Source: Lacinutrix mariniflava (GTDB lineage: Bacteria; Bacteroidota; Bacteroidia; Flavobacteriales; Flavobacteriaceae). From it: a stretch of DNA of 64,000 bases. Of this stretch, positions 1-64,000 are shown in pieces; position 1 is the first letter of the stretch; every line of letters begins with the position of its first letter. Location of the stretch: NCBI RefSeq assembly GCF_001418015.1, contig NZ_LIQG01000017.1, positions 186,001 through 250,000 of the forward strand, in the 5' to 3' direction. The position numbers were made by a program, and so were the translations under genes. The notes beneath the pieces are model-generated. The model made no database searches and had not been told where the DNA came from. It saw nothing but the letters and a program-made list of their open reading frames with translations.

Positions 1-1
1 A

Positions 2-250
2 CCTAGTACTATAGAACGTTCTAGAGAAGGAACTACGCTTTGGGTATTAGAGAATAATGGCGCAATTACTCCTAAAATAGTAACTCTTGGAGCGAGTGAT
101 GGTGTTAATGTAGAGATAGTAAACGGTATTGCTGAAGGAGATAAATTAGTATATAGCTTATTAGGAGTTTCTAAATCAGAAGCAGGAACAGACGCTAAAA
201 GTACAAGTCCATTTATGCCACAACGTGGAGGCGGTGGAGGAAAAAGATAA
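2..250 (+). CDS. Periplasmic adaptor subunit of an efflux pump (MacA/HlyD family), C-terminal part
   Basis: This reading frame is open from the window edge to the TAA at 248-250, giving about 82 residues. It ends in a run of glycines followed by Lys-Arg. The fragment contains a beta-strand pattern (TLWVLENNGAITPKIVTLG) typical of the membrane-proximal domain of RND/MacA-type membrane fusion proteins. The next gene starts 4 bp after the stop and encodes a MacB-type ATPase, followed by a MacB-type permease, so this is most likely the adaptor of a MacAB-like tripartite export system. The N-terminal part (lipoyl and hairpin domains) lies outside the window. The assignment rests on context plus the short beta-domain signature. 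Confidence 0.75.
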   Translation, partial: PSTIERSREGTTLWVLENNGAITPKIVTLGASDGVNVEIVNGIAEGDKLVYSLLGVSKSEAGTDAKSTSPFMPQRGGGGGKR

Positions 251-254
251 GATT

Positions 255-998
255 ATGAAAAAAGAAATCATAAAAATAGAAAATTTAAAACGTGAGTTTA
301 GGATGGGAACCGAAACGGTTCATGCCTTAAAAGGAATATCGTTTGATATAAAAGAAGGAGAGTTTGTAACAATAATGGGATCAAGTGGTTCTGGTAAAAG
401 TACAATGTTAAACATTTTAGGGTGTTTAGACCAACCAACTTCTGGACTGTATGAAATTGATGGTGTTAGCGTTAAAGATTTAAGCAGAAATGAATTAGCA
501 ACCATTAGAAACGAAAAGATAGGTTTCATTTTTCAATCGTATAATTTACTAGCAAGAACATCTGCTATTGAAAACGTAGAGTTACCATTGTTGTATAACA
601 GTAAAGTTAGTACTGAAGAACGAAGAGAACGTGCCATTAAAGCCTTAGAGATGGTTGGTTTGGGCGAACGATTACATCATACACCTTCGCAACTTTCTGG
701 TGGACAACAACAACGTGTAGCCATAGCAAGATCTTTAGTTAATAATCCAGTAATGATTCTTGCAGATGAAGCTACTGGTAACTTAGATACTAGAACCTCT
801 TATGAGATTATGTCGTTATTTCAGGAGTTAAACAAAAAAGGTATTACCATAACTTTTGTAACGCACGAACCAGACATTGCTACATTTAGTAGTAGAACTG
901 TAGTGTTAAAAGATGGCGAGATTATGCAAGATTATCAAAATCATAATGTGCAATCTGCAGCAACCGAATTAGCAAAATTACCTAAACAAGACCATTAA
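255..998 (+). CDS. ABC transporter ATP-binding protein, MacB/LolD type
   Basis: A 247-aa ATPase energising the permease encoded just downstream. All motifs are present: Walker [10 protein letters not shown] (residues 42-50), Q-loop FIFQSYNLL, signature LSGGQQQRV (about 147-155), Walker [13 protein letters not shown] (about 167-178) and the H-loop histidine in VTHE. I chose the ATG at 255 over an upstream in-frame ATG at 225. Starting at 225 would overlap the end of the adaptor gene by 26 bp, and family members begin close to the first beta-strand (KIENLKREF). It is spaced 4 bp after the adaptor stop and 2 bp before the permease. Lipoprotein release (LolCDE-like) is the alternative role, but the adaptor upstream favours efflux or export. 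Confidence 0.93.
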
Positions 999-1000
999 TT

Positions 1001-2221
1001 ATGAGACTATTAAATTTATTTAAAATCGCAACAAAGGCAATTATTCTCAATAAAACGAGAACTTTGCTTACTATGTTGGGGATTATTATTGGGGTAGCTT
1101 CTGTAATTGCAATGTTAGCCATAGGTGAAGGCTCAAAAGAAAGTATTCGTGAATCAATTTCTGCCATGGGATCTAATATGATTACCATTAAACCTGGAGC
1201 TGATGATAAAGGTGCTGTAAGAGGAAGTGGAGGTGATGTTCAAACCTTAACGCTTCAAAATTACGAAGTGATTAAAGAAAAAGCATCTTTATTAAGCTAT
1301 GTCACACCTGTTGTCAATGGCAGCGGACAAGTTATTAATGGTTCTAACAACTGGCCAAGTAGTATCTACGGTGTAAACCCAGACTATATTAAAATTAAAG
1401 TTGTAGGCTTACAAAGTGGTAGTATGTTTACAGATGCTGAGGTTAAATCGGCTTCTAAAGTGGCTGTTATTGGGCAAACCGTTGTAGACAACGTGTTTCC
1501 TGATGGGCAAGATCCTGTTGGTCAAATGATTCGTTTTAATAACATTCCGTTTAAAGTGATTGGGGTGTTAGAAGAAAAAGGAGAAAATACCTTTGGTCAA
1601 GATCAAGATGATGTAGTATTGGCACCATATACAACGGTACAAAAACGTATTTTGGCCATAGATCATCTAAATCAAATTATAGCATCTGCAATCAGTGAAG
1701 ATGAAGCATCTAAAGCGGTTACTCAAGTAACAGAACTTTTACGTTCTGAGCATAAGATACTAGATAATGAAGAGGATGATTTTACCGTAAAATCTATGGA
1801 AGAGTTAATTTCAACCTTTAGTTCTACAACAGAAATGTTAACCATTCTGTTAGTTGCTGTTGCTAGTATTTCTTTACTAATTGGAGGTATTGGTATTATG
1901 AATATTATGTATGTTTCTGTAAAAGAAAGAACTAAAGAAATTGGTTTGCGTATGGCAGTAGGCGCAAAAGGAGCAGATATTTTAATGCAATTTTTAATTG
2001 AAGCTATTTTAATTAGTATTACCGGTGGCATACTCGGTGTATTACTAGGATTAGGAGCCTCCGTATTTATAGAGCAATTTCTAGGCTGGCCAACAAGTGT
2101 TGCTTTGTATTCTATAATAATTTCCTTTGCAGTATGTGCTGTAACGGGTATTTTCTTCGGATGGTATCCTGCAAGAAAAGCATCCGCATTAGACCCAATA
2201 ACCGCTTTACGTTACGAATAA
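1001..2221 (+). CDS. ABC transporter permease, MacB/FtsX type
   Basis: A 406-aa inner-membrane permease with the MacB architecture. It has one N-terminal transmembrane helix (about residues 18-42, ending GIIIGVASVIAMLAIGEG), a periplasmic core of about 240 residues, then three C-terminal helices (about 283-310, 330-360, 372-395). The conserved FtsX-domain motif GGIGIMNIMYVSVKERTKEIG precedes the coupling segment RMAVGAKGADI. It is normally partnered by the ATPase immediately upstream and a periplasmic adaptor, both present here. In this organism ATPase and permease are separate polypeptides, unlike the fused E. coli MacB. The substrate cannot be read from sequence. The operon ends at the terminator just downstream. 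Confidence 0.93.
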   Translation: MRLLNLFKIATKAIILNKTRTLLTMLGIIIGVASVIAMLAIGEGSKESIRESISAMGSNMITIKPGADDKGAVRGSGGDVQTLTLQNYEVIKEKASLLSYVTPVVNGSGQVINGSNNWPSSIYGVNPDYIKIKVVGLQSGSMFTDAEVKSASKVAVIGQTVVDNVFPDGQDPVGQMIRFNNIPFKVIGVLEEKGENTFGQDQDDVVLAPYTTVQKRILAIDHLNQIIASAISEDEASKAVTQVTELLRSEHKILDNEEDDFTVKSMEELISTFSSTTEMLTILLVAVASISLLIGGIGIMNIMYVSVKERTKEIGLRMAVGAKGADILMQFLIEAILISITGGILGVLLGLGASVFIEQFLGWPTSVALYSIIISFAVCAVTGIFFGWYPARKASALDPITALRYE

Positions 2222-2253
2222 TAGCGTTCGGTTTATAAATTAATATAAATATC

Positions 2254-2288
2254 AAAAAGACTAATTGTTTTAAACAGTTAGTCTTTTT
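2254..2288. terminator. Bidirectional intrinsic terminator
   Basis: An 11-bp perfect inverted repeat (AAAAAGACTAA at 2254-2264, TTAGTCTTTTT at 2278-2288) with a T-run on the plus strand and an A-run on the left, so it can work in both directions. It sits between the convergent permease and MFS genes. Confidence 0.85.
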
Positions 2289-2289
2289 T

Positions 2290-3456
2290 TTATGATTGAT
2301 GTTTTGGTTCAAAAATAAACTGAACGATTAAAATAGCTACTGATATTAATAAACCTAAAACAGCAACACCCTGCCAACCAAAATGTTGCCAAGCATACGC
2401 ACCTAAAAAAGTACCGAAAGCACCACCAATAAAAAAGCCCACCATATAAACCGTATTGACTCGATTTCTAGCTTCTGGATTCTTAGAAAAAATAATAACT
2501 TGGTTAGTAATATGTAAAACTTGCATCCCTAAATCTACTATAATTACGCCTAAGGCTAAACCAATTAAAGAGTATCCTGAAAAAAGGAAAATCACCCAAG
2601 AAATCATTAATAATACGGTAGAGAAGATAATCATACTTTTTCTAGTATATTTATCATTCATTTTACCGACAACGGTTGCGCCAAGTGCTCCAACAATACC
2701 AAAGACACCAAAGGCTCCAGCAACATCGCTATCGTAATTAAAATGATCTTCCATTAAAAAAACAAAGGTGGTCCAAAAAACACTCAACCCTGCAAAACCA
2801 AGTCCAGCGCGTAAAGCAGCCAATCGTAACGAAGGTTCTGTTTTAAAATAATGACCTATCGATTTTAATAAACTTCCGTAACTTCCTTTATAGTTGGGCT
2901 TAATTTTTGGTAATTTATATTGAAGTAAAATAAACAGCAATACCATTAATACCGTTGCTGCAGAAAACATAAAGCGCCACCCAAACCATTTTCCTACAAC
3001 ACCACTTATAACGCGACTTCCTAAAATACCAATTAGCAATCCGCTCATTACAATACCTAAGGCACGTCCTCGACCTTTATCGTCAGATAATTGAGCAACC
3101 ATTGGCACAAATAATTGTGGTAAGGCAGATGAAAAACCTATGAAAAAGCTACTTATAATCAAAAGGTATAAAGTACTTGATAATGATGCTGCAATTAGTG
3201 AGAGAATCATTAAAGCAAAATCGAATTGTAATATTTTTTTGTTGGAAACCTTATCACCTAAAGGGACAATAAATAATAAACCAAAAGCATAACCCAATTG
3301 TGTCGCCAGAGGCACATTACTTACAGCAGATTCACTAACTCCAAATTCTACAACCATTTGGTGCAGAAGTGGTTGGTTGTAATAGAGGTTTGCAACAACA
3401 AGTCCAGCAGATATACTCATTAAGTACAATACTGAATTGGATAAATTTTTACTCAT
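2290..3456 (-). CDS. MFS transporter
   Basis: A 388-aa protein with about 12 hydrophobic helices, so a typical major facilitator size. The first helix carries the ANLYYNQPLLHQM segment seen in a group of drug- or sugar-efflux-like MFS proteins. The loop between helices 2 and 3 has the Motif-A-like sequence PLGDKVSNKKI. The second half starts after a basic loop near residue 200 (KSIGHYFKTEPS). A role as a proton-driven exporter is inferred from the family; the substrate is unknown. It is monocistronic, and a -7 box TACCTTTG lies on the minus strand at 3500-3493. Confidence 0.88.
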   Translation of the reverse strand: MSKNLSNSVLYLMSISAGLVVANLYYNQPLLHQMVVEFGVSESAVSNVPLATQLGYAFGLLFIVPLGDKVSNKKILQFDFALMILSLIAASLSSTLYLLIISSFFIGFSSALPQLFVPMVAQLSDDKGRGRALGIVMSGLLIGILGSRVISGVVGKWFGWRFMFSAATVLMVLLFILLQYKLPKIKPNYKGSYGSLLKSIGHYFKTEPSLRLAALRAGLGFAGLSVFWTTFVFLMEDHFNYDSDVAGAFGVFGIVGALGATVVGKMNDKYTRKSMIIFSTVLLMISWVIFLFSGYSLIGLALGVIIVDLGMQVLHITNQVIIFSKNPEARNRVNTVYMVGFFIGGAFGTFLGAYAWQHFGWQGVAVLGLLISVAILIVQFIFEPKHQS

Positions 3457-3492
3457 ATTTTAAAACTTAATAACACTTTTGAATGTAGATGT

Positions 3493-3500
3493 CAAAGGTA
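3493..3500 (-). promoter_or_regulatory. -7 promoter box of the MFS gene
   Basis: Reading the minus strand gives TACCTTTG, an exact match to the Bacteroidota consensus TAnnTTTG, about 37 nt upstream of the start codon. No clear -33 TTTG is visible. Confidence 0.5.
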
Positions 3501-3671
3501 TTAAACTATAAAAATTTTATAAGTAACTAAGGGTCTAATTAATTAATATATTTTTAGTTTTTTTATTTCCAAATAGAGCGACTGTATTCATTTAGCTAAC
3601 CGACTTTTAAAGTAATTAAAGGAAAGATTTAAAATAATCAAATAAATGATTTCTAAAAATTTTAGTATTAT

Positions 3672-4634
3672 TTAACTTTCTCTACTTTTTTTAGAAGCGA
3701 CAATACTAATGATTAATATCTGTGTAGCATGAAACAACATGAGCGGCAAAAGAATAATACCAACCGATGCCATGTTGCCAAATAATATCTTAGAAAAAAC
3801 AGTACCATGTACTAATGATTTTTTAGTACCACAAAACTGTGCTGTAATTTGATCTTCGGTATTCAGTTTTAACTTTTTAGAAATAAAGCCTGTTAGTAAA
3901 AAAGCAATACCAAACAATACGATGACACCTATAAAAATAATGCCTAAATCTAAAAGAGAGACGGCACTAAAAATATTATCATTAAAAGATTCTGCAAAAC
4001 TTTTATAGATTATCAATAAGATAATAGATTTATCAAACAGCGTTAATTTACTCCTGTGTTTGTGAGCAAACTTCCCTAAAAAACGTTGTAATAAGAGCCC
4101 TAAAATTACAGGTAAAATAATTTGAACAATCAGTTTTAAATAGATCGCTGTAAAATCAAAATCTGTTTGAGCATCATTTATAAACAAGCCCATCCAAAGC
4201 GGTGTAATTGCAATTCCTATAATACCAGAAATACTTGCATTAAAAATAGCTGCAGGTATATTTCCTTTTGCCATAGACACCATAACAACGGACGATGATA
4301 CTGTAGAGGGTAATGCTGCCAAGAAAAAGAACGCTAACCAAATGGTTTCTTGTTCTTCATTTTGAAGTAACGGTCTAAACAATAAAACCAATAGCGGAAA
4401 CATTAAAAAAGTAGCACTTTGTACTAAAAGATGTAATTTCCAATTTTTAAGTCCTGCTTTTAACTGTGTAGGATTTAATTTTAATCCGTAGAAAAAGAAG
4501 ATAAGCGAAATTCCTACAGCGCTAATTGTGTCGATAGGAATTTTACTTTCCTGTGCTCCATATTGTGGAAAAAAATAAGCTATTAAAATAGTCGCAATAA
4601 TAGAAAGGACAAATTTATCAATCTTTAACTTCAT
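3672..4634 (-). CDS. Bile acid:sodium symporter-like transporter (SBF-like family)
   Basis: A 320-aa integral membrane protein with about ten helices. Features match the SBF-like/YfeH group related to the bile acid:Na+ symporters and arsenite exporter ACR3: the GISLIFFFYGLKLNPTQLKAGLKNWKLH stretch after helix 2, the LAALPSTVSSSVVMVSMAKGN segment in the first half, and the matching TAQFCGTKKSLVHGT segment in the second half. It probably carries an organic anion with sodium; the natural substrate is not known for this subgroup. The gene stands alone, and a 350-bp regulatory region separates it from the divergent LytS-type sensor gene. Confidence 0.88.
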   Translation of the reverse strand: MKLKIDKFVLSIIATILIAYFFPQYGAQESKIPIDTISAVGISLIFFFYGLKLNPTQLKAGLKNWKLHLLVQSATFLMFPLLVLLFRPLLQNEEQETIWLAFFFLAALPSTVSSSVVMVSMAKGNIPAAIFNASISGIIGIAITPLWMGLFINDAQTDFDFTAIYLKLIVQIILPVILGLLLQRFLGKFAHKHRSKLTLFDKSIILLIIYKSFAESFNDNIFSAVSLLDLGIIFIGVIVLFGIAFLLTGFISKKLKLNTEDQITAQFCGTKKSLVHGTVFSKILFGNMASVGIILLPLMLFHATQILIISIVASKKSRES

Positions 4635-4985
4635 GTTTGTTTTCTTTGTTTCTATATGCTAAATTAGGTGTTTTAGGTAGTAGATAATATTAATTCTGCT
4701 ACAATCATAATCAGTAAAGGTTGCTGAATTTTAAATGACATTCCAGAAGATATTGCTTTTGGTAGTAATGTGTGTTTTCATTTTATCTTTATAATAAACA
4801 AAAATTACTATCGATAAAATCTGAACATTGGTATAGCAAATAGTCCAAATCGTCTATTATGTAAAAAAATAAATAACAATTAGTTTTATATTTGACGTGT
4901 CCTCTTAAATAGGAATTATCACAACATTGATTATAATCTCTTTTAGTGTTATTCGATTTTATAACAAGACTTAAATCATAACCAA
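4635..4985. other. Divergent intergenic region
   Basis: A 351-bp region between the minus-strand symporter gene and the sensor kinase gene. Its right half holds the three-site operator and promoter of the kinase gene (4809-4894). From the promoter to the ATG at 4986 there is a leader of about 85 nt in which I see no ORF or strong hairpin. I found no convincing promoter for the symporter on the minus strand. Confidence 0.6.
4809..4894 (+). promoter_or_regulatory. LytTR-type operator array and promoter of the sensor kinase gene
   Basis: Three 7-bp motifs in direct orientation at exact 21-bp spacing: TATCGAT (4809), GGTATAG (4830), CGTCTAT (4851). A perfect -7 box TATATTTG (4887-4894) begins 36 bp after the start of the last motif. 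The same arrangement occurs at three other promoters nearby (6779, 7282, 8988). LytTR DNA-binding domains are known to bind direct repeats about two helical turns apart, so this is most simply the autoregulatory site of the LytTR response regulator encoded at 6027-6758. The assignment to that regulator is inference. Confidence 0.7.
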
Positions 4986-6023
4986 ATGCATAAAAATAAA
5001 AACATAACAATCTTTTCTCATTTATTAGTTTGGATTGTACTATTTAGTATGCCATACTTTTTATCTTATGGACAGGAACAAGATTTAAATAGGCTAGTGG
5101 CTCATTTTTGGATTCCATTAATATTTTCTGCAATTATATTTTATCTCAATTATTTTATATTAATCGATGCGTTTCTGTTTCCTAAAAAAATGATGCAGTT
5201 TGTTGTTATCAATGCTGTCATTATAATGATATTCTTATTTTTAAAAGAATTTATAGAAGATACTTATTTTTCAGATTTAGTAAAAAAACGCTCTGGTAGC
5301 AATGGAGGTGAAGGACGTCCTTTTAAGATGTTTGTATACATTCAAATACTATCTTATATGGCACCTTTACTATTTTCAATAGCAATAAAAACAACAAAAA
5401 GGTGGGTAAGAACAGAGACTGAACGTAAAGAAGCTATTAATTTTAAATTACAGTCAGAATTACAACATTTGCATTACCAATTACAACCGCATTTCTTTTT
5501 TAATTCGTTAAATAATATTTATGCTATGGTTGATATTTCACCAGATCAGGCCAAAACATCAATACATAGCTTAAGTAAATTAATGCGTTACATGTTATAT
5601 GAAACAAATGAAGAATCTATAGCGTTATCTAAGGAAGTCGAGTTTATGAAAAAGTATATCGATTTAATGAAGTTGCGAGTGTCTGATAAAACAGTGGTTA
5701 ATTATAGTTTTCCTTCAGAAGCAACAACAATTAAAATTGCACCTTTATTATTTATATCATTAATAGAAAATGCTTTTAAACATGGCGTATCGGCAAGTAA
5801 ACCAAGTACGATTAATATAAATATGACGTGTAATGATAAAACAGTTTTGTTTAGTATTGAAAACGATAATTTCCCAAAAAAAACAGACGATAAAAGTGGG
5901 TCTGGAATAGGACTTCTTAATATCGAAAAACGTTTAGAATTATTGTATCCAAATAGAAGTAGTTTTAAGACCTTTGTAAAAGACGAGCGTTATATTGCGC
6001 AATTAGAAATAGAAACACACTAA
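4986..6023 (+). CDS. LytS-type sensor histidine kinase
   Basis: A 345-aa membrane kinase. The first 145 residues have four hydrophobic helices with short loops and no periplasmic sensor domain. The His_kinase (LytS/YehU) phosphoacceptor box follows, with the histidine at about residue 169 in YQLQPHFFFNSLNN. The ATP-binding domain shows the N box (LFISLIENAFKHG, about 258-270) and a G box (GSGIGLLNIEKRL, about 305-317). It should phosphorylate the LytTR regulator encoded 3 bp downstream. The signal may be sensed within the membrane. The promoter carries the same operator array as the presumed target genes, which indicates autoregulation. Confidence 0.92.
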   Translation: MHKNKNITIFSHLLVWIVLFSMPYFLSYGQEQDLNRLVAHFWIPLIFSAIIFYLNYFILIDAFLFPKKMMQFVVINAVIIMIFLFLKEFIEDTYFSDLVKKRSGSNGGEGRPFKMFVYIQILSYMAPLLFSIAIKTTKRWVRTETERKEAINFKLQSELQHLHYQLQPHFFFNSLNNIYAMVDISPDQAKTSIHSLSKLMRYMLYETNEESIALSKEVEFMKKYIDLMKLRVSDKTVVNYSFPSEATTIKIAPLLFISLIENAFKHGVSASKPSTININMTCNDKTVLFSIENDNFPKKTDDKSGSGIGLLNIEKRLELLYPNRSSFKTFVKDERYIAQLEIETH

Positions 6024-6026
6024 ATT

Positions 6027-6758
6027 ATGAGTAATATAAAAATAACCTGTGTTATTGTAGACGATGAGCCTATGGCGCTTAATTTAGTAGAAAGTTATGT
6101 AGAGAAAACACCTTTTCTAGAGCTAAAAAAGAAGTGTAGTAGTGCTATTGAAGCTATGGAGTTTATAAAAACAGAACCTGTAGATTTATTATTTCTAGAC
6201 ATACAGATGCCAGATTTAACTGGTATTGAGTTTTCTAAAATGTTACCAAAAGAAACACGTGTAATTTTCACAACAGCATTCGACCAATATGCTTTAGAAG
6301 GTTTTAAAGTAGAAGCTTTAGATTATTTATTAAAACCTTTTGATTATGCCGAGTTTCTTGCTGCTGCAAATAAAGCACATGCTTGGTTTGAATTGCTAAA
6401 AGGAAAACAGCAGAGTAGTAATGTATCCAATGAAAAAGAATTCCTATTTGTAAAATCAGAATATAAGCAACTACGTATTAAGTTGGCTGATGTGTTGTAT
6501 TTTGAAGGGTTAAAGGATTACATTAAAATTTGGTTAAAAGATAACCCTAAACCTATTTTAACTTTAATGAGTTTAAAATCTTTGCAAGAAGAGTTACCCG
6601 AAACTCATTTTTTGCGTGTGCATCGTTCATTTATTGTGTCTTTAAAAAATATTGAAGTTATTGAGCGTAGCCAGATTATTATCAATAGACAACGTATTAC
6701 AGTTTCTGAGCAGTATAAACCTGCTTTTCTAGAATTTGTAAATAATAACTCTCTTTAA
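6027..6758 (+). CDS. LytTR-family response regulator
   Basis: A 243-aa regulator with a receiver domain (residues 5-120). The acidic pocket is D12-D13, the phosphoacceptor is Asp58 in LLFLDIQMP, the switch Thr lies in IFTTAFDQY and the Lys in LLKPF. A C-terminal LytTR DNA-binding domain (about 140-240) includes FVKSEYKQLRIKLADVLYFE and the family motif HFLRVHRSFIVSLKNI. It forms an operon with the LytS-type kinase 3 bp upstream. The direct-repeat operators at 4809, 6779, 7282 and 8988 are its likely binding sites, which would make its regulon the kinase operon, the EF-hand lipoprotein, the DUF6515-like protein and an ORF-less transcript. Confidence 0.93.
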   Translation: MSNIKITCVIVDDEPMALNLVESYVEKTPFLELKKKCSSAIEAMEFIKTEPVDLLFLDIQMPDLTGIEFSKMLPKETRVIFTTAFDQYALEGFKVEALDYLLKPFDYAEFLAAANKAHAWFELLKGKQQSSNVSNEKEFLFVKSEYKQLRIKLADVLYFEGLKDYIKIWLKDNPKPILTLMSLKSLQEELPETHFLRVHRSFIVSLKNIEVIERSQIIINRQRITVSEQYKPAFLEFVNNNSL

Positions 6759-6778
6759 AAATATACTATTTATTATTT

Positions 6779-6863
6779 GGTCTATAAAATCATGTGTTTG
6801 GTAGATTAGTAATTAGCAGATGTCTATTTTACACTTGAATATTTAGAGACGCAGTTATCTTTG
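6779..6863 (+). promoter_or_regulatory. LytTR-type operator array and promoter of the EF-hand lipoprotein gene
   Basis: Three direct motifs every 21 bp: GGTCTAT (6779), GGTAGAT (6800), TGTCTAT (6821). The -7 box TATCTTTG lies at 6856-6863, 35 bp from the start of the last motif. A TTG at 6835-6837 could be a -33 element. The transcript would start near 6870, leaving a leader of about 24 nt before the ATG at 6894. Confidence 0.72.
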
Positions 6864-6893
6864 CGGTAACATTAATAATAAAACAAATATATC

Positions 6894-7193
6894 ATGAAAA
6901 AAATACTACTAACCTTAGTCGTTACAGTAAGTTTATTAAGTTGTAATAGCGTTAAAAACGTAAATACATCAAATATTGCAAATGCAGCAACTTTATTAAG
7001 TTCATTAAGCTCCAACTCTACAGTTCAACAAATATCTAGTCTTTTTAGTTTATTAGATTCTAATAAAGATGAAGCTATTAGCTCTACAGAAGCAATAGGA
7101 TCTGTGTCAGAAAATTTTAATGTTTTAGATACAGACAGTAATTCAAGTTTAAACTTAACAGAGTTAACAGGTTTACTTGAGTTATTAAAGTAA
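6894..7193 (+). CDS. Small EF-hand lipoprotein
   Basis: A 99-aa protein with a lipoprotein signal peptide ending at Cys17 (SLLSC). Two 12-residue EF-hand-like loops follow: D55-x-N57-x-D59...E66, and D79-x-D81-x-N83-x-S85-x-N87..E90, both with ligand positions 1, 3, 5, 9 and 12 suited to Ca2+. Position 6 is not Gly in either, so affinity may be low. The region between is Ser/Asn-rich and probably helical. The protein is presumably anchored to a membrane facing the periplasm or surface. It stands between the two-component genes and the DUF6515-like gene, with the same operator array upstream and its own terminator, so it is a likely direct LytTR target. No exact family recognised. Confidence 0.8.
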   Translation: MKKILLTLVVTVSLLSCNSVKNVNTSNIANAATLLSSLSSNSTVQQISSLFSLLDSNKDEAISSTEAIGSVSENFNVLDTDSNSSLNLTELTGLLELLK

Positions 7194-7210
7194 TCTATTT
7201 AAGTAATTTT

Positions 7211-7242
7211 AAAAAGGTGCACTTAATAGTGCACCTTTTTTT
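7211..7242 (+). terminator. Intrinsic terminator of the EF-hand lipoprotein gene
   Basis: A perfect 12-bp stem (AAAAAGGTGCAC 7211-7222, GTGCACCTTTTT 7229-7240) with loop TTAATA and a T tail. Confidence 0.9.
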
Positions 7243-7281
7243 ATGCGGCATATTTAATAATTGTATAAGTTAATAGTATTC

Positions 7282-7365
7282 AATCTATAAAAACAATGTA
7301 TAGGTCGATACAATTTTGGCATTGGTCTATTTGCTTTTTTTTAGGGTTTTATCCCTGTACCTTTA
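7282..7365 (+). promoter_or_regulatory. LytTR-type operator array and promoter of the DUF6515-like gene
   Basis: Direct motifs every 21 bp: AATCTAT (7282), GGTCGAT (7303), GGTCTAT (7324). A -7-like box TACCTTTA (7358-7365) begins 34 bp after the start of the last motif. The box ends in A instead of G, and no -33 element is visible, as expected for an activator-dependent promoter. Confidence 0.68.
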
Positions 7366-7427
7366 AACTATAGAAGCAGTACAGAGTCTTAGTATTGTAA
7401 TTTAGTTTAACCTTAATACAATTAATT

Positions 7428-8006
7428 ATGAAATCACTTATTAAAATATACGTACTACCAGTGGCATTTTTGTTGGCATTAACCACACAAGTATCTGCAC
7501 AAACAACAAAACGTACAGTAGCTAAGACAAATACTAAAAAATCTGTTACTATTAAAAGAATACCAAGTAATAAAGTAACTTATAAAACACAGAAAAAGAA
7601 AGTAGTTTCTGTTAGAAATGTACCAAATAAAACTGTAGTTAATCATAAAGGGCAAAATTACTACTATGCAAACAATAAGTATTATACACAGTCTAGAGGA
7701 CGTTATATTGTTATTGCTCCTAAAGTAGGATTCAGAATTAAAACATTACCTGCAAATTATAAAAGAGTTCAGTTTAACAACGGTTTCTATTTTAACGTCA
7801 ATGGTACCTTTTACACACAAACAAATAATGAATATGAAGTTGTGGATCCAGAAGTAGGAACAATAGTTTATGAACTTCCTGAGGATTACGAAAAAGTAGT
7901 AATTAACGGTGAAACATTTTATGAGTATGCTAATATTTTATACGAAAAAGTACAGTACGATGGCACAAGGGCCTACGAAGTAGTAGGTATTATAGAGATG
8001 AATTAG
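7428..8006 (+). CDS. Secreted DUF6515-like protein
   Basis: A 192-aa protein with a clear signal peptide (residues 1-24, cleaved near VSAQ-TT). A basic Lys/Thr/Arg-rich segment (25-68) is followed by three related modules of about 35 residues. Each has the pattern tyrosine pair, short loop, second aromatic pair, then V-I/V-x-P-x-V-G and a leucine-proline stretch (YYYANNKYYT...IAPKVGFRIKTLP; FYFNVNGTFYT...VDPEVGTIVYELP; FYEYANILYEK). This repeated YYxxxGxYY...PxxG layout is what I associate with DUF6515. The function is unknown; a cell-envelope location is inferred. It is expressed from an operator-bearing promoter and closed by a terminator. A vestigial second copy of its transcription unit lies at 8988-9165. 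Confidence 0.75.
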   Translation: MKSLIKIYVLPVAFLLALTTQVSAQTTKRTVAKTNTKKSVTIKRIPSNKVTYKTQKKKVVSVRNVPNKTVVNHKGQNYYYANNKYYTQSRGRYIVIAPKVGFRIKTLPANYKRVQFNNGFYFNVNGTFYTQTNNEYEVVDPEVGTIVYELPEDYEKVVINGETFYEYANILYEKVQYDGTRAYEVVGIIEMN

Positions 8007-8033
8007 TTTTTTTTTGATTGGTTAATAGTGGAA

Positions 8034-8066
8034 ATGAGGATAGTTTTATAATTATCCTCTTTTTTA
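8034..8066. terminator. Intrinsic terminator after the DUF6515-like gene
   Basis: A 7-bp stem (GAGGATA 8036-8042, TATCCTC 8053-8059) followed by a run of T. It lies between convergent genes and may act on both strands. Confidence 0.75.
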
Positions 8067-8086
8067 TTTTAGACAAATTGAGGAAT

Positions 8087-8822
8087 CTAAAAAAACTTTT
8101 TCTCAATATCCTCAGGTTTTACAACTTCCGTTTTTGCTATAAAATTCATGAGAAGATAAATGGCCATTATATGACAAATAATGATTAGTACAGTAAAAGT
8201 TTTACTAAAGATTAAAAACTCATTAATTGGAACGAGTACAATTTGACAAAAAGTAAAAATACCAGAGGCTAGTAAAATTGTACCATTATTATAATTATCA
8301 TTTATATAAATAATTGCGAATGTAATGGTATAAACAATTAGACTTAAAGTGGCTAAAAAGATAAAAAAGATGTGATTATCCGGAATAGAGTATATAAGTA
8401 GTTCCAGAATATTATATAAAATATAGGTAATTAATATAACACTAACTATAACTGGGAAAGATAGTAACGACCTAACTTTTCCTTTATGTAAGTATTTTTT
8501 GAGAACAAATGCACAGCATATTAAATATAGAGAAGCGAATAGCGCAATCCATTCGAAACAGCTTTCAAAGCAATAAAGCGAGAGTATATCTGAAGTTAAT
8601 GTTGCAAATAAGGCAAACACAAAAAATGGGTTAGCCTTTTTTTAGTCAGACTTAAGTACTTTAAAATTATTGAAACAATTACAATAGGTGTTACATATAA
8701 TAATTGAGCCTTGTCAAAAAGAATGCTCACAACAATAGATGCCAAAAAGGAAAGGTAAAATATAATATCAATAGCATTCGTGTTTTTAAAAAAACGAGTA
8801 CTAATAGATTCTTTTTTTTCAT
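8087..8822 (-). pseudogene. Multi-pass membrane protein gene (YhhN-like?), disrupted by two homopolymer frameshifts
   Basis: The open part (8620 down to 8087) encodes 177 residues with about six helices. Reading upstream on the minus strand, the same protein clearly continues in another frame (DIIFYLSFLASIVVSILFD, then LYVTPIVIVSIILKYLS). The two frames join if the A7 tract (plus strand T at 8637-8643) had one more base, giving SLTKKKANPFF. A second single-base gain in an A8 tract (plus strand T at 8812-8819) would join the frame to an ATG at 8822-8820, giving MKKKESIST. Two one-base contractions therefore separate this from an intact protein of about 245 residues. The pattern of 7-8 helices with a conserved late acidic/Asn helix vaguely recalls the YhhN/lysoplasmalogenase family; that is tentative. 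Confidence 0.6.
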
Positions 8823-8987
8823 TTAATGAAGGCTTTACTGTGTTTGCATCAATCCAAAGATATTAATTAGTTTCTATACATGGAAATAGTATACAACTAT
8901 TATAATGTATAATAGTAACATAAAAGGAATTGAACACTATTTATAATGTGTTTTACAAATTAAGTCAATTGGTTAAATTCTCTTATT

Positions 8988-9051
8988 GGTAGACTTCATA
9001 TAGCTATTCGTCTATTTACTTTTTCAAATACATTTTATACTTATACATTTA
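8988..9051 (+). promoter_or_regulatory. LytTR-type operator and promoter without a downstream gene
   Basis: Two direct motifs 21 bp apart, GGTAGAC (8988) and CGTCTAT (9009). A -7-like box TACATTTA (9044-9051) begins 35 bp after the start of the second motif. The stretch from about 9000 to 9090 aligns with the DUF6515-like promoter and leader (7316-7427), for example sharing GTCTATTT, TTTAAACTA and a leader ending ATTAATT. No ATG follows before the terminator at 9124-9160. Confidence 0.6.
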
Positions 9052-9056
9052 AACTA

Positions 9057-9165
9057 TTAGAACAAAATATAGTCTAAATATAAAAATAAAGATTAATTGA
9101 TTTGGTTGGTTAATTAATAGTAGAAAAGGAGAATGGTTTTTTTATAACTGTTCTCCTTTTTGTTT
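9057..9165 (+). ncRNA. ORF-less transcript: vestige of a DUF6515-like unit or a small RNA
   Basis: From the predicted start (about 9057) to the terminator the unit is about 105 nt with no ATG. Its 5' half matches the leader of the DUF6515-like gene. From about 9095 it matches that gene's 3' untranslated region (GGTTGGTTAATTAATAGT versus GATTGGTTAATAGT) including the terminator hairpin. The whole coding sequence is thus missing while promoter, operator and terminator remain. It could be a dead remnant or a LytTR-controlled small RNA; sequence alone cannot decide. Confidence 0.35.
9124..9162 (+). terminator. Intrinsic terminator of the ORF-less unit
   Basis: A 10-bp perfect stem (AAAAGGAGAA 9124-9133, TTCTCCTTTT 9151-9160) followed by TGTTTTC. 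It is homologous in position and shape to the terminator at 8034-8066. Confidence 0.75.
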
Positions 9166-9208
9166 TCTAACAAACAGAAATAGTTACTATCGATAGGATA
9201 TAACATGA

Positions 9209-9486
9209 TGTAACACATGCGGGAGTCCTATTAGTTTGGACAATTCCTCAGAGAAAAGATGTAAAAACACAATTGAAGATTCAAATTTAGACTTAATTAT
9301 TAGATTACAGTTTGTATCATACTTTAGAAATAATGACGAAAATAACAAACTAGAATGTGGTTTTATTACTCAAGAATTAAAAGAAACTCAAAAAAAAGTA
9401 GTTCAAAAAAAAATGGGATTATTATTGAGGATACCGCCGAATGCATGTTAAATGAGAACTTGGTAATTCAATTGCATTATAATTGA
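9209..9486 (+). pseudogene. Decayed small ORF with a CxxCG start and a poly-A frameshift
   Basis: An open frame runs from 9209 to the stop at 9451, with only a TTG (9236) as a possible start. It begins with a zinc-ribbon-like stretch CNTCGSPISLDNSSEKRC. At an A9 tract (9405-9413) the reading could switch to a second frame that continues as NGIIIEDTAECMLNENLV and ends at 9486; one extra A would join them. No family recognised. The missing start codon and the frame switch suggest a remnant, consistent with the decay of the neighbouring genes. It may also be non-coding. Confidence 0.3.
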
Positions 9487-9541
9487 ATGCATTTGTTTAA
9501 ATTCGTGTTCATCTACCATATCAAGACATATCATATTTATA

Positions 9542-11380
9542 ATGGCCTATCACTCTTCAGAAAATGATACTTTAAACTTATCAAACCAATCGCTAAAAAC
9601 GGTACCTAAAAGCATTTTAGAGAATCCCAATCTAAGAGTACTTAATTTAAAAAATAACCAGCTTACAGAGTTACCAGATTTTATTACAGAATTAAAGTAT
9701 TTAGAAGTACTAAAACTTCGAAATAACAACTTTAAAATTGCGCCAGAAATAATACTTAAGTTTAGAAATTTAAAAACACTATCGCTTTCCGAAAATGAGA
9801 TTACAATTATTCCAGAGTCTTTTAAAGCATTGTCTAATCTAGAAGATTTCGATTTTGGATCTAATCCGTTAATAGACTTCCCGCAATGGATTGATAAATT
9901 ATATAGATTAAAAGACCTTGGAATCTACGATCTTAAATTAGAACATTTACCAGATGTTGTTACGCGAATAAGATATTTGGAAACACTTTCATTAGATGGT
10001 AATAATTTAATAACGCTTCCAAATGCTATAGGTAATTTACGCTATCTAAAAAATATATGGGCAGAAGGCAATTGCTTTGAATCTTTACCAGAAAATTTTG
10101 GCGATTTAAGACAATTGGAAAAAGCTAGTTTTGGCGTAAGTAAAATTAAAGCACTTCCAGAATCTATTAGTAATTTAAGACAATTAGAATATTTAAATGT
10201 AAGCGAGAATAACATTAAAAAGTTACCTGAAAATATAGGTATGCTTAGTCATTTAACTTGGTTAGATATTAGTTTTAATGAAATAACCACGTTACCAAGT
10301 TCGTTTTCGAGATTAAATATTAAAGATTTAGATTTTTTGTTTAGTAGAAACCCATTCGATGATGCTACTAAACGAGAAATTAAAAAGTTATTCCCTAATA
10401 CTGATGCTTCCGAATTAGAATTTAATGAACCAGAACCTAATGATCCAGAAAAAGAATTTATTGGGCCAGAAAACAAAAAGACTTTAGTTTCTAAAAGTGA
10501 AGAAAAACCTGTATTCGCAACACGGAGTGTAAGCGAAGAGACGATTAGTAAAAACCATAAAAGAGTTAAAAAACAGTTCAGTTCGCCTGCTCCAATAATT
10601 GCAATCATATTATTTGCGGTATTAATAATTACCTTTTTTGTTACTACATTAAGCGAAAAAAAGCCAGTTACAGAAATTACTTCTCAAGAGGCAGAAATTA
10701 CGGATCAAGGAGCAAGTAACGAACATTATAGCGCCTTTATTAAATATAGAAAACACCGTGAAAAAATACTACGAAAAAATAGATTTATTTATGTCTATAC
10801 CAACGATACTAAGCATTTAAGAGCTACAGTACAACCTAATATAGAATTTAGTATAAGTTCTCATGCGCCTTATTACTCAAAAGAACGCGAAAAAACAGAT
10901 GCGTTAAATGCGTTATTTAATGATAAGAGTTTGGGATACAATGTTATCTTAAATAACAAACGTGCTAGATTTACTCAAAGTAAAATATACGATTCTGTTT
11001 TTAATAAGGAAACACCCAAAAAATATAATCTCGTTGTCGATTATAAAATGGGTAAAGACGAAATTGAAATTAGAAAAAAATATGCAGATAAAGGCCTAAA
11101 TACTAATAGTAAAGGCAGCAACAAGCTTCATAATACTCAAAGAATAGTGCTTACAAGTCAAGTGCTTTCGGATAGAGAAATTAATACTGAATTTAAAAGT
11201 ATTACAGCACCAATTTTAAATTTAGACGCTAAAGATTATCGTTTTTACTTTTCTCCACACGATAATAATTATAGTGATAAAGCTTTTAATGACGCCATAT
11301 TAGATCTTGAAGCTATGTTTTTAAAAATAAATAATAAACATAGTCTTGGGAAAATTTATAGGTTAACTTTAAGTAGATAA
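9542..11380 (+). CDS. Leucine-rich-repeat protein with a single transmembrane helix
   Basis: A 612-aa protein. Residues 10-270 form about eleven LRRs of 23 residues (pattern LxxLxLxxNxLxxLPxxIxxLxx, e.g. LRVLNLKNNQLTELPDFI). There is no signal peptide. A linker of about 80 residues rich in Glu/Pro/Asn/Ser leads to one hydrophobic helix (about 349-371, IIAIILFAVLIITFFVTTL). A C-terminal domain of about 240 residues, Lys/Asn/Tyr-rich and unrecognised, would lie outside the cytoplasm if the LRRs are inside. LRRs of this plant/Roc type bind proteins or ligands. The topology suggests a sensor spanning the inner membrane. An aspartic-protease gene follows in the same direction, 139 bp after. Confidence 0.82.
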   Translation: MAYHSSENDTLNLSNQSLKTVPKSILENPNLRVLNLKNNQLTELPDFITELKYLEVLKLRNNNFKIAPEIILKFRNLKTLSLSENEITIIPESFKALSNLEDFDFGSNPLIDFPQWIDKLYRLKDLGIYDLKLEHLPDVVTRIRYLETLSLDGNNLITLPNAIGNLRYLKNIWAEGNCFESLPENFGDLRQLEKASFGVSKIKALPESISNLRQLEYLNVSENNIKKLPENIGMLSHLTWLDISFNEITTLPSSFSRLNIKDLDFLFSRNPFDDATKREIKKLFPNTDASELEFNEPEPNDPEKEFIGPENKKTLVSKSEEKPVFATRSVSEETISKNHKRVKKQFSSPAPIIAIILFAVLIITFFVTTLSEKKPVTEITSQEAEITDQGASNEHYSAFIKYRKHREKILRKNRFIYVYTNDTKHLRATVQPNIEFSISSHAPYYSKEREKTDALNALFNDKSLGYNVILNNKRARFTQSKIYDSVFNKETPKKYNLVVDYKMGKDEIEIRKKYADKGLNTNSKGSNKLHNTQRIVLTSQVLSDREINTEFKSITAPILNLDAKDYRFYFSPHDNNYSDKAFNDAILDLEAMFLKINNKHSLGKIYRLTLSR

Positions 11381-11519
11381 TAATAACTCTTAATTATTAG
11401 AAGTTAACAATTAGTTATCACTATAATTATTGAGACATTAACAAATTCTTAATTAATAATAAATCTATAATTAGCATTTTTGTTTTGTAAAACCAATAAA
11501 TATGATGCCTTATTAAAAC

Positions 11520-12722
11520 ATTAAGCTTGTTTGTATTCTTTTAATAACACTCCAATCTTCTTTATTATGTTCTTCTCAAAATATAAATAAACTATTAAAA
11601 AAAGGTAGTGTTGAAGATAAAGATTACACTACAACCTTTAAATACGAACCTTATGGTAATGCTATAATTGTTAAGGTATTAATTAAAAATAAAGAATACC
11701 GTTTATTGTTTGATACAGGCGCAGTTACTGCTATTTCACCAAGAATGGTTGAGGAATTAAATTTAGAGACTTTAGGTAAAAAAGAAGTTTTTGATATCAG
11801 TACAACGTCTAGAGTATTAGACTTTGTAAAAATAGATACTATACATTTTAATTCGATTAATTTTTTAAATACAATTGCAGTTGTACTTGATATTGAAACT
11901 GTAAAAGATTTTAAATGCTTAAAAATAGACGGTTTTTTAGGTGCTAATTTCATGATGAATTCTATTTGGGAAATAGATATGGTTAAACAAGAGATTACAT
12001 TTACAAATACTATCGATTCTATTACTATTCCCGAAAACGCGCCTTATTCTAAAATTTTTATTGGGTACGATGGTACACCTGCGATTACATCTTTTTTAGG
12101 TAAGGAAAAATTATACAGTACTATTATAGATTACGGTTATGGTGGTGGTATTTCTCTTTTTTCTTATGATTTTAAAAATCTATTAAGCAAAAACCCGGAA
12201 ATTAAATACATCAAAAATAATGGTAGCAATTTAGCAGGTGTTTATGGAGATATAAAAACCTCGAAATCTTATAAGGCCATTGTAGATAATTTTAAAACAG
12301 GAAAATTTGAGGCTCCAAATACGCTTATTTCTTTTGGCGAAATAGAATCGAGGGTTATTGGTGCAGGATTTTTAAAAAATTATAAAGTGGTTTTAAGTTG
12401 GAAACATCGTAAAGCATGGTTTATTGACAATGTTAAACCAGAAGAAAAAATAACAGTTAAAGCTAACGGATTTAGGTTTAGACTTGAAGAACAATCCGTA
12501 TTTATCAGTTCAATTTATGAAAATTCTGAAGCAGAACAAAAAGGTTTAAAAATTGATGATAAAATTTTAAGTATAAACGATTTTGATTATACAAATGTTA
12601 CTGACGAAAAATGGTGTGAGATATTAGCGACCAATCATTCAGACAAGCAACAAATTACTATAGAAACAAATGGTGAAGAACGAACTGTGCTTGTAGAAAG
12701 GCAAGTTTTATTGTCAAATTAA
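11520..12722 (+). CDS. Retropepsin-like aspartic protease with C-terminal PDZ domain, apparent ATT start
   Basis: A 400-aa protein if it starts at ATT 11520. The catalytic motif is LLFDTGAVTAIS (about residues 61-72), as in pepsin-like/retropepsin families. A second half-domain follows (DYGYGGGISLFS), and a PDZ domain occupies about 315-398 (SIYENSEAEQKGLKIDDKILSIN). The frame is closed by a TAA at 11514-11516, and the first triplet after it giving a sensible N-terminus is ATT AAG CTT. This yields a classic signal peptide (KLVCILLITLQSSLLCSSQ), so export is clear although no ATG, GTG or TTG is available before the active site. A shorter start at TTG 11706 would remove part of the active-site strand. 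It is probably a periplasmic protease, perhaps acting with the LRR protein upstream. Confidence 0.78.
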   Translation: MKLVCILLITLQSSLLCSSQNINKLLKKGSVEDKDYTTTFKYEPYGNAIIVKVLIKNKEYRLLFDTGAVTAISPRMVEELNLETLGKKEVFDISTTSRVLDFVKIDTIHFNSINFLNTIAVVLDIETVKDFKCLKIDGFLGANFMMNSIWEIDMVKQEITFTNTIDSITIPENAPYSKIFIGYDGTPAITSFLGKEKLYSTIIDYGYGGGISLFSYDFKNLLSKNPEIKYIKNNGSNLAGVYGDIKTSKSYKAIVDNFKTGKFEAPNTLISFGEIESRVIGAGFLKNYKVVLSWKHRKAWFIDNVKPEEKITVKANGFRFRLEEQSVFISSIYENSEAEQKGLKIDDKILSINDFDYTNVTDEKWCEILATNHSDKQQITIETNGEERTVLVERQVLLSN

Positions 12723-12862
12723 ATGTTTTTAAAAATCCGTCTCTTTATTTTTAATAAAATTAAGTTTTCTAAATAAAACAATAGGAGAGAGGTTATTATT
12801 TTAAACTCTTAAAAGTGAGTATAGTTTGTATGTAAATCACTTAAAATAAAAAAGATTTATAA

Positions 12863-12870
12863 TATTTTTG
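12863..12870 (+). promoter_or_regulatory. -7 promoter box of the DUF6642-like gene
   Basis: TATTTTTG matches TAnnTTTG exactly and lies 31 nt before the TTG start at 12902. No -33 element at the usual distance. Confidence 0.45.
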
Positions 12871-12901
12871 TACTTTATATATTTAGCATAAACTCTAAGA
12901 T

Positions 12902-13501
12902 TTGTTAGAAAAAAGACAACAATTACCGCAAGAAGAATTAATAGATACAGATTATTTTATTTTCTGTTTAGAAGCAGTTCAAGATGTAGAAATTGATACC
13001 GTTACAGAAGCTCAAAAAAAGTTAGAACAATTAACCTTGCAATATGGTGTAGATAGTATTTATAATACATGCGACACTATTGAAGGATTAGAAACGAGTA
13101 TAAATCGATTGGTCTTAGACGATCATAATTATAAAGATTATGAAATAATTTACTTTATTATACCAGGCGAAGGAAATAACATTTGTTTAAACGATTACTA
13201 TTATAGTCTACAGGAAATTGCCGAAATCTTTGAAGGACGATTAGAAGGCAAAATTTTACATTTCTCAAATGTTAAAGTTCTAGATTTAGACGAAGAGGAA
13301 GCTCAATATTTTTTGGATGTCACAGGCGCAAAAGGTATTTCTGGATACGGTAATAAAAGTATTGGAATAACCAGCTCAAATCTTGATATTGCATTCTTCA
13401 ACTTATTTAATGAAGATGATAATATGTTAGATGTCGTAGAAGAGCTGCATCAAAAACATTATAAAATGTGTAAACTACTCGATTTTAGATTGTATTATTA
13501 A
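12902..13501 (+). CDS. Hypothetical CHAT-fold-like protein (DUF6642-like)
   Basis: A 199-aa cytosolic protein starting at TTG (the frame is closed by a TAA just upstream at 12896, and no ATG occurs near). The layout matches what I know of DUF6642: an FIFCLE opening strand, a helix-rich spacer, IYFIIPGEGNNICLND where related proteins have a His-Gly (FHG), then a strand with hydrophobics, a helix, and TGAKGISGYGNKSIGITSS near the end. This is the general plan of caspase-like CHAT domains. Here the catalytic His position reads Pro-Gly and no Cys follows the second strand (VKVLDLDEEEA), so if the fold is right the protein is probably an inactive relative. It has its own -7 box. Function unknown. 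Confidence 0.6.
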   Translation: MLEKRQQLPQEELIDTDYFIFCLEAVQDVEIDTVTEAQKKLEQLTLQYGVDSIYNTCDTIEGLETSINRLVLDDHNYKDYEIIYFIIPGEGNNICLNDYYYSLQEIAEIFEGRLEGKILHFSNVKVLDLDEEEAQYFLDVTGAKGISGYGNKSIGITSSNLDIAFFNLFNEDDNMLDVVEELHQKHYKMCKLLDFRLYY

Positions 13502-13595
13502 CTAAGTTTCTTTAAATGTAGGTATTGTTTTCTTTTAAAAGATAACAATAAAACTATTGGTTTTAATGTTATAAAGACATTTTATATAACGTCGT

Positions 13596-13622
13596 ATTAT
13601 AATTCTTTTTTTGAATTATAAT
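13596..13622. repeat. AT-rich inverted repeat between convergent genes
   Basis: A perfect stem of about 10 bp (TTATAATTC / GAATTATAA) with a T-rich loop. It may act as a weak terminator between the genes ending at 13501 and 13715. The rest of the 213-bp gap shows nothing recognisable. Confidence 0.4.
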
Positions 13623-13714
13623 TAATATTATGTAAAATAGAATATTTTAAACCTCACATAATAATAACTAAACATCCTCCACCAGACAAATTATAAGAAT
13701 AGTAATAAAGGCAA

Positions 13715-14455
13715 CTAATCATTAAAATTAGGATGGTATTTTAATCTCCGTTTTTGAGAACCCTCAATACTTTGTGTATTTCCTTTTAAAATAATGCGTT
13801 TGCCATTTAAGTGAATAGTCTTAACGGTATCTAATTCCGTTTTTTTATTTTCCTGAATGGCTAGAATCCGTTTACTTTTAATAAACCGAATTGGAATACT
13901 ATATACATCTCTTAAAGTTACTAACTGATTATTAATTGGTGTGTCATCTTTCGTTTTGCTCAATAATGTAGAAATTATATAATCGCAAGCTTTATTATTT
14001 CTTGGAGTCATTTGCAATGTTAACGTTTCATTTTTATTAGTAAATACTATAGCATTCTGCTTCATTATTCCGAAGTAAACATTTTCTAAATCATTAGCAA
14101 AAACATAGTTTTTATGTAATTCAGTATTAAAATTATCAGGTTCCATGTCAAAACTTCTATCGGTTTTAGTTGTTAGATAAATAACTTTATCTCCTTGTTT
14201 TTCGATTAATAAATACAATTCTTCTCTTACTTGCGTACCATTAACCGCTAGTATATTATTGGGTTTGCAATGGTCATCACAACTTAAAAAACGCTCACTA
14301 CCTTCTACCTCTATTTTTTCGCATAATCTAAAAACATAAATACTATAGTTAGAAACATCTATAACAGCTTTAGTCGCTATCTTATAAGTATTTGCACAGG
14401 CATTTATCATTAAAAAACCAATACCAACAACCACTATTTTTAATACCGTTTTCAT
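13715..14455 (-). CDS. Hypothetical lipoprotein
   Basis: A 246-aa protein with a lipoprotein signal peptide (lipobox MINAC, Cys20). The body contains paired cysteines at C48 and in LSCDDHC, and many beta-strand patterns (VYLTTKTDRSFDMEP, RIILKGNTQSIEG). No family recognised. It is the last gene of a three-gene minus-strand operon: its ATG overlaps the stop of the upstream secreted protein gene by 4 bp (14452-14455), so the two are translationally coupled. The context suggests an envelope partner of that protein. Confidence 0.7.
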   Translation of the reverse strand: MKTVLKIVVVGIGFLMINACANTYKIATKAVIDVSNYSIYVFRLCEKIEVEGSERFLSCDDHCKPNNILAVNGTQVREELYLLIEKQGDKVIYLTTKTDRSFDMEPDNFNTELHKNYVFANDLENVYFGIMKQNAIVFTNKNETLTLQMTPRNNKACDYIISTLLSKTKDDTPINNQLVTLRDVYSIPIRFIKSKRILAIQENKKTELDTVKTIHLNGKRIILKGNTQSIEGSQKRRLKYHPNFND

Positions 14456-15411
14456 AATTGATTTTTATAATTAAACGACTCAAAAGCACCACCAACAGCA
14501 ATACGATAACCATAAAAATAATCGGGATGGTATGGAATATCTCTACTAAAATGAAGAATATCTTGTACATCCCAAACATTAACATCGTACGCGGAAATGT
14601 AGCCTGAAAAATTATGATTAAAACTGCTCGCGGCTAATGTCCATTGTTGCTGATTGAAACCAAAAACAGATTTGTTTTTATAAGGAATGTGGTCAAGTTG
14701 TAATTTATCGCCAGCATCGAAGGCAAAAGGCTGCCAACCTGTAAACTTATGAAAACTCAATGCTATTAAATTTAAATATGCTTGCGATTTTAAATGCGCG
14801 GAAAGTACTAATCCGCCAGTATAATAACGATCTTTTTTATCTCCAAAAATATTTAAAACTGGTCCACCATCATTATAATAAGATAGTTGTACTGTTCTAG
14901 CTACGTTTAAATTAAAGAAACCTAAACGTTGGGTACTTCGGTTTTTGTCTGGATTAAAAATAATATTAGATCCAATAGACACCGAGTGTTTAAAGGTGTT
15001 TTGCAAAGGATTGGCAGTAAAATCGGCAAAGTGATATAATGGTACTATCCTATCCTCTAGTCTATTTATTGCTGTAATATTTTGACCTCCAATGGTTAGT
15101 GTAGCATTCGTGAAAAAGTCTAAAAACAGACTGTTTTTATAGTCTCTACTTAAATTACTTCCTAAAATCCCACGATTATAGAGCATCACTCCCAAATGAG
15201 CTGTTGGTAAAATACCAAATCCGTTATTATTAATGCCTACATAATTGCCAATACCACCTGCAGCACTAGCTCTAAACTTTAGCTGGTATCCATTCTGAAC
15301 TTCGGCAGTTAATGTAATACCAAAACCAAGACGCAAATTGTCGATAGTATGAGATTGCGCTGTGCCTAATTTAAAAATAACAAACAATAAAATAATAGCT
15401 ATGTTTTTCAT
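14452..15411 (-). CDS. Secreted beta-strand-rich protein, possible outer-membrane barrel
   Basis: A 319-aa protein with a signal peptide (residues 1-18, cut near GTAQ-S). The rest alternates short amphipathic beta-strands with Gly/Asn turns and ends in aromatic-rich strands (YGYRIAVGGAFESFNY), which fits a small outer-membrane barrel. The central motifs SYYNDGGP and DRYYTGGL remind me of the Bacteroidota polymorphic toxin type 23 fold, but this is a weak likeness and would need a profile search. The gene starts 2 bp after the stop of the M19-like hydrolase gene and overlaps the lipoprotein gene by 4 bp, so all three are co-expressed. Confidence 0.6.
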   Translation of the reverse strand: MKNIAIILLFVIFKLGTAQSHTIDNLRLGFGITLTAEVQNGYQLKFRASAAGGIGNYVGINNNGFGILPTAHLGVMLYNRGILGSNLSRDYKNSLFLDFFTNATLTIGGQNITAINRLEDRIVPLYHFADFTANPLQNTFKHSVSIGSNIIFNPDKNRSTQRLGFFNLNVARTVQLSYYNDGGPVLNIFGDKKDRYYTGGLVLSAHLKSQAYLNLIALSFHKFTGWQPFAFDAGDKLQLDHIPYKNKSVFGFNQQQWTLAASSFNHNFSGYISAYDVNVWDVQDILHFSRDIPYHPDYFYGYRIAVGGAFESFNYKNQL

Positions 15412-15413
15412 TT

Positions 15414-17165
15414 TTAAACAATTAGATGGTCTTCTTTCTGGTTTAAATACGTTTTACTAAAATACTTGCGTAAAAAAGCATCTGTATTATTATAAAACAC
15501 TTTATCTATAGCTTCTACCCAAGGTTGTCCAGCCATTAGATCATCAATTTCACTAAGCGAATACTGTGTTTCACTTGGTAGATTAATCACATTAAAACCT
15601 TGATATTCTGGCATAACATAATTGTTTAAAGCTTCAGAGATTTTTGCTCTAAAAGCAGGTAAATCTGCCGATGTACTATAATGATCGAAAGGATCTACAA
15701 TACCATCATTATCTGTACCTAAACAAATGGTCTTCCACGCTTCTACTTCATCAATTTTAGAGGTCGTTTGTGTTTGGTTTTCTTTTCTAATATAGGCAAG
15801 ATTCACCTTTACTATATGAAACACATTGGTTAAAAACATTTGTACATGAAGTTTCTTAGTGGTTTCAGCATCTGCTTTTTTAAGGAGTTTCCTGAAGGTA
15901 TTACCTGGCATTCTTCCGTCGTGCATACAAATACCAATTAAGCCGTCAGATTTAAAAATTTCAACAATATCTTCATCTGTTAAATTAATATCCCAAAGAC
16001 TTACGTACGTGTTTTTATCGAGTTTAAAACTATCTTTATCTGCCAAGGCTTTTGCTAATGTAGCAATACCGCTTACTGCTGTATGACTGCTAATAATTGG
16101 AACATTATCTTGCAAAGCATCACTATCTGCACGCATGTTTTCTAGTAATTCGTAGTAACTTTCTCGCGATTTAATAGACATGTGCTTGACGTCTATTAAT
16201 ATTCGCTGACCATTATCTCGAGAGAGCAAATGACCTATTATTAATTGCATTCCGAAGTTAGAAATCCCCAAATCTTGACCTAAACTTTGGTCGAAAATAT
16301 CAGCAAAACCAGGATCAAACGTGCCTTTGGCATCCATAAAGCTCTTAGCATGACCAACCAGTAAATTATTAAAATGGTGTGCATAGGTTATAAAAAATGG
16401 AGGAAACGCTTCTTTCTTTATCGCTTTAATATTTTCAATAAATGAAAGCTTCAGTTTATTCTGTCTGTCTTGAGGTAGATTTTCAATTTTGGCAGTTTCA
16501 AATAAATCTTTCTTATTATAAACACCCAACGCATGCATACCTTCTATTGTCATAATACCACAAACGGTTCCATTAGATTGCATTTCTAAAAAATGCTCAT
16601 AATTTTTTACGAGGTTAAATTTAGGTTGTTTACCATGAATGGTTTTATTTGAAACACTTCCACTAGCATTCAATAAATATTGATATTCAAAGATATAATC
16701 GCTAAAATAATCGATGGTATCAATGTCATCATCATGAATAGGATCTATTAAACGACTTGCAGTCTTAATAGAAATTCCGGAAAGTAAAGACGCTATTTTC
16801 TTATCTATTGCAATAGCATTTGAATTCATTTTCTTTTTAAAAATAATACCTAATATAAAGCGATGAATACCAGTACTCTTTTTAAACGGTCTGTTTGGTC
16901 TTAAAAACGGTTTTTCTATTGGGTAAACAGAACAGAATATTAATCGATTATGGCCTTCAAAACAACGCTCTAAATTAGACTGCGAATAGGTAGCCATTTT
17001 CTTTAGAACAATGTTAATTATCCATTTTCTAACACTTATTCCTTTAAAATAGTCTTTTGGTTTCTTGTTTTCAAAGCTATCCCAAATGGTTTTTATGTCT
17101 GTGGCGTTACCATGAGGTTTTAGGCTAGGATGATTATGTAAATCTGAAATTGGTTTGTTATCCAT
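15414..17165 (-). CDS. M19-like metal-dependent hydrolase (membrane dipeptidase/amidohydrolase superfamily)
   Basis: A 583-aa protein without a signal peptide. Metal-site motifs of the M19 renal-dipeptidase group can be followed: DLHNH near the N-terminus (H10, H12), an internal GIMTIEGMHALG (bridging Glu), ITYAHHFNN, LIDVKHMS, PIISSHTAVSG and finally CLGTDNDG with the acidic ligand. Typical M19 enzymes have about 400 residues; the extra length is in an N-terminal insert (about 20-180) and the region around 420-470. It is the promoter-proximal gene of a tight operon with a secreted beta-protein and a lipoprotein. Hydrolysis of a dipeptide or similar amide is plausible; the true substrate is unknown. 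Confidence 0.75.
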   Translation of the reverse strand: MDNKPISDLHNHPSLKPHGNATDIKTIWDSFENKKPKDYFKGISVRKWIINIVLKKMATYSQSNLERCFEGHNRLIFCSVYPIEKPFLRPNRPFKKSTGIHRFILGIIFKKKMNSNAIAIDKKIASLLSGISIKTASRLIDPIHDDDIDTIDYFSDYIFEYQYLLNASGSVSNKTIHGKQPKFNLVKNYEHFLEMQSNGTVCGIMTIEGMHALGVYNKKDLFETAKIENLPQDRQNKLKLSFIENIKAIKKEAFPPFFITYAHHFNNLLVGHAKSFMDAKGTFDPGFADIFDQSLGQDLGISNFGMQLIIGHLLSRDNGQRILIDVKHMSIKSRESYYELLENMRADSDALQDNVPIISSHTAVSGIATLAKALADKDSFKLDKNTYVSLWDINLTDEDIVEIFKSDGLIGICMHDGRMPGNTFRKLLKKADAETTKKLHVQMFLTNVFHIVKVNLAYIRKENQTQTTSKIDEVEAWKTICLGTDNDGIVDPFDHYSTSADLPAFRAKISEALNNYVMPEYQGFNVINLPSETQYSLSEIDDLMAGQPWVEAIDKVFYNNTDAFLRKYFSKTYLNQKEDHLIV

Positions 17166-17292
17166 TGATTGTAAATTAATTATAGCATTTAAGAATAAAA
17201 ATACAAAAAATATAACAATTGAATCATCCTCTCCCTAATAGATTAAATTCATAATTTTTGGTTAAAAAGGGATTCTGTATTACAGTTTTTTG

Positions 17293-17300
17293 TATATTTA
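17293..17300 (+). promoter_or_regulatory. -7 promoter box of the hibernation factor gene
   Basis: TATATTTA, one base from TAnnTTTG, lies 24 nt upstream of the ATG at 17324. No -33 element seen. Confidence 0.4.
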
Positions 17301-17323
17301 AGTACAACTTAAAACAATAATAT

Positions 17324-17626
17324 ATGACAGTGAACTATGAATACGATGGCGTAACAGCTAGCCCAGAATTAGAGACTTACGTAAAAGGAAAAATAGATAA
17401 ATTATTTAATAAATATGAATTTATAGTACGTGCAGATGTTTTTTTTAAGACAGAAAACACCTCTACTAGAAATTCTAAAATGAAAACATCTATTAGGCTT
17501 AGCGCTCCAGGACCTAGATTGTTTGCCGATACCACAAGCGATTCTTTCCATAAAAGTGCATCAGAAGTTATTGCAGCACTTGAGAGGCAACTAGAGAAAC
17601 GAAAAGGTGTAATGCAAACGCATTAA
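17324..17626 (+). CDS. raiA: Ribosome hibernation-promoting factor / RaiA family
   Basis: A 100-aa short-form HPF/YfiA protein. It has the beta-alpha-beta-beta-beta-alpha plan: opening strand MTVNYEYDGVTASPELETYV, helix with the basic stretch KGKIDKLFNKYEF, strands ADVFFKTENT and KTSIRLSAPGPRLFADTT, then a helix SFHKSASEVIAALERQLEKRK. Such proteins bind the 30S decoding region in stationary phase and reduce translation or form 100S dimers. There is no C-terminal dimerisation domain, so this is the short type. Single gene with its own terminator. Confidence 0.88.
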   Translation: MTVNYEYDGVTASPELETYVKGKIDKLFNKYEFIVRADVFFKTENTSTRNSKMKTSIRLSAPGPRLFADTTSDSFHKSASEVIAALERQLEKRKGVMQTH

Positions 17627-17648
17627 AAAATATATAAAACATTGAATT

Positions 17649-17677
17649 AAAGCTGCTCTAACGAGTGGCTTTTTTTA
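17649..17677 (+). terminator. Intrinsic terminator of raiA
   Basis: Stem AAAGCTGCTC / GAGTGGCTTT with loop TAAC and a T7 tail. Confidence 0.75.
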
Positions 17678-17696
17678 TTTAATATGAATTGTATAT

Positions 17697-17731
17697 GTCA
17701 TTGCGAGGCGTTTTTACGAGGTGGCAATCTT
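17697..17731. repeat. Half copy of an intergenic palindromic element
   Basis: This 35-bp stretch, beginning GTCATTGCGAGG and ending GTGGCAATCTT, is nearly identical to the reverse complement of 61154-61188, the right arm of the palindromic element upstream of the esterase gene. It is therefore a half-element in opposite orientation. Confidence 0.6.
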
Positions 17732-17755
17732 TTGAATATTAGTAATATATTTTAT

Positions 17756-18251
17756 GTGTTTTAATTCCTCTTTCTTCAAATTTTATTTAATTAAAATCTA
17801 AATTCATTCTTGGCTTTGTAAAAAGAGGAGCGCTACAACGATACAAACTCTTTTTATAAATTTGATATTAAATCTTTCTCGATTACCGCAAAACACTGTA
17901 ATCACGCGCTCCTTCCTTTAGTTAAAGGAAGGTGGATTCTGATTTATCAGAATTCGGAAGGTTTGAAGAAAAAGGCGAAGCACTTTTAAAAATATAAAGC
18001 ATCTTAATCTTTAAGTGTTTTAACTCCGCTTTCTTCAGATTTTCTTTAACTGAAAATCTAAATTCATTCTTGGCTTTGAAAAAAGAGGAGAGCTACAACG
18101 ATACAAACTCTTTTTATAAATTTGATATTAAGTCTTTCTCGATTACCGCAAAACACTGTAATCACTCGCTCCTTCCTTTAGTTAAAGGAAGGTGGATTCT
18201 GATTTATCAGAATTCGGAAGGTTTGAAGAAAAAGGCGAAGCACTTTTAAAA
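17756..18251. repeat. Two tandem copies of a 236-bp intergenic repeat (R1)
   Basis: Copy 1 is 17756-17991 and copy 2 is 18015-18251, offset 259-260 bp and close to identical over most of their length. Each contains a perfect internal hairpin (17911-17932 and 18171-18192, core CCTTCCTTTA/TAAAGGAAGG), a second short palindrome (GAATTC region), and ends GAAGAAAAAGGCGAAGC, which partly mirrors the start (CTTTCTTC). It fills most of the 659-bp gap 17627-18285 and carries no ORF. The same layout with different bases recurs at 44044-45213. Confidence 0.85.
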
Positions 18252-18285
18252 GACTTAAACAGAAACAGTTTAAAACAATAACTAA

Positions 18286-19518
18286 TTAACCCTCAAAACG
18301 ATAATAGCCACACTTTAAATAAGCACCTTCTGGAAAACCAATAGGATGATCGCTATCATGATATGTTTTTAGAATACATTCTGAAGTTCTACTGCTTTCG
18401 TTTAAAACATGAGTATTAATGTCGAAAAATACATCGGCTAACACTCGCGAAGAACACGATGCTAAAACCAATAAGCCTTTTTTAGCAGTAAGCTTAACAC
18501 CTAATTGCGCTAATTGTGCATACTTCTTTTTTGCTAATTCAATTTCACTTTGTTGCTTTGCAAAACTTGGAGGATCTATAATAACAACATCAAAGGTTTG
18601 CTTGTCTTTAATCATTTGCTTCATGGCAGCAAAAGCATCATCTGCAATGGTTTTGTGCGTTCCAGTATATGGATTCAATTTCCCATTTAAAACAGCTATT
18701 TCCAAAGCTTGTTTACTAATATCTAAACTAGTAACTTCTTTTGCGCCATTCGCTAATGCGTGTACCGAAAATCCGCCAGCATAACTAAACACATCTAAAA
18801 CCGTTTTTCCTTTACTCCACTCGCCTACTTGCTTTCTATTGGCTCTGTGATCTAAAAAGTAGCCTGTTTTATGACCTTTTATAACATTTGCCGAAAAATT
18901 AACATCATGTTCTACAAACTCAACAACTTCATGCTCTAAAACACCATAAACAACTTCTCCATTTTGGAGTTTGTGTAATTTAGATTGTTCCATACTTCGG
19001 CTAAGTCTAATCACTATTGTTTTAGCCTTAGAAACAGCCTGTAAGCTTTCTAAAATAGATTCTAAATACGGAAGCCATATTTCAGAATAAATTTTCACAA
19101 CTAAAACATGTGCATAAACATCTGCAATTAGTCCAGGAAAACCATCGTTTTCACCAAATAATAAGCGGTAGCTGTTGGTGTTTGTTTGTAATAAAGATTG
19201 ACGTTTAGCAAAGGCTTCTTCAATTTTAGTATTGAAAAACTCAGCGTTTATAGTTGCGCCAGTATTTCCGCTATGCAGCATTTTTATACGAATAGGCGAA
19301 TTCCCATCATACAAACCAAGACCAATAACTTTGTTTTTATTTTTTCCGAAGATAATAGCCAAATCGCCACTTTTCGCGTCGTCGTTAATTTTAGTAATAT
19401 TATCACTAAAAAGCCAAGGATGACCTTGTAACACAAAACGCTCTCCACTAGCGTTTAGCTTGGTTGCTAATCGTTTAGGCGTGTAACTTGAAGTAATACT
19501 TTCAGTAAACTGCGACAT
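18286..19518 (-). CDS. rlmI: 23S rRNA (cytosine-C5) methyltransferase, RlmI-like
   Basis: A 410-aa class I SAM-dependent methyltransferase of the RlmI/YccW type. An N-terminal PUA-like domain (about 15-95, LNASGERFVLQGHPWLFSDNI...GDLAIIF) is followed by a middle domain (KRQSLLQTNTNSYRLLFGENDGFPGLIADVY) and the Rossmann domain with motif I TVLDVFSYAGGFSVHAL, the acidic motif TSLDIS, VVIIDPPSFAK (motif IV) and the LASCSS motif with the catalytic Cys (motif VI). RlmI makes m5C1962 in 23S rRNA. The length fits the family. A DEAD-box helicase gene sits 5 bp upstream on the same strand, so both may act in rRNA metabolism. Confidence 0.88.
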   Translation of the reverse strand: MSQFTESITSSYTPKRLATKLNASGERFVLQGHPWLFSDNITKINDDAKSGDLAIIFGKNKNKVIGLGLYDGNSPIRIKMLHSGNTGATINAEFFNTKIEEAFAKRQSLLQTNTNSYRLLFGENDGFPGLIADVYAHVLVVKIYSEIWLPYLESILESLQAVSKAKTIVIRLSRSMEQSKLHKLQNGEVVYGVLEHEVVEFVEHDVNFSANVIKGHKTGYFLDHRANRKQVGEWSKGKTVLDVFSYAGGFSVHALANGAKEVTSLDISKQALEIAVLNGKLNPYTGTHKTIADDAFAAMKQMIKDKQTFDVVIIDPPSFAKQQSEIELAKKKYAQLAQLGVKLTAKKGLLVLASCSSRVLADVFFDINTHVLNESSRTSECILKTYHDSDHPIGFPEGAYLKCGYYRFEG

Positions 19519-19523
19519 GATAA

Positions 19524-20642
19524 TTATAGCGTAAGTTCCTTAATTTTAATACCTAAAGTCTTTTCTACGTTCGCAATTTTGTTAAGCTCGCTTGGTAGAA
19601 TTAACGCAATAGATTGTCCTTTTTTTCCTGCTCTTGCAGTACGTCCACTTCTATGTGTGTAGTATTCTATATGTTCTGGTAATTGGTGGTGGATAATAAA
19701 AGCTAGGTTATTAACGTCTATTCCACGAGCAGAAACATCTGTCGAAATTAATATCTGTAAATTAGTATTCTTAAACGCACGCATTACTTTATCACGCTCT
19801 TTCTGCGTCATATCACCTTCTAAAGCATCTACATTAAAGTTTTCCTTTTGTAACTGTTGCTTTAAAGATTGCGTTCCTGCTTTTGTTCTACAAAATATAA
19901 TACCACGTTGGTCTTCTCTTTCTTCTAATAGACGCATAACTGTATGTGCCTTATCGACTATAGACGATTTCACATAATGATGAGAAATATTAGCGTTTAC
20001 AATACTTTCGCGATCAATTTCTACACGAGCAGCATCTTTTGCAATGTAACGCGATACGATGTTTTTTAAGTCATCTGGCATAGTTGCAGAAAACAACCAT
20101 GTATTACGAGCGCTTTTTGTAGTTGCATCTAAAATGGTATTTAAATCTTTTTTAAAACCCATACTTAGCATCTCGTCTGCTTCGTCTAAAATAAGTGTAT
20201 TAATATGCGTTAAATCTATAATATTTCTATCTAATAAATCTACCAAACGACCAGGAGTTGCAACAATAATGTGCGTTGGACGCTGTAAATTACTAATTTG
20301 TATGTCTATTTTTTCACCACCATAAACACCTTCAACAAAAATCTTTTTGGTATTGTATTTCGTGAATTTAAATAGTTGCTTTTTAATTTGCTGCACCAGT
20401 TCTCTGGTAGGTGCAATAATTAATGCTTGTACGGCTCTTTTGCTAGGATCTACTTTATGTAAAGCAGGTAAACCATAAGCTGCCGTTTTTCCAGTTCCCG
20501 TTTGAGCTAAACCAATAAAATCTTTTTTAGATTTAATTAATATTGGTATAGCTTGTTCTTGAATATCTGTAGGTGTTTTAATTCCTAATTCTTTAAGCGA
20601 TTTTATGTAGTCGTTATGTATTCCTAAATCTTTGAAAGTCAT
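19524..20642 (-). CDS. DEAD-box RNA helicase
   Basis: A 372-aa helicase core. Visible motifs: Q motif (GIKTPTDIQEQAIP), motif I AQTGTGKTAAYGLP, Ia PTRELVQQI, II LDEADEML, III FSATMP, V DVSARGIDV, VI HRSGRTARAG. It ends just after the core with no basic tail or RNA-binding domain, so it is shorter than RhlE or CsdA. Likely roles are RNA remodelling in ribosome assembly or turnover. Its stop lies 5 bp from the start of the rRNA methyltransferase gene, which suggests one transcript. Confidence 0.92.
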   Translation of the reverse strand: MTFKDLGIHNDYIKSLKELGIKTPTDIQEQAIPILIKSKKDFIGLAQTGTGKTAAYGLPALHKVDPSKRAVQALIIAPTRELVQQIKKQLFKFTKYNTKKIFVEGVYGGEKIDIQISNLQRPTHIIVATPGRLVDLLDRNIIDLTHINTLILDEADEMLSMGFKKDLNTILDATTKSARNTWLFSATMPDDLKNIVSRYIAKDAARVEIDRESIVNANISHHYVKSSIVDKAHTVMRLLEEREDQRGIIFCRTKAGTQSLKQQLQKENFNVDALEGDMTQKERDKVMRAFKNTNLQILISTDVSARGIDVNNLAFIIHHQLPEHIEYYTHRSGRTARAGKKGQSIALILPSELNKIANVEKTLGIKIKELTL

Positions 20643-20730
20643 ATTGCTATATTTTTTAGTCGTTAGACTTTAGTTTTTATATGCAAAATACAACAACTGT
20701 AAATTGCTACTGAATACTCTTTAATGAAGA

Positions 20731-22284
20731 TTACTCTTCAGGTGGAAATCCGTTAATATCTTCGAAAACTTCATCAAAATTAGTACGTAAATAGGCGTTT
20801 AATTTCTTTTTGTAATCGTCTTTTAACCATTCTACAAAGTTAAAAGTGCTTTTACTAATACACTTTGTATAACGTTGTATGCGGTAATCTATATCGTCTT
20901 TCAGCATTTTAGCTAAACCTAAAGCATCCCATACATCTTCACTGTTCTCAATACAAATTCTTGCATGGTGTGCAATAGAACGTTCTAATATAACTTTAGA
21001 AGAATCTCCTTCTCTAACCGATTGAATGTACATGGCTTTAATGTTAAAATAGACATCTTCAGACTTTGCAAATTCAGCTCTAAGTGCCTCTGGCATTTCA
21101 TATCTAAAATTTTCTTCTAAATCTTCATCACTTAAAATACCATCAAGGTAAAAGTTAGGAGATCTAAATATTTTATGCCAATCTAAGTCGCTTCCCCAAG
21201 GTCCAAAACGGTGAAGGTTGTTTCCTAAATCTATAACAGTAAACTTATTTTTACTTTTTAAAATACGCGATCCACGACCAATCATTTGGTAGTATAAAGT
21301 CAACGATTTTGTGGCTCTATTTAAAATAATACAATCTACAGTTGGCTCATCGAAACCTGTGGTTAAAATACTTACCGAAGTTAGTATTGCATCTGGTGTT
21401 TCTTTAAACCATTTTAAAATGGCTTTACGCTCTTTTTTAGTATTGTTATTATCTAAGTGCGCTACATTGTATCCTGCTCTTCTAAAAGTGTCGTAAACGT
21501 GTAAAGAGGTATTAATACCATTATTAAATATTAATGTTTTCTTGTTTTTACAACGTTCCTCGTAAGATTGCACAAGCTTGGTAAGCATGTCTGTATTTGT
21601 ATATAAATCTTCAGAAGATTTTACAGTATAATCACCATTAGCACCTACAATTAAAGAGGTTAAACCTACATTGTAAGAATACACTTCGGCACGTGCTAAA
21701 AACTCATTTTCAATTAAAGAATGGATAGTTTCACCAACAATTAATTCGTTATAATTATCCTTCATTGGAAGGTTAATATTACTACTTAAAGGTGTTGCTG
21801 TTACTCCTAGTATAAAAGATTTCTCAAAAAACTTAAATAATTTTGTAAACGAGTTGTAGTGTGCTTCATCAATAATAACTAAACCAATATCACTAATATC
21901 TAGTTTGTTATCTGTTAAACGATTATTAAGCGTTTCTACCATGGCAACAAAGCAATTAAAATCGCCTTGATCACTTAAATCGGCCTTAGAATCTACAATT
22001 TTATTGCTTACACCAAATTCTGAAAGCATATTAGATGTTTGCTTACAAAGCTCAATTCTATGCGTCATTACTAACACTTGCTTTTTATGAAGCTTTAAAT
22101 ACTGACGTACAATTTCAGAGAAAATAACCGTTTTACCACCACCTGTAGGCAGTTGATAAAGTAAATGATAATCTTCTGGAGCATCTTCGAAACAAGTAAA
22201 AATCTTATCAATTGCACCTTTTTGGTAACTATATAAACTCTTGCCTTCTTGTCTTTCTTCTAATTCTAAAGCTGTAACCTTCAT
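20731..22284 (-). CDS. SF2 DEAD/DEAH-box helicase (type III restriction-like helicase core)
   Basis: A 517-aa superfamily 2 helicase of the UvrB/Res type: motif I LPTGGGKTVIF (about 45-55), Ia MTHRIEL, II VIIDEAH, III GVTATPL, motif V-like SVSILTTGFDEP and motif VI MIGRGSRIL with an arginine finger. A C-terminal region of about 130 residues (after LGNNLHRFG) is charged and helical. Such stand-alone proteins are common in Bacteroidota and probably act in DNA repair or nucleic-acid remodelling; no methylase or nuclease gene is adjacent, so this is not a restriction system. The promoter is a good match (22311-22340). Confidence 0.85.
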   Translation of the reverse strand: MKVTALELEERQEGKSLYSYQKGAIDKIFTCFEDAPEDYHLLYQLPTGGGKTVIFSEIVRQYLKLHKKQVLVMTHRIELCKQTSNMLSEFGVSNKIVDSKADLSDQGDFNCFVAMVETLNNRLTDNKLDISDIGLVIIDEAHYNSFTKLFKFFEKSFILGVTATPLSSNINLPMKDNYNELIVGETIHSLIENEFLARAEVYSYNVGLTSLIVGANGDYTVKSSEDLYTNTDMLTKLVQSYEERCKNKKTLIFNNGINTSLHVYDTFRRAGYNVAHLDNNNTKKERKAILKWFKETPDAILTSVSILTTGFDEPTVDCIILNRATKSLTLYYQMIGRGSRILKSKNKFTVIDLGNNLHRFGPWGSDLDWHKIFRSPNFYLDGILSDEDLEENFRYEMPEALRAEFAKSEDVYFNIKAMYIQSVREGDSSKVILERSIAHHARICIENSEDVWDALGLAKMLKDDIDYRIQRYTKCISKSTFNFVEWLKDDYKKKLNAYLRTNFDEVFEDINGFPPEE

Positions 22285-22310
22285 TAATTTTTTTGAAATT
22301 TTGAGATGTG

Positions 22311-22340
22311 CAAAAATACAACGAATTAAAGGCTTTCAAA
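22311..22340 (-). promoter_or_regulatory. Complete Bacteroidota-type promoter of the SF2 helicase gene
   Basis: On the minus strand a TTTG (22340-22337) is followed after 18 nt by TATTTTTG (22318-22311), the best -33/-7 pair in the window. Transcription would begin near 22305, about 20 nt before the ATG. Confidence 0.65.
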
Positions 22341-22386
22341 CAATAATATTTAAATTTTTTTTAAATGATTACTTTCGTAAACTCTT

Positions 22387-23202
22387 ATGAAAGATATCTC
22401 AGACAATTTACAAGCGCAGTTTAGCGGATTCTATAACACACCACACTTGTTTTTAGAGCCCGTTTTAGACATACAACCTTTAATAACAAAAAAGCAAAAC
22501 ACACCTGTTTTTGAAGGTTTCGGATTAGAAAAAATAAGACTTGGACAGCGTGTAGAACGGTTTGTTGGTGCAGAGTTACGACTAAATAAAAATATCAATA
22601 TTTTATCTGAAAATCCACAAATTCAAACCGAAAACAATATAACTATAGGCGAATTAGATTGCTTGTATTTGGATGAAGAACAACCAATACATTTAGAAAT
22701 ACAATTTAAGTTTTATTTGTATGATGAAACACTTGGTGATACTGAAATTGACCATTGTATTGGTCCCATGCAAAGAGATAGTTTAATAGAAAAACTAACC
22801 AAACTTAAAAAAAAGCAACTACCACTACTCTATGTGGACGAAACGAAGCCGTTGCTGGATAGTTTGAATTTTAAAGCTAAAGATTTTATTCAAAAAATAT
22901 ATTTTAAAGCTCAAATTTTTGTGCCTTACGGAAGAACAATTCATCTTAAAACGTTAAATCCAAAATGTATTTATGGTTTCTATTTTAAGTATCCTGAATT
23001 ACCAATGTTTAAAAATTGTAAGTTCTATAAACCAAAGAAAACCGATTGGCTACTTGATGTTACTCAAAATGTAGATTGGAAAACCTACGATGCTATTTTG
23101 CCAGAATTGAACGTCTATGAAACCGAAGGCTATTCTCCACTATTATGGTTAAAGCATGAAAATGGTGAGATTTCTAAGTGTTTTGTTACCGCTTGGCAAT
23201 AA
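22387..23202 (+). CDS. DUF1853 family protein
   Basis: A 271-aa protein. The segment ITIGELDCLYLDEEQPIHLEIQFKFYLY (about 82-109) contains a D...E-x-Q/K arrangement typical of PD-(D/E)xK nuclease folds and is the signature I associate with DUF1853. Following motifs GPMQRDSLIEKLTKLKKKQLPLL and FKAQIFVPYG also fit. The biochemical function of this family is not established. It is divergently oriented from the helicase gene (about 100 bp between starts), which may be a functional hint. Confidence 0.75.
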   Translation: MKDISDNLQAQFSGFYNTPHLFLEPVLDIQPLITKKQNTPVFEGFGLEKIRLGQRVERFVGAELRLNKNINILSENPQIQTENNITIGELDCLYLDEEQPIHLEIQFKFYLYDETLGDTEIDHCIGPMQRDSLIEKLTKLKKKQLPLLYVDETKPLLDSLNFKAKDFIQKIYFKAQIFVPYGRTIHLKTLNPKCIYGFYFKYPELPMFKNCKFYKPKKTDWLLDVTQNVDWKTYDAILPELNVYETEGYSPLLWLKHENGEISKCFVTAWQ

Positions 23203-23261
23203 CTTTGATTATGTTTCATAAGTAAGTAAGAATCTCATGATTGTTTACTTTAAAGTGAAAT

Positions 23262-24995
23262 TTAAATTTTTATAAATCTTGCTCTTTCCTCTTTGTTATC
23301 GTTTTTTATAAGTATAACATAGACTCCTGAACTTAAATACGCTAAATTAATTTTTTCAACTCCATTATCATGAGTTTTATTATATACTGTGCTTCCTTTT
23401 GAATCTACTATTGTAAGCTCAGTATTAGAAGTATTATAGTTATTGATATTTAAAATATTATCAACAGCAGTTGGGTATATAATAATTTCAGAATTGATGT
23501 TTTGTCCAAAGTTGTTGATCGTTAAAGTGTTGTTCTCTGGATAGTCTTCTACCAATTTAAAACCAAAAACTCCAAAGTTTGGAACCCAATGTGATAAATA
23601 AGTGAAATAAGTTATTGGATCATTATCTTGCTGTATTTTTAAATATTGAAATACTTGGTCATTATGTGCAATAAAGGCATCTTTATACCTTATTTCTCCT
23701 GTATGATGATACATAAGCCAATAACCCCAAGACTTAGAGATTACTAAACCAGCTTTATGGGCCGGCTCTAAATTAAGGTCTGTAAAAGGTAGATCGGTAG
23801 AAGAAGAATCATAAGCTTGAATTAAATTATTCCAAGCGGTACCACTTGTTAAGCCTGCTTTTGTATATAATAAAAGCGCAATAGCTTTTGGGTCAAAAAA
23901 ATCACCTTCTCCAACAGTGTCCCAATTAACGCTATCAGCATAATTATTTAACTGATTTATTACATATGTACTTGTAGAGTTTAAACCGTTTTGTTCCGCA
24001 TAAATATATAAATTAAGTAACTGCCAGTTAAAATTAAAATATCCTGAATCAAGACTATTATTATAAACGGAAAAGTTGTTAAGGTTATTTAAAACATGAT
24101 TATAACTTAAGTTATACGAATTTTGCGCTAATGGTTGAAGAGGATTTGAAACTCCATTATAAATAGATTCATCCAAATATGTATTATAATTTAAAAGCCA
24201 AGGCATACCATATTGAATTTCTAACCATTGATAAGGACTAGCATAATTTAATTCTCCTTGAACATTAGGAGCTGTAAATTGAATATTTACATCATCTATA
24301 AAAGTAGAGTAATCATTAAGAAAAAAACCTGCGTAATTAGTGGCTAAATGTCCATGAATTGAAGAGTGCCAATCATATGAGCCATGAAAAATTGGAGCAG
24401 CCAAATCCACTCCTGTTGTGGTATTAAATGTATCATCATGTGCTTCTTTAGCCCAAATTTCTAATAGAGTATTAATATCTGTTAAAGCTCCAAAACTATT
24501 TAAATCATTATAATCACTTGAAGAATTAAAACGCATTTCTGTTTTTTTTAGAGCATACGGATAATACCACATTTTAACATCTTCAGTTTTCTTATCAAAG
24601 CCTATGTCTATTTTATAACCTTGATCTTCATTTTGCAATATTCCTTCACTAATTAAACCGTTTTCAACAATAAAAGAACAATACGTTTTTTCATTGTTTG
24701 TAGACGTCCCATTAAATTGAATTCTATTATTATCAATTTTGATCCTATTAAATTTCACATTAATATCTTTTAATGGGCCCATAAAATCAATTACAAATAT
24801 TACATTATCAATAGCTTCATATTTTAATAAAGCATTAGTATTGTAAGTTGAACAGATGGAGTTATTTGAATTGACGTAAGAAAATTCACATTTATCAGCA
24901 TCATTTTTTTCGTAAATCTTTAATTCTTTTAATTGACCGTAAGTAGTAATGACTTGAAGTAAACAGAAGATTAAGGCGAGTAGATTTTTTTTCAT
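23262..24995 (-). CDS. Secreted DUF2891-like protein with type IX secretion sorting domain
   Basis: A 577-aa protein: signal peptide (1-20, ending TTYG-Q), an N-terminal beta region (25-150), a central alpha-rich domain (about 155-490), and a C-terminal sorting domain (about 500-577; IIYPTAVDNILNI...SGVYVILI..ERARFIKI) recognised by the type IX secretion system. The central domain has FHGSYDWHSSIHGHLATNY and SPYQWLEIQYGMPWLLNY. These resemble the His-rich DWHSxVHGH and PYGxAWLL motifs of DUF2891, an uncharacterised family with an (alpha/alpha) barrel look. It is thus probably a secreted or cell-surface enzyme. The Asn/Tyr-rich composition is usual for exported proteins here. Confidence 0.72.
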   Translation of the reverse strand: MKKNLLALIFCLLQVITTYGQLKELKIYEKNDADKCEFSYVNSNNSICSTYNTNALLKYEAIDNVIFVIDFMGPLKDINVKFNRIKIDNNRIQFNGTSTNNEKTYCSFIVENGLISEGILQNEDQGYKIDIGFDKKTEDVKMWYYPYALKKTEMRFNSSSDYNDLNSFGALTDINTLLEIWAKEAHDDTFNTTTGVDLAAPIFHGSYDWHSSIHGHLATNYAGFFLNDYSTFIDDVNIQFTAPNVQGELNYASPYQWLEIQYGMPWLLNYNTYLDESIYNGVSNPLQPLAQNSYNLSYNHVLNNLNNFSVYNNSLDSGYFNFNWQLLNLYIYAEQNGLNSTSTYVINQLNNYADSVNWDTVGEGDFFDPKAIALLLYTKAGLTSGTAWNNLIQAYDSSSTDLPFTDLNLEPAHKAGLVISKSWGYWLMYHHTGEIRYKDAFIAHNDQVFQYLKIQQDNDPITYFTYLSHWVPNFGVFGFKLVEDYPENNTLTINNFGQNINSEIIIYPTAVDNILNINNYNTSNTELTIVDSKGSTVYNKTHDNGVEKINLAYLSSGVYVILIKNDNKEERARFIKI

Positions 24996-25228
24996 ACTTT
25001 TATTTGTGATAATTTTATAAATGTATAGAAAAAAACCTGTTTATCGGTTAGATATATTTGCAAAAGAGAAACAATTCTGTTTTTTATTATCAAATAAACT
25101 ATTTAATAAAAGTCAAAACTATAAATCCTTATCGCCTAACTTTACTAAAGTAATAAAATCACATTTTCAAATCTATTATAAATTGTAATTCAACCAAATA
25201 TAATAATAATAATAATTAAAATAACATC

Positions 25229-25495
25229 TTGAATAAAGGCATCTTACACACTTTACTCTACTACATTGTTTTACTAATAACTTATTTATTAGTAACACTA
25301 TTCAATTTTGAGCCAAGTATTGATGTCATTAAACTAAAACTCGCATTTTGGTTCATAGTATTAATTGTCGCTTCAATTGCAATATTTCTAAATTGCATAT
25401 TTATTATTTTAATTAAATACAGAAAATGGCACGAAGGTTCATTATTTGTCCATTTTATGGTATTGCTTTTTTGTTTCCTTCTTTTTAATCAATAA
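25229..25495 (+). CDS. Small hypothetical membrane protein
   Basis: An 88-aa protein starting at TTG (25229), with three predicted transmembrane helices (about 8-26, 38-62, 72-87) and a short basic loop KYRKWHEGS between the last two. No family recognised. The start has no ATG alternative within the first helix, so confidence is limited. It precedes topB by 80 bp in the same direction. Confidence 0.5.
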   Translation: MNKGILHTLLYYIVLLITYLLVTLFNFEPSIDVIKLKLAFWFIVLIVASIAIFLNCIFIILIKYRKWHEGSLFVHFMVLLFCFLLFNQ

Positions 25496-25574
25496 TAGTT
25501 AATAACTCTAAGTAACTTCAATCTAAATTCATCTTTGAATTTCCTATTTTGCGGCACATAATTTAAAGCACAAA

Positions 25575-27872
25575 ATGAAAGTCTGTATCGCCGAAAAGCC
25601 ATCTGTAGCAAGAGAAATCGCTTCTGTTCTTGGAGCCACCACAAAACGTGATGGTTACTACGAAGGCAATGGCTATGCGGTAACTTATACTTTTGGTCAC
25701 CTTTGTACACTTAAAGAACCAAGCGATTATAAACCATATTGGAAAAGTTGGGATTTAAACAATTTACCAATGCTTCCTGAGCGTTTTGAAACCAAAGTTT
25801 CTAAAGATGCTGGTATAAAAAAACAATTTAAAATTGTAAAAAGTTTATTTGATAGAGCAGATGTTGTAATAAACTGTGGTGATGCAGGACAAGAAGGAGA
25901 ATTAATACAGCGTTGGGTATTAAACCAAGCTGGTTATAAAGGAAAGGTAGAAAGACTTTGGATTTCGTCGCTTACAACCGAGGCCATAAAAGAAGGTTTT
26001 AACAACTTGAAACCTTCAGAAGATTACGACAATTTATACTATGCAGGTTTTTCGCGTGCTATTGGAGATTGGCTTTTGGGCATGAATGCTACACGTTTAT
26101 ACACTGTAAAACATGGTGGCTACAAGCAGGTACTATCTGTTGGCCGTGTGCAAACACCTACTCTAGCCATGCTAGTAAATAGGTTTAAAGAAATAGAAAA
26201 TTTTAAACCACAACCCTATTGGGAGCTGCAAACCATGTATCGCGATACATTATTTAGCTACGAAGAAGGTCGTTTTCTTAAAGTTGAAGATGGAGAAAAA
26301 CTTGCAGCTATTGTAAAAGCACATGATTTCGAAATTGTATCAACAACGAAAAAAGCAGGAAATGAATATGCACCAAAACTGTTCGATTTAACAGGTTTAC
26401 AAGTATATTGTAACACTAAATTTGGATTTAGTGCAGACGAAACTTTAAAGATTGTCCAGAAGCTATACGAACAAAAGGTAGTAACCTACCCAAGAGTAGA
26501 TACTACATTTTTACCAAATGATGTGTATCCAAAAGTACCTGGAATACTTAAAAACTTAACTAATTACGCTGCTTTAACAGCGCCGCTTCATGGTAAGAAG
26601 CTAAAGAAAACGAAAAAGGTTTTCGATGATAGCAAGGTAACAGATCACCATGCTATTATTCCAACCGGACAGCAAATAAACTTGCAATACAACCAGCAGC
26701 AGGTTTACAATATTATTGTGCGTCGTTTTATTGCTGTGTTTTATCCAGATTGTAAAGTATCGAACACCACAGTTATTGGTAAAGCAGAAAAAGTAAAGTT
26801 TAAAACTACAGGTAAAGAAATTTTAGAAAAAGGATGGCGTATTGTATTCGAAAACCCAAATAGCACTTCTAAAGAAGCTGGTATGTTACCAACATTCGAG
26901 AAAGGCGAAAAAGGGCCGCATGAACCGTCGTTTTTAGAAAAACAAACCAAACCACCAAACCAATATACGGAAGCCTCACTCCTACGTGCTATGGAAACAG
27001 CCGGAAAACAGGTGGATGACGATGAGCTTCGTGAGATTATGAAAGAAAACGGTATTGGTCGTCCTTCTACACGTGCCAATATTATTGAAACGTTATTCCG
27101 AAGAAAATATATAAAACGAAATAAAAAACAAGTCATTCCTACGGTTACAGGAATTCAGTTAATAGATACTATTACTAACGAGTTGCTGAAATCTGCCGAA
27201 CTTACCGGAAAATGGGAAAAGCAGTTAAAAGATATTGAAAAAGGGACTTTTAGCGCCGGAAGTTTTATTAAACAGATGAAACAAATGGTAGATCGTTTGG
27301 TTTACGAAGTGCGAAGCGAAACTAAGAAAGCTAATATATCTTCGGTTAATAATAAAACAGCAACAGCTACTAAGAAAAAAACGGTTAAAAAAACGTCTGG
27401 TATTGCCTCAGAAAAATGTCCGAAATGTAAAAACGGATCTGTATTAAAAGGTAAATCGGCTTATGGTTGCTCAGAATATAAAAAGACTTGCGACTTTGTT
27501 ATTCCTTTTCAGTTTGAAGGAAAAACCATCTCAGAAAAGCAATTTGTTAGGTTGTTTCAAAAAGGCTCAACCGTTAATTTAAAAGGTTTTAAGGTTGATA
27601 ATGTTTCAACTGAAGGCTTAGTGAGATTTGATGAAAATTTTAAGTTGAAATTAGAACCTAAAAAAGTTAAACCTGAAACGAAGAGTACTTCCGAAGAAAA
27701 TATTTGTCCGAAATGTAATAAAGGAACCATTATAAAAGGAAAAACAGCTTATGGTTGTAGTGCTTATAAAGAAGGTTGTGATTTTAGATTTACTTACGAC
27801 TCTATTAGAGAAAAAGCCAACGGACAACAATTAACCAAAGACTTGGTTTTTAAAATATTAAGAGGGAACTAA
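25575..27872 (+). CDS. topB: DNA topoisomerase III (type IA)
   Basis: A 765-aa type IA topoisomerase. The TOPRIM domain opens the protein (KVCIAEKPSVAREIA; acidic triad in NCGDAGQEGELIQRW, residues about 97-111). Strand-passage motifs include SVGRVQTPTLAMLV, and the active-site tyrosine is Tyr305 in VVTYPRVDT. Later motifs YTEASLLRAME and GIGRPSTRANIIETL are typical. Two C-terminal zinc-ribbon-like modules begin near residues 612 and 710 (CPKCKNGSVLKG..., CPKCNKGTIIKG...). It relaxes negative supercoils and decatenates single-strand-bearing DNA. Full length for the Bacteroidota type. Normal housekeeping gene, although TopB paralogs also occur on conjugative elements; nothing mobile is seen nearby. 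Confidence 0.95.
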   Translation: MKVCIAEKPSVAREIASVLGATTKRDGYYEGNGYAVTYTFGHLCTLKEPSDYKPYWKSWDLNNLPMLPERFETKVSKDAGIKKQFKIVKSLFDRADVVINCGDAGQEGELIQRWVLNQAGYKGKVERLWISSLTTEAIKEGFNNLKPSEDYDNLYYAGFSRAIGDWLLGMNATRLYTVKHGGYKQVLSVGRVQTPTLAMLVNRFKEIENFKPQPYWELQTMYRDTLFSYEEGRFLKVEDGEKLAAIVKAHDFEIVSTTKKAGNEYAPKLFDLTGLQVYCNTKFGFSADETLKIVQKLYEQKVVTYPRVDTTFLPNDVYPKVPGILKNLTNYAALTAPLHGKKLKKTKKVFDDSKVTDHHAIIPTGQQINLQYNQQQVYNIIVRRFIAVFYPDCKVSNTTVIGKAEKVKFKTTGKEILEKGWRIVFENPNSTSKEAGMLPTFEKGEKGPHEPSFLEKQTKPPNQYTEASLLRAMETAGKQVDDDELREIMKENGIGRPSTRANIIETLFRRKYIKRNKKQVIPTVTGIQLIDTITNELLKSAELTGKWEKQLKDIEKGTFSAGSFIKQMKQMVDRLVYEVRSETKKANISSVNNKTATATKKKTVKKTSGIASEKCPKCKNGSVLKGKSAYGCSEYKKTCDFVIPFQFEGKTISEKQFVRLFQKGSTVNLKGFKVDNVSTEGLVRFDENFKLKLEPKKVKPETKSTSEENICPKCNKGTIIKGKTAYGCSAYKEGCDFRFTYDSIREKANGQQLTKDLVFKILRGN

Positions 27873-27931
27873 AACTATTTTTGTCAGTCGTCCCAAGGCG
27901 GGAATCCACATTATAACTATATAATACTCAT

Positions 27932-28519
27932 TTGGAACCTAATACACACAAACACTTTAAAATATTTAAACCCTACGGCATGCTTTCGCAATTTGCTAGC
28001 AATTCTAGTAAGCAACAACGTAAAAGGTTTTTAGGAGAATTAGCCGAGTTTCCAATAGGAATAATGCCAATTGGTAGGCTCGACGAAAAAAGTGAAGGTT
28101 TACTATTGCTAACTACAGATGGAAAATTAAGTAACTTTATAAATTCTAGTGGTATTGAGAAAGAATATTACGCTTTAGTGGATGGAGATATTACTCAAGA
28201 AAAGATTGATGAACTCAAAAAAGGTGTAGAAATTGGTTTCGATGGTAAAAAGTATCAAACCAAACCGTGTAAAGTCTATAAATTAGAATCTGATCCAGAT
28301 TTCCCAGAGCGGTCAAAAAAAATTCGTGATGCTAGACATGGTCCAGTTTCTTGGGTATCTTTAACAATTACAGAAGGTAAATTTAGACAAGTTCGAAAAA
28401 TGACAAGTGCAGTAGGCTTTCCAACCTTAAGATTAGTGCGTGTTCGTGTTGGAAATATAGCACTTAATAACATGAAAAATGAGGAAGTTATGCCTATCGA
28501 TATACCTGGTACGCTTTAA
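27932..28519 (+). CDS. rluE: rRNA pseudouridine synthase, RsuA/RluE family
   Basis: A 195-aa pseudouridine synthase with the catalytic motif GRLDEKSEGLLLLTTDG (nucleophile Asp51), followed by KEYYALVDGDIT and the late motifs GKFRQVRKMTSAVGFPTLRLVRVRVG. There is no N-terminal S4 domain, which fits RluE/RluF-like short members; RluE modifies U2457 of 23S rRNA. The start is TTG at 27932 because the first in-frame ATG (residue 17) would remove part of the KIFKPYGMLSQF strand. It follows topB by 59 bp. Confidence 0.88.
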   Translation: MEPNTHKHFKIFKPYGMLSQFASNSSKQQRKRFLGELAEFPIGIMPIGRLDEKSEGLLLLTTDGKLSNFINSSGIEKEYYALVDGDITQEKIDELKKGVEIGFDGKKYQTKPCKVYKLESDPDFPERSKKIRDARHGPVSWVSLTITEGKFRQVRKMTSAVGFPTLRLVRVRVGNIALNNMKNEEVMPIDIPGTL

Positions 28520-28563
28520 CTATTATTTATCGTTTTTAATAGTTTATACTGAGTAAATCTGAC

Positions 28564-28571
28564 TAATTTTG
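28564..28571 (+). promoter_or_regulatory. -7 promoter box of the MscS gene
   Basis: TAATTTTG matches TAnnTTTG, 19 nt upstream of the ATG at 28591. Confidence 0.45.
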
Positions 28572-28590
28572 TTTAAAATTTAAACTAAAA

Positions 28591-29838
28591 ATGAAGGAGC
28601 AAATCGCCTATTTCTTTTATAATTACTACGAAGCTTTTGGATTATCTCCAAAGTTGGCTAAATATGCCAATATGCTTACATTGTTACTAATAGCACTTAT
28701 TGTAACCTACGTTATAGATAGAGTCCTTAGAGCTATTTTACGAGCACTATCTGTTCGTGTGGCAAAACATACCAAATCTCCTTTTGATGATTTATTATTG
28801 GCTAATAAAGTGCCAAGAAATGTAGCACATATTGTTCCTTTATTAACGGCATTAAAAATGCTTCATATTGTTTTTATAGACTTTAATTATATAGAAACGC
28901 CTATTCGTAAACTACTTCAGGTTCTTTTTATAGTCTTAACATTATGGATTGTTAGAAGTATTTTATTTACACTTGAAGATTATTTTAAAACTTTACCTCG
29001 TTTAAGAGATAAGCCTATAGATAGTTACATTCAAGTATTCATGATTTTTGCGTGGGTTGCTGGTATTTTTGCAGCAATTGCTGTGTTTAGCGATGTGTCA
29101 ATTTTAAAGTTTATCACTGGTTTTGGTGCGGCTTCTGCTATTATCTTACTTATTTTTAAAGATACTATTCTTGGTTTTGTAGCCAGTATACAGGTATCTA
29201 TTAACGATATGGTTAGGATTGGAGACTGGATAACCTTCGAAAAATACGGAGCAGATGGTGATGTAACAGAAATAAACCTTGCCACAGTAAAGGTTCAGAA
29301 TTTTGATAATACTATTACTACTATTCCTACCTATGCTATGATTTCAGATTCGTTTAAGAACTGGCGTGGTATGACGAATTCTGATGGCCGTAGAATTAAA
29401 AGGCACTTAATGATTAAGCAAGATTCTATTAAATTTCTAACTCCTGAAGATATAGAGCGCTTAAAAGGTATTGAGCTAATTAGTGTCTATTTAGAACAAA
29501 TGGGAGAGAAAGTAGATAAGTATAATGAAGATAATAATATAAATAAAACACTTAGACTTAACGGTAGAAACCTTACTAATATTGGTGTTTTTAGAAAATA
29601 TACTCAAACGTATTTAGAAAATCATTCTGCTATTAATAAAGACATGTTGTTAATGGCAAGACAGTTGCAGCCTACTACACAAGGTGTTCCTTTAGAGATC
29701 TATGCGTTTAGTAAAGATAAGCGTTGGGAAAATTACGAATATGTAATGTCTGACCTCTTTGATCATTTTTTAGCTGCAATTCCATTCTTCGAATTAGAAA
29801 TATTTGAACTTCCAAGCTCTACTACTTTTAAGGTTTAA
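28591..29838 (+). CDS. Mechanosensitive ion channel, MscS family
   Basis: A 415-aa channel protein. Helices lie at about 25-45, 80-100, 105-125 and 145-165. The pore-lining helix and beta-domain junction are visible as GFGAASAIILLIFKDTILGFVASIQVSINDMVRIGDWI (about 174-211), the hallmark of MscS. The cytoplasmic part is larger than in E. coli MscS (286 aa) and resembles the YbdG/YnaI-like medium group. It probably releases solutes on hypo-osmotic shock. Confidence 0.92.
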   Translation: MKEQIAYFFYNYYEAFGLSPKLAKYANMLTLLLIALIVTYVIDRVLRAILRALSVRVAKHTKSPFDDLLLANKVPRNVAHIVPLLTALKMLHIVFIDFNYIETPIRKLLQVLFIVLTLWIVRSILFTLEDYFKTLPRLRDKPIDSYIQVFMIFAWVAGIFAAIAVFSDVSILKFITGFGAASAIILLIFKDTILGFVASIQVSINDMVRIGDWITFEKYGADGDVTEINLATVKVQNFDNTITTIPTYAMISDSFKNWRGMTNSDGRRIKRHLMIKQDSIKFLTPEDIERLKGIELISVYLEQMGEKVDKYNEDNNINKTLRLNGRNLTNIGVFRKYTQTYLENHSAINKDMLLMARQLQPTTQGVPLEIYAFSKDKRWENYEYVMSDLFDHFLAAIPFFELEIFELPSSTTFKV

Positions 29839-29916
29839 TAGCATTTCTATGCTTCATTAAAATTTACAATTGTTAATTAATAGTTAACTTGATTTCTTTT
29901 TTAATAGTATTACTAT

Positions 29917-29924
29917 TATATTTG
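29917..29924 (+). promoter_or_regulatory. -7 promoter box of the TetR-ABC-HlyD-TolC operon
   Basis: TATATTTG, an exact consensus match, lies 19 nt before the ATG at 29943. No clear operator palindrome is visible. Confidence 0.5.
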
Positions 29925-29942
29925 CACTCAAATTAATTTATT

Positions 29943-30620
29943 ATGAAATATTTACTTTCGAATATCAAGATTAACATTAATGAAAAAATCTACCTTAAAG
30001 ACCCAGAATCTTCAAGTCTTGGTAAACGTATTATAGAAAACAGTATCTTATTAATAGATGAAATAGGCTTTGATGTCTTCACTTTTAAAAAATTAGGTTT
30101 AAAAATAGGTTCAAACGAGAGCTCTATTTATAGGTATTTTGAAAGTAAGCATATGCTACTACTCTATTTAACCTCTTGGTATTGGACTTGGTTGGAGTAT
30201 CAATTAGTATTCTCCACAAATAGTATTGAAAACAAAAAGGATAAGTTAGATAAAGCTATAACAGTACTTTGTCAAACAACTATTATAGATTCTGCTTTTA
30301 GCCATATCGACGAAGTTATATTAAAACGAATTGTTATTAACGAATATTCTAAATCGTACTTAACAAAGGAGGTCGATAGCGAAAATAAAGAAGGCTATTT
30401 TTCGGTATATAAAAGATTGATCAATAGATTAAATGACATTATTGTTACTATAAATAGTGACTATAAATACCCACTAACATTGGCCAGTACAGTGGTGGAT
30501 GGTGCAATGCATCAACATTTTTTAAAAGATCATTTTAGATCGATTACAGAGTGTAATGCTACTGTTCAGCCAACAGACTTCTTTAAAGATTTAGTGTTTA
30601 ATACTTTAAAAATTAAATAG
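29943..30620 (+). CDS. TetR/AcrR-family transcriptional regulator
   Basis: A 225-aa protein with an N-terminal helix-turn-helix typical of TetR (about 25-70: GKRIIENSILLIDEIGFDVFTFKKLGLKIGSNESSIYRYFESK) and a helical ligand domain after it. The N-terminus has an extra segment of about 20 residues. Its TAG stop directly abuts the ATG of the ABC transporter gene, and the whole four-gene set appears to share one promoter, so it probably regulates its own export operon. The ligand is unknown. Confidence 0.88.
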   Translation: MKYLLSNIKININEKIYLKDPESSSLGKRIIENSILLIDEIGFDVFTFKKLGLKIGSNESSIYRYFESKHMLLLYLTSWYWTWLEYQLVFSTNSIENKKDKLDKAITVLCQTTIIDSAFSHIDEVILKRIVINEYSKSYLTKEVDSENKEGYFSVYKRLINRLNDIIVTINSDYKYPLTLASTVVDGAMHQHFLKDHFRSITECNATVQPTDFFKDLVFNTLKIK

Positions 30621-32288
30621 ATGCCAAAAAATGTTGTTGTAGCGTGGAAACGCTTTGTAGGCTTGCTTAAACTAGATAAAAAAGATGTTAGGCAAATATT
30701 TTTCTATGCCATTTTTGCCGGATTAGTTAGTTTATCGCTTCCTCTTGGAATACAGGCCATTATTAACCTGCTCCAAAGTGCTCAAATTAGTACATCGTGG
30801 ATGGTTCTGGTTGGTTTAGTGACCTTAGGTGTGGTATTTGTAGGGATTTTACAATTAATGCAAATAAGAATTATTGAAAACGTTCAGCAAAAAATATTCA
30901 CTAGAGCATCGTTTGAATTTGCTTATCGTTTTCCAAAAATGACCATGAGCGGATTAAATGGTTATTATCCTCCAGAATTAGTAAATAGATTTTTCGATAC
31001 ACTTACAGTTCAAAAAGGATTGTCGAAGATATTAATCGATTTTCCTGCAGCATTACTGCAAATTATCCTTGGATTAATACTCTTATCATTTTATCATCCA
31101 TTCTTTATAATTTACGGTATACTCCTATTATTACTTATGTACGTTGTGTTTAAATTTACAGCACAAAAAGGACTTGCAACTAGTTTAGAAGAATCGGATA
31201 ATAAGTATAAAGTAGCTCATTGGTTACAGGAAGTGGCGCGTTCTATTTTAAGTTTTAAACTTTCAGGACGTACAAGCTTAGCGATGGAAAAAAACGACAA
31301 ACTAGTTACTAAGTACTTAGAGGCAAGAGAAAATCATTTTAGAATTCTAATTCTTCAATTTATTCAACTTATTGGTTTTAAAGTATTGGTAACTGCAGGA
31401 TTGTTAATTATTGGAGGTTTATTGGTTTTAAATCAACAAATGAATATTGGTCAATTTGTCGCAGCAGAGATTATTATTTTATTAGTGATTGCTTCCGTAG
31501 AAAAATTGATTCTTGGATTAGAAACTATTTACGATGTCCTTACTTCCATAGAGAAATTAGGGAAAATTGTAGATAAACCATTAGAATCCCAAGACGGTGA
31601 AATTTTAGATTTATATGAAGATCAATTAACTGTAGAATTAGACGAAGTAAATTACACTGTAGCAGACAGAGATACACCAATATTAAATAATGTTTCACTT
31701 AAAATAGAACCTAAGCAAGTTATATTAATTAATGGTAAAAGTGGTTCGGGTAAATCAAGTTTATTAAAACTAATAGCAGGTTTAATTTCTCCTTCAAAAG
31801 GAAAAATATACGCGAATAACAAATCGCTAATTGGTTTGAATATTAACTCTTATCGCTCTTATATCGGACAAGCATTAACTGAAGAAACACCTTTTGAAGG
31901 TACCTTATTAGAGAATTTAACTTTTGGAGATAAAAATATTACAACAGATCAAGTAAACGATGCTATTAAAAACGTTGGTTTAAAAGATTTTGTAAAAGCA
32001 TTACCGTTAGGTTTAAAAACAGTTTTACACCCTGAAGGCAAAGGCATTTCTTTTACTATTTCTAAAAAAATAATGTTAGCTAGAAGTATTGTTAAACGTC
32101 CTAAACTTTTGCTATTAAAAGAGCCGTTAGATCAATTTGAAACTAACGAAGCAAAACAAATAATAGATTATTTAACTCATCCGTCTCACAATTGGACACT
32201 TGTAGTTGTTAGTCAAAATAGACAATGGAATAATAAAGCGACTAAAACAATAACCTTAAATAAAGGAGAAATAACTAACACATTATAG
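30621..32288 (+). CDS. ABC transporter (TM plus ATPase) of a type-I-secretion-like system, degenerate ATPase
   Basis: A 555-aa fused half transporter. Six helices (about 20-310) are followed by a nucleotide-binding domain (about 340-555). Walker A is intact (INGKSGSGKSS, about 370-379). The usual signature LSGGQ is replaced by ISFTISKK (about 477-484). The Walker B aspartate is Lys (LLLLKEPLDQFE, about 495). The H-loop histidine is missing (VVVSQNR). ATP could still bind, but hydrolysis may be weak or done differently. There is no peptidase C39 domain. It is followed by HlyD and TolC genes with 1 and 4 bp spacing, so it works in an inner-outer membrane export channel of unknown substrate. Confidence 0.87.
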   Translation: MPKNVVVAWKRFVGLLKLDKKDVRQIFFYAIFAGLVSLSLPLGIQAIINLLQSAQISTSWMVLVGLVTLGVVFVGILQLMQIRIIENVQQKIFTRASFEFAYRFPKMTMSGLNGYYPPELVNRFFDTLTVQKGLSKILIDFPAALLQIILGLILLSFYHPFFIIYGILLLLLMYVVFKFTAQKGLATSLEESDNKYKVAHWLQEVARSILSFKLSGRTSLAMEKNDKLVTKYLEARENHFRILILQFIQLIGFKVLVTAGLLIIGGLLVLNQQMNIGQFVAAEIIILLVIASVEKLILGLETIYDVLTSIEKLGKIVDKPLESQDGEILDLYEDQLTVELDEVNYTVADRDTPILNNVSLKIEPKQVILINGKSGSGKSSLLKLIAGLISPSKGKIYANNKSLIGLNINSYRSYIGQALTEETPFEGTLLENLTFGDKNITTDQVNDAIKNVGLKDFVKALPLGLKTVLHPEGKGISFTISKKIMLARSIVKRPKLLLLKEPLDQFETNEAKQIIDYLTHPSHNWTLVVVSQNRQWNNKATKTITLNKGEITNTL

Positions 32289-32289
32289 C

Positions 32290-33642
32290 ATGTTAAACAT
32301 CTCAGAAAACAAACTAAATACTAAAGTTGATATTTCTAAGTACACCTCTTCTAAAAAGGTATTTGGTAAAAAACACTTTAAACAATTTAATAGATTATTA
32401 ATAGCATCAGCAATCGTTTGTATTATCGTTTTGTTTTTGCCTTGGACACAGAATATTAATGCGGCAGGAACTGTAACTACATTAACACCAGATCAAAGAC
32501 CACAAAGCATACAATCTCCTATTCCTGGTAGAATAGAAAAATGGTATGTTAGAGAAGGTGATTTTGTAAAAAAAGGAGATACTATTCTTTTTATTTCTGA
32601 AGTGAAAAATGATTATTTCGACCCTAATTTAATACAAAGAACTGGGCAGCAAATAGAATCTAAAAATGCTTCTGTAAAAAGTTATGGTTCTAAAGTAAAT
32701 GCACTTAATAATCAAATTTCAGCTTTAAGTAATGAACGTGGTTTAAAATTAAAACAAGCCGAAAATAAATTATTGCAAGCTAAGCTGAAAGTAAAAAGTG
32801 ATAGTATAGATTTTGAAGCATCAAAAATTAATTTAGAAATTGCTGAAAAACAATATAAACGTACAGAAACCCTACAGGCTGAAGGTTTAAAATCTTTAAC
32901 AGATGTTGAACAAAAACGTTTAAAGCTTCAAGAAACACAAGCAAAGCTAATCTCACAGGAAAATAAATTTTTGGTAGCTAAAAACGAGATTTTAAATGCC
33001 CAAGTTGAAATTACAAGAACTAAAGCAGCCTATATAGATAAAATCTCTAAAGCGCAAAGCGATAAGTTTTCGGCAGAATCAAATCAGTTTGATGCAGAAG
33101 CTCAAGTTTCTAAATTAGAAAATAACCGTTCTAATTATGAAATAAGAAATACCATGTATTACATAAAAGCACCATTTAACGGGTATATTAATAAAGCCAT
33201 AAAAACAGGAATTGGTGAGAGCTTTAAAGAAGGTGAACGTTTGGTAGGTATTATGCCGGCAAACTATGATGTTGCTGTAGAGACCTATATAAACCCAATA
33301 GATTTGCCTTTGGTTCATATTGGAGAAACTTTTAGAGTTCAGTTTGATGGCTGGCCTGCAATTGTATTTAGTGGTTGGCCTAATGTATCTTATGGAACTT
33401 ATGGTGCAAAAGTAGTAGCAATGGAGAGCTTTATTAGCGAGAACGGAAAATTTAGAATTCTATTAGCACCAGATAGTGAAGATGAATATGCTTGGCCAGA
33501 AGCTATTAGAGTTGGCTCTGGAGTTAGAGCTATTGGTTTGTTAAACGATGTGCCAATTTGGTTCGAAATATGGAGACAGCTTAATGGTTTTCCTCCAGAT
33601 TATTATGTTCCTATAATTAGTGGTAACAAAGCAAAAAAGTAA
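32290..33642 (+). CDS. HlyD-family membrane fusion protein
   Basis: A 450-aa adaptor with one transmembrane helix (about 35-55). A lipoyl half-motif follows (IPGRIEKWYVREGDFVKKGDTILFI, about 78-102), then a long alpha-hairpin or coiled coil (about 115-290, Lys/Glu/Gln-rich), a second lipoyl half (YYIKAPFNGYINKAIKTGIGESFKEGERL) and a beta-barrel domain. It should link the ABC transporter encoded 1 bp upstream with the TolC-like channel encoded 4 bp downstream. Confidence 0.92.
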   Translation: MLNISENKLNTKVDISKYTSSKKVFGKKHFKQFNRLLIASAIVCIIVLFLPWTQNINAAGTVTTLTPDQRPQSIQSPIPGRIEKWYVREGDFVKKGDTILFISEVKNDYFDPNLIQRTGQQIESKNASVKSYGSKVNALNNQISALSNERGLKLKQAENKLLQAKLKVKSDSIDFEASKINLEIAEKQYKRTETLQAEGLKSLTDVEQKRLKLQETQAKLISQENKFLVAKNEILNAQVEITRTKAAYIDKISKAQSDKFSAESNQFDAEAQVSKLENNRSNYEIRNTMYYIKAPFNGYINKAIKTGIGESFKEGERLVGIMPANYDVAVETYINPIDLPLVHIGETFRVQFDGWPAIVFSGWPNVSYGTYGAKVVAMESFISENGKFRILLAPDSEDEYAWPEAIRVGSGVRAIGLLNDVPIWFEIWRQLNGFPPDYYVPIISGNKAKK

Positions 33643-33646
33643 TACT

Positions 33647-35038
33647 ATGAAACATTATATTTTAATTTTTAGCTTTTTGGTCTCTACAATTGCTTTATCA
33701 CAGACCAAAAACGATTTACAACTAACATTCAGTGAATATTTGGGTTATGTAACACAATTCCATCCTATTGCTAAACAAGCTAATTTAAAGTTAGAAGAAG
33801 GTCAAGCGTATTTAATTAAAGCGCGTGGTGGTTTTGATCCTAAGATTGAAGTAGATTACAATAGAAAAGACTTTAAGGATAAGGAATATTACAATCTATT
33901 TAATGCCACATTTAAGGTTCCAACTTGGTATGGAATTGAAGCTAAAGCTAATTTTGAAGAAAATAGTGGTGTATTTTTAAATCCACAAAATAGTGTCCCA
34001 AACAATGGTTTGTTTACAGCAGGAATCTCTGCATCTTTAGGACAAGGTTTATTTATAAATGAACGCATGGCAACCTTGAAAAAAGCAAAGTTTTATAAAG
34101 AGCAAACCAAAGCAGAACGAGATTTACAAATTAATGATATTGTTTATCAGGCGTCTGTTGCTTATTTTAATTGGTTGCAAGCGTTTAACGAAGCAGAAAT
34201 GTACAAACGATTTCTTTCTAATGCAAAAACAAGATATAACGGAGTTCGAGAAAGTGTTCTGGCTGGAGATAAAGCAGGAATAGACAGTCTAGAAGCTAAT
34301 ATTAACATCAATAATCGTGCACTTGCCTTAGAGCAATCTAAAGTAGGTTTAATGAAAAACAAATTAATAGTTTCTAATTTTTTATGGTTGGACAACCAAA
34401 TACCATTAGAGATTAATCAAAGCGTAACACCAAAACAATTAGATGTTAATGAGGTGGATACTGTTTTAAAACTAGAGGAGTTATTAAAATTTAATATAGA
34501 ATCGCATCCAAAGTTAAAAGCATTAAATAGCAAAATTAGTGGCTTAGAAATAGAGAAAAAACTTAAAGCAAACAAGCTGCTGCCTAAAGTAGATGTACAG
34601 TATAATTTTATAACTCAAGATCCAGATATAAGCAATACATACAGTACTTCTAATTATAAAGCAGGTATAAATGTAGCTTTTCCTTTATTTTTAAGAAAAG
34701 AGCGCGGTGATTTAAAATTGTCTAAACTTAAAATTGAAGCGTCTAAATTTGAGCGCACAAATACTTCATTAAGCTTAAGTAACAAGGTAGAATCTCTAAA
34801 GCTTGAATTAGAGTCTTATGTATATCAAAATAAGATAATAGATAAAGTTGTTGAAGACTACCAAACACTACTCGCTGCCGAAGAACGAAAATTTAGTTTT
34901 GGAGAAAGTTCTGTATTTTTAATTAATTATAGAGAATCTAGCTTAATAGATGCACAAATTAAACAAATTAAGCTTCAAAATAAATTTTATGAAACCAAAG
35001 CGAAGCTATTTAATAGCTTAGGAACAGTTTTAAATTAA
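33647..35038 (+). CDS. TolC-family outer membrane channel protein
   Basis: A 463-aa protein with a signal peptide (about 1-18, ending TIALS-Q) and two repeats of long amphipathic helices typical of outer membrane efflux proteins (e.g. LQINDIVYQASVAYFNWLQAFNEAEMYKRFLSNAKTRY, KVESLKLELESYVYQNKIIDKVVEDYQTLLAAEERKF). I chose the ATG at 33647, right after the HlyD stop, over an upstream ATG at 33620 inside that gene. The signal peptide starts properly there. Last gene of the export operon. Confidence 0.92.
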   Translation: MKHYILIFSFLVSTIALSQTKNDLQLTFSEYLGYVTQFHPIAKQANLKLEEGQAYLIKARGGFDPKIEVDYNRKDFKDKEYYNLFNATFKVPTWYGIEAKANFEENSGVFLNPQNSVPNNGLFTAGISASLGQGLFINERMATLKKAKFYKEQTKAERDLQINDIVYQASVAYFNWLQAFNEAEMYKRFLSNAKTRYNGVRESVLAGDKAGIDSLEANININNRALALEQSKVGLMKNKLIVSNFLWLDNQIPLEINQSVTPKQLDVNEVDTVLKLEELLKFNIESHPKLKALNSKISGLEIEKKLKANKLLPKVDVQYNFITQDPDISNTYSTSNYKAGINVAFPLFLRKERGDLKLSKLKIEASKFERTNTSLSLSNKVESLKLELESYVYQNKIIDKVVEDYQTLLAAEERKFSFGESSVFLINYRESSLIDAQIKQIKLQNKFYETKAKLFNSLGTVLN

Positions 35039-35077
35039 GTTTTTAAACAGTACTTAAAGACAATAATTAAAGGTTCT

Positions 35078-35635
35078 TTAAGTCTTAAAAATAGTATAAA
35101 TCACAGACCAAATTAAGCCTAAAATTAAAGTAAAAACAGCGCCTTTAATCATAGTTTGTTTATGTTTAATAGCACGTCCCAAAAAATATAAATCTGTTGT
35201 AATTTCATCATAAACAGTTTTACCATTTTCTGTTATTCTAGTAAACTCAGTTTTAAACTCAGACAAAGACATAACAGCAAAATTTCCAGCGTACAAACTT
35301 CCATTGTATCCGCTTTTTTTATATTTTTTGCCATAATATTTATGTGGTAACATGCCAATAAGAGCAAATAGCATCGAAATCAAGCAAAAATAGATTATAG
35401 ACGAAATAAAAACGCCAATGTTCTCTTTTTCAACTCCTGTAGTAAGATGAGTTGCTCCAAATAACATAGTTACCAAAATTGAATTGACAGTTAAAATAAT
35501 TGCAGATTTGTTATCAACCATTCTTAAAAGGCTGTAGTGGTTTCTTGAAAGCGTACGGTATAAAGTATCTAAACTTCTTGCATCTCCTTTTTTACTTTCT
35601 ACTGTTGCTATTTTAACTTCCTCTTTTAATTCCAT
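35078..35635 (-). CDS. DUF5706 (Pycsar-effector-like) membrane protein
   Basis: A 185-aa protein with a soluble N-terminal helix and three transmembrane segments (about 43-65, 75-98, 160-182). The motif NHYSLLRMVDNKSAIILTVNSILVTM (about 31-56) is the hallmark I know from DUF5706. Proteins of this family, such as the PycTM effectors, damage the membrane when activated by cyclic UMP or CMP in Pycsar anti-phage systems. No nucleotidyl cyclase gene lies next to it here, so its role as a defence effector is uncertain; it may be a house-keeping relative. Convergent with the TolC gene. Confidence 0.68.
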   Translation of the reverse strand: MELKEEVKIATVESKKGDARSLDTLYRTLSRNHYSLLRMVDNKSAIILTVNSILVTMLFGATHLTTGVEKENIGVFISSIIYFCLISMLFALIGMLPHKYYGKKYKKSGYNGSLYAGNFAVMSLSEFKTEFTRITENGKTVYDEITTDLYFLGRAIKHKQTMIKGAVFTLILGLIWSVIYTIFKT

Positions 35636-35711
35636 TAGGTACTAATCCTTTATTTATATCTGCTTTATTTAATTAGAATAATTACTAACTACCAAATATA
35701 GATACTTAGCA

Positions 35712-35743
35712 CAAAAAAGCCTTGACTATTACTAATCAAGGCT
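35712..35743 (-). terminator. Intrinsic terminator of the cold-shock gene
   Basis: On the minus strand the stem AGCCTTGA / TCAAGGCT (35743-35736 and 35725-35718) is followed by a T6 run. Confidence 0.85.
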
Positions 35744-35775
35744 AACTGTGATTTATCACACGTTAATAGCAAGTG

Positions 35776-36228
35776 TTATATTTTCTTTACACGTACAGCG
35801 TTTAAGCCTTTCATGCCTTTTTCTAGTTCAAATTGTACTTTGTCATTCTCTGTGATTTCATCAATTAAACCACTGACATGACAGAAATATTTTTCTGAAT
35901 CTTCTGCATCGATAATAAAACCGAAACCTTTAGAAGAGTCGTAAAAAGAAACCTTACCTTTTCTAATAGGATCTACTTCTGGTAAATCTTCTTTTTTAGG
36001 TACGCCTAATACAATATTATCTGCTTTAATTTTAACTTTGTCTTCTGGATCTGGTGGAGTGTCTACCAAATTTCCATTGAAATCTACGTAAGCAAACTGA
36101 ATGCCTTGTGTACCATTCTCTGCTGCTTCAGCCTTTCTGGCCTCCATTTTCTTTCTCTTGTCTTCACGCTTTTTAAGGCGCTTTTTCTCTTTTTCTAATT
36201 TGTTAAATGTCTGTTGCGACTTTGCCAT
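35776..36228 (-). CDS. Cold-shock domain protein with basic N-terminal extension
   Basis: A 150-aa protein. The N-terminal third is a lysine/arginine/glutamate-rich helix (QTFNKLEKEKKRLKKREDKRKK). A flexible middle leads to a C-terminal cold-shock domain (about 87-150) with the RNP1-like KGFGFIIDAE and RNP2-like YFCHVSGL motifs. Such domains bind single-stranded RNA or DNA and melt secondary structure. The extended form is common in Flavobacteria. Single gene with its own terminator. Confidence 0.9.
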   Translation of the reverse strand: MAKSQQTFNKLEKEKKRLKKREDKRKKMEARKAEAAENGTQGIQFAYVDFNGNLVDTPPDPEDKVKIKADNIVLGVPKKEDLPEVDPIRKGKVSFYDSSKGFGFIIDAEDSEKYFCHVSGLIDEITENDKVQFELEKGMKGLNAVRVKKI

Positions 36229-36325
36229 TCTTCTTCTGTGTAATGTTAATTATTAGCTGAAATGCTAATTTTGGTTGTAAAAATACGATTTTCTATTGAT
36301 TTATTAAAGAAAATAATGAAGTTTA

Positions 36326-37027
36326 CTATTCTTCCTCCTTTGCTCTAACTACTGTTATGGTTGCTTTAACTCCTGTAGCTAAGTTCCATTGGTTAGTAAT
36401 AAAAGGAGTGCCATTATCGTCTAACACTTGGAATTCAGCGGTGTTTGGACCACTTGTTCCTTGATTTAAAGCTTCAAATTCTATAATATTATCTCCTGGA
36501 TTAAGCGTTAAAAAGAAACCTTTACTATGGTTTTGTAATAATACTCTAGACTGTGCAATGTTACCATTTACATACACGCGAATTATATCGCCATCTTCGG
36601 CTTGATGATCTCTATATATAATATTTACGCGTTTCGCTTTTGTGCTATATTCCCCTAAAAATTGAGTGATTTCACTTCCATTGTGCCTACGCTCATCGTC
36701 ATTCCTTAATTTTAAAGCATTTTTTAATTGCTTTTGGTATAACTCTGCAGGATTTCTAAATTTATTCTCTTTAATCATAGAGAATTCTTTACGCTCTGCA
36801 ACCGGAAGCTCTTCTGTTTTAGGTAAAACTATTTCGTTTTCCTGCTCTTTGTCTGGCTCTGCACTGTTGTTTTCTTCAGGCATTATTATAAGCTCATTAT
36901 CTTCTTTAAGATCTTCGACTTCTTGAGCAGGAATTATTATGGACTTATTTTCACTATCAATTTGAGCGCTTACAGAAAGCACTGTAAATAATGTAAAAAG
37001 GAAAAATAAGTTAAACTTCATAGTCAT
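36326..37027 (-). CDS. Hypothetical secreted protein
   Basis: A 233-aa protein with a signal peptide (1-22, cut near VSAQ-I). A Glu/Asp/Pro/Asn-rich low-complexity region (about 25-85) follows, then a beta-rich C-terminal domain (about 130-233) with VNIIYRDHQAEDGDIIRVYVNGNIAQSRVLL and FFLTLNPGDNIIEFEALNQGTSGPNTAEFQVLDDNG. This reads like an immunoglobulin-like beta-sandwich domain of flavobacterial envelope proteins that I cannot name. No clear operon partner; it lies upstream of the cold-shock gene by 97 bp on the same strand. Confidence 0.7.
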   Translation of the reverse strand: MTMKFNLFFLFTLFTVLSVSAQIDSENKSIIIPAQEVEDLKEDNELIIMPEENNSAEPDKEQENEIVLPKTEELPVAERKEFSMIKENKFRNPAELYQKQLKNALKLRNDDERRHNGSEITQFLGEYSTKAKRVNIIYRDHQAEDGDIIRVYVNGNIAQSRVLLQNHSKGFFLTLNPGDNIIEFEALNQGTSGPNTAEFQVLDDNGTPFITNQWNLATGVKATITVVRAKEEE

Positions 37028-37274
37028 ATAAATCTATTTGTCGAAAATAAAACAAAAACTATACCTAAGTATTAAAGTTTTATTAATCTATTAAAAATAG
37101 TTCCATTTTGAATAGAAAAAGGCGCATTACCTTGCTCTAACTCTTTAATAAGGTGTTAAAATAGTTAAAATTTGTTAAATTATTACTTTGTTATACATAG
37201 TACTGTAACAAAACTATTCTTCTATCGTCTTTCTAATATAACAAACTATCAATCAAATTAAAACTATAATTATT

Positions 37275-37361
37275 ATGAGAACTTTAAACAACAATCAATT
37301 AACTGGAACATTAGAAGGAACTAAAAGTAATACTTGGAATACAAGAAGACGTTACAGATAA
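37275..37361 (+). CDS. Tiny ORF, 28 residues
   Basis: The ORF opens ATGAGAACTTTAAACAAC and encodes MRTLNNNQLTGTLEG followed by a Thr/Asn segment and a strongly basic end, NTRRRYR. It is preceded by an AT-rich leader and followed 81 bp later by a second tiny ORF that also starts ATGAGA, also ends in a Trp-Asn...Arg-Tyr tail, and stands before a strong terminator. That shared plan makes translation plausible. No known family. Confidence 0.4.
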   Translation: MRTLNNNQLTGTLEGTKSNTWNTRRRYR

Positions 37362-37442
37362 TTTTCGTATCATCAATCAACTGCTGAAGACATTCAGCGT
37401 CAATCAAAATCAATCGAAATCAATCAAAAAAAACCAAAGATT

Positions 37443-37577
37443 ATGAGAGCAATTATTAACACCTTAAGAAAAACGAATTGTATCACTGAAGAACGTTTAC
37501 ATGTTAGTAGAGAAATCTACAGATTCAGCAACTCAAGAGATGGATTATGGAATGGCGCAAAACGCTATGTACATTAA
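37443..37577 (+). CDS. Tiny ORF, 44 residues
   Basis: Encodes a 44-aa basic peptide beginning MRAIINTLRKTN and ending DGLWNGAKRYVH. The TAA at 37575-37577 is followed after 22 bp by a strong terminator. Relationship to the upstream 28-residue ORF: same ATGAGA start, and a similar ending Trp-Asn-x-x-Arg/Lys-Arg-Tyr. The linker between them contains several ATCAATC(A) repeats. Function unknown; a leader peptide, toxin-like peptide or small ribosome- or membrane-associated protein are all possible. Confidence 0.45.
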   Translation: MRAIINTLRKTNCITEERLHVSREIYRFSNSRDGLWNGAKRYVH

Positions 37578-37598
37578 TAATTAACTCGAATAATCGAT

Positions 37599-37634
37599 AA
37601 AAAAACCAGTGAATTAGGGTTCGCTGGTTTTTTT
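37599..37634 (+). terminator. Intrinsic terminator after the tiny ORFs
   Basis: Stem AAAACCAGTGAA / TTCGCTGGTTTT (one G-T pair) with loop TTAGGG and a long T tail. It lies between the tiny ORFs and the convergent E1 gene and may serve both. Confidence 0.88.
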
Positions 37635-37656
37635 TGTGTTCTAAAGTGTTAAGAGC

Positions 37657-39645
37657 TTAATAAGCTATTAAAGTTAGTAGTTCTTCTTCAAACCTATCAC
37701 GCGATAAATACTGGTCTTCTAATTGGTTTATAAAAGGAATAGGTGTTTCTAAACTCGCTACACGTTTAACAGGAGCATCTAAATCCTCAAAACAGTTTTC
37801 CATAATTAATGCCGAAACATCACTAGCAATTCCACCAAATAAAGAATCTTCTTGTAAAATAATTACACGCCCTGTCTTTTTAGCTGAAGCGTAAATAGTT
37901 TCGGTATCTAAAGGCTGTAACGAACGTAAATCTATTAAATCAGCATCAATTTCTGGATGCTTATCTAACGTATTCATTGCCCAATGCACAGCTTGACCAT
38001 ATGCTATAACAGTAATTTGTTCTCCTGTTCTTAAAACGGCTGCTTTGCCTAAAGGAATCGTGTAATAATCTGTTGGTACTTCTTGACGGATACTTCTATA
38101 TAAGGCTTTGTGCTCAAAGAATAGTACAGGATTAGGATCGTTAATAGCTGTTGCTAATAAGCCTTTTGCATCTTTAGGAAACGCAGGATAAACAACCTTT
38201 AAACCTGGTGTTTTTGTAAACCAAGCTTCATTTGTTTGACTGTGAAAAGGTCCTGCAGCAACACCTGCTCCACAAGGCATACGTAATACTACATCTGCAT
38301 TTTGGTTCCAACGGTAATGCGATTTTGCTAAATAATTAACTACTGGATTAAAACCAGACGTTACAAAATCTCCAAACTGTAATTCTACCACACTTTTAAT
38401 ACCTGCAATGCTTAATCCCATTGCAGTTTCTATAATTGCCGACTCACAAATGGGTGTATTTCTAACGCGATCTTTACCAAAAGCTTCTACAAAACCATCT
38501 GTAATTTTAAAAACACCACCATATTCGGCAACATCTTGTCCCATAATTACTAAGTCATTATGCTTTTCCATAGATTGCTTTAAACCTTCATGTATGGCAT
38601 CTACTAGACGTAACTCTTCTGTGTTTGAATTTTCTTCAAAATCCTGATATTCAAAACTTTGATAAACATCACTTAATTCGTTACTTATAGAAGATGTTAT
38701 TTTTTCTTCAGCATCAGCTTGAGCTAAATGTGTATTAATTTCTTCTTTTATTTCAGCTTTAAAAATGTCATCTTGCTTTTCTGTAAGTATATTTTCAGAA
38801 ATTAAATGTGCGCGATAATTATCTAATGGGTCTTTCTTTTCCCATACATCCATTAAATCTTGAGGGACATATTTTGTACCACTAGCTTCTTCATGACCGC
38901 GCATTCTAAAGGTTTTAAATTCTATTAAAACTGGACGTGGATTTTTTCTTATACTTTCGGTAATTTCAGAAATTTTGGTATAAACTTCTAAAATATTATT
39001 ACCATCTATAATGTGCGATTCCATGCCATAACCAATGGCACGATCGGCTAAATCTTTACAATTATATTGTTCTGTTGTTGGTGTCGAAAGTCCGTAACCG
39101 TTATTTTCAATACAAAATAACACAGGTAATTGCCAAACAGAAGCAACGTTTAAGGCTTCATGTATATCACCTTCACTTGTCCCTCCTTCACCTGTAAAAA
39201 CAGCCGTAACTTGGTTTTTGTTTTTCAATTTACTTGCAAGAGCAATACCATCTGCAACACCAAATTGTGGGCCTAAATGCGATATCATTCCAACAATATT
39301 ATACTCTTGAGTACCAAAGTGAAAAGAGCGATCACGACCTTTTGTAAAACCATTAGCTTTACCTTGCCATTGGCTAAAAAGGCGATATAATGGAATCTCA
39401 CGTGTTGTAAAAACAGCTAAGTTTCTATGCATTGGTAAAATATATTCTTCGGGCTGCATAGACATAGTAACACCCACCGAAATAGCCTCTTGTCCTATTC
39501 CAGAAAACCATTTACTAATTCTACCTTGACGCAATAGAATAAGCATCTTCTCCTCTATTAAACGTGGTTTTAACATCGCTCTATATAGTGCTATTTTAGT
39601 TTCTGGAGATAGCTTGGTTTTATTGTATTTTATATTAGATTTCAT
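37657..39645 (-). CDS. Branched-chain 2-oxoacid dehydrogenase E1, fused alpha and beta subunits
   Basis: A 662-aa thiamine-diphosphate enzyme. The alpha part (about 15-320) has the ThDP/Mg motif FTGEGGTSEGDIHEALNVASVWQLPVLFCIENNGYG. The beta part (about 343-662) has GQDVAEYGGVFKITDGFVEAFG, NTPICESAIIETAMGLSIAG and the C-terminal domain with LRSLQPLDTETIYASAKKTGRVIILQED. The fused E1 is typical of Bacteroidota and is part of the 2-oxoisovalerate dehydrogenase complex that makes branched acyl-CoA precursors of iso-fatty acids. The E2 and E3 genes are not nearby. The promoter box at 39773-39766 gives a 5' leader of about 115 nt. Confidence 0.92.
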   Translation of the reverse strand: MKSNIKYNKTKLSPETKIALYRAMLKPRLIEEKMLILLRQGRISKWFSGIGQEAISVGVTMSMQPEEYILPMHRNLAVFTTREIPLYRLFSQWQGKANGFTKGRDRSFHFGTQEYNIVGMISHLGPQFGVADGIALASKLKNKNQVTAVFTGEGGTSEGDIHEALNVASVWQLPVLFCIENNGYGLSTPTTEQYNCKDLADRAIGYGMESHIIDGNNILEVYTKISEITESIRKNPRPVLIEFKTFRMRGHEEASGTKYVPQDLMDVWEKKDPLDNYRAHLISENILTEKQDDIFKAEIKEEINTHLAQADAEEKITSSISNELSDVYQSFEYQDFEENSNTEELRLVDAIHEGLKQSMEKHNDLVIMGQDVAEYGGVFKITDGFVEAFGKDRVRNTPICESAIIETAMGLSIAGIKSVVELQFGDFVTSGFNPVVNYLAKSHYRWNQNADVVLRMPCGAGVAAGPFHSQTNEAWFTKTPGLKVVYPAFPKDAKGLLATAINDPNPVLFFEHKALYRSIRQEVPTDYYTIPLGKAAVLRTGEQITVIAYGQAVHWAMNTLDKHPEIDADLIDLRSLQPLDTETIYASAKKTGRVIILQEDSLFGGIASDVSALIMENCFEDLDAPVKRVASLETPIPFINQLEDQYLSRDRFEEELLTLIAY

Positions 39646-39765
39646 GTCTGTAATTTATTGTTTTTTATGGTCACATGTTGTTTTCCATAAAATCATTTGC
39701 TTAAATAATACTGTTTTTAATAAGCTTATTTTATAAGTGTATTAGATATCAGTAATAGTGTTTGT

Positions 39766-39773
39766 CAAATATA
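39766..39773 (-). promoter_or_regulatory. -7 promoter box of the E1 gene
   Basis: On the minus strand TATATTTG, an exact TAnnTTTG match, about 121 nt upstream of the ATG, implying an untranslated leader of about 115 nt. Confidence 0.45.
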
Positions 39774-39841
39774 ACATTATTGCATAAAACTTAATAATTG
39801 CGGTTAAAAATTATCAATTATTAATTTTGCAATCTTTTCTT

Positions 39842-39849
39842 TACATTTG
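39842..39849 (+). promoter_or_regulatory. -7 promoter box of the 2OG-oxygenase gene
   Basis: TACATTTG, an exact TAnnTTTG match, 30 nt upstream of the ATG at 39880. It is back to back with the E1 promoter. Confidence 0.5.
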
Positions 39850-39879
39850 TATATAGATGATTAATAAAAATTACTAGAC

Positions 39880-40827
39880 ATGACGAGTATACCAAGTGTT
39901 AATTTAGAAGATTTTCTTTCTGATGATCCAAAGAGAAAACAAAAATTTATAGACGAAATAGGAAAAGCTTACCAAGAAATTGGGTTTGTTGCTTTAAAAG
40001 GGCATTTTTTAGACGATAAACTAGTTGATGGTTTATATTCTGAAATTAAAAACTTTTTCGATTTACCTGTTGAAACTAAACAAGGTTATGAAATACCAGG
40101 TATTGGTGGTCAACGTGGCTATATTTCTTTTGGAAAAGAAAGTGCAAAAGGTAAGAAGGAAGGTGATTTAAAAGAATTCTGGCATTTTGGACAGTATGTA
40201 GAAGACGATGCGGAACGTGCTAAAGAATATCCTAAAAATGTAGATGTAAAAGAATTACCTGCATTTAATAAAGCAGGAAAACAAACGTACCAAATGCTGG
40301 AAAAAACAGCAAAGTATGTATTAAGAGCATTGGCACTTTATTTGGATTTAGATGAACTGTATTTCGATAATTACATACATAATGGTAATTCTATATTAAG
40401 ACCAATACATTATCCACCAATTACCGAAGAGCCTAAAGCTGCCGAACGTGCTGCTGCTCATGGAGATATTAATTTAATCACCTTATTAATGGGTGCTCAA
40501 GGTCGTGGTTTACAAGTACAGAATCATGAAGGCGAATGGATAGATGCTATTGCTGAACCAGATGAGTTAATGATTAATGTTGGTGATATGTTATCAAGAC
40601 ATACTAATAACAAATTAAAATCGACAATACACAGAGTAATTAACCCACCAAAAGAACTTTGGGGAACTAGCCGCTACTCTATTCCGTTTTTTATGCACCC
40701 AATAAGTGAAATGAAATTAGACGTTTTAGACAGTTGTATTGATGCCGAAAACCCAAAGCAGTTTGACGATATTACTGCTGGCGAATTTTTAAACCAACGT
40801 TTAATAGAATTAGGACTTAAAAAGTAA
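39880..40827 (+). CDS. 2-oxoglutarate/Fe(II)-dependent oxygenase, isopenicillin N synthase-like
   Basis: A 315-aa oxygenase. The N-terminal DIOX_N region begins IPSVNLEDFLS and includes AYQEIGFVALKGH. The double-stranded beta-helix holds the iron ligands in AAHGDINLITLL (His about 193, Asp about 195) and STIHRVI (His about 251). The oxoglutarate-binding Arg lies in RYSIPFFMHP (about 265). It is widespread in Flavobacteria with no assigned substrate. A separate transcription unit follows after a CAGT-heptad repeat. Confidence 0.88.
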   Translation: MTSIPSVNLEDFLSDDPKRKQKFIDEIGKAYQEIGFVALKGHFLDDKLVDGLYSEIKNFFDLPVETKQGYEIPGIGGQRGYISFGKESAKGKKEGDLKEFWHFGQYVEDDAERAKEYPKNVDVKELPAFNKAGKQTYQMLEKTAKYVLRALALYLDLDELYFDNYIHNGNSILRPIHYPPITEEPKAAERAAAHGDINLITLLMGAQGRGLQVQNHEGEWIDAIAEPDELMINVGDMLSRHTNNKLKSTIHRVINPPKELWGTSRYSIPFFMHPISEMKLDVLDSCIDAENPKQFDDITAGEFLNQRLIELGLKK

Positions 40828-40897
40828 GCAGTATACAGTCTTCAGTACGCAGTTTTACTCAAACGTGCTGACTGAATACTGCATACTGTAGACTGCA
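40828..40897. repeat. CAGT-heptad inverted repeats
   Basis: Left arm 40828-40855 is a run of the 7-bp unit nCAGTnn (GCAGTAT, ACAGTCT, TCAGTAC, GCAGT). The right arm 40866-40897 holds the same 7-bp units on the opposite strand (GCAGTCT, ACAGTAT, GCAGTAT, TCAGTCA). The arms can pair loosely as a hairpin. A related three-unit run is at 61064-61084. Confidence 0.7.
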
Positions 40898-40909
40898 AAC
40901 TAAAAAAAG

Positions 40910-41236
40910 ATGGATTTAAAAGATCAATTAAAAAACCTCTTTCCAGAACACGAAGAAAAGGATGTTAAACCAACAGAAGAGAAATCTTCTTTATGGCTAC
41001 AAGACGGTCCTATTATTTGTAAATACGAAAAACGAAAAGGTAAGCCAATTACCATTTTGGAAGGTTATACAGGAGCAACAACAGATTTTAAAGCATTAGC
41101 CAAAGAGCTGAAGCAAAAACTAAGCGTTGGCGGAAGTTTTAAGGATGACAAAATTATTATTCAAGGTGATTATCGCGATAAAATAATGGCGATGTTAAAA
41201 GAAAAAGGTTTTAACGTAAAACGTGTGGGAGGTTAG
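40910..41236 (+). CDS. SUI1/eIF1-family translation factor
   Basis: A 108-aa protein of the YciH/SUI1 family: after an acidic N-terminus, RKGKPITILEGYTGATTDFKALAKELKQKLSVGGSFKDDKIIIQGDYRDKIMAMLKEKGFNVKRVGG spans the whole SUI1 domain, including the GGSxKD turn and the QGD motif. In bacteria such proteins may influence start-codon selection or stress translation. The DUF1835 gene starts 6 bp downstream, so the two are probably co-transcribed. Confidence 0.9.
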   Translation: MDLKDQLKNLFPEHEEKDVKPTEEKSSLWLQDGPIICKYEKRKGKPITILEGYTGATTDFKALAKELKQKLSVGGSFKDDKIIIQGDYRDKIMAMLKEKGFNVKRVGG

Positions 41237-41241
41237 ATTAT

Positions 41242-42183
41242 ATGACAAAACAAACGCTTAATATTACTAATGGATCAAGTCTTACAGAGTATCTTGAAAA
41301 AGAGAAATACGAAGGCGAAATGCTTACATGGCACGAAATGCTATGTGAAGGTCCAACCGAAAAAGAAATAGATACTACTTCTTTTTTCGAAATACGAAAG
41401 GCGTTTTTAGAATCTGTTTATGATGCGGAGTACGATATTTTAAAAATACGATCCGAAATTCAAAAAACAAACGCTATTAACGACTATAAAGAGGTTGTCC
41501 TTTGGTTCGAATACGATTTATTTTGCCATATTAACCTTATTGCTGCCATTAGTTTATTAAAACAAAAAGACATTAGAATTCCAATATTTTTAGTTTGCAG
41601 CGGACGTGTTAAAGGAGAAAAAAGCTTAAAAGGATTGCCAGAACTCTCTCCAAAACAACTAAAAGAACATTATCAAAATAAAATTGAATTAACAATAGAC
41701 GATATTGCTACAGCACAAAAAGCATGGCGTATCTATTGTGAAGGCGATCATAATTTATTAAAGCCATTAATTACAAGACCTTCAAACTTTAAATATTTAA
41801 GTATTTGTTTAAAGGCACATTTAAAGCGCTTTCCAGATACACGAAGTGGTTTAAGTACATTGGAGTATAATATTCTAATTCTAATAAAGGAACACAATAT
41901 AAAATCACGTCATCATTTGGTTGGGTATGTGTTGCATTATCAAGGTTATTACGGCTTTGGAGACATGCAAATTGTGCGTTTAATAAACGAATTAGAAATA
42001 TTTTATACTGAAACTGAAGATACCTTAACGCTAAACAGAAATGGACATTTAGCTTTAGAACACCAAAAAAACTTTAGAAAAGAACTGAATTGTAATTTTG
42101 TGTTTGGAGGTGTTAATAAAAGAGAATTTCAGTTTGATAAAAAAGAAAATAAATTGATTAAAAATACAATAGATGCCAATTAA
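41242..42183 (+). CDS. DUF1835 domain protein
   Basis: A 313-aa protein. The N-terminus LNITNGSSLTEYLEKEKYEGEMLTWHEMLCEGPTEKE matches the DUF1835 pattern (NGDxLxxxL...WREmLceGP), followed by VVLWFEYDLFCHINLIAAISLL and a C-terminal winged-helix-like DUF3658-type region. Function unknown. It overlaps the start of the nucleoside phosphorylase gene by 11 bp and follows the SUI1 gene by 6 bp, forming a three-gene operon. Confidence 0.8.
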   Translation: MTKQTLNITNGSSLTEYLEKEKYEGEMLTWHEMLCEGPTEKEIDTTSFFEIRKAFLESVYDAEYDILKIRSEIQKTNAINDYKEVVLWFEYDLFCHINLIAAISLLKQKDIRIPIFLVCSGRVKGEKSLKGLPELSPKQLKEHYQNKIELTIDDIATAQKAWRIYCEGDHNLLKPLITRPSNFKYLSICLKAHLKRFPDTRSGLSTLEYNILILIKEHNIKSRHHLVGYVLHYQGYYGFGDMQIVRLINELEIFYTETEDTLTLNRNGHLALEHQKNFRKELNCNFVFGGVNKREFQFDKKENKLIKNTIDAN

Positions 42184-43042
42184 AGAATCAGAATTAATAT
42201 TAAATCCAGATGGTAGTGTTTACCACTTAAATATAAAACCAGAACATTTAGCGAACACCATTATAACAGTTGGTGACCCGGATAGAGTATCTAACGTAAC
42301 TAAACATTTCGATAGTATAGAGTTTGAGACAAGAAAACGAGAATTCCATACACAAACAGGAACATACAAAGGAAAACGAATTACTGTTATTTCAACAGGA
42401 ATTGGTACCGATAATATAGATATTGTTTTTAACGAGTTAGATGCTTTAGTAAACATCGATTTAGAAACGCGAGAAATAAAAAAAGAACTTACTTCTCTTA
42501 CTATTGTTCGTGTTGGAACTTCTGGATCTATTCAAAAAGAGATACCTGTAGACACTATTGTAATTAGCGAAATGGCTGCTGGTTTCGATAGTTTACTGCA
42601 CTTCTATAATAGCGAAGCGTTTCAAAATAAAGACATTTCTAAAGCTTTAATGGAACATACAAATTGGTATAAAGCAAAGTCCGATCCTTACATTGTGAGT
42701 TGTGATGCAGATTTATTAAAACAATTAAGTTCTAACAAAACAGTTACTGGATTTACTGCTACTAACGTTGGTTTTTATGGTCCTCAAGGAAGAGTTTTAC
42801 GATTAGCACTTCAGGATAACGATTTAAACGATAAATTAGCTAACTTTAATTTTAACGGAAAAACTATTACTAATTTAGAAATGGAAACCGCTGGAATTTA
42901 CGGTATTTCTAAACTTTTAGGACATAAAGCATTATCTATGAATGCTATTATAGCTAATCGTGCGACAGGAAAATTTAGTGAGAATCCAAATAAAATAGTT
43001 GAAGACTTAATTATTTATACATTAAATAAATTAGTCGAGTAA
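42173..43042 (+). CDS. Nucleoside phosphorylase (uridine/purine PNP_UDP family)
   Basis: A 289-aa phosphorylase. Motifs: TIITVGDPDRVSNVTKHFD (phosphate-binding Gly-Asp-Pro-Asp-Arg), TVISTGIGTDNIDIVFNEL, TIVRVGTSGSIQKEIPVDTIVISE, and late NLEMETAGIYGISKLLG, the ribose-binding Met-Glu-Thr of uridine phosphorylase-like enzymes. It cleaves a nucleoside with phosphate; uridine is the most likely substrate from the closeness to Udp, but this is inference. Its first 11 bp overlap the DUF1835 gene. Confidence 0.88.
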   Translation: MPIKESELILNPDGSVYHLNIKPEHLANTIITVGDPDRVSNVTKHFDSIEFETRKREFHTQTGTYKGKRITVISTGIGTDNIDIVFNELDALVNIDLETREIKKELTSLTIVRVGTSGSIQKEIPVDTIVISEMAAGFDSLLHFYNSEAFQNKDISKALMEHTNWYKAKSDPYIVSCDADLLKQLSSNKTVTGFTATNVGFYGPQGRVLRLALQDNDLNDKLANFNFNGKTITNLEMETAGIYGISKLLGHKALSMNAIIANRATGKFSENPNKIVEDLIIYTLNKLVE

Positions 43043-43182
43043 AGTAATATATTAGGTGTTTGCCTTTTATATTTAAGTAAAATTAGAAAGTTGCGACTAA
43101 AGTTTTTTAAACTTATGAAATCGTAACAAATAAAATTATCGTTTAAGTTTACCTTGAACGCAGTCGAAAGACGAATAAGACT

Positions 43183-44037
43183 ATGAAAACAATAAACATT
43201 GGAGGTGTTCCAGAACATTTTAATTTGGCTTGGTATTTAGGACTTAAAAATGCCGAGTATAAAGATGCAGATATAAATTTACGCTGGAAAGACTATTTTG
43301 GAGGTACAGGCGCTATGTGTAAAGGTCTTAGAGATGGGACTATAGATATGGCAGTTATTTTAACCGAAGGTATTGTTAAAGACATTATTGCTGGAAATAA
43401 ATCTAAAATTGTTCAGGTTTTTGTTCAAACACCACTTATTTGGGGAATTCACGTAGCCAAAAACTCAGATTATAAAACCATTGAAGACGTTAAAGGAACC
43501 AAAGCAGCAATCAGCAGGTATGGTTCCGGTTCTCATTTAATGGCCTATATAAATGCTCAAAACAACGGATGGGATATTGAAAAAGATTTAGATTTTGAAG
43601 TTATAAAGAATTTGGATGGAGCTGTAGAAGGTTTAACCGAAGGTAAAGCTGATTACTTTATGTGGGAAAAATTCACCACAAAACCATTGGTAGATAATGG
43701 TACGTTTAGACGTATTGACAATTGTCCAAGTCCATGGCCTTGCTTTGTTATTGCTGTTCGTGAAGACTTTTTAAAGACTAATAGAGAAGACGTAAAAACC
43801 ATTTTAGATATTGTAAACAATACTACTGCAGAGTTTAAAGAAATCCCAAGTATTGATAGAATGATTGCAAACCGTTACGAGCAAGAAATTGAAGATGTAC
43901 AAGAATGGTTAGGTTTAACAGAATGGTCTCAAGAGAATATCTCTAAAGAAACTATTAATAAAGTTCAAGATGAGTTGTTGGCTCTAAATATTATTCCTGA
44001 GAAATGGGATTATAAGGATTTGGTGGAAACTTTATAG
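43183..44037 (+). CDS. Cytosolic solute-binding-fold protein (type 2 periplasmic-binding fold, no signal peptide)
   Basis: A 284-aa protein with a two-lobe binding fold of the SsuA/NMT1/MqnA type: GGVPEHFNLAWYLGLKN, GTGAMCKGLRDGTIDMAVILTEG, TPLIWGIHVAKNSDYKTIEDVKGTKAAISRYGSGSHLMAYINA and a C-terminal helical region. It has neither signal peptide nor lipobox and no ABC permease genes nearby, so it probably binds or converts a small molecule in the cytoplasm. The ligand is unknown. Confidence 0.8.
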   Translation: MKTINIGGVPEHFNLAWYLGLKNAEYKDADINLRWKDYFGGTGAMCKGLRDGTIDMAVILTEGIVKDIIAGNKSKIVQVFVQTPLIWGIHVAKNSDYKTIEDVKGTKAAISRYGSGSHLMAYINAQNNGWDIEKDLDFEVIKNLDGAVEGLTEGKADYFMWEKFTTKPLVDNGTFRRIDNCPSPWPCFVIAVREDFLKTNREDVKTILDIVNNTTAEFKEIPSIDRMIANRYEQEIEDVQEWLGLTEWSQENISKETINKVQDELLALNIIPEKWDYKDLVETL

Positions 44038-44043
44038 GTATTA

Positions 44044-44281
44044 TTAACTCCTCTTTCTTTCCATTTCTTAGGAAATGAAAATTCATTGCTCGGCTTAATA
44101 TAAGAAGAGAGCTATTACAGTTTAACTTCAATACAAAGAAAGAAAACCATAACTTTGTGTATCAACAAAAAATCATAAATAAAAAAGAAGAATAATCTAG
44201 CACAGTTCTTCTCTTTAGTCAAAGAGAAGTAGTTTATCAATGAAAAGTCGGAGAGTTTGAAGAGAAATGCAAAGCTATTTA
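44044..44281. repeat. Intergenic repeat R2, copy 1
   Basis: A 238-bp element beginning TTAACTCCTCTTTCTTTCC with a first short palindrome (TTTC...GAAA). It contains a perfect hairpin (CTTCTCTTT 44208-44216, AAAGAGAAG 44221-44229) and ends GAAATGCAAAGCTATTT. It lies 31 bp before the GTG of the DUF559 gene. Confidence 0.8.
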
Positions 44282-44311
44282 AGTTATCTACAAAATCACT
44301 AACTTACAAGG

Positions 44312-44677
44312 GTGTACAGAAAAAAACTACATTCTAAAGAAGAATTAAAAGAACTCAGATCTATTTTAAGAAAATCTCTAACGCCGGCCGAAGCTTACTT
44401 ATGGTCTAAACTAAAAGCAAGACAGTTTAAAGGAATTAGATTTACAAAACAGCACAGTATAGGTTATTACATAGTCGATTTTTATTGTGCTGAATATAAG
44501 CTCATCATAGAATTAGATGGAGAAATCCATAATACACGTAATCAATTTGAGAAAGACGAAATTAGAACTCAATATTTAGAAGGTCTAGGATACAAAGTTA
44601 TTAGGTTTGAAAACAAAATGGCATTCGAGAATCTACCATCTATTTATATGGAAATTGAAGATCAGATTAATAGCTGA
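44312..44677 (+). CDS. DUF559 endonuclease-domain protein (VSR-like PD-(D/E)xK)
   Basis: A 121-aa protein starting at GTG. Motifs of DUF559: LRKSLTPAEAYLWSKLKARQFKGIRFTKQHSIGYYIVDFYCAEYKLIIELDGEIH, with the catalytic Asp (YIVDFYC) and E-x-D (IELDG) as in very-short-patch-repair and other PD-(D/E)xK nucleases. It is flanked by repeat R2 copy 1 (44044-44281) on the left and copies 2 and 3 (44696-45213) on the right. DUF559 genes are often scattered in Bacteroidota genomes, and this setting suggests a small selfish or mobile unit rather than mismatch repair; no methylase gene is adjacent. Confidence 0.85.
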   Translation: MYRKKLHSKEELKELRSILRKSLTPAEAYLWSKLKARQFKGIRFTKQHSIGYYIVDFYCAEYKLIIELDGEIHNTRNQFEKDEIRTQYLEGLGYKVIRFENKMAFENLPSIYMEIEDQINS

Positions 44678-44695
44678 TAGAAAATATAATAATTG

Positions 44696-45213
44696 TTAAC
44701 TCCTCTTTCTTCTGATTTTAAAGAAATTCAGAATTCATTCTCCTCTTAAAATAAGAGGAGAGCTAGTACAACTTAACTTCAATGCAAAGTATAGAAAACT
44801 AGAACTTTTGTATTAACAAAAGTCATAAATAAAAAAGAAGAATAATCTAGCACAGTTCCTCTCTTTAGTTAAAGAGAGGTGGTTTTTCAAAGAAAAGACG
44901 GAGAGTTTGAAGAAAAATGTGAAGCTATTTTAAGCTATCTAAGTAATAAAGCACAGAGTTAAATTATAACGACTATTAACTCCTCTTTCTTTCCATTTCT
45001 AAGGAAATCAAAATTCATTCTATTTTTAAAATAAGAGGAGAGCCAGTACAATTCAACTTTAGTGTAAAATATAGAAAACTAGAACTTTTGTATCAACAAA
45101 CAATCCTAAATATTAAAGAAATACAATCTAGCACAGTTCCTCTCTTTAGTCAAAGAGAGGTGGGTTTTCAAGGAAAAGACGGAGAGTTTGAAAAAAAAAA
45201 GGAAAGCAATTTT
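44696..45213. repeat. Intergenic repeat R2, copies 2 and 3
   Basis: Copy 2 is 44696-44931 and copy 3 is 44976-45213; the latter ends 3 bp before the ung stop codon. Both carry the perfect hairpin CCTCTCTTT/AAAGAGAGG (44858-44879 and 45139-45160) and the shared ending around CGGAGAGTTTGAA. They fill the 539-bp gap 44678-45216. No ORF is present. Confidence 0.8.
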
Positions 45214-45216
45214 CAC

Positions 45217-45882
45217 CTACCACTCCACGTCGACCAAACCAAGTTTTTCTAACAAAACATTAGTCTTACTAAAATGTCTATTCCCAAACCAGTAACCTCG
45301 ATTAGCACTTAAAGGAGAAGGATGACCAGATTCTAAAATATGATGCTTTTTTTTATCAATCAACTTTGCTTTTTTCTTAGCAAAACCTCCCCAAAGTAAG
45401 AACACAACATTCTCTTTTTGATCACTTATAGTTTTAATAACCGCATCCGTAAAGATTTCCCAACCTTGTTTTTGATGACTTCCGGCTTCATGTGCACGCA
45501 CAGATAAAGTTGCATTCAGTAAAAACACACCTTGTTCTGCCCAACGTTCTAAATTTCCGCTTGACGGATAAGAAATATTTAAATCGGTTTCAAGCTCTTT
45601 AAAAATATTAATTAACGACGGTGGATGTTTTACGCCATCATTAACACTAAAACACAAACCATTGGCTTGATTGTAATTGTGATAAGGATCTTGACCAATA
45701 ATAACAACTTTTAAATCGTTGAAATGGCATTTTTCAAAAGCATTAAAAATTAAGTTTTCAGGTGGAAAACATTGTGTCTCTGCATACTGTTTCGTCACAA
45801 AAGTCATTAAGTCTCTAAAATACGGACTATCAAACTCGTTTTGCAATTGTGATTTCCAACTTTCGTGAATGTTTGGGGTCAT
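45217..45882 (-). CDS. ung: Uracil-DNA glycosylase, family 1
   Basis: A 221-aa enzyme that removes uracil from DNA. Catalytic motif GQDPYHNYNQANGLCFSV (Asp65, His68), uracil-binding region around LLNATLSVRAHEAGSH, and the late motif HPSPLSANRGYWFGNRHFSK. I take the ATG at 45882 (MTPNIHESWK) because family members begin with the NIHESWKSQLQNEF helix; an in-frame start at 45915 would add 11 hydrophobic residues of no use. Confidence 0.95.
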   Translation of the reverse strand: MTPNIHESWKSQLQNEFDSPYFRDLMTFVTKQYAETQCFPPENLIFNAFEKCHFNDLKVVIIGQDPYHNYNQANGLCFSVNDGVKHPPSLINIFKELETDLNISYPSSGNLERWAEQGVFLLNATLSVRAHEAGSHQKQGWEIFTDAVIKTISDQKENVVFLLWGGFAKKKAKLIDKKKHHILESGHPSPLSANRGYWFGNRHFSKTNVLLEKLGLVDVEW

Positions 45883-45925
45883 AACTTTTATAATAGCAAC
45901 TATTAAATTCAGCACAAAATAAGAC

Positions 45926-45933
45926 TATCTTTA
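45926..45933 (+). promoter_or_regulatory. -7-like box of the GNAT gene
   Basis: TATCTTTA, one base from TAnnTTTG, 28 nt before the ATG at 45961. Confidence 0.35.
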
Positions 45934-45960
45934 ATATCTATACCAATTGAAACGACTAAA

Positions 45961-46476
45961 ATGAGAATTAAAAACTCAACACTAAATGACATTAATAGCA
46001 TTTTTAAACTATACAAAATAGCTTCAGACTACCAAAAAGCAAAGGAAACCGTTGTAGTTTGGCCAGATTTTGAACGCGAATTAGTAGAAAATGAAATCAT
46101 CCAGAATAGACAATTCAAACTGACTATAGGCGGCGAAATTGCTTGTGTTTGGGCAGTTGCGTTTAAAGACGATCAAATTTGGGAAAACAGTAAAAACGAT
46201 AAAGCCATTTATATTCATCGTATTGCAACAAATCCAGAGTTTAGAGGACAAGAATTTGTTACTAAAATTGTAAATTGGGCCAAAATTTACGCTGCTAAAA
46301 ATGAAGTAGATTTTATAAGATTAGATACTGTAGGACATAATACCAAGCTAATTTCATATTACGAAAAAGCCGGTTTCAATTTTCTAGGAATGTTCACTTT
46401 AAATAATACAAAGGGATTACCAGACCATTATCACAATCAGCCAGCAGCATTGTTTCAAATAGAAGTTAATAAATAA
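45961..46476 (+). CDS. GNAT-family N-acetyltransferase
   Basis: A 171-aa acetyltransferase. The acetyl-CoA motif is IYIHRIATNPEFRGQEFVTKIVNWAKIYA (R/Q-x-x-G-like at RGQEF), followed by FIRLDTVGHNTKLISYYEKAGFNFLG, the usual end of GNAT domains. The substrate is not predictable. It is separated from the YfcC-type gene by two small hairpins. Confidence 0.88.
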   Translation: MRIKNSTLNDINSIFKLYKIASDYQKAKETVVVWPDFERELVENEIIQNRQFKLTIGGEIACVWAVAFKDDQIWENSKNDKAIYIHRIATNPEFRGQEFVTKIVNWAKIYAAKNEVDFIRLDTVGHNTKLISYYEKAGFNFLGMFTLNNTKGLPDHYHNQPAALFQIEVNK

Positions 46477-46478
46477 AA

Positions 46479-46527
46479 TTTCCGTCTACGCGGAAACAAA
46501 AAGACAAGCTTCCCGCTTTCTCGGGAA
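46479..46527. repeat. Two small GC-stem hairpins
   Basis: TTTCCG (46479-46484) / CGGAAA (46491-46496) and TTCCCG (46510-46515) / CGGGAA (46522-46527), each with a 6-nt loop (TCTACG, CTTTCT). The same kind of hairpin (TTTCCG..CGGAAA) lies at 58838-58855 just upstream of mutS2. They sit directly before start codons and could be short repeats or leader structures. Confidence 0.7.
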
Positions 46528-46533
46528 ATACAT

Positions 46534-48027
46534 ATGAAAAACATTAAATTTCCAACAGCACAAACCATTTTACTAATTATTGCTGCACTTGTAACGTTAT
46601 TAACTTGGCTTATTCCTGCAGGAAAATACGATACTTTAGTTTACAATACAGATAGTAATAATTTTACACAAGCAAGTTCTGAAAAATCTATAAATCTGCC
46701 AGCAACACAAGAAACTTTAAACGCATTATCTATAAAAATACCTTTAGAGAAATTTACAGGAGGTGATATTTATAAAGCGATTAATATTCCAAATACTTAT
46801 AAAAAACTAGAAGCTAGACCACAAGGCATTTTTGAGTTTATTAAATCACCGGTAAAAGGAATTATAGAATCTGCCGAAATCATTTTTCTAGTCTTAATTA
46901 TTGGCGGTCTAATTGGTATTATAAACAGCACAGGTGCTTTTGATGCTGGTATTTCATGGCTAACCGATAAATTAAAAGGTTACGAGTTTATACTAATTAT
47001 TTTAGTAACGCTTTTAATATCTATTGGAGGCACAACGTTTGGTTTAGCTGAAGAAACCATGGCCTTCTTCCCTATTTTAATACCCGTCTTTTTAGCCGCA
47101 AAGTATGATGCTTTGGTTGGTGTTGCTTGTATTTTTATTGGCTCTTCCATTGGCACCATGTGCTCAACCGTTAATCCGTTTAGCACAATGATAGCAAGTG
47201 ATGCGGCTGGAATAAGTTGGACTACAGGATTAATTGGTAGAATAATAATGCTTTCGGCTTGTTTACTAATTTCTATAGGATACATTTTAAGGTATGCAAA
47301 ACGTGTAAAAAATGATCCTACAAAATCTATAATTTACGATCAAAAAGACGAAATAATGGCACTTTTTGGCAAAGCAGAAACAGAAAGCGTTCAATTTACA
47401 ACACGCCTTCGTATTTCATTATTTGTTTTTGCAGCATGTTTTATAATCATGATTGCAGGAGTATCAATGTACGGATGGTATTTGCAAGAAATGTCTGCAA
47501 CCTTTTTAGTAGGTGCTATTTTAATAGGTATTGTTTCAAAAATTAAAGAATCTACTTTTGTCGATACTTTTGTAAAAGGTGCAGGAGATTTACTAGGTGT
47601 TGCATTAATTATAGGTATTGCTAGAGGAATAACGGTTATTATGGATGATGGAATGATTAGCGATACCATGTTATATTACGCCAGCGATGTTACCAACGGA
47701 ATGAATAAAGGTGTATTTGCAAGTGCCATGACAGGTATTTATGCTGTACTCTCGTTCTTTATTCCAAGTTCGTCTGGAATGGCAGTTTTAACCATGCCAA
47801 TTATGTCGCCTTTAGCAGATGGCGTTGGTGTAGGAAGAGAAATTGTAGTCAATGCCTACCAATACGGAATGGGTTTATTTTATTTAATAAACCCAACAGG
47901 ATTAATATTAGCGTCTTTAGCAATAGTAAAAGTAGGATACGATAAATGGCTTAAATTTATCATGCCTTTGTTTATTACTTTGGTTGTATTTACTTTATTA
48001 GTTATGACTCTTTCCGTATATTTATAG
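46534..48027 (+). CDS. YfcC/ArcD-DcuC superfamily transporter
   Basis: A 497-aa carrier with about 12-13 helices. Starts KFPTAQTILLIIAALVTLLTWLIPAGKYD, then a periplasmic insertion (about 35-95). Conserved motifs follow: IFLVLIIGGLIGIINSTGAFDAGI, SIGGTTFGLAEETMAFFPILIPVFLAAKYDA, SSIGTMCSTVNPFSTMIASDAAGI and the mirrored IPSSSGMAVLTMPIMSPLAD. This family (YfcC) is related to arginine:ornithine antiporters and C4-dicarboxylate carriers; the substrate is uncertain, with basic amino acids or dicarboxylates most likely. Confidence 0.87.
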   Translation: MKNIKFPTAQTILLIIAALVTLLTWLIPAGKYDTLVYNTDSNNFTQASSEKSINLPATQETLNALSIKIPLEKFTGGDIYKAINIPNTYKKLEARPQGIFEFIKSPVKGIIESAEIIFLVLIIGGLIGIINSTGAFDAGISWLTDKLKGYEFILIILVTLLISIGGTTFGLAEETMAFFPILIPVFLAAKYDALVGVACIFIGSSIGTMCSTVNPFSTMIASDAAGISWTTGLIGRIIMLSACLLISIGYILRYAKRVKNDPTKSIIYDQKDEIMALFGKAETESVQFTTRLRISLFVFAACFIIMIAGVSMYGWYLQEMSATFLVGAILIGIVSKIKESTFVDTFVKGAGDLLGVALIIGIARGITVIMDDGMISDTMLYYASDVTNGMNKGVFASAMTGIYAVLSFFIPSSSGMAVLTMPIMSPLADGVGVGREIVVNAYQYGMGLFYLINPTGLILASLAIVKVGYDKWLKFIMPLFITLVVFTLLVMTLSVYL

Positions 48028-48089
48028 GAAGAAAAACAGTTGTCCGTTTGAGTGAAATCAATAATTGAATGCAATGAAATTATTGATTT

Positions 48090-48123
48090 TGTATCGAGAA
48101 CTTGAGATAAGGTTCTCGATACA
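48090..48123. repeat. Solitary hairpin related to the 142-bp tandem array
   Basis: A 12-bp perfect stem TGTATCGAGAAC / GTTCTCGATACA with a 10-nt loop. The same stem core TGTATCGAGAA is the inner hairpin of every unit in the array at 62060-63157. It is a possible terminator for the YfcC gene. Confidence 0.75.
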
Positions 48124-48170
48124 ACTTTCTGTAAAGATCACACGAACCAACAACACACTAAATAACTTTA

Positions 48171-49301
48171 ATGTACGCAATTATAGGTGCCGGAATTGGC
48201 GGTTTAACCACTGCTGTAGTCTTCGAGAAATTAAACATAGACTATCAAATATTTGAAAAAGCTAAAGGACCAAACGCATTAGGTGCAGGAATTTGGTTGG
48301 CACCAAACGCATTGCAAGTCTTAGAATTCGCAGGTGTTATAGATAATATTTTTAAAGTGAGTAATGTTGTCGATCGTATTACATTATCTACCGAAAAACT
48401 AAAACCATTAGCTGATAGTAGCCAATTACCTGCCAAAGAAAAATACGGATTCTCTACAGTAGCTATTCATCGTGCAAAACTACAATTGGCTTTAATAGAA
48501 GCTATCCCAAAAGAAAAAATACACTGGAACAAAGCTTTTGCATCTTATAAACAAGAAAATAACACCGTAACTGTAACGTTTCAAGATGGTACAACAACAC
48601 AAAGCCAATACCTTATTGGTGCAGATGGTATAGATTCTAAAGTACGCGCACAACTATTTCCAAAATCACAAATTCGGTATTCTGGACAAACCTGTTGGCG
48701 TGGCGTCATGAAAAGTGCTTTACCTCCAGAATATAAAGACAGAGGTATCGAAATGTGGGGAAAAGGCATCAGGTTTGGTTTGTCTCAACTCTCAGAAAAT
48801 GAAACTTCGTGGTTTGCAGTAAAAAACAGTGAAGCGTTTCAAAAAGATGATAGAGCAGTTTTAAAAAACAAACTCCTCTCCTACTTTAAAGATTTCCATC
48901 CTTTGGTAAATGAACTTATAAATAACACCGAAATCAATGCTATATTAAGAAACGATATCACCGATTTAAAACCCATAAAACACTGGCAAAAAGATAATGT
49001 TTGCCTTATTGGTGATGCAGCACATGCTACAACGCCTAATATGGGACAAGGTGGTGCTCAAGCCATCGAAGATGCCTATTATTTAGGGAAATTGATTGCT
49101 AAAAATCCAACCGAAAACAATTTCAAAGCTTTCGAAAACAAACGTTTTAAACGTGTAAATAGTATCGTGAAGCAATCTTGGTTTACAGGAAAAATAGCCA
49201 ACTTAAATACAGGTTATTCTGTAAGGAATGCTCTTTTTAGTGCGATTCCTAAAAAGCTAATAGACAAAAACATGTACTCTGTTTACGATTTAAAAGAATA
49301 A
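48171..49301 (+). CDS. FAD-dependent monooxygenase (salicylate/kynurenine hydroxylase-like)
   Basis: A 376-aa class A flavoprotein. FAD-binding GAGIGGLTTAVVFEKLNIDYQIFEKA at the N-terminus, the DG motif IGADGIDSKVRAQLFP, and the GD motif CLIGDAAHATTPNMGQGGAQAIEDAYYLG are all present. It hydroxylates an aromatic or related substrate using NAD(P)H and O2; the substrate is unknown. It is followed by a SnoaL-like lipoprotein gene 10 bp downstream, so the two are likely co-expressed. Confidence 0.9.
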   Translation: MYAIIGAGIGGLTTAVVFEKLNIDYQIFEKAKGPNALGAGIWLAPNALQVLEFAGVIDNIFKVSNVVDRITLSTEKLKPLADSSQLPAKEKYGFSTVAIHRAKLQLALIEAIPKEKIHWNKAFASYKQENNTVTVTFQDGTTTQSQYLIGADGIDSKVRAQLFPKSQIRYSGQTCWRGVMKSALPPEYKDRGIEMWGKGIRFGLSQLSENETSWFAVKNSEAFQKDDRAVLKNKLLSYFKDFHPLVNELINNTEINAILRNDITDLKPIKHWQKDNVCLIGDAAHATTPNMGQGGAQAIEDAYYLGKLIAKNPTENNFKAFENKRFKRVNSIVKQSWFTGKIANLNTGYSVRNALFSAIPKKLIDKNMYSVYDLKE

Positions 49302-49311
49302 ACTATTTATT

Positions 49312-49806
49312 ATGAAACACACCATACTTCTACTTCTAGTATTATCAATCTTTAGCTGTAATAACACACCAGAACCAATTGTCAAAGTAGATACTATAGC
49401 CATTCAAGAGTCAAACAAAAAGGCCTTTCATTCTGTTTTAAACAAACATTTAGAAGCTGTGCCTAAAAAGGATTTAGTAGCTATGAAAAGCACATTAACT
49501 CCTAATGGTAATATGCAACTTATTTTACCAAGTACTGAGCCAATATACACAAATGCAGACTTTATGCAATACCATCAAGATTGGTTTACAGCAGATTTAG
49601 AGTGGTCGTTTACAACCAAAGTACTCAATACAAGTATTGGTAAAACACACGGTATGGCAATTGTAGAAGTTGTCTATAGCGAACCACTTCGTAACGGTAA
49701 ACCTTATTTTAATAAAATGATAGTGAGCTACGATTTGCAAAACATAAATGGCCATTGGTATTTTATTAAAGATCATGCCAGTTCTGTTAAAAAATCTACA
49801 GATTAA
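49312..49806 (+). CDS. SnoaL/NTF2-like lipoprotein
   Basis: A 164-aa protein with a lipoprotein signal peptide (Cys16 in IFSC). It has an NTF2-like fold: KKAFHSVLNKHLEAVPKKDLVAMKSTLTPNGNMQLILP, then FMQYHQDWFTADLEWSFTTKVLNTSIGKTHGMAIVEVVYSE and SYDLQNINGHWYFIKDHAS. Such proteins bind or convert small molecules. A 5'-middle fragment of its gene (LNKHLEVIPKKVLEAINITL-like) is found again in the vestige at 50680-50760. It lies 10 bp after the FAD monooxygenase gene. Confidence 0.82.
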   Translation: MKHTILLLLVLSIFSCNNTPEPIVKVDTIAIQESNKKAFHSVLNKHLEAVPKKDLVAMKSTLTPNGNMQLILPSTEPIYTNADFMQYHQDWFTADLEWSFTTKVLNTSIGKTHGMAIVEVVYSEPLRNGKPYFNKMIVSYDLQNINGHWYFIKDHASSVKKSTD

Positions 49807-49863
49807 AAAATAAATTAGGTATTTTGAAACCAAATTCAATTTAACGTTTAAGAAATAAAATTA

Positions 49864-50484
49864 ATGAAAAAACTTTTCCTATCCTCTTCATTTGTCGATG
49901 TTGCAGAATTTTTAGAACCTTTTGTAGGTAAAAAACTGAAGCATAAAACAATTACGTTTATTCCAATAGCAAGTGTTCCCGAAGAATACAAAGGCTATGT
50001 AGACGACGACAAAAAAGCATTAGAAAAATTAGGCCTTATTGTACAAGACTTAGATATAGCCAATACCTCTCAAGAAAAAGTTAAAGAAACCATTGAAAAA
50101 AATGACTTTATTTACGTTTCTGGAGGCAATACATTTTATTTACTTCAAGAACTTATAAAATCTGGAGCAGATAAAGTTATAACTTCCGAAATAGAAAATG
50201 GTAAAGTATATGTTGGCGCTTCAGCAGGTTCTGTAATACTATCTAAAAGCATTACATATGTTGAAGAAATGGATGATAAAACTAAAGCCGAAAACCTAAA
50301 AGACTACAATGCTTTAAATAGTATTGATTTTTATCCGTTACCACATTACACAAACGAACCTTTTAAAGCAGCAGCAGATAGTGTTTTTAAAGCGTACGAC
50401 TCTAAAATTAAACTCGTTCCAATAAGTAATACAGAAGTTATTCTAGTAGAAGATAACAAAATGTCTATTGCTGGAAAAAGATAA
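49864..50484 (+). CDS. Peptidase S51 / PepE-like protein
   Basis: A 206-aa protein of the class I glutamine-amidotransferase-like fold, family S51: FIYVSGGNTFYLLQELI and VYVGASAGSVILS with the nucleophile Ser120, plus FYPLPHYTNEPF with the active His161. These hydrolyse Asp-X dipeptides (PepE) or cyanophycin-type polymers. Length fits. It stands 57 bp after the SnoaL-like gene. Confidence 0.85.
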   Translation: MKKLFLSSSFVDVAEFLEPFVGKKLKHKTITFIPIASVPEEYKGYVDDDKKALEKLGLIVQDLDIANTSQEKVKETIEKNDFIYVSGGNTFYLLQELIKSGADKVITSEIENGKVYVGASAGSVILSKSITYVEEMDDKTKAENLKDYNALNSIDFYPLPHYTNEPFKAAADSVFKAYDSKIKLVPISNTEVILVEDNKMSIAGKR

Positions 50485-50514
50485 AAGAAAACAACAAGCG
50501 TTTTACATTAACAG

Positions 50515-50774
50515 TTAAAATATATAATAACTATCTGTTATCTTAAGCCATATTAGCTTTACTTATTTCCAATTTACAGATGCGATATTTTATACCTTTA
50601 TATTTTAATGGCAGCAATTACAAAGGTTAGCAACGCCAAAGTAGTACAACAAAGACTATTGAAGACATTAGCGAAAAAAGTCTGTTATAATATTTTAAAC
50701 AAACATTTAGAAGTTATACCTAAAAAGGTTTTAGAAGCTATTAATATTACATTAACACGATTCAGAGAAAATAA
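50515..50774 (+). pseudogene. Chimeric vestige: 5' end of truA joined to a SnoaL-like gene fragment
   Basis: The upstream part (50515-50579) aligns with the truA leader (54076-54149). From ATG 50580 it reads like TruA residues 1-33 (MRYFIPLYFNGSNYKG, then a TAG in place of Trp, then QRQSSTTKTIEDIS versus QKQKATTNTVQEVI). From about 50680 it matches the SnoaL-like gene (LNKHLEVIPKKVLEAINITL versus LNKHLEAVPKKDLVAMKSTL). Two different neighbours have thus contributed pieces to one non-functional stretch, which occupies most of the gap 50485-50774. Confidence 0.7.
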
Positions 50775-51608
50775 ATGGCAATAGAAAACATACCCGAACT
50801 TTATATTGAGAATAAAAAAGAAAGCCCAGATTTATTTGTTTACGACTTTAAAATGACCACAGACGTTGTTAAAAGCAAAGTGAATTTAGGTATGAATATG
50901 TTTAGTTTTTTGCAAGTTGGTAAAAAGCAAGTCCATTTTGCAAATACCTCTAAAGCGGTAAATAGCGAGCAATCGTTATTACTAAAAAAAGGAAACTGGC
51001 TTTGGACAGAATTATTAGACACGGAAGCCATTTACTATTGTAAACTCTTCTTTTTTTCAGAAAAAAAACTTACCGATTTTTTAAGTAAATACACCAAAAA
51101 CGTAAAGCCTTACCAAGAAAAGGTGCCATATTTTGTAATAGAAAATGATGATTATATTGCGTCCTTTATAAGTTCGTTATCTTCCATCACTTTTGAAGAT
51201 TCTCCATATTGCGATGCAATATTAGCGCTTAAATTTGACGAAATACTATTGTACTTACTAGACAAATATGGTAGTGAGTTTGAACATTACTTACACGCCT
51301 TAATATCTAAAGAAGTATCTCCTTTTAAAAATATAGTTGAAGACCACATACACTCTAACCTAAAATTAGAAGAAATTGCATTTTTATGCAATATGAGTTT
51401 ATCAACTTTTAAAAGACATTTTACTGCAGAATATAAAGAAGCTCCAGGAAAATGGTTAAAAGATAAGCGTTTACAAAAGGCTAAAGAGTTGCTACAAGGA
51501 GGCGATTTAAAAGCGTCTGATATCTATTTAGACGTCGGTTATAACAACCTTTCTAACTTTAGTGCCGCGTTTAAAAACAAATTCGGAATTAGTCCAACCG
51601 AAATTTAA
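50775..51608 (+). CDS. AraC-family transcriptional regulator
   Basis: A 277-aa regulator. Its C-terminal double helix-turn-helix (about 190-277) has LKLEEIAFLCNMSLSTFKRHFTAEYKEAPGKWLKDKRLQKAKELL and ASDIYLDVGYNNLSNFSAAFKNKFGISPTE, which are canonical. The N-terminal part (1-180) is a cupin-like ligand region with a Lys/Phe-rich stretch. The aldehyde dehydrogenase gene follows directly in the same direction and is a natural candidate target. Confidence 0.88.
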   Translation: MAIENIPELYIENKKESPDLFVYDFKMTTDVVKSKVNLGMNMFSFLQVGKKQVHFANTSKAVNSEQSLLLKKGNWLWTELLDTEAIYYCKLFFFSEKKLTDFLSKYTKNVKPYQEKVPYFVIENDDYIASFISSLSSITFEDSPYCDAILALKFDEILLYLLDKYGSEFEHYLHALISKEVSPFKNIVEDHIHSNLKLEEIAFLCNMSLSTFKRHFTAEYKEAPGKWLKDKRLQKAKELLQGGDLKASDIYLDVGYNNLSNFSAAFKNKFGISPTEI

Positions 51609-51749
51609 ATATTTCTATTTTATTTTAAACTATTAATAATCAGTGTTTTAATAATTAATTAGGATTTAATTAACACTAGTTTTTACTATTTGGACTATTT
51701 TCATAAGTTATTGAACTGTATCAATAAATACGAATCCTCTCCTCCATTC

Positions 51750-51757
51750 TATCTTTG
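51750..51757 (+). promoter_or_regulatory. -7 promoter box of the aldehyde dehydrogenase gene
   Basis: TATCTTTG, an exact consensus match, lies 58 nt before the ATG at 51816. It falls inside the longer open frame beginning at 51690, which supports the shorter protein. Confidence 0.55.
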
Positions 51758-51815
51758 TACCATAATTAAAATGCTTGTCACAAAGTATTTATTCACATTA
51801 AAAAAACTTATAATT

Positions 51816-53318
51816 ATGGCAAATGTAACTAAACCCGAATTTAAAGAAAAGTATGGAAACTTTATCGGAGGAAAATTTGTAGACCCAGTTAAAGGTCAAT
51901 ATTTCGATAACGTTTCTCCTGTAGATGGTAAAGTATTTACACAAGCAGCACGTTCAACACAAGAAGATATCGATCTTGCGTTAGACGCAGCACACGAAGC
52001 ATTTCCTGCTTGGAGTACATCATCAGCAACAGAGCGTAGTAATATGTTATTAAAAATTGCTCAAGTTATGGAAGATAACTTCGAGTACTTAGCAACTTTA
52101 GAAACGATTGATAACGGTAAACCAATTCGCGAATCTCGTGCAGCAGATATCCCTTATTGTATCGATCACTTTCGTTATTTCGCAGGTGTAATTCGTGCAG
52201 ACGAAGGTAGTATTTCAGAACATGATAAAGATACAGTAAGTATCGTATTACATGAACCCGTTGGTGTTGTTGGAGAAATTATTCCATGGAACTTTCCAAT
52301 GTTAATGCTAGCTTGGAAAATTGCTCCAGCTTTAGCAGCCGGTTGTACAGCTGTTGTAAAACCAGCAGAACAAACACCTACAAGTGTTATTATGTTAATG
52401 GAACTTATTGGTGATATTTTACCAGCAGGTGTATTAAATATTGTAACTGGTTTTGGTGCTGAGGCTGGCGCGGCTTTAGCAACATCTAAGCGTATTGCAA
52501 AACTATCTTTTACTGGTTCTACAGAAACAGGACGTAAAGTTTTACATAATGCTGCCGAAAATATTATTCCAGTAACTATGGAGCTAGGTGGTAAATCTCC
52601 AAACGTGTTTTTTCCATCTGTAGCAGATCACGACGACGATTTCTTTAGTAAAGCTATTGAAGGTGCATTAATGTTCTCTTTAAATCAAGGTGAAATTTGC
52701 ACTGCTCCATCACGTATTTTAGTGCATGAGGATATTGCAGATCTTTTTATCGAAAAAATGAAAGTACGTTTAAAAGCAATTAAAACAGGAAACCCATTAG
52801 ATCCAGAAACTATGATTGGTTCTCAAGTTTCTAAGCCACAATACGACAAAATTCTTGACTATATTAAAATAGGAAAAGATGAAGGTGCAGAAGTTGTTGC
52901 TGGTGGTGATGCTGGTAATTATGAAGGTGAACTTTCTGAAGGATACTACATCCAACCTACAGTTTTAAAAGGAAATAATAAGATGCGTATTTTCCAAGAA
53001 GAAATTTTTGGCCCAGTTGTAGCTTTAACAACATTCAGTTCTACAGAAGAAGCAATTGCCATTGCAAACGATACGCCTTACGGTTTAGGTGCTGGTGTTT
53101 GGTCTCGTGATGCACACGAATTATACCAAGTACCTCGTGCTATACAAGCAGGTAGAGTTTGGGTAAATCAATACCATACTTATCCTGCTCACGCACCATT
53201 TGGTGGCGTTAAAGAATCTGGATTTGGCCGTGAAAACCACAAAATGGCTTTAGACCATTACCGCGTTGTAAAAAACATGTTAATCTCTTACGACAAGAAA
53301 CCAATGGGCTTCTTTTAA
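51816..53318 (+). CDS. Aldehyde dehydrogenase, NAD(P)-dependent
   Basis: A 500-aa aldehyde dehydrogenase (AldB/ExaC-like). The active-site Cys is Cys295 in GEICTAPSR, and the general base Glu256 lies in [13 protein letters not shown]. The cofactor-binding stretch is [32 protein letters not shown]. It starts [15 protein letters not shown] at 51816; an upstream TTG (51690) would add 42 unlike residues overlapping the promoter. It oxidises aliphatic aldehydes such as acetaldehyde. The AraC-type gene upstream probably controls it. A terminator follows at once. Confidence 0.95.
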
Positions 53319-53346
53319 TTAAAACAAATTAGATTACCATTATAAT

Positions 53347-53376
53347 AAAGCCTTGGATATATCCAGGGCTTTATTT
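53347..53376 (+). terminator. Intrinsic terminator of the aldehyde dehydrogenase gene
   Basis: A near-perfect palindrome, AAAGCC (53347-53352) / GGCTTT (53367-53372) with TTGGAT/ATCCAG inside, followed by ATTTTGTTT. Confidence 0.82.
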
Positions 53377-53450
53377 TGTTTAATAACCCACAAATTAAAC
53401 AAAGCATAAAACAAGTAACTGCACTACTTCTAATATAATAAACAAACCGT

Positions 53451-53458
53451 TATTTTTG
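53451..53458 (+). promoter_or_regulatory. -7 promoter box of the NUDIX gene
   Basis: TATTTTTG, an exact consensus match, 20 nt before the ATG at 53479; leader about 14 nt. Confidence 0.5.
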
Positions 53459-53478
53459 CGCAAAATTAAAAGCTCTAA

Positions 53479-54009
53479 ATGCAGAATTTAAAAACACACT
53501 ATCATCCAGAGGTTATAGACCTTGAAAACAAATCTGTCTTTACAAGGTTAGCGACCAGAAGCATTGTTATTAATGGCGATTCTATTTTACTACTTTACAC
53601 TAAAAGATATGAAGATTATAGTCTTCCTGGAGGTGGTTTAGATCTAGACGAAGATAAAATAGAAGGCATGAAAAGAGAGCTTAACGAAGAAACTGGTGCC
53701 CAAAACATTAGAAACATTAAACCTTTTGGTATTTACGAAGAGTACAGACCTTGGTACAAACCAGATTTCGATGTGCAACACATGATTTCCTATTGCTACA
53801 CTTGCGAAATTAATACCGAACTCGGCAATACAAGTTTAGAAGCCTACGAAACAACTAATGGTATGCAAGCCGTTTGGGTTAATATACACACAGCAATTGC
53901 TCATAATATTAAAATAATGGCTACGAGCGATAAAAAAGGCATGTCTATAGAGCGAGAAACCTTTTTATTACAGCTAATAGCAGAAAAGAAAACGCTTAGT
54001 ATTATTTAA
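53479..54009 (+). CDS. NUDIX hydrolase
   Basis: A 176-aa protein with a complete Nudix box, GGLDLDEDKIEGMKRELNEETGA (residues about 52-75), that is G-x5-E-x7-REL-x-EE-x-G. It hydrolyses a nucleoside diphosphate linked to another moiety, as in 8-oxo-dGTP or ADP-ribose; the substrate is unknown. It has its own promoter and terminator. An internally deleted second copy lies at 57383-57548. Confidence 0.92.
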   Translation: MQNLKTHYHPEVIDLENKSVFTRLATRSIVINGDSILLLYTKRYEDYSLPGGGLDLDEDKIEGMKRELNEETGAQNIRNIKPFGIYEEYRPWYKPDFDVQHMISYCYTCEINTELGNTSLEAYETTNGMQAVWVNIHTAIAHNIKIMATSDKKGMSIERETFLLQLIAEKKTLSII

Positions 54010-54014
54010 AACAC

Positions 54015-54047
54015 AAAAGCATAAATTAAAAAGTTTATGCTTTTTTT
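54015..54047 (+). terminator. Intrinsic terminator of the NUDIX gene
   Basis: An 11-bp perfect stem AAAAGCATAAA (54015-54025) / TTTATGCTTTT (54034-54044) with a T tail. Confidence 0.9.
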
Positions 54048-54149
54048 ATGCAATAGAATCTGTACCGTTTAAAACATATAATAACTATCCTATTTATTTA
54101 GGTTGTAACCATTTTACAATACTTAGTTTTACTTTTTCTAATACAACAC

Positions 54150-54944
54150 ATGCGATATTTTATACATTTAGGCTTTAATGGTAGCGATTATAGCGGTTGG
54201 CAAAAACAAAAAGCCACCACAAATACGGTACAAGAAGTTATAGAAAATACACTTTCTCAAATATTTAAAAAGAATATTAGCGTTTATGGTTGTGGCAGAA
54301 CAGATGCAGGCGTGCATGCAAGCCAATATGTAATTCAGATTAATTTAGACGAAGCACCAACATTCGATTTAAAATTCCGAATGAATAAAAACTTACCCAA
54401 CAGCATCGCCGTTTTCGAAATTATAGAAGTTACCGTAGAGCAACATTGCCGTTACCATGCCGTAGCACGCTCTTACGACTATTTTATACATTGGCACAAA
54501 AACCCAATACTGCACAATAAAAGCTCCTTTTATCAAGATTATAAGTTAGATTTCGATGTAATGAAACAAGCCACAGCGCTTATTCGCGAAACCAAAAACT
54601 TTAAAGCCTTTTGCAAACAACCCGATTTATACGATAATACGTATTGCAACATTACCAACTGCCAACTCTTTATTAACGAAGCACAAGGCAGAATGCGTTT
54701 TACAATAACAAGCAACCGTTTTCTTCGTGGTATGATTAGAATTTGTGTGTATTATTTGCTAGAAGTTGGACGTGGTAAAATAAGTTTAGACACATTTAAG
54801 CAAATTTTAAGACAAGAAAAAGAGTTAAAAATAACCTATGCTGCACACCCAAATGGTCTTTTTTTAAGTAAGATTGAATATCCCTTTTTAGAGTTAGACA
54901 ATTCTCAAAATTTGGTTAAGATGCTTAGTTTTGGTTTGGAGTGA
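54150..54944 (+). CDS. truA: tRNA pseudouridine(38-40) synthase TruA
   Basis: A 264-aa enzyme. It has the start RYFIHLGFNGSDYSGWQKQ, the catalytic Asp52 in GCGRTDAGVHA and later motifs ARSYDYFIHW and RFLRGMIRICVYYLLEVGRG (MVR-like). It isomerises uridines 38-40 of the tRNA anticodon arm. Full length. The leader and first 33 codons are partly duplicated at 50515-50680. Confidence 0.93.
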   Translation: MRYFIHLGFNGSDYSGWQKQKATTNTVQEVIENTLSQIFKKNISVYGCGRTDAGVHASQYVIQINLDEAPTFDLKFRMNKNLPNSIAVFEIIEVTVEQHCRYHAVARSYDYFIHWHKNPILHNKSSFYQDYKLDFDVMKQATALIRETKNFKAFCKQPDLYDNTYCNITNCQLFINEAQGRMRFTITSNRFLRGMIRICVYYLLEVGRGKISLDTFKQILRQEKELKITYAAHPNGLFLSKIEYPFLELDNSQNLVKMLSFGLE

Positions 54945-54980
54945 TTTTAATTTAGTTGAAATTGTAAGTACTAGCTATTG

Positions 54981-55211
54981 ATGCATAATTCTATAAAAAC
55001 ACATATTCAAAAACTCTCTATTTGGATTATGAAAATAATACTTTTTAGTATTATTGTTCATCTTTTAATGCTGGCTATGCTTTTAATTGGAAAAATAAAC
55101 GGTTCTCATTATAATGATGCTATAAGCTTAAAAAAAAGACTTTTTATGCTATTAACACAAGTTGTTGTTTTCTTTAGTGTAAGATTGATTGTTCGTAAAA
55201 TGAAGAAATAA
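54981..55211 (+). CDS. Small hypothetical membrane protein
   Basis: A 76-aa protein with two hydrophobic helices (about 12-38 and 52-68) and a basic tail, RLIVRKMKK. The start is the ATG at 54981, one codon after an in-frame TTG. No family recognised. It lies 36 bp after truA and may be co-transcribed. Confidence 0.5.
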   Translation: MHNSIKTHIQKLSIWIMKIILFSIIVHLLMLAMLLIGKINGSHYNDAISLKKRLFMLLTQVVVFFSVRLIVRKMKK

Positions 55212-55503
55212 TTTAACTACTCACCTATCTTTAAATTGAGAACAAATTTTATCTTTTTATTTAATATTTAGGTTTTTACGGGTTTCCGTAATTATTATAT
55301 AATAGGTTGTTTTAAATTTGGATTTGAAGTGAATTTCGAAAACAAGCTAGTTAACTTATGTTAATAATTTTGTGTAAAACTAGCTCTGTAATCGTTGATA
55401 ACCAATTTTTAAAAATATAACTTCGCTTAACGTATGATATAAAACATTGAAACGATTTTATATCAACGAACAACCGAGAATTCAATAAACCGAGAAAATA
55501 TAA

Positions 55504-57183
55504 ATGATACTTAACCAGAAAATAATAGTTAAAAATTATAAATGTTTTGACTCTAAAGAAGGTGGCGGATTTGATAAAATACTTCCAATTAACTTAATAA
55601 TTGGAAAGAATAATTCTGGAAAAAGTAGTTTAATCGACTTAATTGAATTTTTGGTTAATAGTAACGACAATTTCACTAAAACAGGAAGAGAATCTAAAAC
55701 ACCCGCAATCATAATTGAACACACTCTTAATGAATCAAATATCTCTCGAGTCTTCCCTTCTGGAACTAGTGGTGGCGGAATACCAGGAAGAAGTTTTTAC
55801 GAATATGGAAAACAATTTATAGGAAAAAAATACACTTATCAATTTAACGGTAAAAATCAAAAAACATTTGTAAGTACTGATGCTGAATATGTGCGGCATG
55901 CACAAAAGATGTTTGATTCTTTGGCTTCAGTAGTTGAATTTCCATTTGCAAACAAATCATTTTGTAATATTTCCGCAGAAAGAGATATTATTCCTGAAAC
56001 GTCGAATACAGAATTAAAATTTTATTCTAATGGTGTTGGTTCAACTAATACCATTCAACAAATACTGAATAAAACAGACAAGGACAGTACAATAATCGAA
56101 AAAATATTACTTGAGGAACTAAATGTTATCATAAATCCCGATATCCATTTTTCACGAATTTTAGTTCAACTTGATGAAAATAACAAATGGGAGCTTTTTT
56201 TTGAAGATGCAAATCAAAAAAGAATCTCATTATCTAAAATGGGAAGTGGAATAAAAACAGTTTTATTAGTCTTATTAAACTTAATTGTTAGACCTAAAAT
56301 TGAAAATAAAAATCCAAACTCGTATGTCTTTGCTTTTGAGGAACTGGAAAACAATTTACATCCTTCATTACAAAGACGTTTATATAATTATATAAAAAAA
56401 TATTCAAAGAAACATGCAGCTTACTTTTTTCTTACAACTCACTCAAATGTAGTTATAGATTCTTTTGGTACTGATAAAAATGCTCAATTAATTCACGTTT
56501 CAAATGATGGAGATAAATCTACTTCAAAAACAGTTTTATCTTACAATGGAACAAAACAAATTTTAAATGATTTAGGTTTAAAAGCCAGTGATATACTTCA
56601 AAGCAATGGTATTATTTGGGTAGAAGGACCTAGTGATAGAAATTTTATAAATAAGTGGATTGAGATTCTTTCACCCGAATTAAAGGAAGGATTACATTAC
56701 GTTATAATGTTTTATGGAGGTAGATTACTATCAAACTTATCATTTGATTTCGAATGGTTAAAAAAAGAAGTAATTCCATTATTAAAAATAAACCGTAATG
56801 CATATGTGGTTATTGATAGAGATGGAAAGACAATTAATACAAAACTCAATGAAACAAAAGTTAGAATCAAAGAAGAGATTGGAGAAAATAGATGTTGGAT
56901 AACTAAAGGTCGTGAAATTGAAAACTATTTGTCTGACGAAACTCTATCAAATTGGTTGAATGAAAATCATAAATACAAAGTAGAAATAGTAAATAATAAA
57001 AACATTAAACTAGAAGAAAATATAATAAATTCTAACAATAAAATTAAACTAAAGTATAATCTTAATAAGACAATTTATTCATCTGAAATATCTGAATTTA
57101 TAAACGTTGATTCTATAAGTATTATGGATTTAAATGAAAAACTGAATGAATTAATAGAAGCTATAAAAGAATGGAACAAGTAA
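55504..57183 (+). CDS. OLD-family ATPase/TOPRIM nuclease
   Basis: A 559-aa AAA/ABC-type ATPase with a TOPRIM domain. Walker A is IIGKNNSGKSSL (about 32-43), the Q-loop/signature region is around SLSKMGSGIKTVLLV, Walker B is FAFEELENNLHPSLQRR and the H-loop is TTHSNVVID. The TOPRIM motifs GIIWVEGPSDRNF (about 368-380) and VIDRDGK (about 437-443) hold the acidic metal residues. OLD-family proteins are nucleases used in phage defence and retron or Gabija systems. No UvrD-like helicase or reverse transcriptase is adjacent, so this looks like a stand-alone class 1-type OLD protein. It is inserted between truA and a secreted-protein gene, bracketed by inverted repeats. Confidence 0.87.
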   Translation: MILNQKIIVKNYKCFDSKEGGGFDKILPINLIIGKNNSGKSSLIDLIEFLVNSNDNFTKTGRESKTPAIIIEHTLNESNISRVFPSGTSGGGIPGRSFYEYGKQFIGKKYTYQFNGKNQKTFVSTDAEYVRHAQKMFDSLASVVEFPFANKSFCNISAERDIIPETSNTELKFYSNGVGSTNTIQQILNKTDKDSTIIEKILLEELNVIINPDIHFSRILVQLDENNKWELFFEDANQKRISLSKMGSGIKTVLLVLLNLIVRPKIENKNPNSYVFAFEELENNLHPSLQRRLYNYIKKYSKKHAAYFFLTTHSNVVIDSFGTDKNAQLIHVSNDGDKSTSKTVLSYNGTKQILNDLGLKASDILQSNGIIWVEGPSDRNFINKWIEILSPELKEGLHYVIMFYGGRLLSNLSFDFEWLKKEVIPLLKINRNAYVVIDRDGKTINTKLNETKVRIKEEIGENRCWITKGREIENYLSDETLSNWLNENHKYKVEIVNNKNIKLEENIINSNNKIKLKYNLNKTIYSSEISEFINVDSISIMDLNEKLNELIEAIKEWNK

Positions 57184-57186
57184 ATA

Positions 57187-57327
57187 CTACACCTAACACC
57201 GTATATAATTTATTGCTGGCTTCTCGCCTACTTACGAAAGTTCTCGCGGACTTTCTTGGTCGGTAATTATTTACTAAATTAGGTGCTTAAACCACGCAAC
57301 AAACCATATACAACAACGTTAAGCGAA
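57187..57327. other. Structured element downstream of the OLD gene
   Basis: A 140-bp stretch with nested complementary arms: CACCTAA (57190) with TTAGGTG (57279), GTATAT (57201) with ATATAC (57306), and an inner GAAAGT/ACTTTC hairpin (57236-57255). It ends at CGTTAAGCG. The nested palindrome resembles the folded attC-type sites of gene cassettes, but no integrase is visible and the likeness is only structural. Confidence 0.4.
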
Positions 57328-57382
57328 CCAACACAAAATTTCTATTCTCACTTACTATTCTCTTATTTTTTGAAAAAATAAA

Positions 57383-57548
57383 AGCTCTTCCTGTAAAGAC
57401 ATATTCTAAAAACAAAATATCATTCTAAAATAAAAATCTTAGAAAATAAATCTGTTCTAAAAAGATTAGCAACAGTAAGTATTGCTATTATGGAAGTAGA
57501 ACTTGGAACCGCGTCAATGAAAGCTTACGAAATAAAAAATGGCATGTA
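57383..57548 (+). pseudogene. Vestige of the NUDIX gene with large internal deletion
   Basis: Reading in one frame gives KILENKSVLKRLATVSIAI joined directly to VELGTASMKAYEIKNGM and a stop. The intact NUDIX protein reads IDLENKSVFTRLATRSIVI in its start and TELGNTSLEAYETTNGM about 70 codons later. The catalytic box is deleted. Similarity extends upstream to AAAAGCTCT (57388). It occupies the second half of the 458-bp gap 57184-57641; the first part is the structured element. Confidence 0.72.
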
Positions 57549-57641
57549 AATTAATGATTATAAATAATTGCTTAGCTTTATGTGCTTTAGTAAACTTAAA
57601 TCATTAAACGACTCAAACTCACAATTTAAAAATCTACAACA

Positions 57642-58676
57642 ATGAACAAAATTCTAATCCTATTTTTATTAATATGTCTTAATATTTCGGCACAAAACGC
57701 TAAAAACACAGGTTGGATTATTCAGGAATTACACTATCCAGAAATAGCATTTCCAGAAGCTTTTAAAACCTACAAAGTCGAGATTAACGTTAATAGCGAA
57801 AGCATTAAACGCATTACAAATAAAGAGCAAGAAACGTCTACTTATAAAAATCCAAACATTACTAGCTTTGTAGATAGTTATATTAAATTACCAGGTTTCG
57901 AACTTTCGGAAACGCCAGATTTTATTTTAGAATTTTCAGATTTAGGGATAAAGCACATTTTAAGCGTATCGGAAAAGAAAAAATATGGTAAAGATGCTAA
58001 AAACACCTTTACTGGTGTTGTAGAATTATCGTCGGCTATAAAACTTGTTGTAAAGGACACTAACGGCATTATTCTGTTTGAAAAAGTATACACAAAAAAA
58101 CAAGAAAGTGAAACTGCTAGTGTTTACAAAAATGCAAGCATTACCTCTAGTGACATTGCATTATCGCAAATTAAAAAGCAATACACAGCAAATGCCAGTG
58201 AATACAGATTTAACAAAAACACAACCATAGCAAGTAATAATGTTATGGATATTAATAACGAGTTAAAAGCTAAGTTTTCTAGATATTACAAGCCTAGACG
58301 CGTGAATTTATTTCTTGTTAAAAAAGAAGAAAAGTACGGTATAGATAATAATGCACAGGTAGAAAAACTAACAGCATTAAACACTACAAAATATAGCGAT
58401 ACGTATAATGCAGATTTAAAAAAGCTTGCTGAAGAAAGTTTAGCGAAATTTGAATTAGAATTATCTAAAATAAAAGATAAAACTGATAAGAAAGAAAAGA
58501 AAATATACTGGAGTTTATTAAGTAATATTTCGGGTGTTTACTACGCTTTAGGCAATTATGATAAAGCTATAGACTATGCAAAATTACGCGAAACGGTAGA
58601 TTATAATAAAAAGTGGTCTTTTAATCTAGAAATAGCCGAAAAAAGAAAAGAAGTAATAGCGAAAAACAAAAGTTAA
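57642..58676 (+). CDS. Hypothetical secreted protein with a C-terminal TPR-like region
   Basis: A 344-aa protein with a signal peptide (1-17, cut near ISAQ-N). Residues 20-170 are beta-rich (e.g. IKLVVKDTNGIILFEKVYTKK), the middle is Lys/Asn-rich, and the C-terminus is helical with one TPR-like unit (WSLLSNISGVYYALGNYDKAIDYAKLRETV). No family recognised. It is probably periplasmic or bound to the outer membrane. Terminator at 58702-58731. Confidence 0.7.
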   Translation: MNKILILFLLICLNISAQNAKNTGWIIQELHYPEIAFPEAFKTYKVEINVNSESIKRITNKEQETSTYKNPNITSFVDSYIKLPGFELSETPDFILEFSDLGIKHILSVSEKKKYGKDAKNTFTGVVELSSAIKLVVKDTNGIILFEKVYTKKQESETASVYKNASITSSDIALSQIKKQYTANASEYRFNKNTTIASNNVMDINNELKAKFSRYYKPRRVNLFLVKKEEKYGIDNNAQVEKLTALNTTKYSDTYNADLKKLAEESLAKFELELSKIKDKTDKKEKKIYWSLLSNISGVYYALGNYDKAIDYAKLRETVDYNKKWSFNLEIAEKRKEVIAKNKS

Positions 58677-58701
58677 GCAACTAGTTTTATTACATAAAGA
58701 G

Positions 58702-58731
58702 AACACTTTAAAGCCATTTTAAAGTGTTTTT
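58702..58731 (+). terminator. Intrinsic terminator
   Basis: An 11-bp perfect stem AACACTTTAAA (58702-58712) / TTTAAAGTGTT (58718-58728), loop GCCAT, and a short T tail. Confidence 0.82.
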
Positions 58732-58798
58732 ATGTTTATATCCGTTTTTCAAATGCGCGTTCTTAGATAAAACAGTATAAAATCTTCTTACTATTCCG

Positions 58799-58855
58799 TA
58801 ACTTTGTTCAGCTAAGAAAAAGAATAAATTTAAGAGGTTTCCGTCTTCACGGAAA
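58799..58855 (+). promoter_or_regulatory. mutS2 promoter box and leader hairpin
   Basis: The -7 box TAACTTTG (58799-58806) matches the consensus exactly. The leader of about 48 nt contains the hairpin TTTCCG (58838-58843) / CGGAAA (58850-58855), 5 bp before the ATG at 58861. It is of the same type as the hairpins at 46479-46527. Confidence 0.5.
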
Positions 58856-58860
58856 AACGT

Positions 58861-61035
58861 ATGATAAACATTCACGAAAAAACATTAAAAGATTTAGAAT
58901 TCGCAACCGTTTTAGAGCAAGTTAGCGAGTACTGTGTTACCAATTTAGGGCATAAAAAAGCATTAACCATTGAGCCTTATTTAGATAAAGAACGCTTGCT
59001 TAATGCTTTGCAATTAACCAATGAGTACGTGTCGTCTTACGATAATGGTAACCGAATACCAAATCATGGTTTCGATGCTATTACTAAAGAATTACAACTA
59101 CTACGTATAGAAAACACCTATTTAGAAACGCATAGTTTAAAGAAAATAATCTCTATTTCGCTTACTGCAAACGAGATTGTTAAGTTTTTAAATAAGTTTG
59201 AAGAATATTATCCAAACCTAAAAGACTTTGCTCGTAATATAGAGGTTACTACGGCTATTATAGAGAAAATTGACGCGATTGTGGATCGTTTTGGAGATGT
59301 AAAAGATAGCGCCTCTCCTCTACTTTCTGAGATTAGGCAAACCATGAACAAGCTAAAAGGTAAAATTAATTCTAGTTTTACATCGGCATTAAACCAATAC
59401 CAAAACCTTGAGTATTTAGACGATATTAGAGAATCGGTTGTAGAAAACAAACGTGTACTTGCTGTAAAAGCCATGTACAGACGTAAGGTTAAAGGTGCAA
59501 TAATGGGCGGTAGTAAAACCGGTAGTATTGTTTACATAGAGCCAGAAACCACTTTACAACACACAAGAGAACTTAATAATTTAGAATACGAAGAAGGTGA
59601 AGAAGTTGTTCGTATTTTAAAAGAGGTGACTAATTTTTTACGTGACTTTTTACCATTAATAGAAGGTTATCAGAGCTTTTTAATAGAAATAGATGTAATT
59701 GCTGCTAAAGCAAAGTACGCAAAATCTATGGATGCTATATTGCCAGAACTTAGTGATAATCGTGAGTTACATTTACGAGATGCCTATCACCCACTACTCT
59801 ATTTAAACAATGTCGCGAAGAAAGAAAAAACGTTTCCGCAAACCATAGGACTGAATAACGATAAACGCATTATTGTTATTTCGGGCCCAAATGCAGGTGG
59901 AAAAAGTATTACTTTAAAAACCGTTGGTTTATTACAGTTAATGCTGCAAAGTGGTATGCTTATTCCGGTGCATGAGCGTAGTACGGTTACTATTTTCGAT
60001 CGTATTTTAACAGATATTGGAGATAACCAATCTATAGAAAATCATTTAAGTACTTACAGCTACCGTTTAAAACAGATGAATTACTTTTTAAAGAAAGTAA
60101 ACAAAAACACACTGTTTTTAATTGATGAATTTGGAACAGGTTCCGATCCAGAACTTGGTGGTGCTTTAGCCGAAACCTTTTTAGAAGAGTTTTATGCCAG
60201 AAATGCTTTTGGTATAATTACTACGCATTACGCCAATCTAAAAATGCTAGCCAACGAGAAAGAAGAAATGATAAACGCTAACATGATGTTCGATGAGCGC
60301 ACGTTAGAACCTATGTATAAATTAGCTTTAGGTCAAGCGGGAAGTTCGTTTACGTTTGAAGTGGCACAGAAAAACGGAATCCCTTATAGTTTAATTAACC
60401 GCTCTAAGAAGAAAATAGAACGCTCTAAAGTACGTTTTGATGCTACGATTGCTAAACTTCAAAAACAGCGTGCAAAACTGGAGAAAACAAGCGAGTCTTT
60501 AAAGGTTAACGAAAAGAAAAAACAAACGGAAGCCGATAAGCTTGAAGAGATTAATGCTAAGGTGCAAAAGAAACTAGAAAACTATCAAGAATTATACGAT
60601 AGTAATCAGCGTTTAATTTACTTAGGACAAAAGGTAAACGATATTTCGGAGAAGTTTTTTAACGATAGAAAGAAAAAAGAATTGATGGGAGAGTTATTCC
60701 GTTTGGTTCAAATTGAAAACTCTAAACGTAAAAAAGTAACCGTAAAACAGGCGAAAGCTGTAAAGCATAAAGAAAAACAAGTAAAACAAGAAGCCGAGAA
60801 AACGGTTGAAGTAATACGCGAGAAAAAGAAAGTTGCCAAAGCGAAAGCAAAACTAGAACCAGTAAAACCAAAGTATATTCTTAAACTTGGAGATCGTGTA
60901 CGCATGGAAGATGGTCGTGCTGTGGGAACTATAGATAAACTTGAGAAAAAGAAAGCTGTAGTAAACTATGGTATGTTTACAACGAGTGTAAATGTAGATT
61001 TATTGGAATTGGTTGAGTCTGTAAAGAAGAAGTAA
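58861..61035 (+). CDS. mutS2: MutS2 family protein, without Smr domain
   Basis: A 724-aa DNA-binding ATPase. An N-terminal MutS core and clamp helices lead to the ATPase with Walker A ISGPNAGGKSITLKTVGLL (about 341-359), Walker B NTLFLIDEFGTGSDP and the GTTHYANLKMLA H-loop region. Then a long Lys/Glu coiled coil (about 515-670) and a small KOW/SH3-like end, LGDRVRMEDGRAVGTIDKLEKKKAVVNYGMF. The Smr endonuclease domain that closes classical MutS2 (about 780-790 aa) is absent, as in other Bacteroidota as far as I recall. Such proteins act in suppression of recombination or rescue of collided ribosomes; loss of Smr favours non-nucleolytic roles. Confidence 0.9.
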   Translation: MINIHEKTLKDLEFATVLEQVSEYCVTNLGHKKALTIEPYLDKERLLNALQLTNEYVSSYDNGNRIPNHGFDAITKELQLLRIENTYLETHSLKKIISISLTANEIVKFLNKFEEYYPNLKDFARNIEVTTAIIEKIDAIVDRFGDVKDSASPLLSEIRQTMNKLKGKINSSFTSALNQYQNLEYLDDIRESVVENKRVLAVKAMYRRKVKGAIMGGSKTGSIVYIEPETTLQHTRELNNLEYEEGEEVVRILKEVTNFLRDFLPLIEGYQSFLIEIDVIAAKAKYAKSMDAILPELSDNRELHLRDAYHPLLYLNNVAKKEKTFPQTIGLNNDKRIIVISGPNAGGKSITLKTVGLLQLMLQSGMLIPVHERSTVTIFDRILTDIGDNQSIENHLSTYSYRLKQMNYFLKKVNKNTLFLIDEFGTGSDPELGGALAETFLEEFYARNAFGIITTHYANLKMLANEKEEMINANMMFDERTLEPMYKLALGQAGSSFTFEVAQKNGIPYSLINRSKKKIERSKVRFDATIAKLQKQRAKLEKTSESLKVNEKKKQTEADKLEEINAKVQKKLENYQELYDSNQRLIYLGQKVNDISEKFFNDRKKKELMGELFRLVQIENSKRKKVTVKQAKAVKHKEKQVKQEAEKTVEVIREKKKVAKAKAKLEPVKPKYILKLGDRVRMEDGRAVGTIDKLEKKKAVVNYGMFTTSVNVDLLELVESVKKK

Positions 61036-61063
61036 GTAGTCTTTAGGAGGTAGTCTTAAGAAG

Positions 61064-61084
61064 GCAGTATTCAGTAGACAGTGC
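61064..61084. repeat. Short CAGT-heptad run
   Basis: Three 7-bp units, GCAGTAT, TCAGTAG and ACAGTGC, of the same type as at 40828-40897. Confidence 0.55.
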
Positions 61085-61104
61085 TTACTTTAATGCAACG
61101 TTAC

Positions 61105-61188
61105 GTCATTGCAAGGCACGAAGCAATCTCATGATGTTTGGTATTATATTCAAGAGATTGCCACGTCGTAAAAACGACTCGCAATGAC
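61105..61188. repeat. Palindromic intergenic element (MITE/REP-like)
   Basis: Outer arms GTCATTGCAAG (61105-61115) and CTCGCAATGAC (61178-61188), inner arms GCAATCTC (61123-61130) and GAGATTGC (61154-61161). An 84-bp cruciform-like element upstream of the esterase gene. The right half recurs in reverse at 17697-17731. Confidence 0.7.
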
Positions 61189-61236
61189 AAACATTTTTTA
61201 ATTATTACATTTACTTCACTCATTAAAATCAAAACC

Positions 61237-62043
61237 ATGAAGAACACTATTTACATACTACTGCTATCACTATTACTATTACTAACAGGTTGCGCAAAAC
61301 AAGTGCAAGATGCAATACCAAATCACGATACATTTACAGTAATATCTAAAGAAGTGTCAGAGACAAGAGTAATTACTGTTTGGAAGCCAGCAGATTATTC
61401 GAAGAGCACAGATTCTCTTCCTGTTATTTATATGTTAGATGGTGGCATTAAAGAAGACTTTCCGCATATTGCAAATACCATTTCTAAGCTTGTTGAAAAC
61501 AAAAGCATTCCTCCAATCATCCTTGTAGGAATAGAAAATACAGAGCGAAGAAGAGATTTAACTGGAGTATCTCAAGTTGAAGAAGATGAGGAGATTGCGC
61601 CTTTAGAAGATGGAGCGTTTACATTCAGGAAGTTTGTAAACAACGAATTGTTTTTAGAAATAAATAAGCGTTACAGAACGACAGATTATAAAGGAATTAT
61701 TGGAGAATCTGTAGCAGGATTATTTGTTGTAGAAACGTTGTTATTAGAACCAGATATGTTTGATTTTTATATTGCAATGGATCCTTCTCTATGGTGGAAT
61801 AATGGGCAATTAGTTTCTGACGCTAAAAATTATTTATCGAAATTCCCTTCAACTAAAAAGAAGTTTTGGTTTGCCGGTTCTAGTGCTGAAGATATTTCGA
61901 TCTACACTAATAAGTTATCAAAAATCTTAAAAATAGATACACCAAATACACTTATTTGGGAATATTCTGACGAACCAAATGAGCAACATAATACTATTTT
62001 TAGAGCGACTAAAGAGAAGGCTTTAATTTGGGCTTTAAATTAA
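61237..62043 (+). CDS. Putative esterase lipoprotein (alpha/beta hydrolase, Fes/IroE-like)
   Basis: A 268-aa lipoprotein (signal peptide with lipobox LLTGC, Cys19). It has the esterase family PF00756 plan: VIYMLDGGIKED, PPIILVGIENTERRRDLTG, GIIGESVAGLFVVETLL with the nucleophile Ser in GESVAG, and DPSLWWNN. The His of the triad would be in NEQHNTIF near the end. The ATG at 61237 is chosen because the signal peptide begins there; an upstream in-frame ATG (61138) lies in the palindromic repeat. The substrate is unknown; siderophore or ester hydrolysis is typical. Confidence 0.85.
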   Translation: MKNTIYILLLSLLLLLTGCAKQVQDAIPNHDTFTVISKEVSETRVITVWKPADYSKSTDSLPVIYMLDGGIKEDFPHIANTISKLVENKSIPPIILVGIENTERRRDLTGVSQVEEDEEIAPLEDGAFTFRKFVNNELFLEINKRYRTTDYKGIIGESVAGLFVVETLLLEPDMFDFYIAMDPSLWWNNGQLVSDAKNYLSKFPSTKKKFWFAGSSAEDISIYTNKLSKILKIDTPNTLIWEYSDEPNEQHNTIFRATKEKALIWALN

Positions 62044-62059
62044 TTGTTATTTACACACT

Positions 62060-63157
62060 TGTCACTTCGAGTGATTTGTGAGGCACGAGCAAATTGTATC
62101 GAGAAGTCATAAAAAAGTTCTCGATACAAAATTCTAAAAGATAATTTCTCTCGAACTGACAGCTTTACTTTAATTAAGCAAGACGTATTTTTAATATACA
62201 CTTGTCACTTCGAGTGATTTGTGAGGCACGAAGAAATTGTATCGAGAAGTATTAAAAAGGTTCTCGATACAAAATTCTAAAAGAGAATTTCACTCGAACT
62301 GACGGCGTTACATCAATTAAACAAGACGTATTTTAATGCACACTTGTCACTTCGAGTGATTTGTGAGGCACGAATAAATTGTATCGAGAAGTCCTTAAAA
62401 AAGTTCTCGATACAAAATTCTAAAAGAGAATTTCACTAGAACTGACAGCGTTACTTTTATTAAACAAGACGTATTTTAATGCACACTTGCCACTTCGAGT
62501 GATTTGTGAGGCACGAGGAAATTGTATCGAGAAGTGATAAAAAAGTTCTCGATACAAAATTCTAAAAGAGAATTTCACTCGAACTGACAGCGTTACTTTA
62601 ATTATTTAAGATGTCTTTTAATACATACTTGTCACTTCGAGTGATTTATGAGGCACGAATAAATTGTATCGAGAAGTGATAAAAAAGTTCTCGATACAAA
62701 ATTCTAAAAGAGAATTTCACTAGAACTGACAGCGTTACTTTAATAAATTAAGATGTGTTTTAATATATACTTGTCACTTCGAGTGATTTGTGAGGCACGA
62801 AGAAATTGTATCGAGAAGTCATAAAAAGGTTCTCGATACAAAATTCTAAAAGAGAATTTCACTCGAACTGACAGCGTTACTTTCATAAATTATGATGTGT
62901 TTTAATATATACTCGTCACTTCGAGTGATTTGTGAGGCACGAGGAAATTGTATCGAGAAGTCGTAAAAAGGTTCTCGATACAAAATTCTAAAAGAGAATT
63001 TCACTCGAACTGACAGTGTTACTTTAATTAAGTAAGACGTATTTTAATACACACTTGTCACTTCGAGTGATTTGCGAGGCACGAATAAATTGTATCTAGA
63101 AGTCATAAAAAGGTTCTCGATACAAAATTCTAAAAGAGAATTTCACTCGAACTGACA
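62060..63157. repeat. Tandem array: eight copies of a 142-143-bp palindromic unit
   Basis: Units start at 62060, 62203, 62345, 62488, 62630, 62772, 62914 and 63056. Each unit has an outer inverted repeat (TGTCAcTTCGAGTGA at the left, TCACTCGAAcTGACA at the right, about 88 bp apart) and an inner perfect 12-bp stem (TTGTATCGAGAA / TTCTCGATACAA, e.g. 62094-62105 and 62118-62129). A spacer of about 40 bp (...AGACGTATTTTAAT...) separates units. No ORF crosses it. It fills the 1,209-bp gap 62044-63252. It is too long in period to be a CRISPR array. Confidence 0.92.
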
Positions 63158-63240
63158 GTATTACACCTAACCAATATTGAAAAGATGGTAACCTCACAAA
63201 AACTTCTTTCAATGGTATATTATTCTCTTTACTAAATTCG

Positions 63241-63248
63241 TATTTTTG
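63241..63248 (+). promoter_or_regulatory. -7 promoter box directly before the DCC-protein start codon
   Basis: TATTTTTG matches TAnnTTTG exactly and ends 4 nt before the GTG at 63253, so transcription would begin at or next to the start codon (leaderless). Confidence 0.45.
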
Positions 63249-63252
63249 TTCT

Positions 63253-63684
63253 GTGATAGATCAATTACCAAATAATAAAAAACTAATCCTATTCGATGGT
63301 GTTTGCAACCTTTGCAGCGCATCAGTTCAATACGCGATTACACATGATAAAAACAATGTTTTTATGTTTGCTGCATTGCAAAGTGATGTTGGTGAGCAGG
63401 TAATCAATCATTTTAAAATTGATGCTTCAAAAACAGACTCTATCCTACTCTATTCGCCAGAAAAGGACTCTATAAAGATTAAATCTTCTGCAGCTTTACA
63501 TGTTGCTAAAGGTTTAGGTTTTCCGAGGAATTTATTATTTGTATTTTTAATAGTTCCGCCTTTTATACGTAATTACGTCTACGATTTTATTGCTAAAAAT
63601 CGCTACAAATGGTATGGAAAGAAAGAGAGTTGCTGGATACCTACTCCTGAATTGAAGGCAAAGTTTATTGGTGAAATAAATTAG
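63253..63684 (+). CDS. Thiol-disulfide oxidoreductase of the DCC family (DUF393)
   Basis: A 143-aa protein with the family motif LILFDGVCNLCSASVQYAI (Asp-Gly-x-Cys18-x-x-Cys21), then FAALQSDVGEQV, LLYSPEKDSIKIKSSAALHVAKGLG, and the typical WYGKKESCWIPTPE ending with Cys. A redox role is inferred from the CxxC. The start is GTG at 63253; no ATG is near, and the motif spacing from the N-terminus is right. Confidence 0.85.
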   Translation: MIDQLPNNKKLILFDGVCNLCSASVQYAITHDKNNVFMFAALQSDVGEQVINHFKIDASKTDSILLYSPEKDSIKIKSSAALHVAKGLGFPRNLLFVFLIVPPFIRNYVYDFIAKNRYKWYGKKESCWIPTPELKAKFIGEIN

Positions 63685-63693
63685 ACATAAAAA

Positions 63694-63722
63694 AAAAGTC
63701 TGAAATTAATTTCAGACTTTTA
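63694..63722. terminator. Bidirectional intrinsic terminator
   Basis: A 14-bp perfect palindrome (AAAAGTCTGAAATT / AATTTCAGACTTTT) with A and T runs on both sides, between convergent genes. Confidence 0.88.
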
Positions 63723-63754
63723 AATATTTATTTAGATTGGATAATTAAATAATA

Positions 63755-63997
63755 TTAGCACATTTTAGGTTTCTGCTTTTTAGAAGCAATTAACTTTAAA
63801 TAAGCTGCTTTGTTATAATTTTCAATGTCAATTTCTTCCATTGTCTTAATACCTTTTACACTTATAACAACAGTTTTTTCAACTTCTAATGTCTTAGTCG
63901 TTTCAGTTATTACTTCTTTAATTTCGAGGGATTGATTTTCTTGAGCTGAAGCAAAAGAAACAAAAAGAAGTAAAAGTAATGTCGATAATAATTTCAT
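63755..63997 (-). CDS. Small secreted hypothetical protein
   Basis: An 80-aa protein with a signal peptide (1-18, cut near ASAQ-E). The mature part is Thr/Val/Glu/Lys-rich (EVITETTKTLEVEKTVVISV), followed by a helical end with Lys-rich KLIASKKQKPKMC and a terminal Cys. No family known. The gene ends at the TAA 63757-63755 and its start lies 3 bp from the window edge. Confidence 0.6.
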   Translation of the reverse strand: MKLLSTLLLLLFVSFASAQENQSLEIKEVITETTKTLEVEKTVVISVKGIKTMEEIDIENYNKAAYLKLIASKKQKPKMC

Positions 63998-64000
63998 TGT

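Follow-up and report, generated by a model that had tools for sequence, protein, structure and literature searches.

LytTR domains use direct repeats two helical turns apart as binding sites, and BtsSR of E. coli, like the pair described here a LytS/LytTR two-component system, has two repeats of another sequence. RcoM and CoxC, presented in the available text of PMC11347149 as one-component LytTR regulators of CO oxidation, have repeats of the type TTCNNGCA or TTNNNGCN at proteobacterial sigma-70 promoters. In the literature covered, with most subscription journals outside its scope, we recognised no mapped operator for a LytTR regulator of the phylum Bacteroidota. The available text of PMC10197871 reports a LytTR regulator that is mutated in Flavobacterium johnsoniae lines with lower antibiotic susceptibility; as it concerns TolC from a different pump and its authors call the LytTR effect unknown, we did not use it as support. 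Here we describe a locus of Lacinutrix mariniflava, most of which lies within the window (the whole stretch of 64,000 nucleotides that was analysed; positions 186,001 to 250,000 of contig 17) (Table 1).

Table 1. Features of the locus, in window coordinates unless indicated
Feature	Position	Strand	Details
tolC-operon triplet	contig 17, 183597-183646		outside (before) the window
ATPase gene	225..998	+	third gene of the tolC-macA-ABC-macB operon
MacB-like permease gene	1001..2221	+	last gene of the tolC operon in this genome
Two reversed transporter genes	2290..4634	-	macB-kinase gap; MFS 2290-3456, SBF-like 3672-4634
Triplet before kinase gene	4809..4858	+	sites at 4809, 4830, 4851
Box TATATTTG, kinase promoter	4887..4894	+	36 bp from third-site start
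LytS-type sensor kinase gene	4986..6023	+	His_kinase PF06580
Response regulator gene	6027..6758	+	proposed binder; receiver PF00072 and LytTR PF04397
Triplet before EF-hand gene	6779..6828	+	sites at 6779, 6800, 6821
Box TATCTTTG, EF-hand promoter	6856..6863	+	35 bp from third-site start
Small EF-hand-like protein gene	6894..7193	+	lipobox-like start (by eye); EF-hand-like loops
Triplet before DUF6515 gene	7282..7331	+	sites at 7282, 7303, 7324
Box TACCTTTA, DUF6515 promoter	7358..7365	+	34 bp from third-site start
DUF6515 gene	7428..8006	+	PF20125
Decayed triplet, ORF-less unit	8988..9016	+	two sites, 8988 and 9009; first place, 8967, degenerate
Box TACATTTA, ORF-less unit	9044..9051	+	35 bp from last-site start
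ORF-less unit	9052..9166	+	DUF6515-like leader joined directly to DUF6515-like 3' end with terminator; no coding part between

Repeated sites and promoter geometry

The initial annotation had reported one 7-bp motif, repeated every 21 bp, at four promoters of the window. All 11 sites lie where it had placed them and the phasing is exact at the kinase, EF-hand and DUF6515 promoters, each with three sites, but the fourth promoter, that of the ORF-less unit, has just two good sites and a triplet score of 14.0, compared with 21.8-27.9 at the other four promoters (tolC included). The letters of the sites are looser than the proposed consensus GGTCTAT: only the third T and the sixth A are invariant in the 14 half-sites that we compared (the 11 of the window and the three before tolC).

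The repeat pattern is real and above the level of chance. Three GTMKA cores in steps of 21 bp, with one mismatch allowed, are found five times in the window with 0.15 expected, a count that includes an overlapping register of the EF-hand triplet and one triplet at 36041 on the minus strand and that was reached in none of 100 shuffles. A fuller triplet pattern, derived from the same window sites that it then counts, occurs three times at zero mismatches (0.18 expected at up to two mismatches). A search with steps of 20 bp, which acts as a control for the spacing, returned 10 places, all at three mismatches (15 in the reversed control) and none of them at the promoters studied.

Each of these four promoters has a TAnnTTT(G/A) box, and the distance of 34-36 bp from the start of the promoter-proximal site given in the initial annotation agrees with the measured 36, 35, 34 and 35 bp; at the kinase promoter another match to the box overlaps the first and gives a distance of 30 bp. 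The tolC promoter box of Lacinutrix mariniflava, AATATTTG, is off pattern. Including this one, the box pattern is missing in 4/16 tolC promoters of the genomes compared, as well as in 3/10 DUF6515 and 1/5 EF-hand promoters, and all 12 tolC boxes that fit the pattern start with CA, not TA.

A scan of the whole genome, proposed with the initial annotation, was done with an exact triplet pattern built from the kinase, EF-hand and DUF6515 sites: exact triplets occur at these three promoters and at the promoter of the tolC-macA-ABC-macB operon, and nowhere else. This operon begins 2.3 kb upstream of the window and its promoter was thus not visible to the initial annotation. Looser matches are found at 29 places with two mismatches. 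Further regulon members elsewhere in the genome were rejected as noise, with three-mismatch places numbering 67 versus 186, and 343 versus 429, in the reversed control.

Genes of the locus and conservation in relatives

The regulator consists of a receiver domain followed by a LytTR domain (PF00072, 73.9 bits, cut-off 30.2; PF04397, 61.7 bits, cut-off 22.6), and the 60 listed of its 99 PDB sequence matches all lie on or start in the receiver part. It reaches 121.6 bits with the BtsR equivalog model NF008677, below the cut-off of 246. The kinase has a PF06580 score of 85.8 bits (cut-off 25.2); no named LytS sensor domain was found in its membrane part, with Pfam identifying PF06580 only (E 0.01) and NCBIfam nothing (0.001), and we therefore call it LytS-type, not LytS. 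The pump genes are MacAB-like only: MacA scores 137.9 of the 342 needed for its equivalog, and the two proteins in place of a fused MacB score 263.3 and 303.2 of 966. The EF-hand Pfam score of the small protein falls slightly below the cut-off. The structural model of the DUF6515 protein has a disordered start followed by three repeated four-strand units (six sequences; pLDDT 77, middling). The best PDB match to this fold has an E value of 0.36 only, and for DUF6515 the literature covered returned unrelated plant work only.

The usual gene order in relatives is tolC-macA-ABC-macB-kinase-regulator. In the 16 relatives that have macB and the kinase gene in one direction, the reversed transporter pair is absent between them and none has a triplet at the kinase gene, while both of the two genomes with the kinase cut off from the operon have one.

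Upstream of tolC, a triplet is present at all 17 tolC loci read; it also precedes 10 of the 11 DUF6515 genes and five of seven EF-hand genes, with no good triplet at the remaining one and two, respectively. Between genomes, cores are 82% identical and spacers 46% and 43%; thus, spacers drift and cores are kept. The constant phase, orientation and position noted in the window extend to the loci of relatives: with the matrix from Lacinutrix mariniflava and a score of 16, 15 loci of other genera have 21 triplets with 21-bp spacing on the coding strand, compared with none on the opposite strand and 0-1 for every alternative spacing in the range 14-31. Unlike promoters also predict one another: a matrix made without the tolC sites places the tolC promoter among the top three of its locus in 15 of 16 genomes, and cross-prediction succeeds for 9/10 DUF6515 and 3/6 EF-hand promoters. 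The exact triplet is present in 11 of 16 regulator-bearing genomes but in only 3 of 183 others, which supports the initial interpretation as a LytTR regulon; of the five regulator-bearing genomes that lack it, four have a looser triplet before tolC. One genome (G117) has the regulator, and in the stretches read no tolC, kinase or triplet was found.

Proposed circuit and alternative explanations

From the sites, their spacing, position, conservation and co-occurrence with the regulator, we infer that the triplets are probably operators of the adjoining LytTR regulator, in an activating, autoregulated and cis-linked regulon; its recurrence in related species makes it very probable that such a circuit exists. 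The membrane kinase would phosphorylate the regulator, perhaps in response to envelope or export stress, and the phosphorylated regulator would occupy three neighbouring sites that share a face of the DNA (21 bp are two turns) and recruit RNA polymerase to the TAnnTTTG-type promoter, whose box starts 34-36 bp downstream of the third-site start. This would switch on the tolC-macA-ABC-macB export operon, the EF-hand-like lipoprotein, the secreted DUF6515 protein and also the kinase-regulator pair, resulting in positive feedback. In most relatives read, the kinase and regulator genes follow the pump genes in the same direction, so that feedback would run via the tolC promoter. In Lacinutrix mariniflava two reversed genes separate the operon from the kinase, which has a triplet of its own.

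The same regulator and sites could also serve repression that is lifted by the signal, as in CoxC, described in PMC11347149 as a LytTR repressor that acts from three direct repeats. We consider this unlikely: the CoxC repeats overlap the -35 element, whereas here about 27 bp separate the end of the third site from the TAnnTTTG box, and most LytTR regulators, according to the same text, activate from upstream of -35. The CA in place of TA in all matching tolC boxes would also suit a promoter in need of help. That another protein binds the triplets, for example a different LytTR regulator, is very improbable, even though the genome has 18 LytTR matches and binding by the adjacent regulator is itself a prediction: exact triplets co-occur with this regulator and adjoin its gene, none with a score of 16 was found within about 1.5 kb on each side of the 17 other LytTR genes (two weaker ones score 15.2 and 14.1), and triplets also lie beside some of its closest sister regulators. 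Chance or mere shared promoter ancestry could be suspected in view of such short, loose sites and of a first consensus picked by eye, but the spacing and strand controls contradict it, as do the drifting spacers with their constant cores and the cross-prediction between promoters, and we give it practically no credence.

The ORF-less unit aligns with the promoter-leader and with the 3' end-terminator of DUF6515, and at the corresponding position a congener (L095) carries another scar, whose junction differs. Most likely, the unit is a scar left by the deletion of a second DUF6515 gene. This likeness had been overlooked in the initial annotation. The alternative, a small RNA with a function in the regulon, would be in line with the two good sites, the correctly placed box and a hairpin of 126 nt (z -3.1; one in 200 shuffles as stable), but the alignment and the differing scar of the congener speak against it, the first site is degenerate, Rfam has no match at E 1 and the hairpin may simply be a DUF6515-type terminator; we regard a small RNA as quite improbable.

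LytTR genes are common in the phylum (at least one in 47 of 61 sampled genomes). One code for all of them is not supported: at score 16 and 21 bp, no triplet was found at the 17 other loci of this genome nor within about 1.5 kb either side of the 29 best-scoring LytTR matches of the phylum, and triplets of score 13 or more are restricted to two own loci and one phylum locus. Of 14 sister regulators (40-53% identity), nine lack a coding-strand triplet of score 16 in the 3.7 kb scanned. In a tree of regulators, a branch with support 97/94 separates 22 motif-marked rows from 13 of the other LytTR proteins encoded by this genome, although the tree is weak, with 11 ungrouped rows, several long branches and four LytTR genes of the genome (L125, L130, L132 and L133) left out. 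We tentatively suggest, at somewhat less than even confidence, a Flavobacteriaceae-type LytTR clade that may keep one operator code near the regulator (three RTMKATW-like sites with an exact 21-bp spacing and, at a distance of about 35 bp, a TAnnTTTG box), with changing cargo (a MacAB-like pump and envelope proteins, a serine hydrolase, a TonB-receptor-like gene) and with an operator at the kinase gene once the operon is broken. If true, such a code would be without precedent among the two-component LytTR proteins of the phylum, and the working unit would be three sites, not two.

Comparison with known systems

The pump genes resemble those of MacAB-TolC pumps in that TolC, a MacA-like adaptor, an ATPase and a MacB-like permease are encoded in a row, but here ATPase and permease are separate proteins. 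Among LytTR systems, the LytTR Regulatory Systems (LRS, such as HdrRM and BrsRM) likewise have direct repeats immediately before the promoter and autoregulation through these repeats, but the available text of PMC6193735 describes two repeats of 9 bp, in most cases with 12 bp between them, and a membrane inhibitor as partner, whereas here a kinase is paired with a regulator that contains a receiver domain. YpdAB of E. coli, as presented in PMC4847170, also pairs a kinase with a receiver-LytTR regulator and has repeats with 11-13 bp spacers, but only two, and of different sequence.

Regarding the DNA, RcoM and CoxC are closest: the parts of PMC11347149 available describe a LytTR domain and three 8-bp direct repeats at steps of about 21 bp with 12-13 bp spacers, matched here by 8-bp sites with 13-bp spacers, and RcoM is said to act upstream of -35, like the sites of this locus. 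In contrast to the single-protein sensors RcoM and CoxC, we find a two-component pair of kinase and receiver-LytTR protein, RTMKATW-type sites and a Bacteroidota-type box. The predicted operators would link two uncharacterised proteins and an export pump to an orphan kinase in a single testable circuit by a readable code, with a promoter geometry useful for reading related LytTR systems. The regulator would resemble RcoM and CoxC in its action at the DNA but is not a member of their group, and since LytTR operators with three repeats are known from these two, the predicted regulon is a newly described, well-conserved case of this kind.

Triplet repeats in the window and upstream of tolC

The 21-bp-phased direct repeats claimed in the initial annotation are present as groups of three 8-bp sites, spaced exactly 21 bp from start to start, upstream of the LytS-type kinase gene, the gene of a small EF-hand-like lipoprotein (EF) and the DUF6515 gene, and the claimed near-constant distance between the start of the third site and a TAnnTTT(G/A)-type promoter box holds for all three. 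Among the 14 half-sites of the genome, T at position 3 and A at position 6 are invariant; position 2 takes G or A, position 4 C or A and position 5 T or G, and position 7 is mostly T. Rows of three loose cores at 21-bp steps occur five times in the window, versus 0.15 expected.

Features of the locus (window positions)
Feature	Position	Box	Remark
Last two genes of the tolC-macA-ABC-macB row	225-2221		rest of the row before the window
Kinase triplet	4809, 4830, 4851	TATATTTG	third site starts 36 bp before box
LytS-type kinase	4986-6023
LytTR response regulator	6027-6758		directly after kinase
EF triplet	6779, 6800, 6821	TATCTTTG	third site starts 35 bp before box
Small protein, EF-hand-like loops	6894-7193		Pfam score slightly below the cut-off
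DUF6515 triplet	7282, 7303, 7324	TACCTTTA	third site starts 34 bp before box
DUF6515 protein	7428-8006

In the 4.0-Mb genome (32 contigs; the window is 186001-250000 of contig 17), a genome-wide search found a good site with 21-bp steps 2.4 kb upstream of the window: this triplet starts 111-112 bp before tolC, the first gene of the tolC-macA-ABC-macB row. The genome scan proposed along with the repeats, run with the pattern of the intact triplets, yields four perfect matches (tolC, kinase, EF and DUF6515), no single-mismatch place and 29 places with two mismatches; as the pattern was derived from these very sites, the scan shows absence elsewhere, not significance.

Conservation in relatives

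Of 198 other genomes sampled from the family, 15 encode a regulator with 76-93% identity, and so do 3 of 12 further genomes from the genus. In 16 of these 18 loci tolC, macA, ABC, macB, kinase and regulator all have one direction, some with interposed genes; 10 of the relatives' loci carry DUF6515 genes and 5 carry EF genes. Within the stretches read, the tolC-macB row is missing from locus L064, and L073 lacks both this row and a kinase. About 3 kb of extra genes with similar start sequence lie between kinase and regulator in L066 (6453-9373) and L094 (6869-9850).

An independent test used a matrix from the own genome only, applied to 15 loci of the family that belong to other genera. With 16 as the score threshold, the coding strand carries 21 triplets at spacing 21 and the opposite strand has none; the remaining spacings between 14 and 31 give 0 or 1 apiece (adjacent registers of one promoter may count twice). 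All 17 loci with tolC, including our own, have a triplet upstream of it (scores 14.7 to 26.0; 22.5 in genome G208), as do 10 of 11 DUF6515 and 5 of 7 EF genes, the exceptions being in L068, L060 and L062. Between genomes, cores are 82% identical versus 46% for the spacers of 16 tolC promoters or 43% for those of 10 DUF6515 promoters. Box-pattern matches begin 34-36 bp from the third site across the promoters compared, and both kinase promoters have an additional match, at 29 and 30; the pattern is unmatched in 4 of 16 tolC (own genome's included), 3 of 10 DUF6515 and 1 of 5 EF promoters.

With a matrix built without tolC sites, the tolC promoter is among the three top-scoring positions of the entire locus in 15 of 16 genomes and takes first place in 11 (the L094 stretch is truncated, and the rank there is that of an adjacent register). 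A top-three rank is likewise reached by 9 of 10 DUF6515 promoters with a matrix of tolC and kinase sites, and by 3 of 6 EF promoters with one that omits EF sites. Thus, these unlike promoters have an element in common. A tolC-type triplet (score 20.4) also stands at L064:3957, upstream of a 174-aa secreted-looking protein and with no tolC row nearby; the promoter may have been reused.

The kinase promoter offers a natural experiment: a triplet is absent upstream of the kinase in all 16 genomes that have this gene downstream of a co-directional macB (best score 9.1), and in both genomes where it is cut off from the operon, by two reversed transporter genes in our own (21.8) and by the lack of a nearby tolC row in L064 (17.9), a triplet is present. 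Feedback would therefore be kept in both gene layouts.

The first part of the ORF-less unit (window 9052-9166) aligns over 77 columns (73%) with promoter and leader of DUF6515, the second part over 83 columns (71%) with that gene's 3' end and terminator, and both parts align likewise with congeners. In the congener L095, a second EF gene has its own triplet and is separated from an S74 gene by another scar, in which, by eye, two promoter-like sites abut the last DUF6515 codons. Because of these alignments and the L095 scar, a second EF-DUF6515 module probably once existed, its DUF6515 gene having been lost through different deletions. The ORF-less scar could be transcribed, in view of its hairpin; no functional sign was seen for it. 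Window 9149-9195, after its terminator, shares 36 of 47 positions with 4773-4816, before the kinase triplet, ending in TTACTATCGATA, and the kinase operator may thus stem from a rearranged module end.

A 71-aa frame at window 9236-9451 matches Peptidase_S74 (chaperone of endosialidase) and seems to be what is left of the C-terminus of a ~775-aa protein; two congeners have this protein intact in the corresponding position (L094:12154-14478 and L095:15171-17501; 59.7% identity). The 177-aa membrane protein at 8087-8620 (minus strand) is probably truncated; a relative's counterpart (L061:14687-15508) has 273 aa and 57% identity.

Link between triplets and regulator

Exact triplets occur in 14 of 199 family genomes: 16 genomes have a regulator of at least 76% identity and 11 of these carry such a triplet, versus 3 of the 183 others. 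The regulator locus accounts for 16 of the 20 places; the reversed pattern yields 7. The genome's 17 other LytTR genes and 29 LytTR genes from the phylum have no triplet at score 16 within about 1.5 kb. One of the genome's 18 LytTR matches (L119, G000:C21:22979-23239) has an internal TAG.

Among 14 sister regulators (40-53% identity), five have a triplet on the coding strand that reaches score 16. It lies within a coding region in L045; in L046, L048 and L049 it begins at the end of the regulator gene, upstream of the adjacent gene, which encodes a serine hydrolase (PF00144 tested for L048, the others by likeness); L055 has one upstream of the kinase and one upstream of a gene resembling, by eye, a TonB receptor. 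In L050 a triplet is on the other strand. At score 13 or more, the 14 loci as fetched have 11 matches at 21 bp, two of them inside regulator genes and those of L052 and L058 on the regulator's other strand, and none at 17-20 or 22-26 bp.

Proposed mechanism and known LytTR systems

Bacteroidota promoters have a -7/-33 layout. The regulator would occupy all three sites, the third lying just upstream of the -33 region, and would, when bound, activate the promoter. Each of the 12 matching tolC boxes has CA rather than TA at its start, which fits a promoter in need of an activator.

According to three papers (PMC11347149; PMC6193735; PMC4847170), LytTR sites usually consist of two repeats separated by 10-13 bp, and the majority of the regulators bind upstream of -35 and activate. 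Apparently new, as far as the literature searched shows, are the conserved triplet as predicted operator of a two-component LytTR regulator on a different type of promoter, and the compact, local predicted regulon with its cargo; three-repeat LytTR operators are already described for RcoM and CoxC (PMC11347149), as is autoregulation via promoter-proximal repeats for LRS (PMC6193735).
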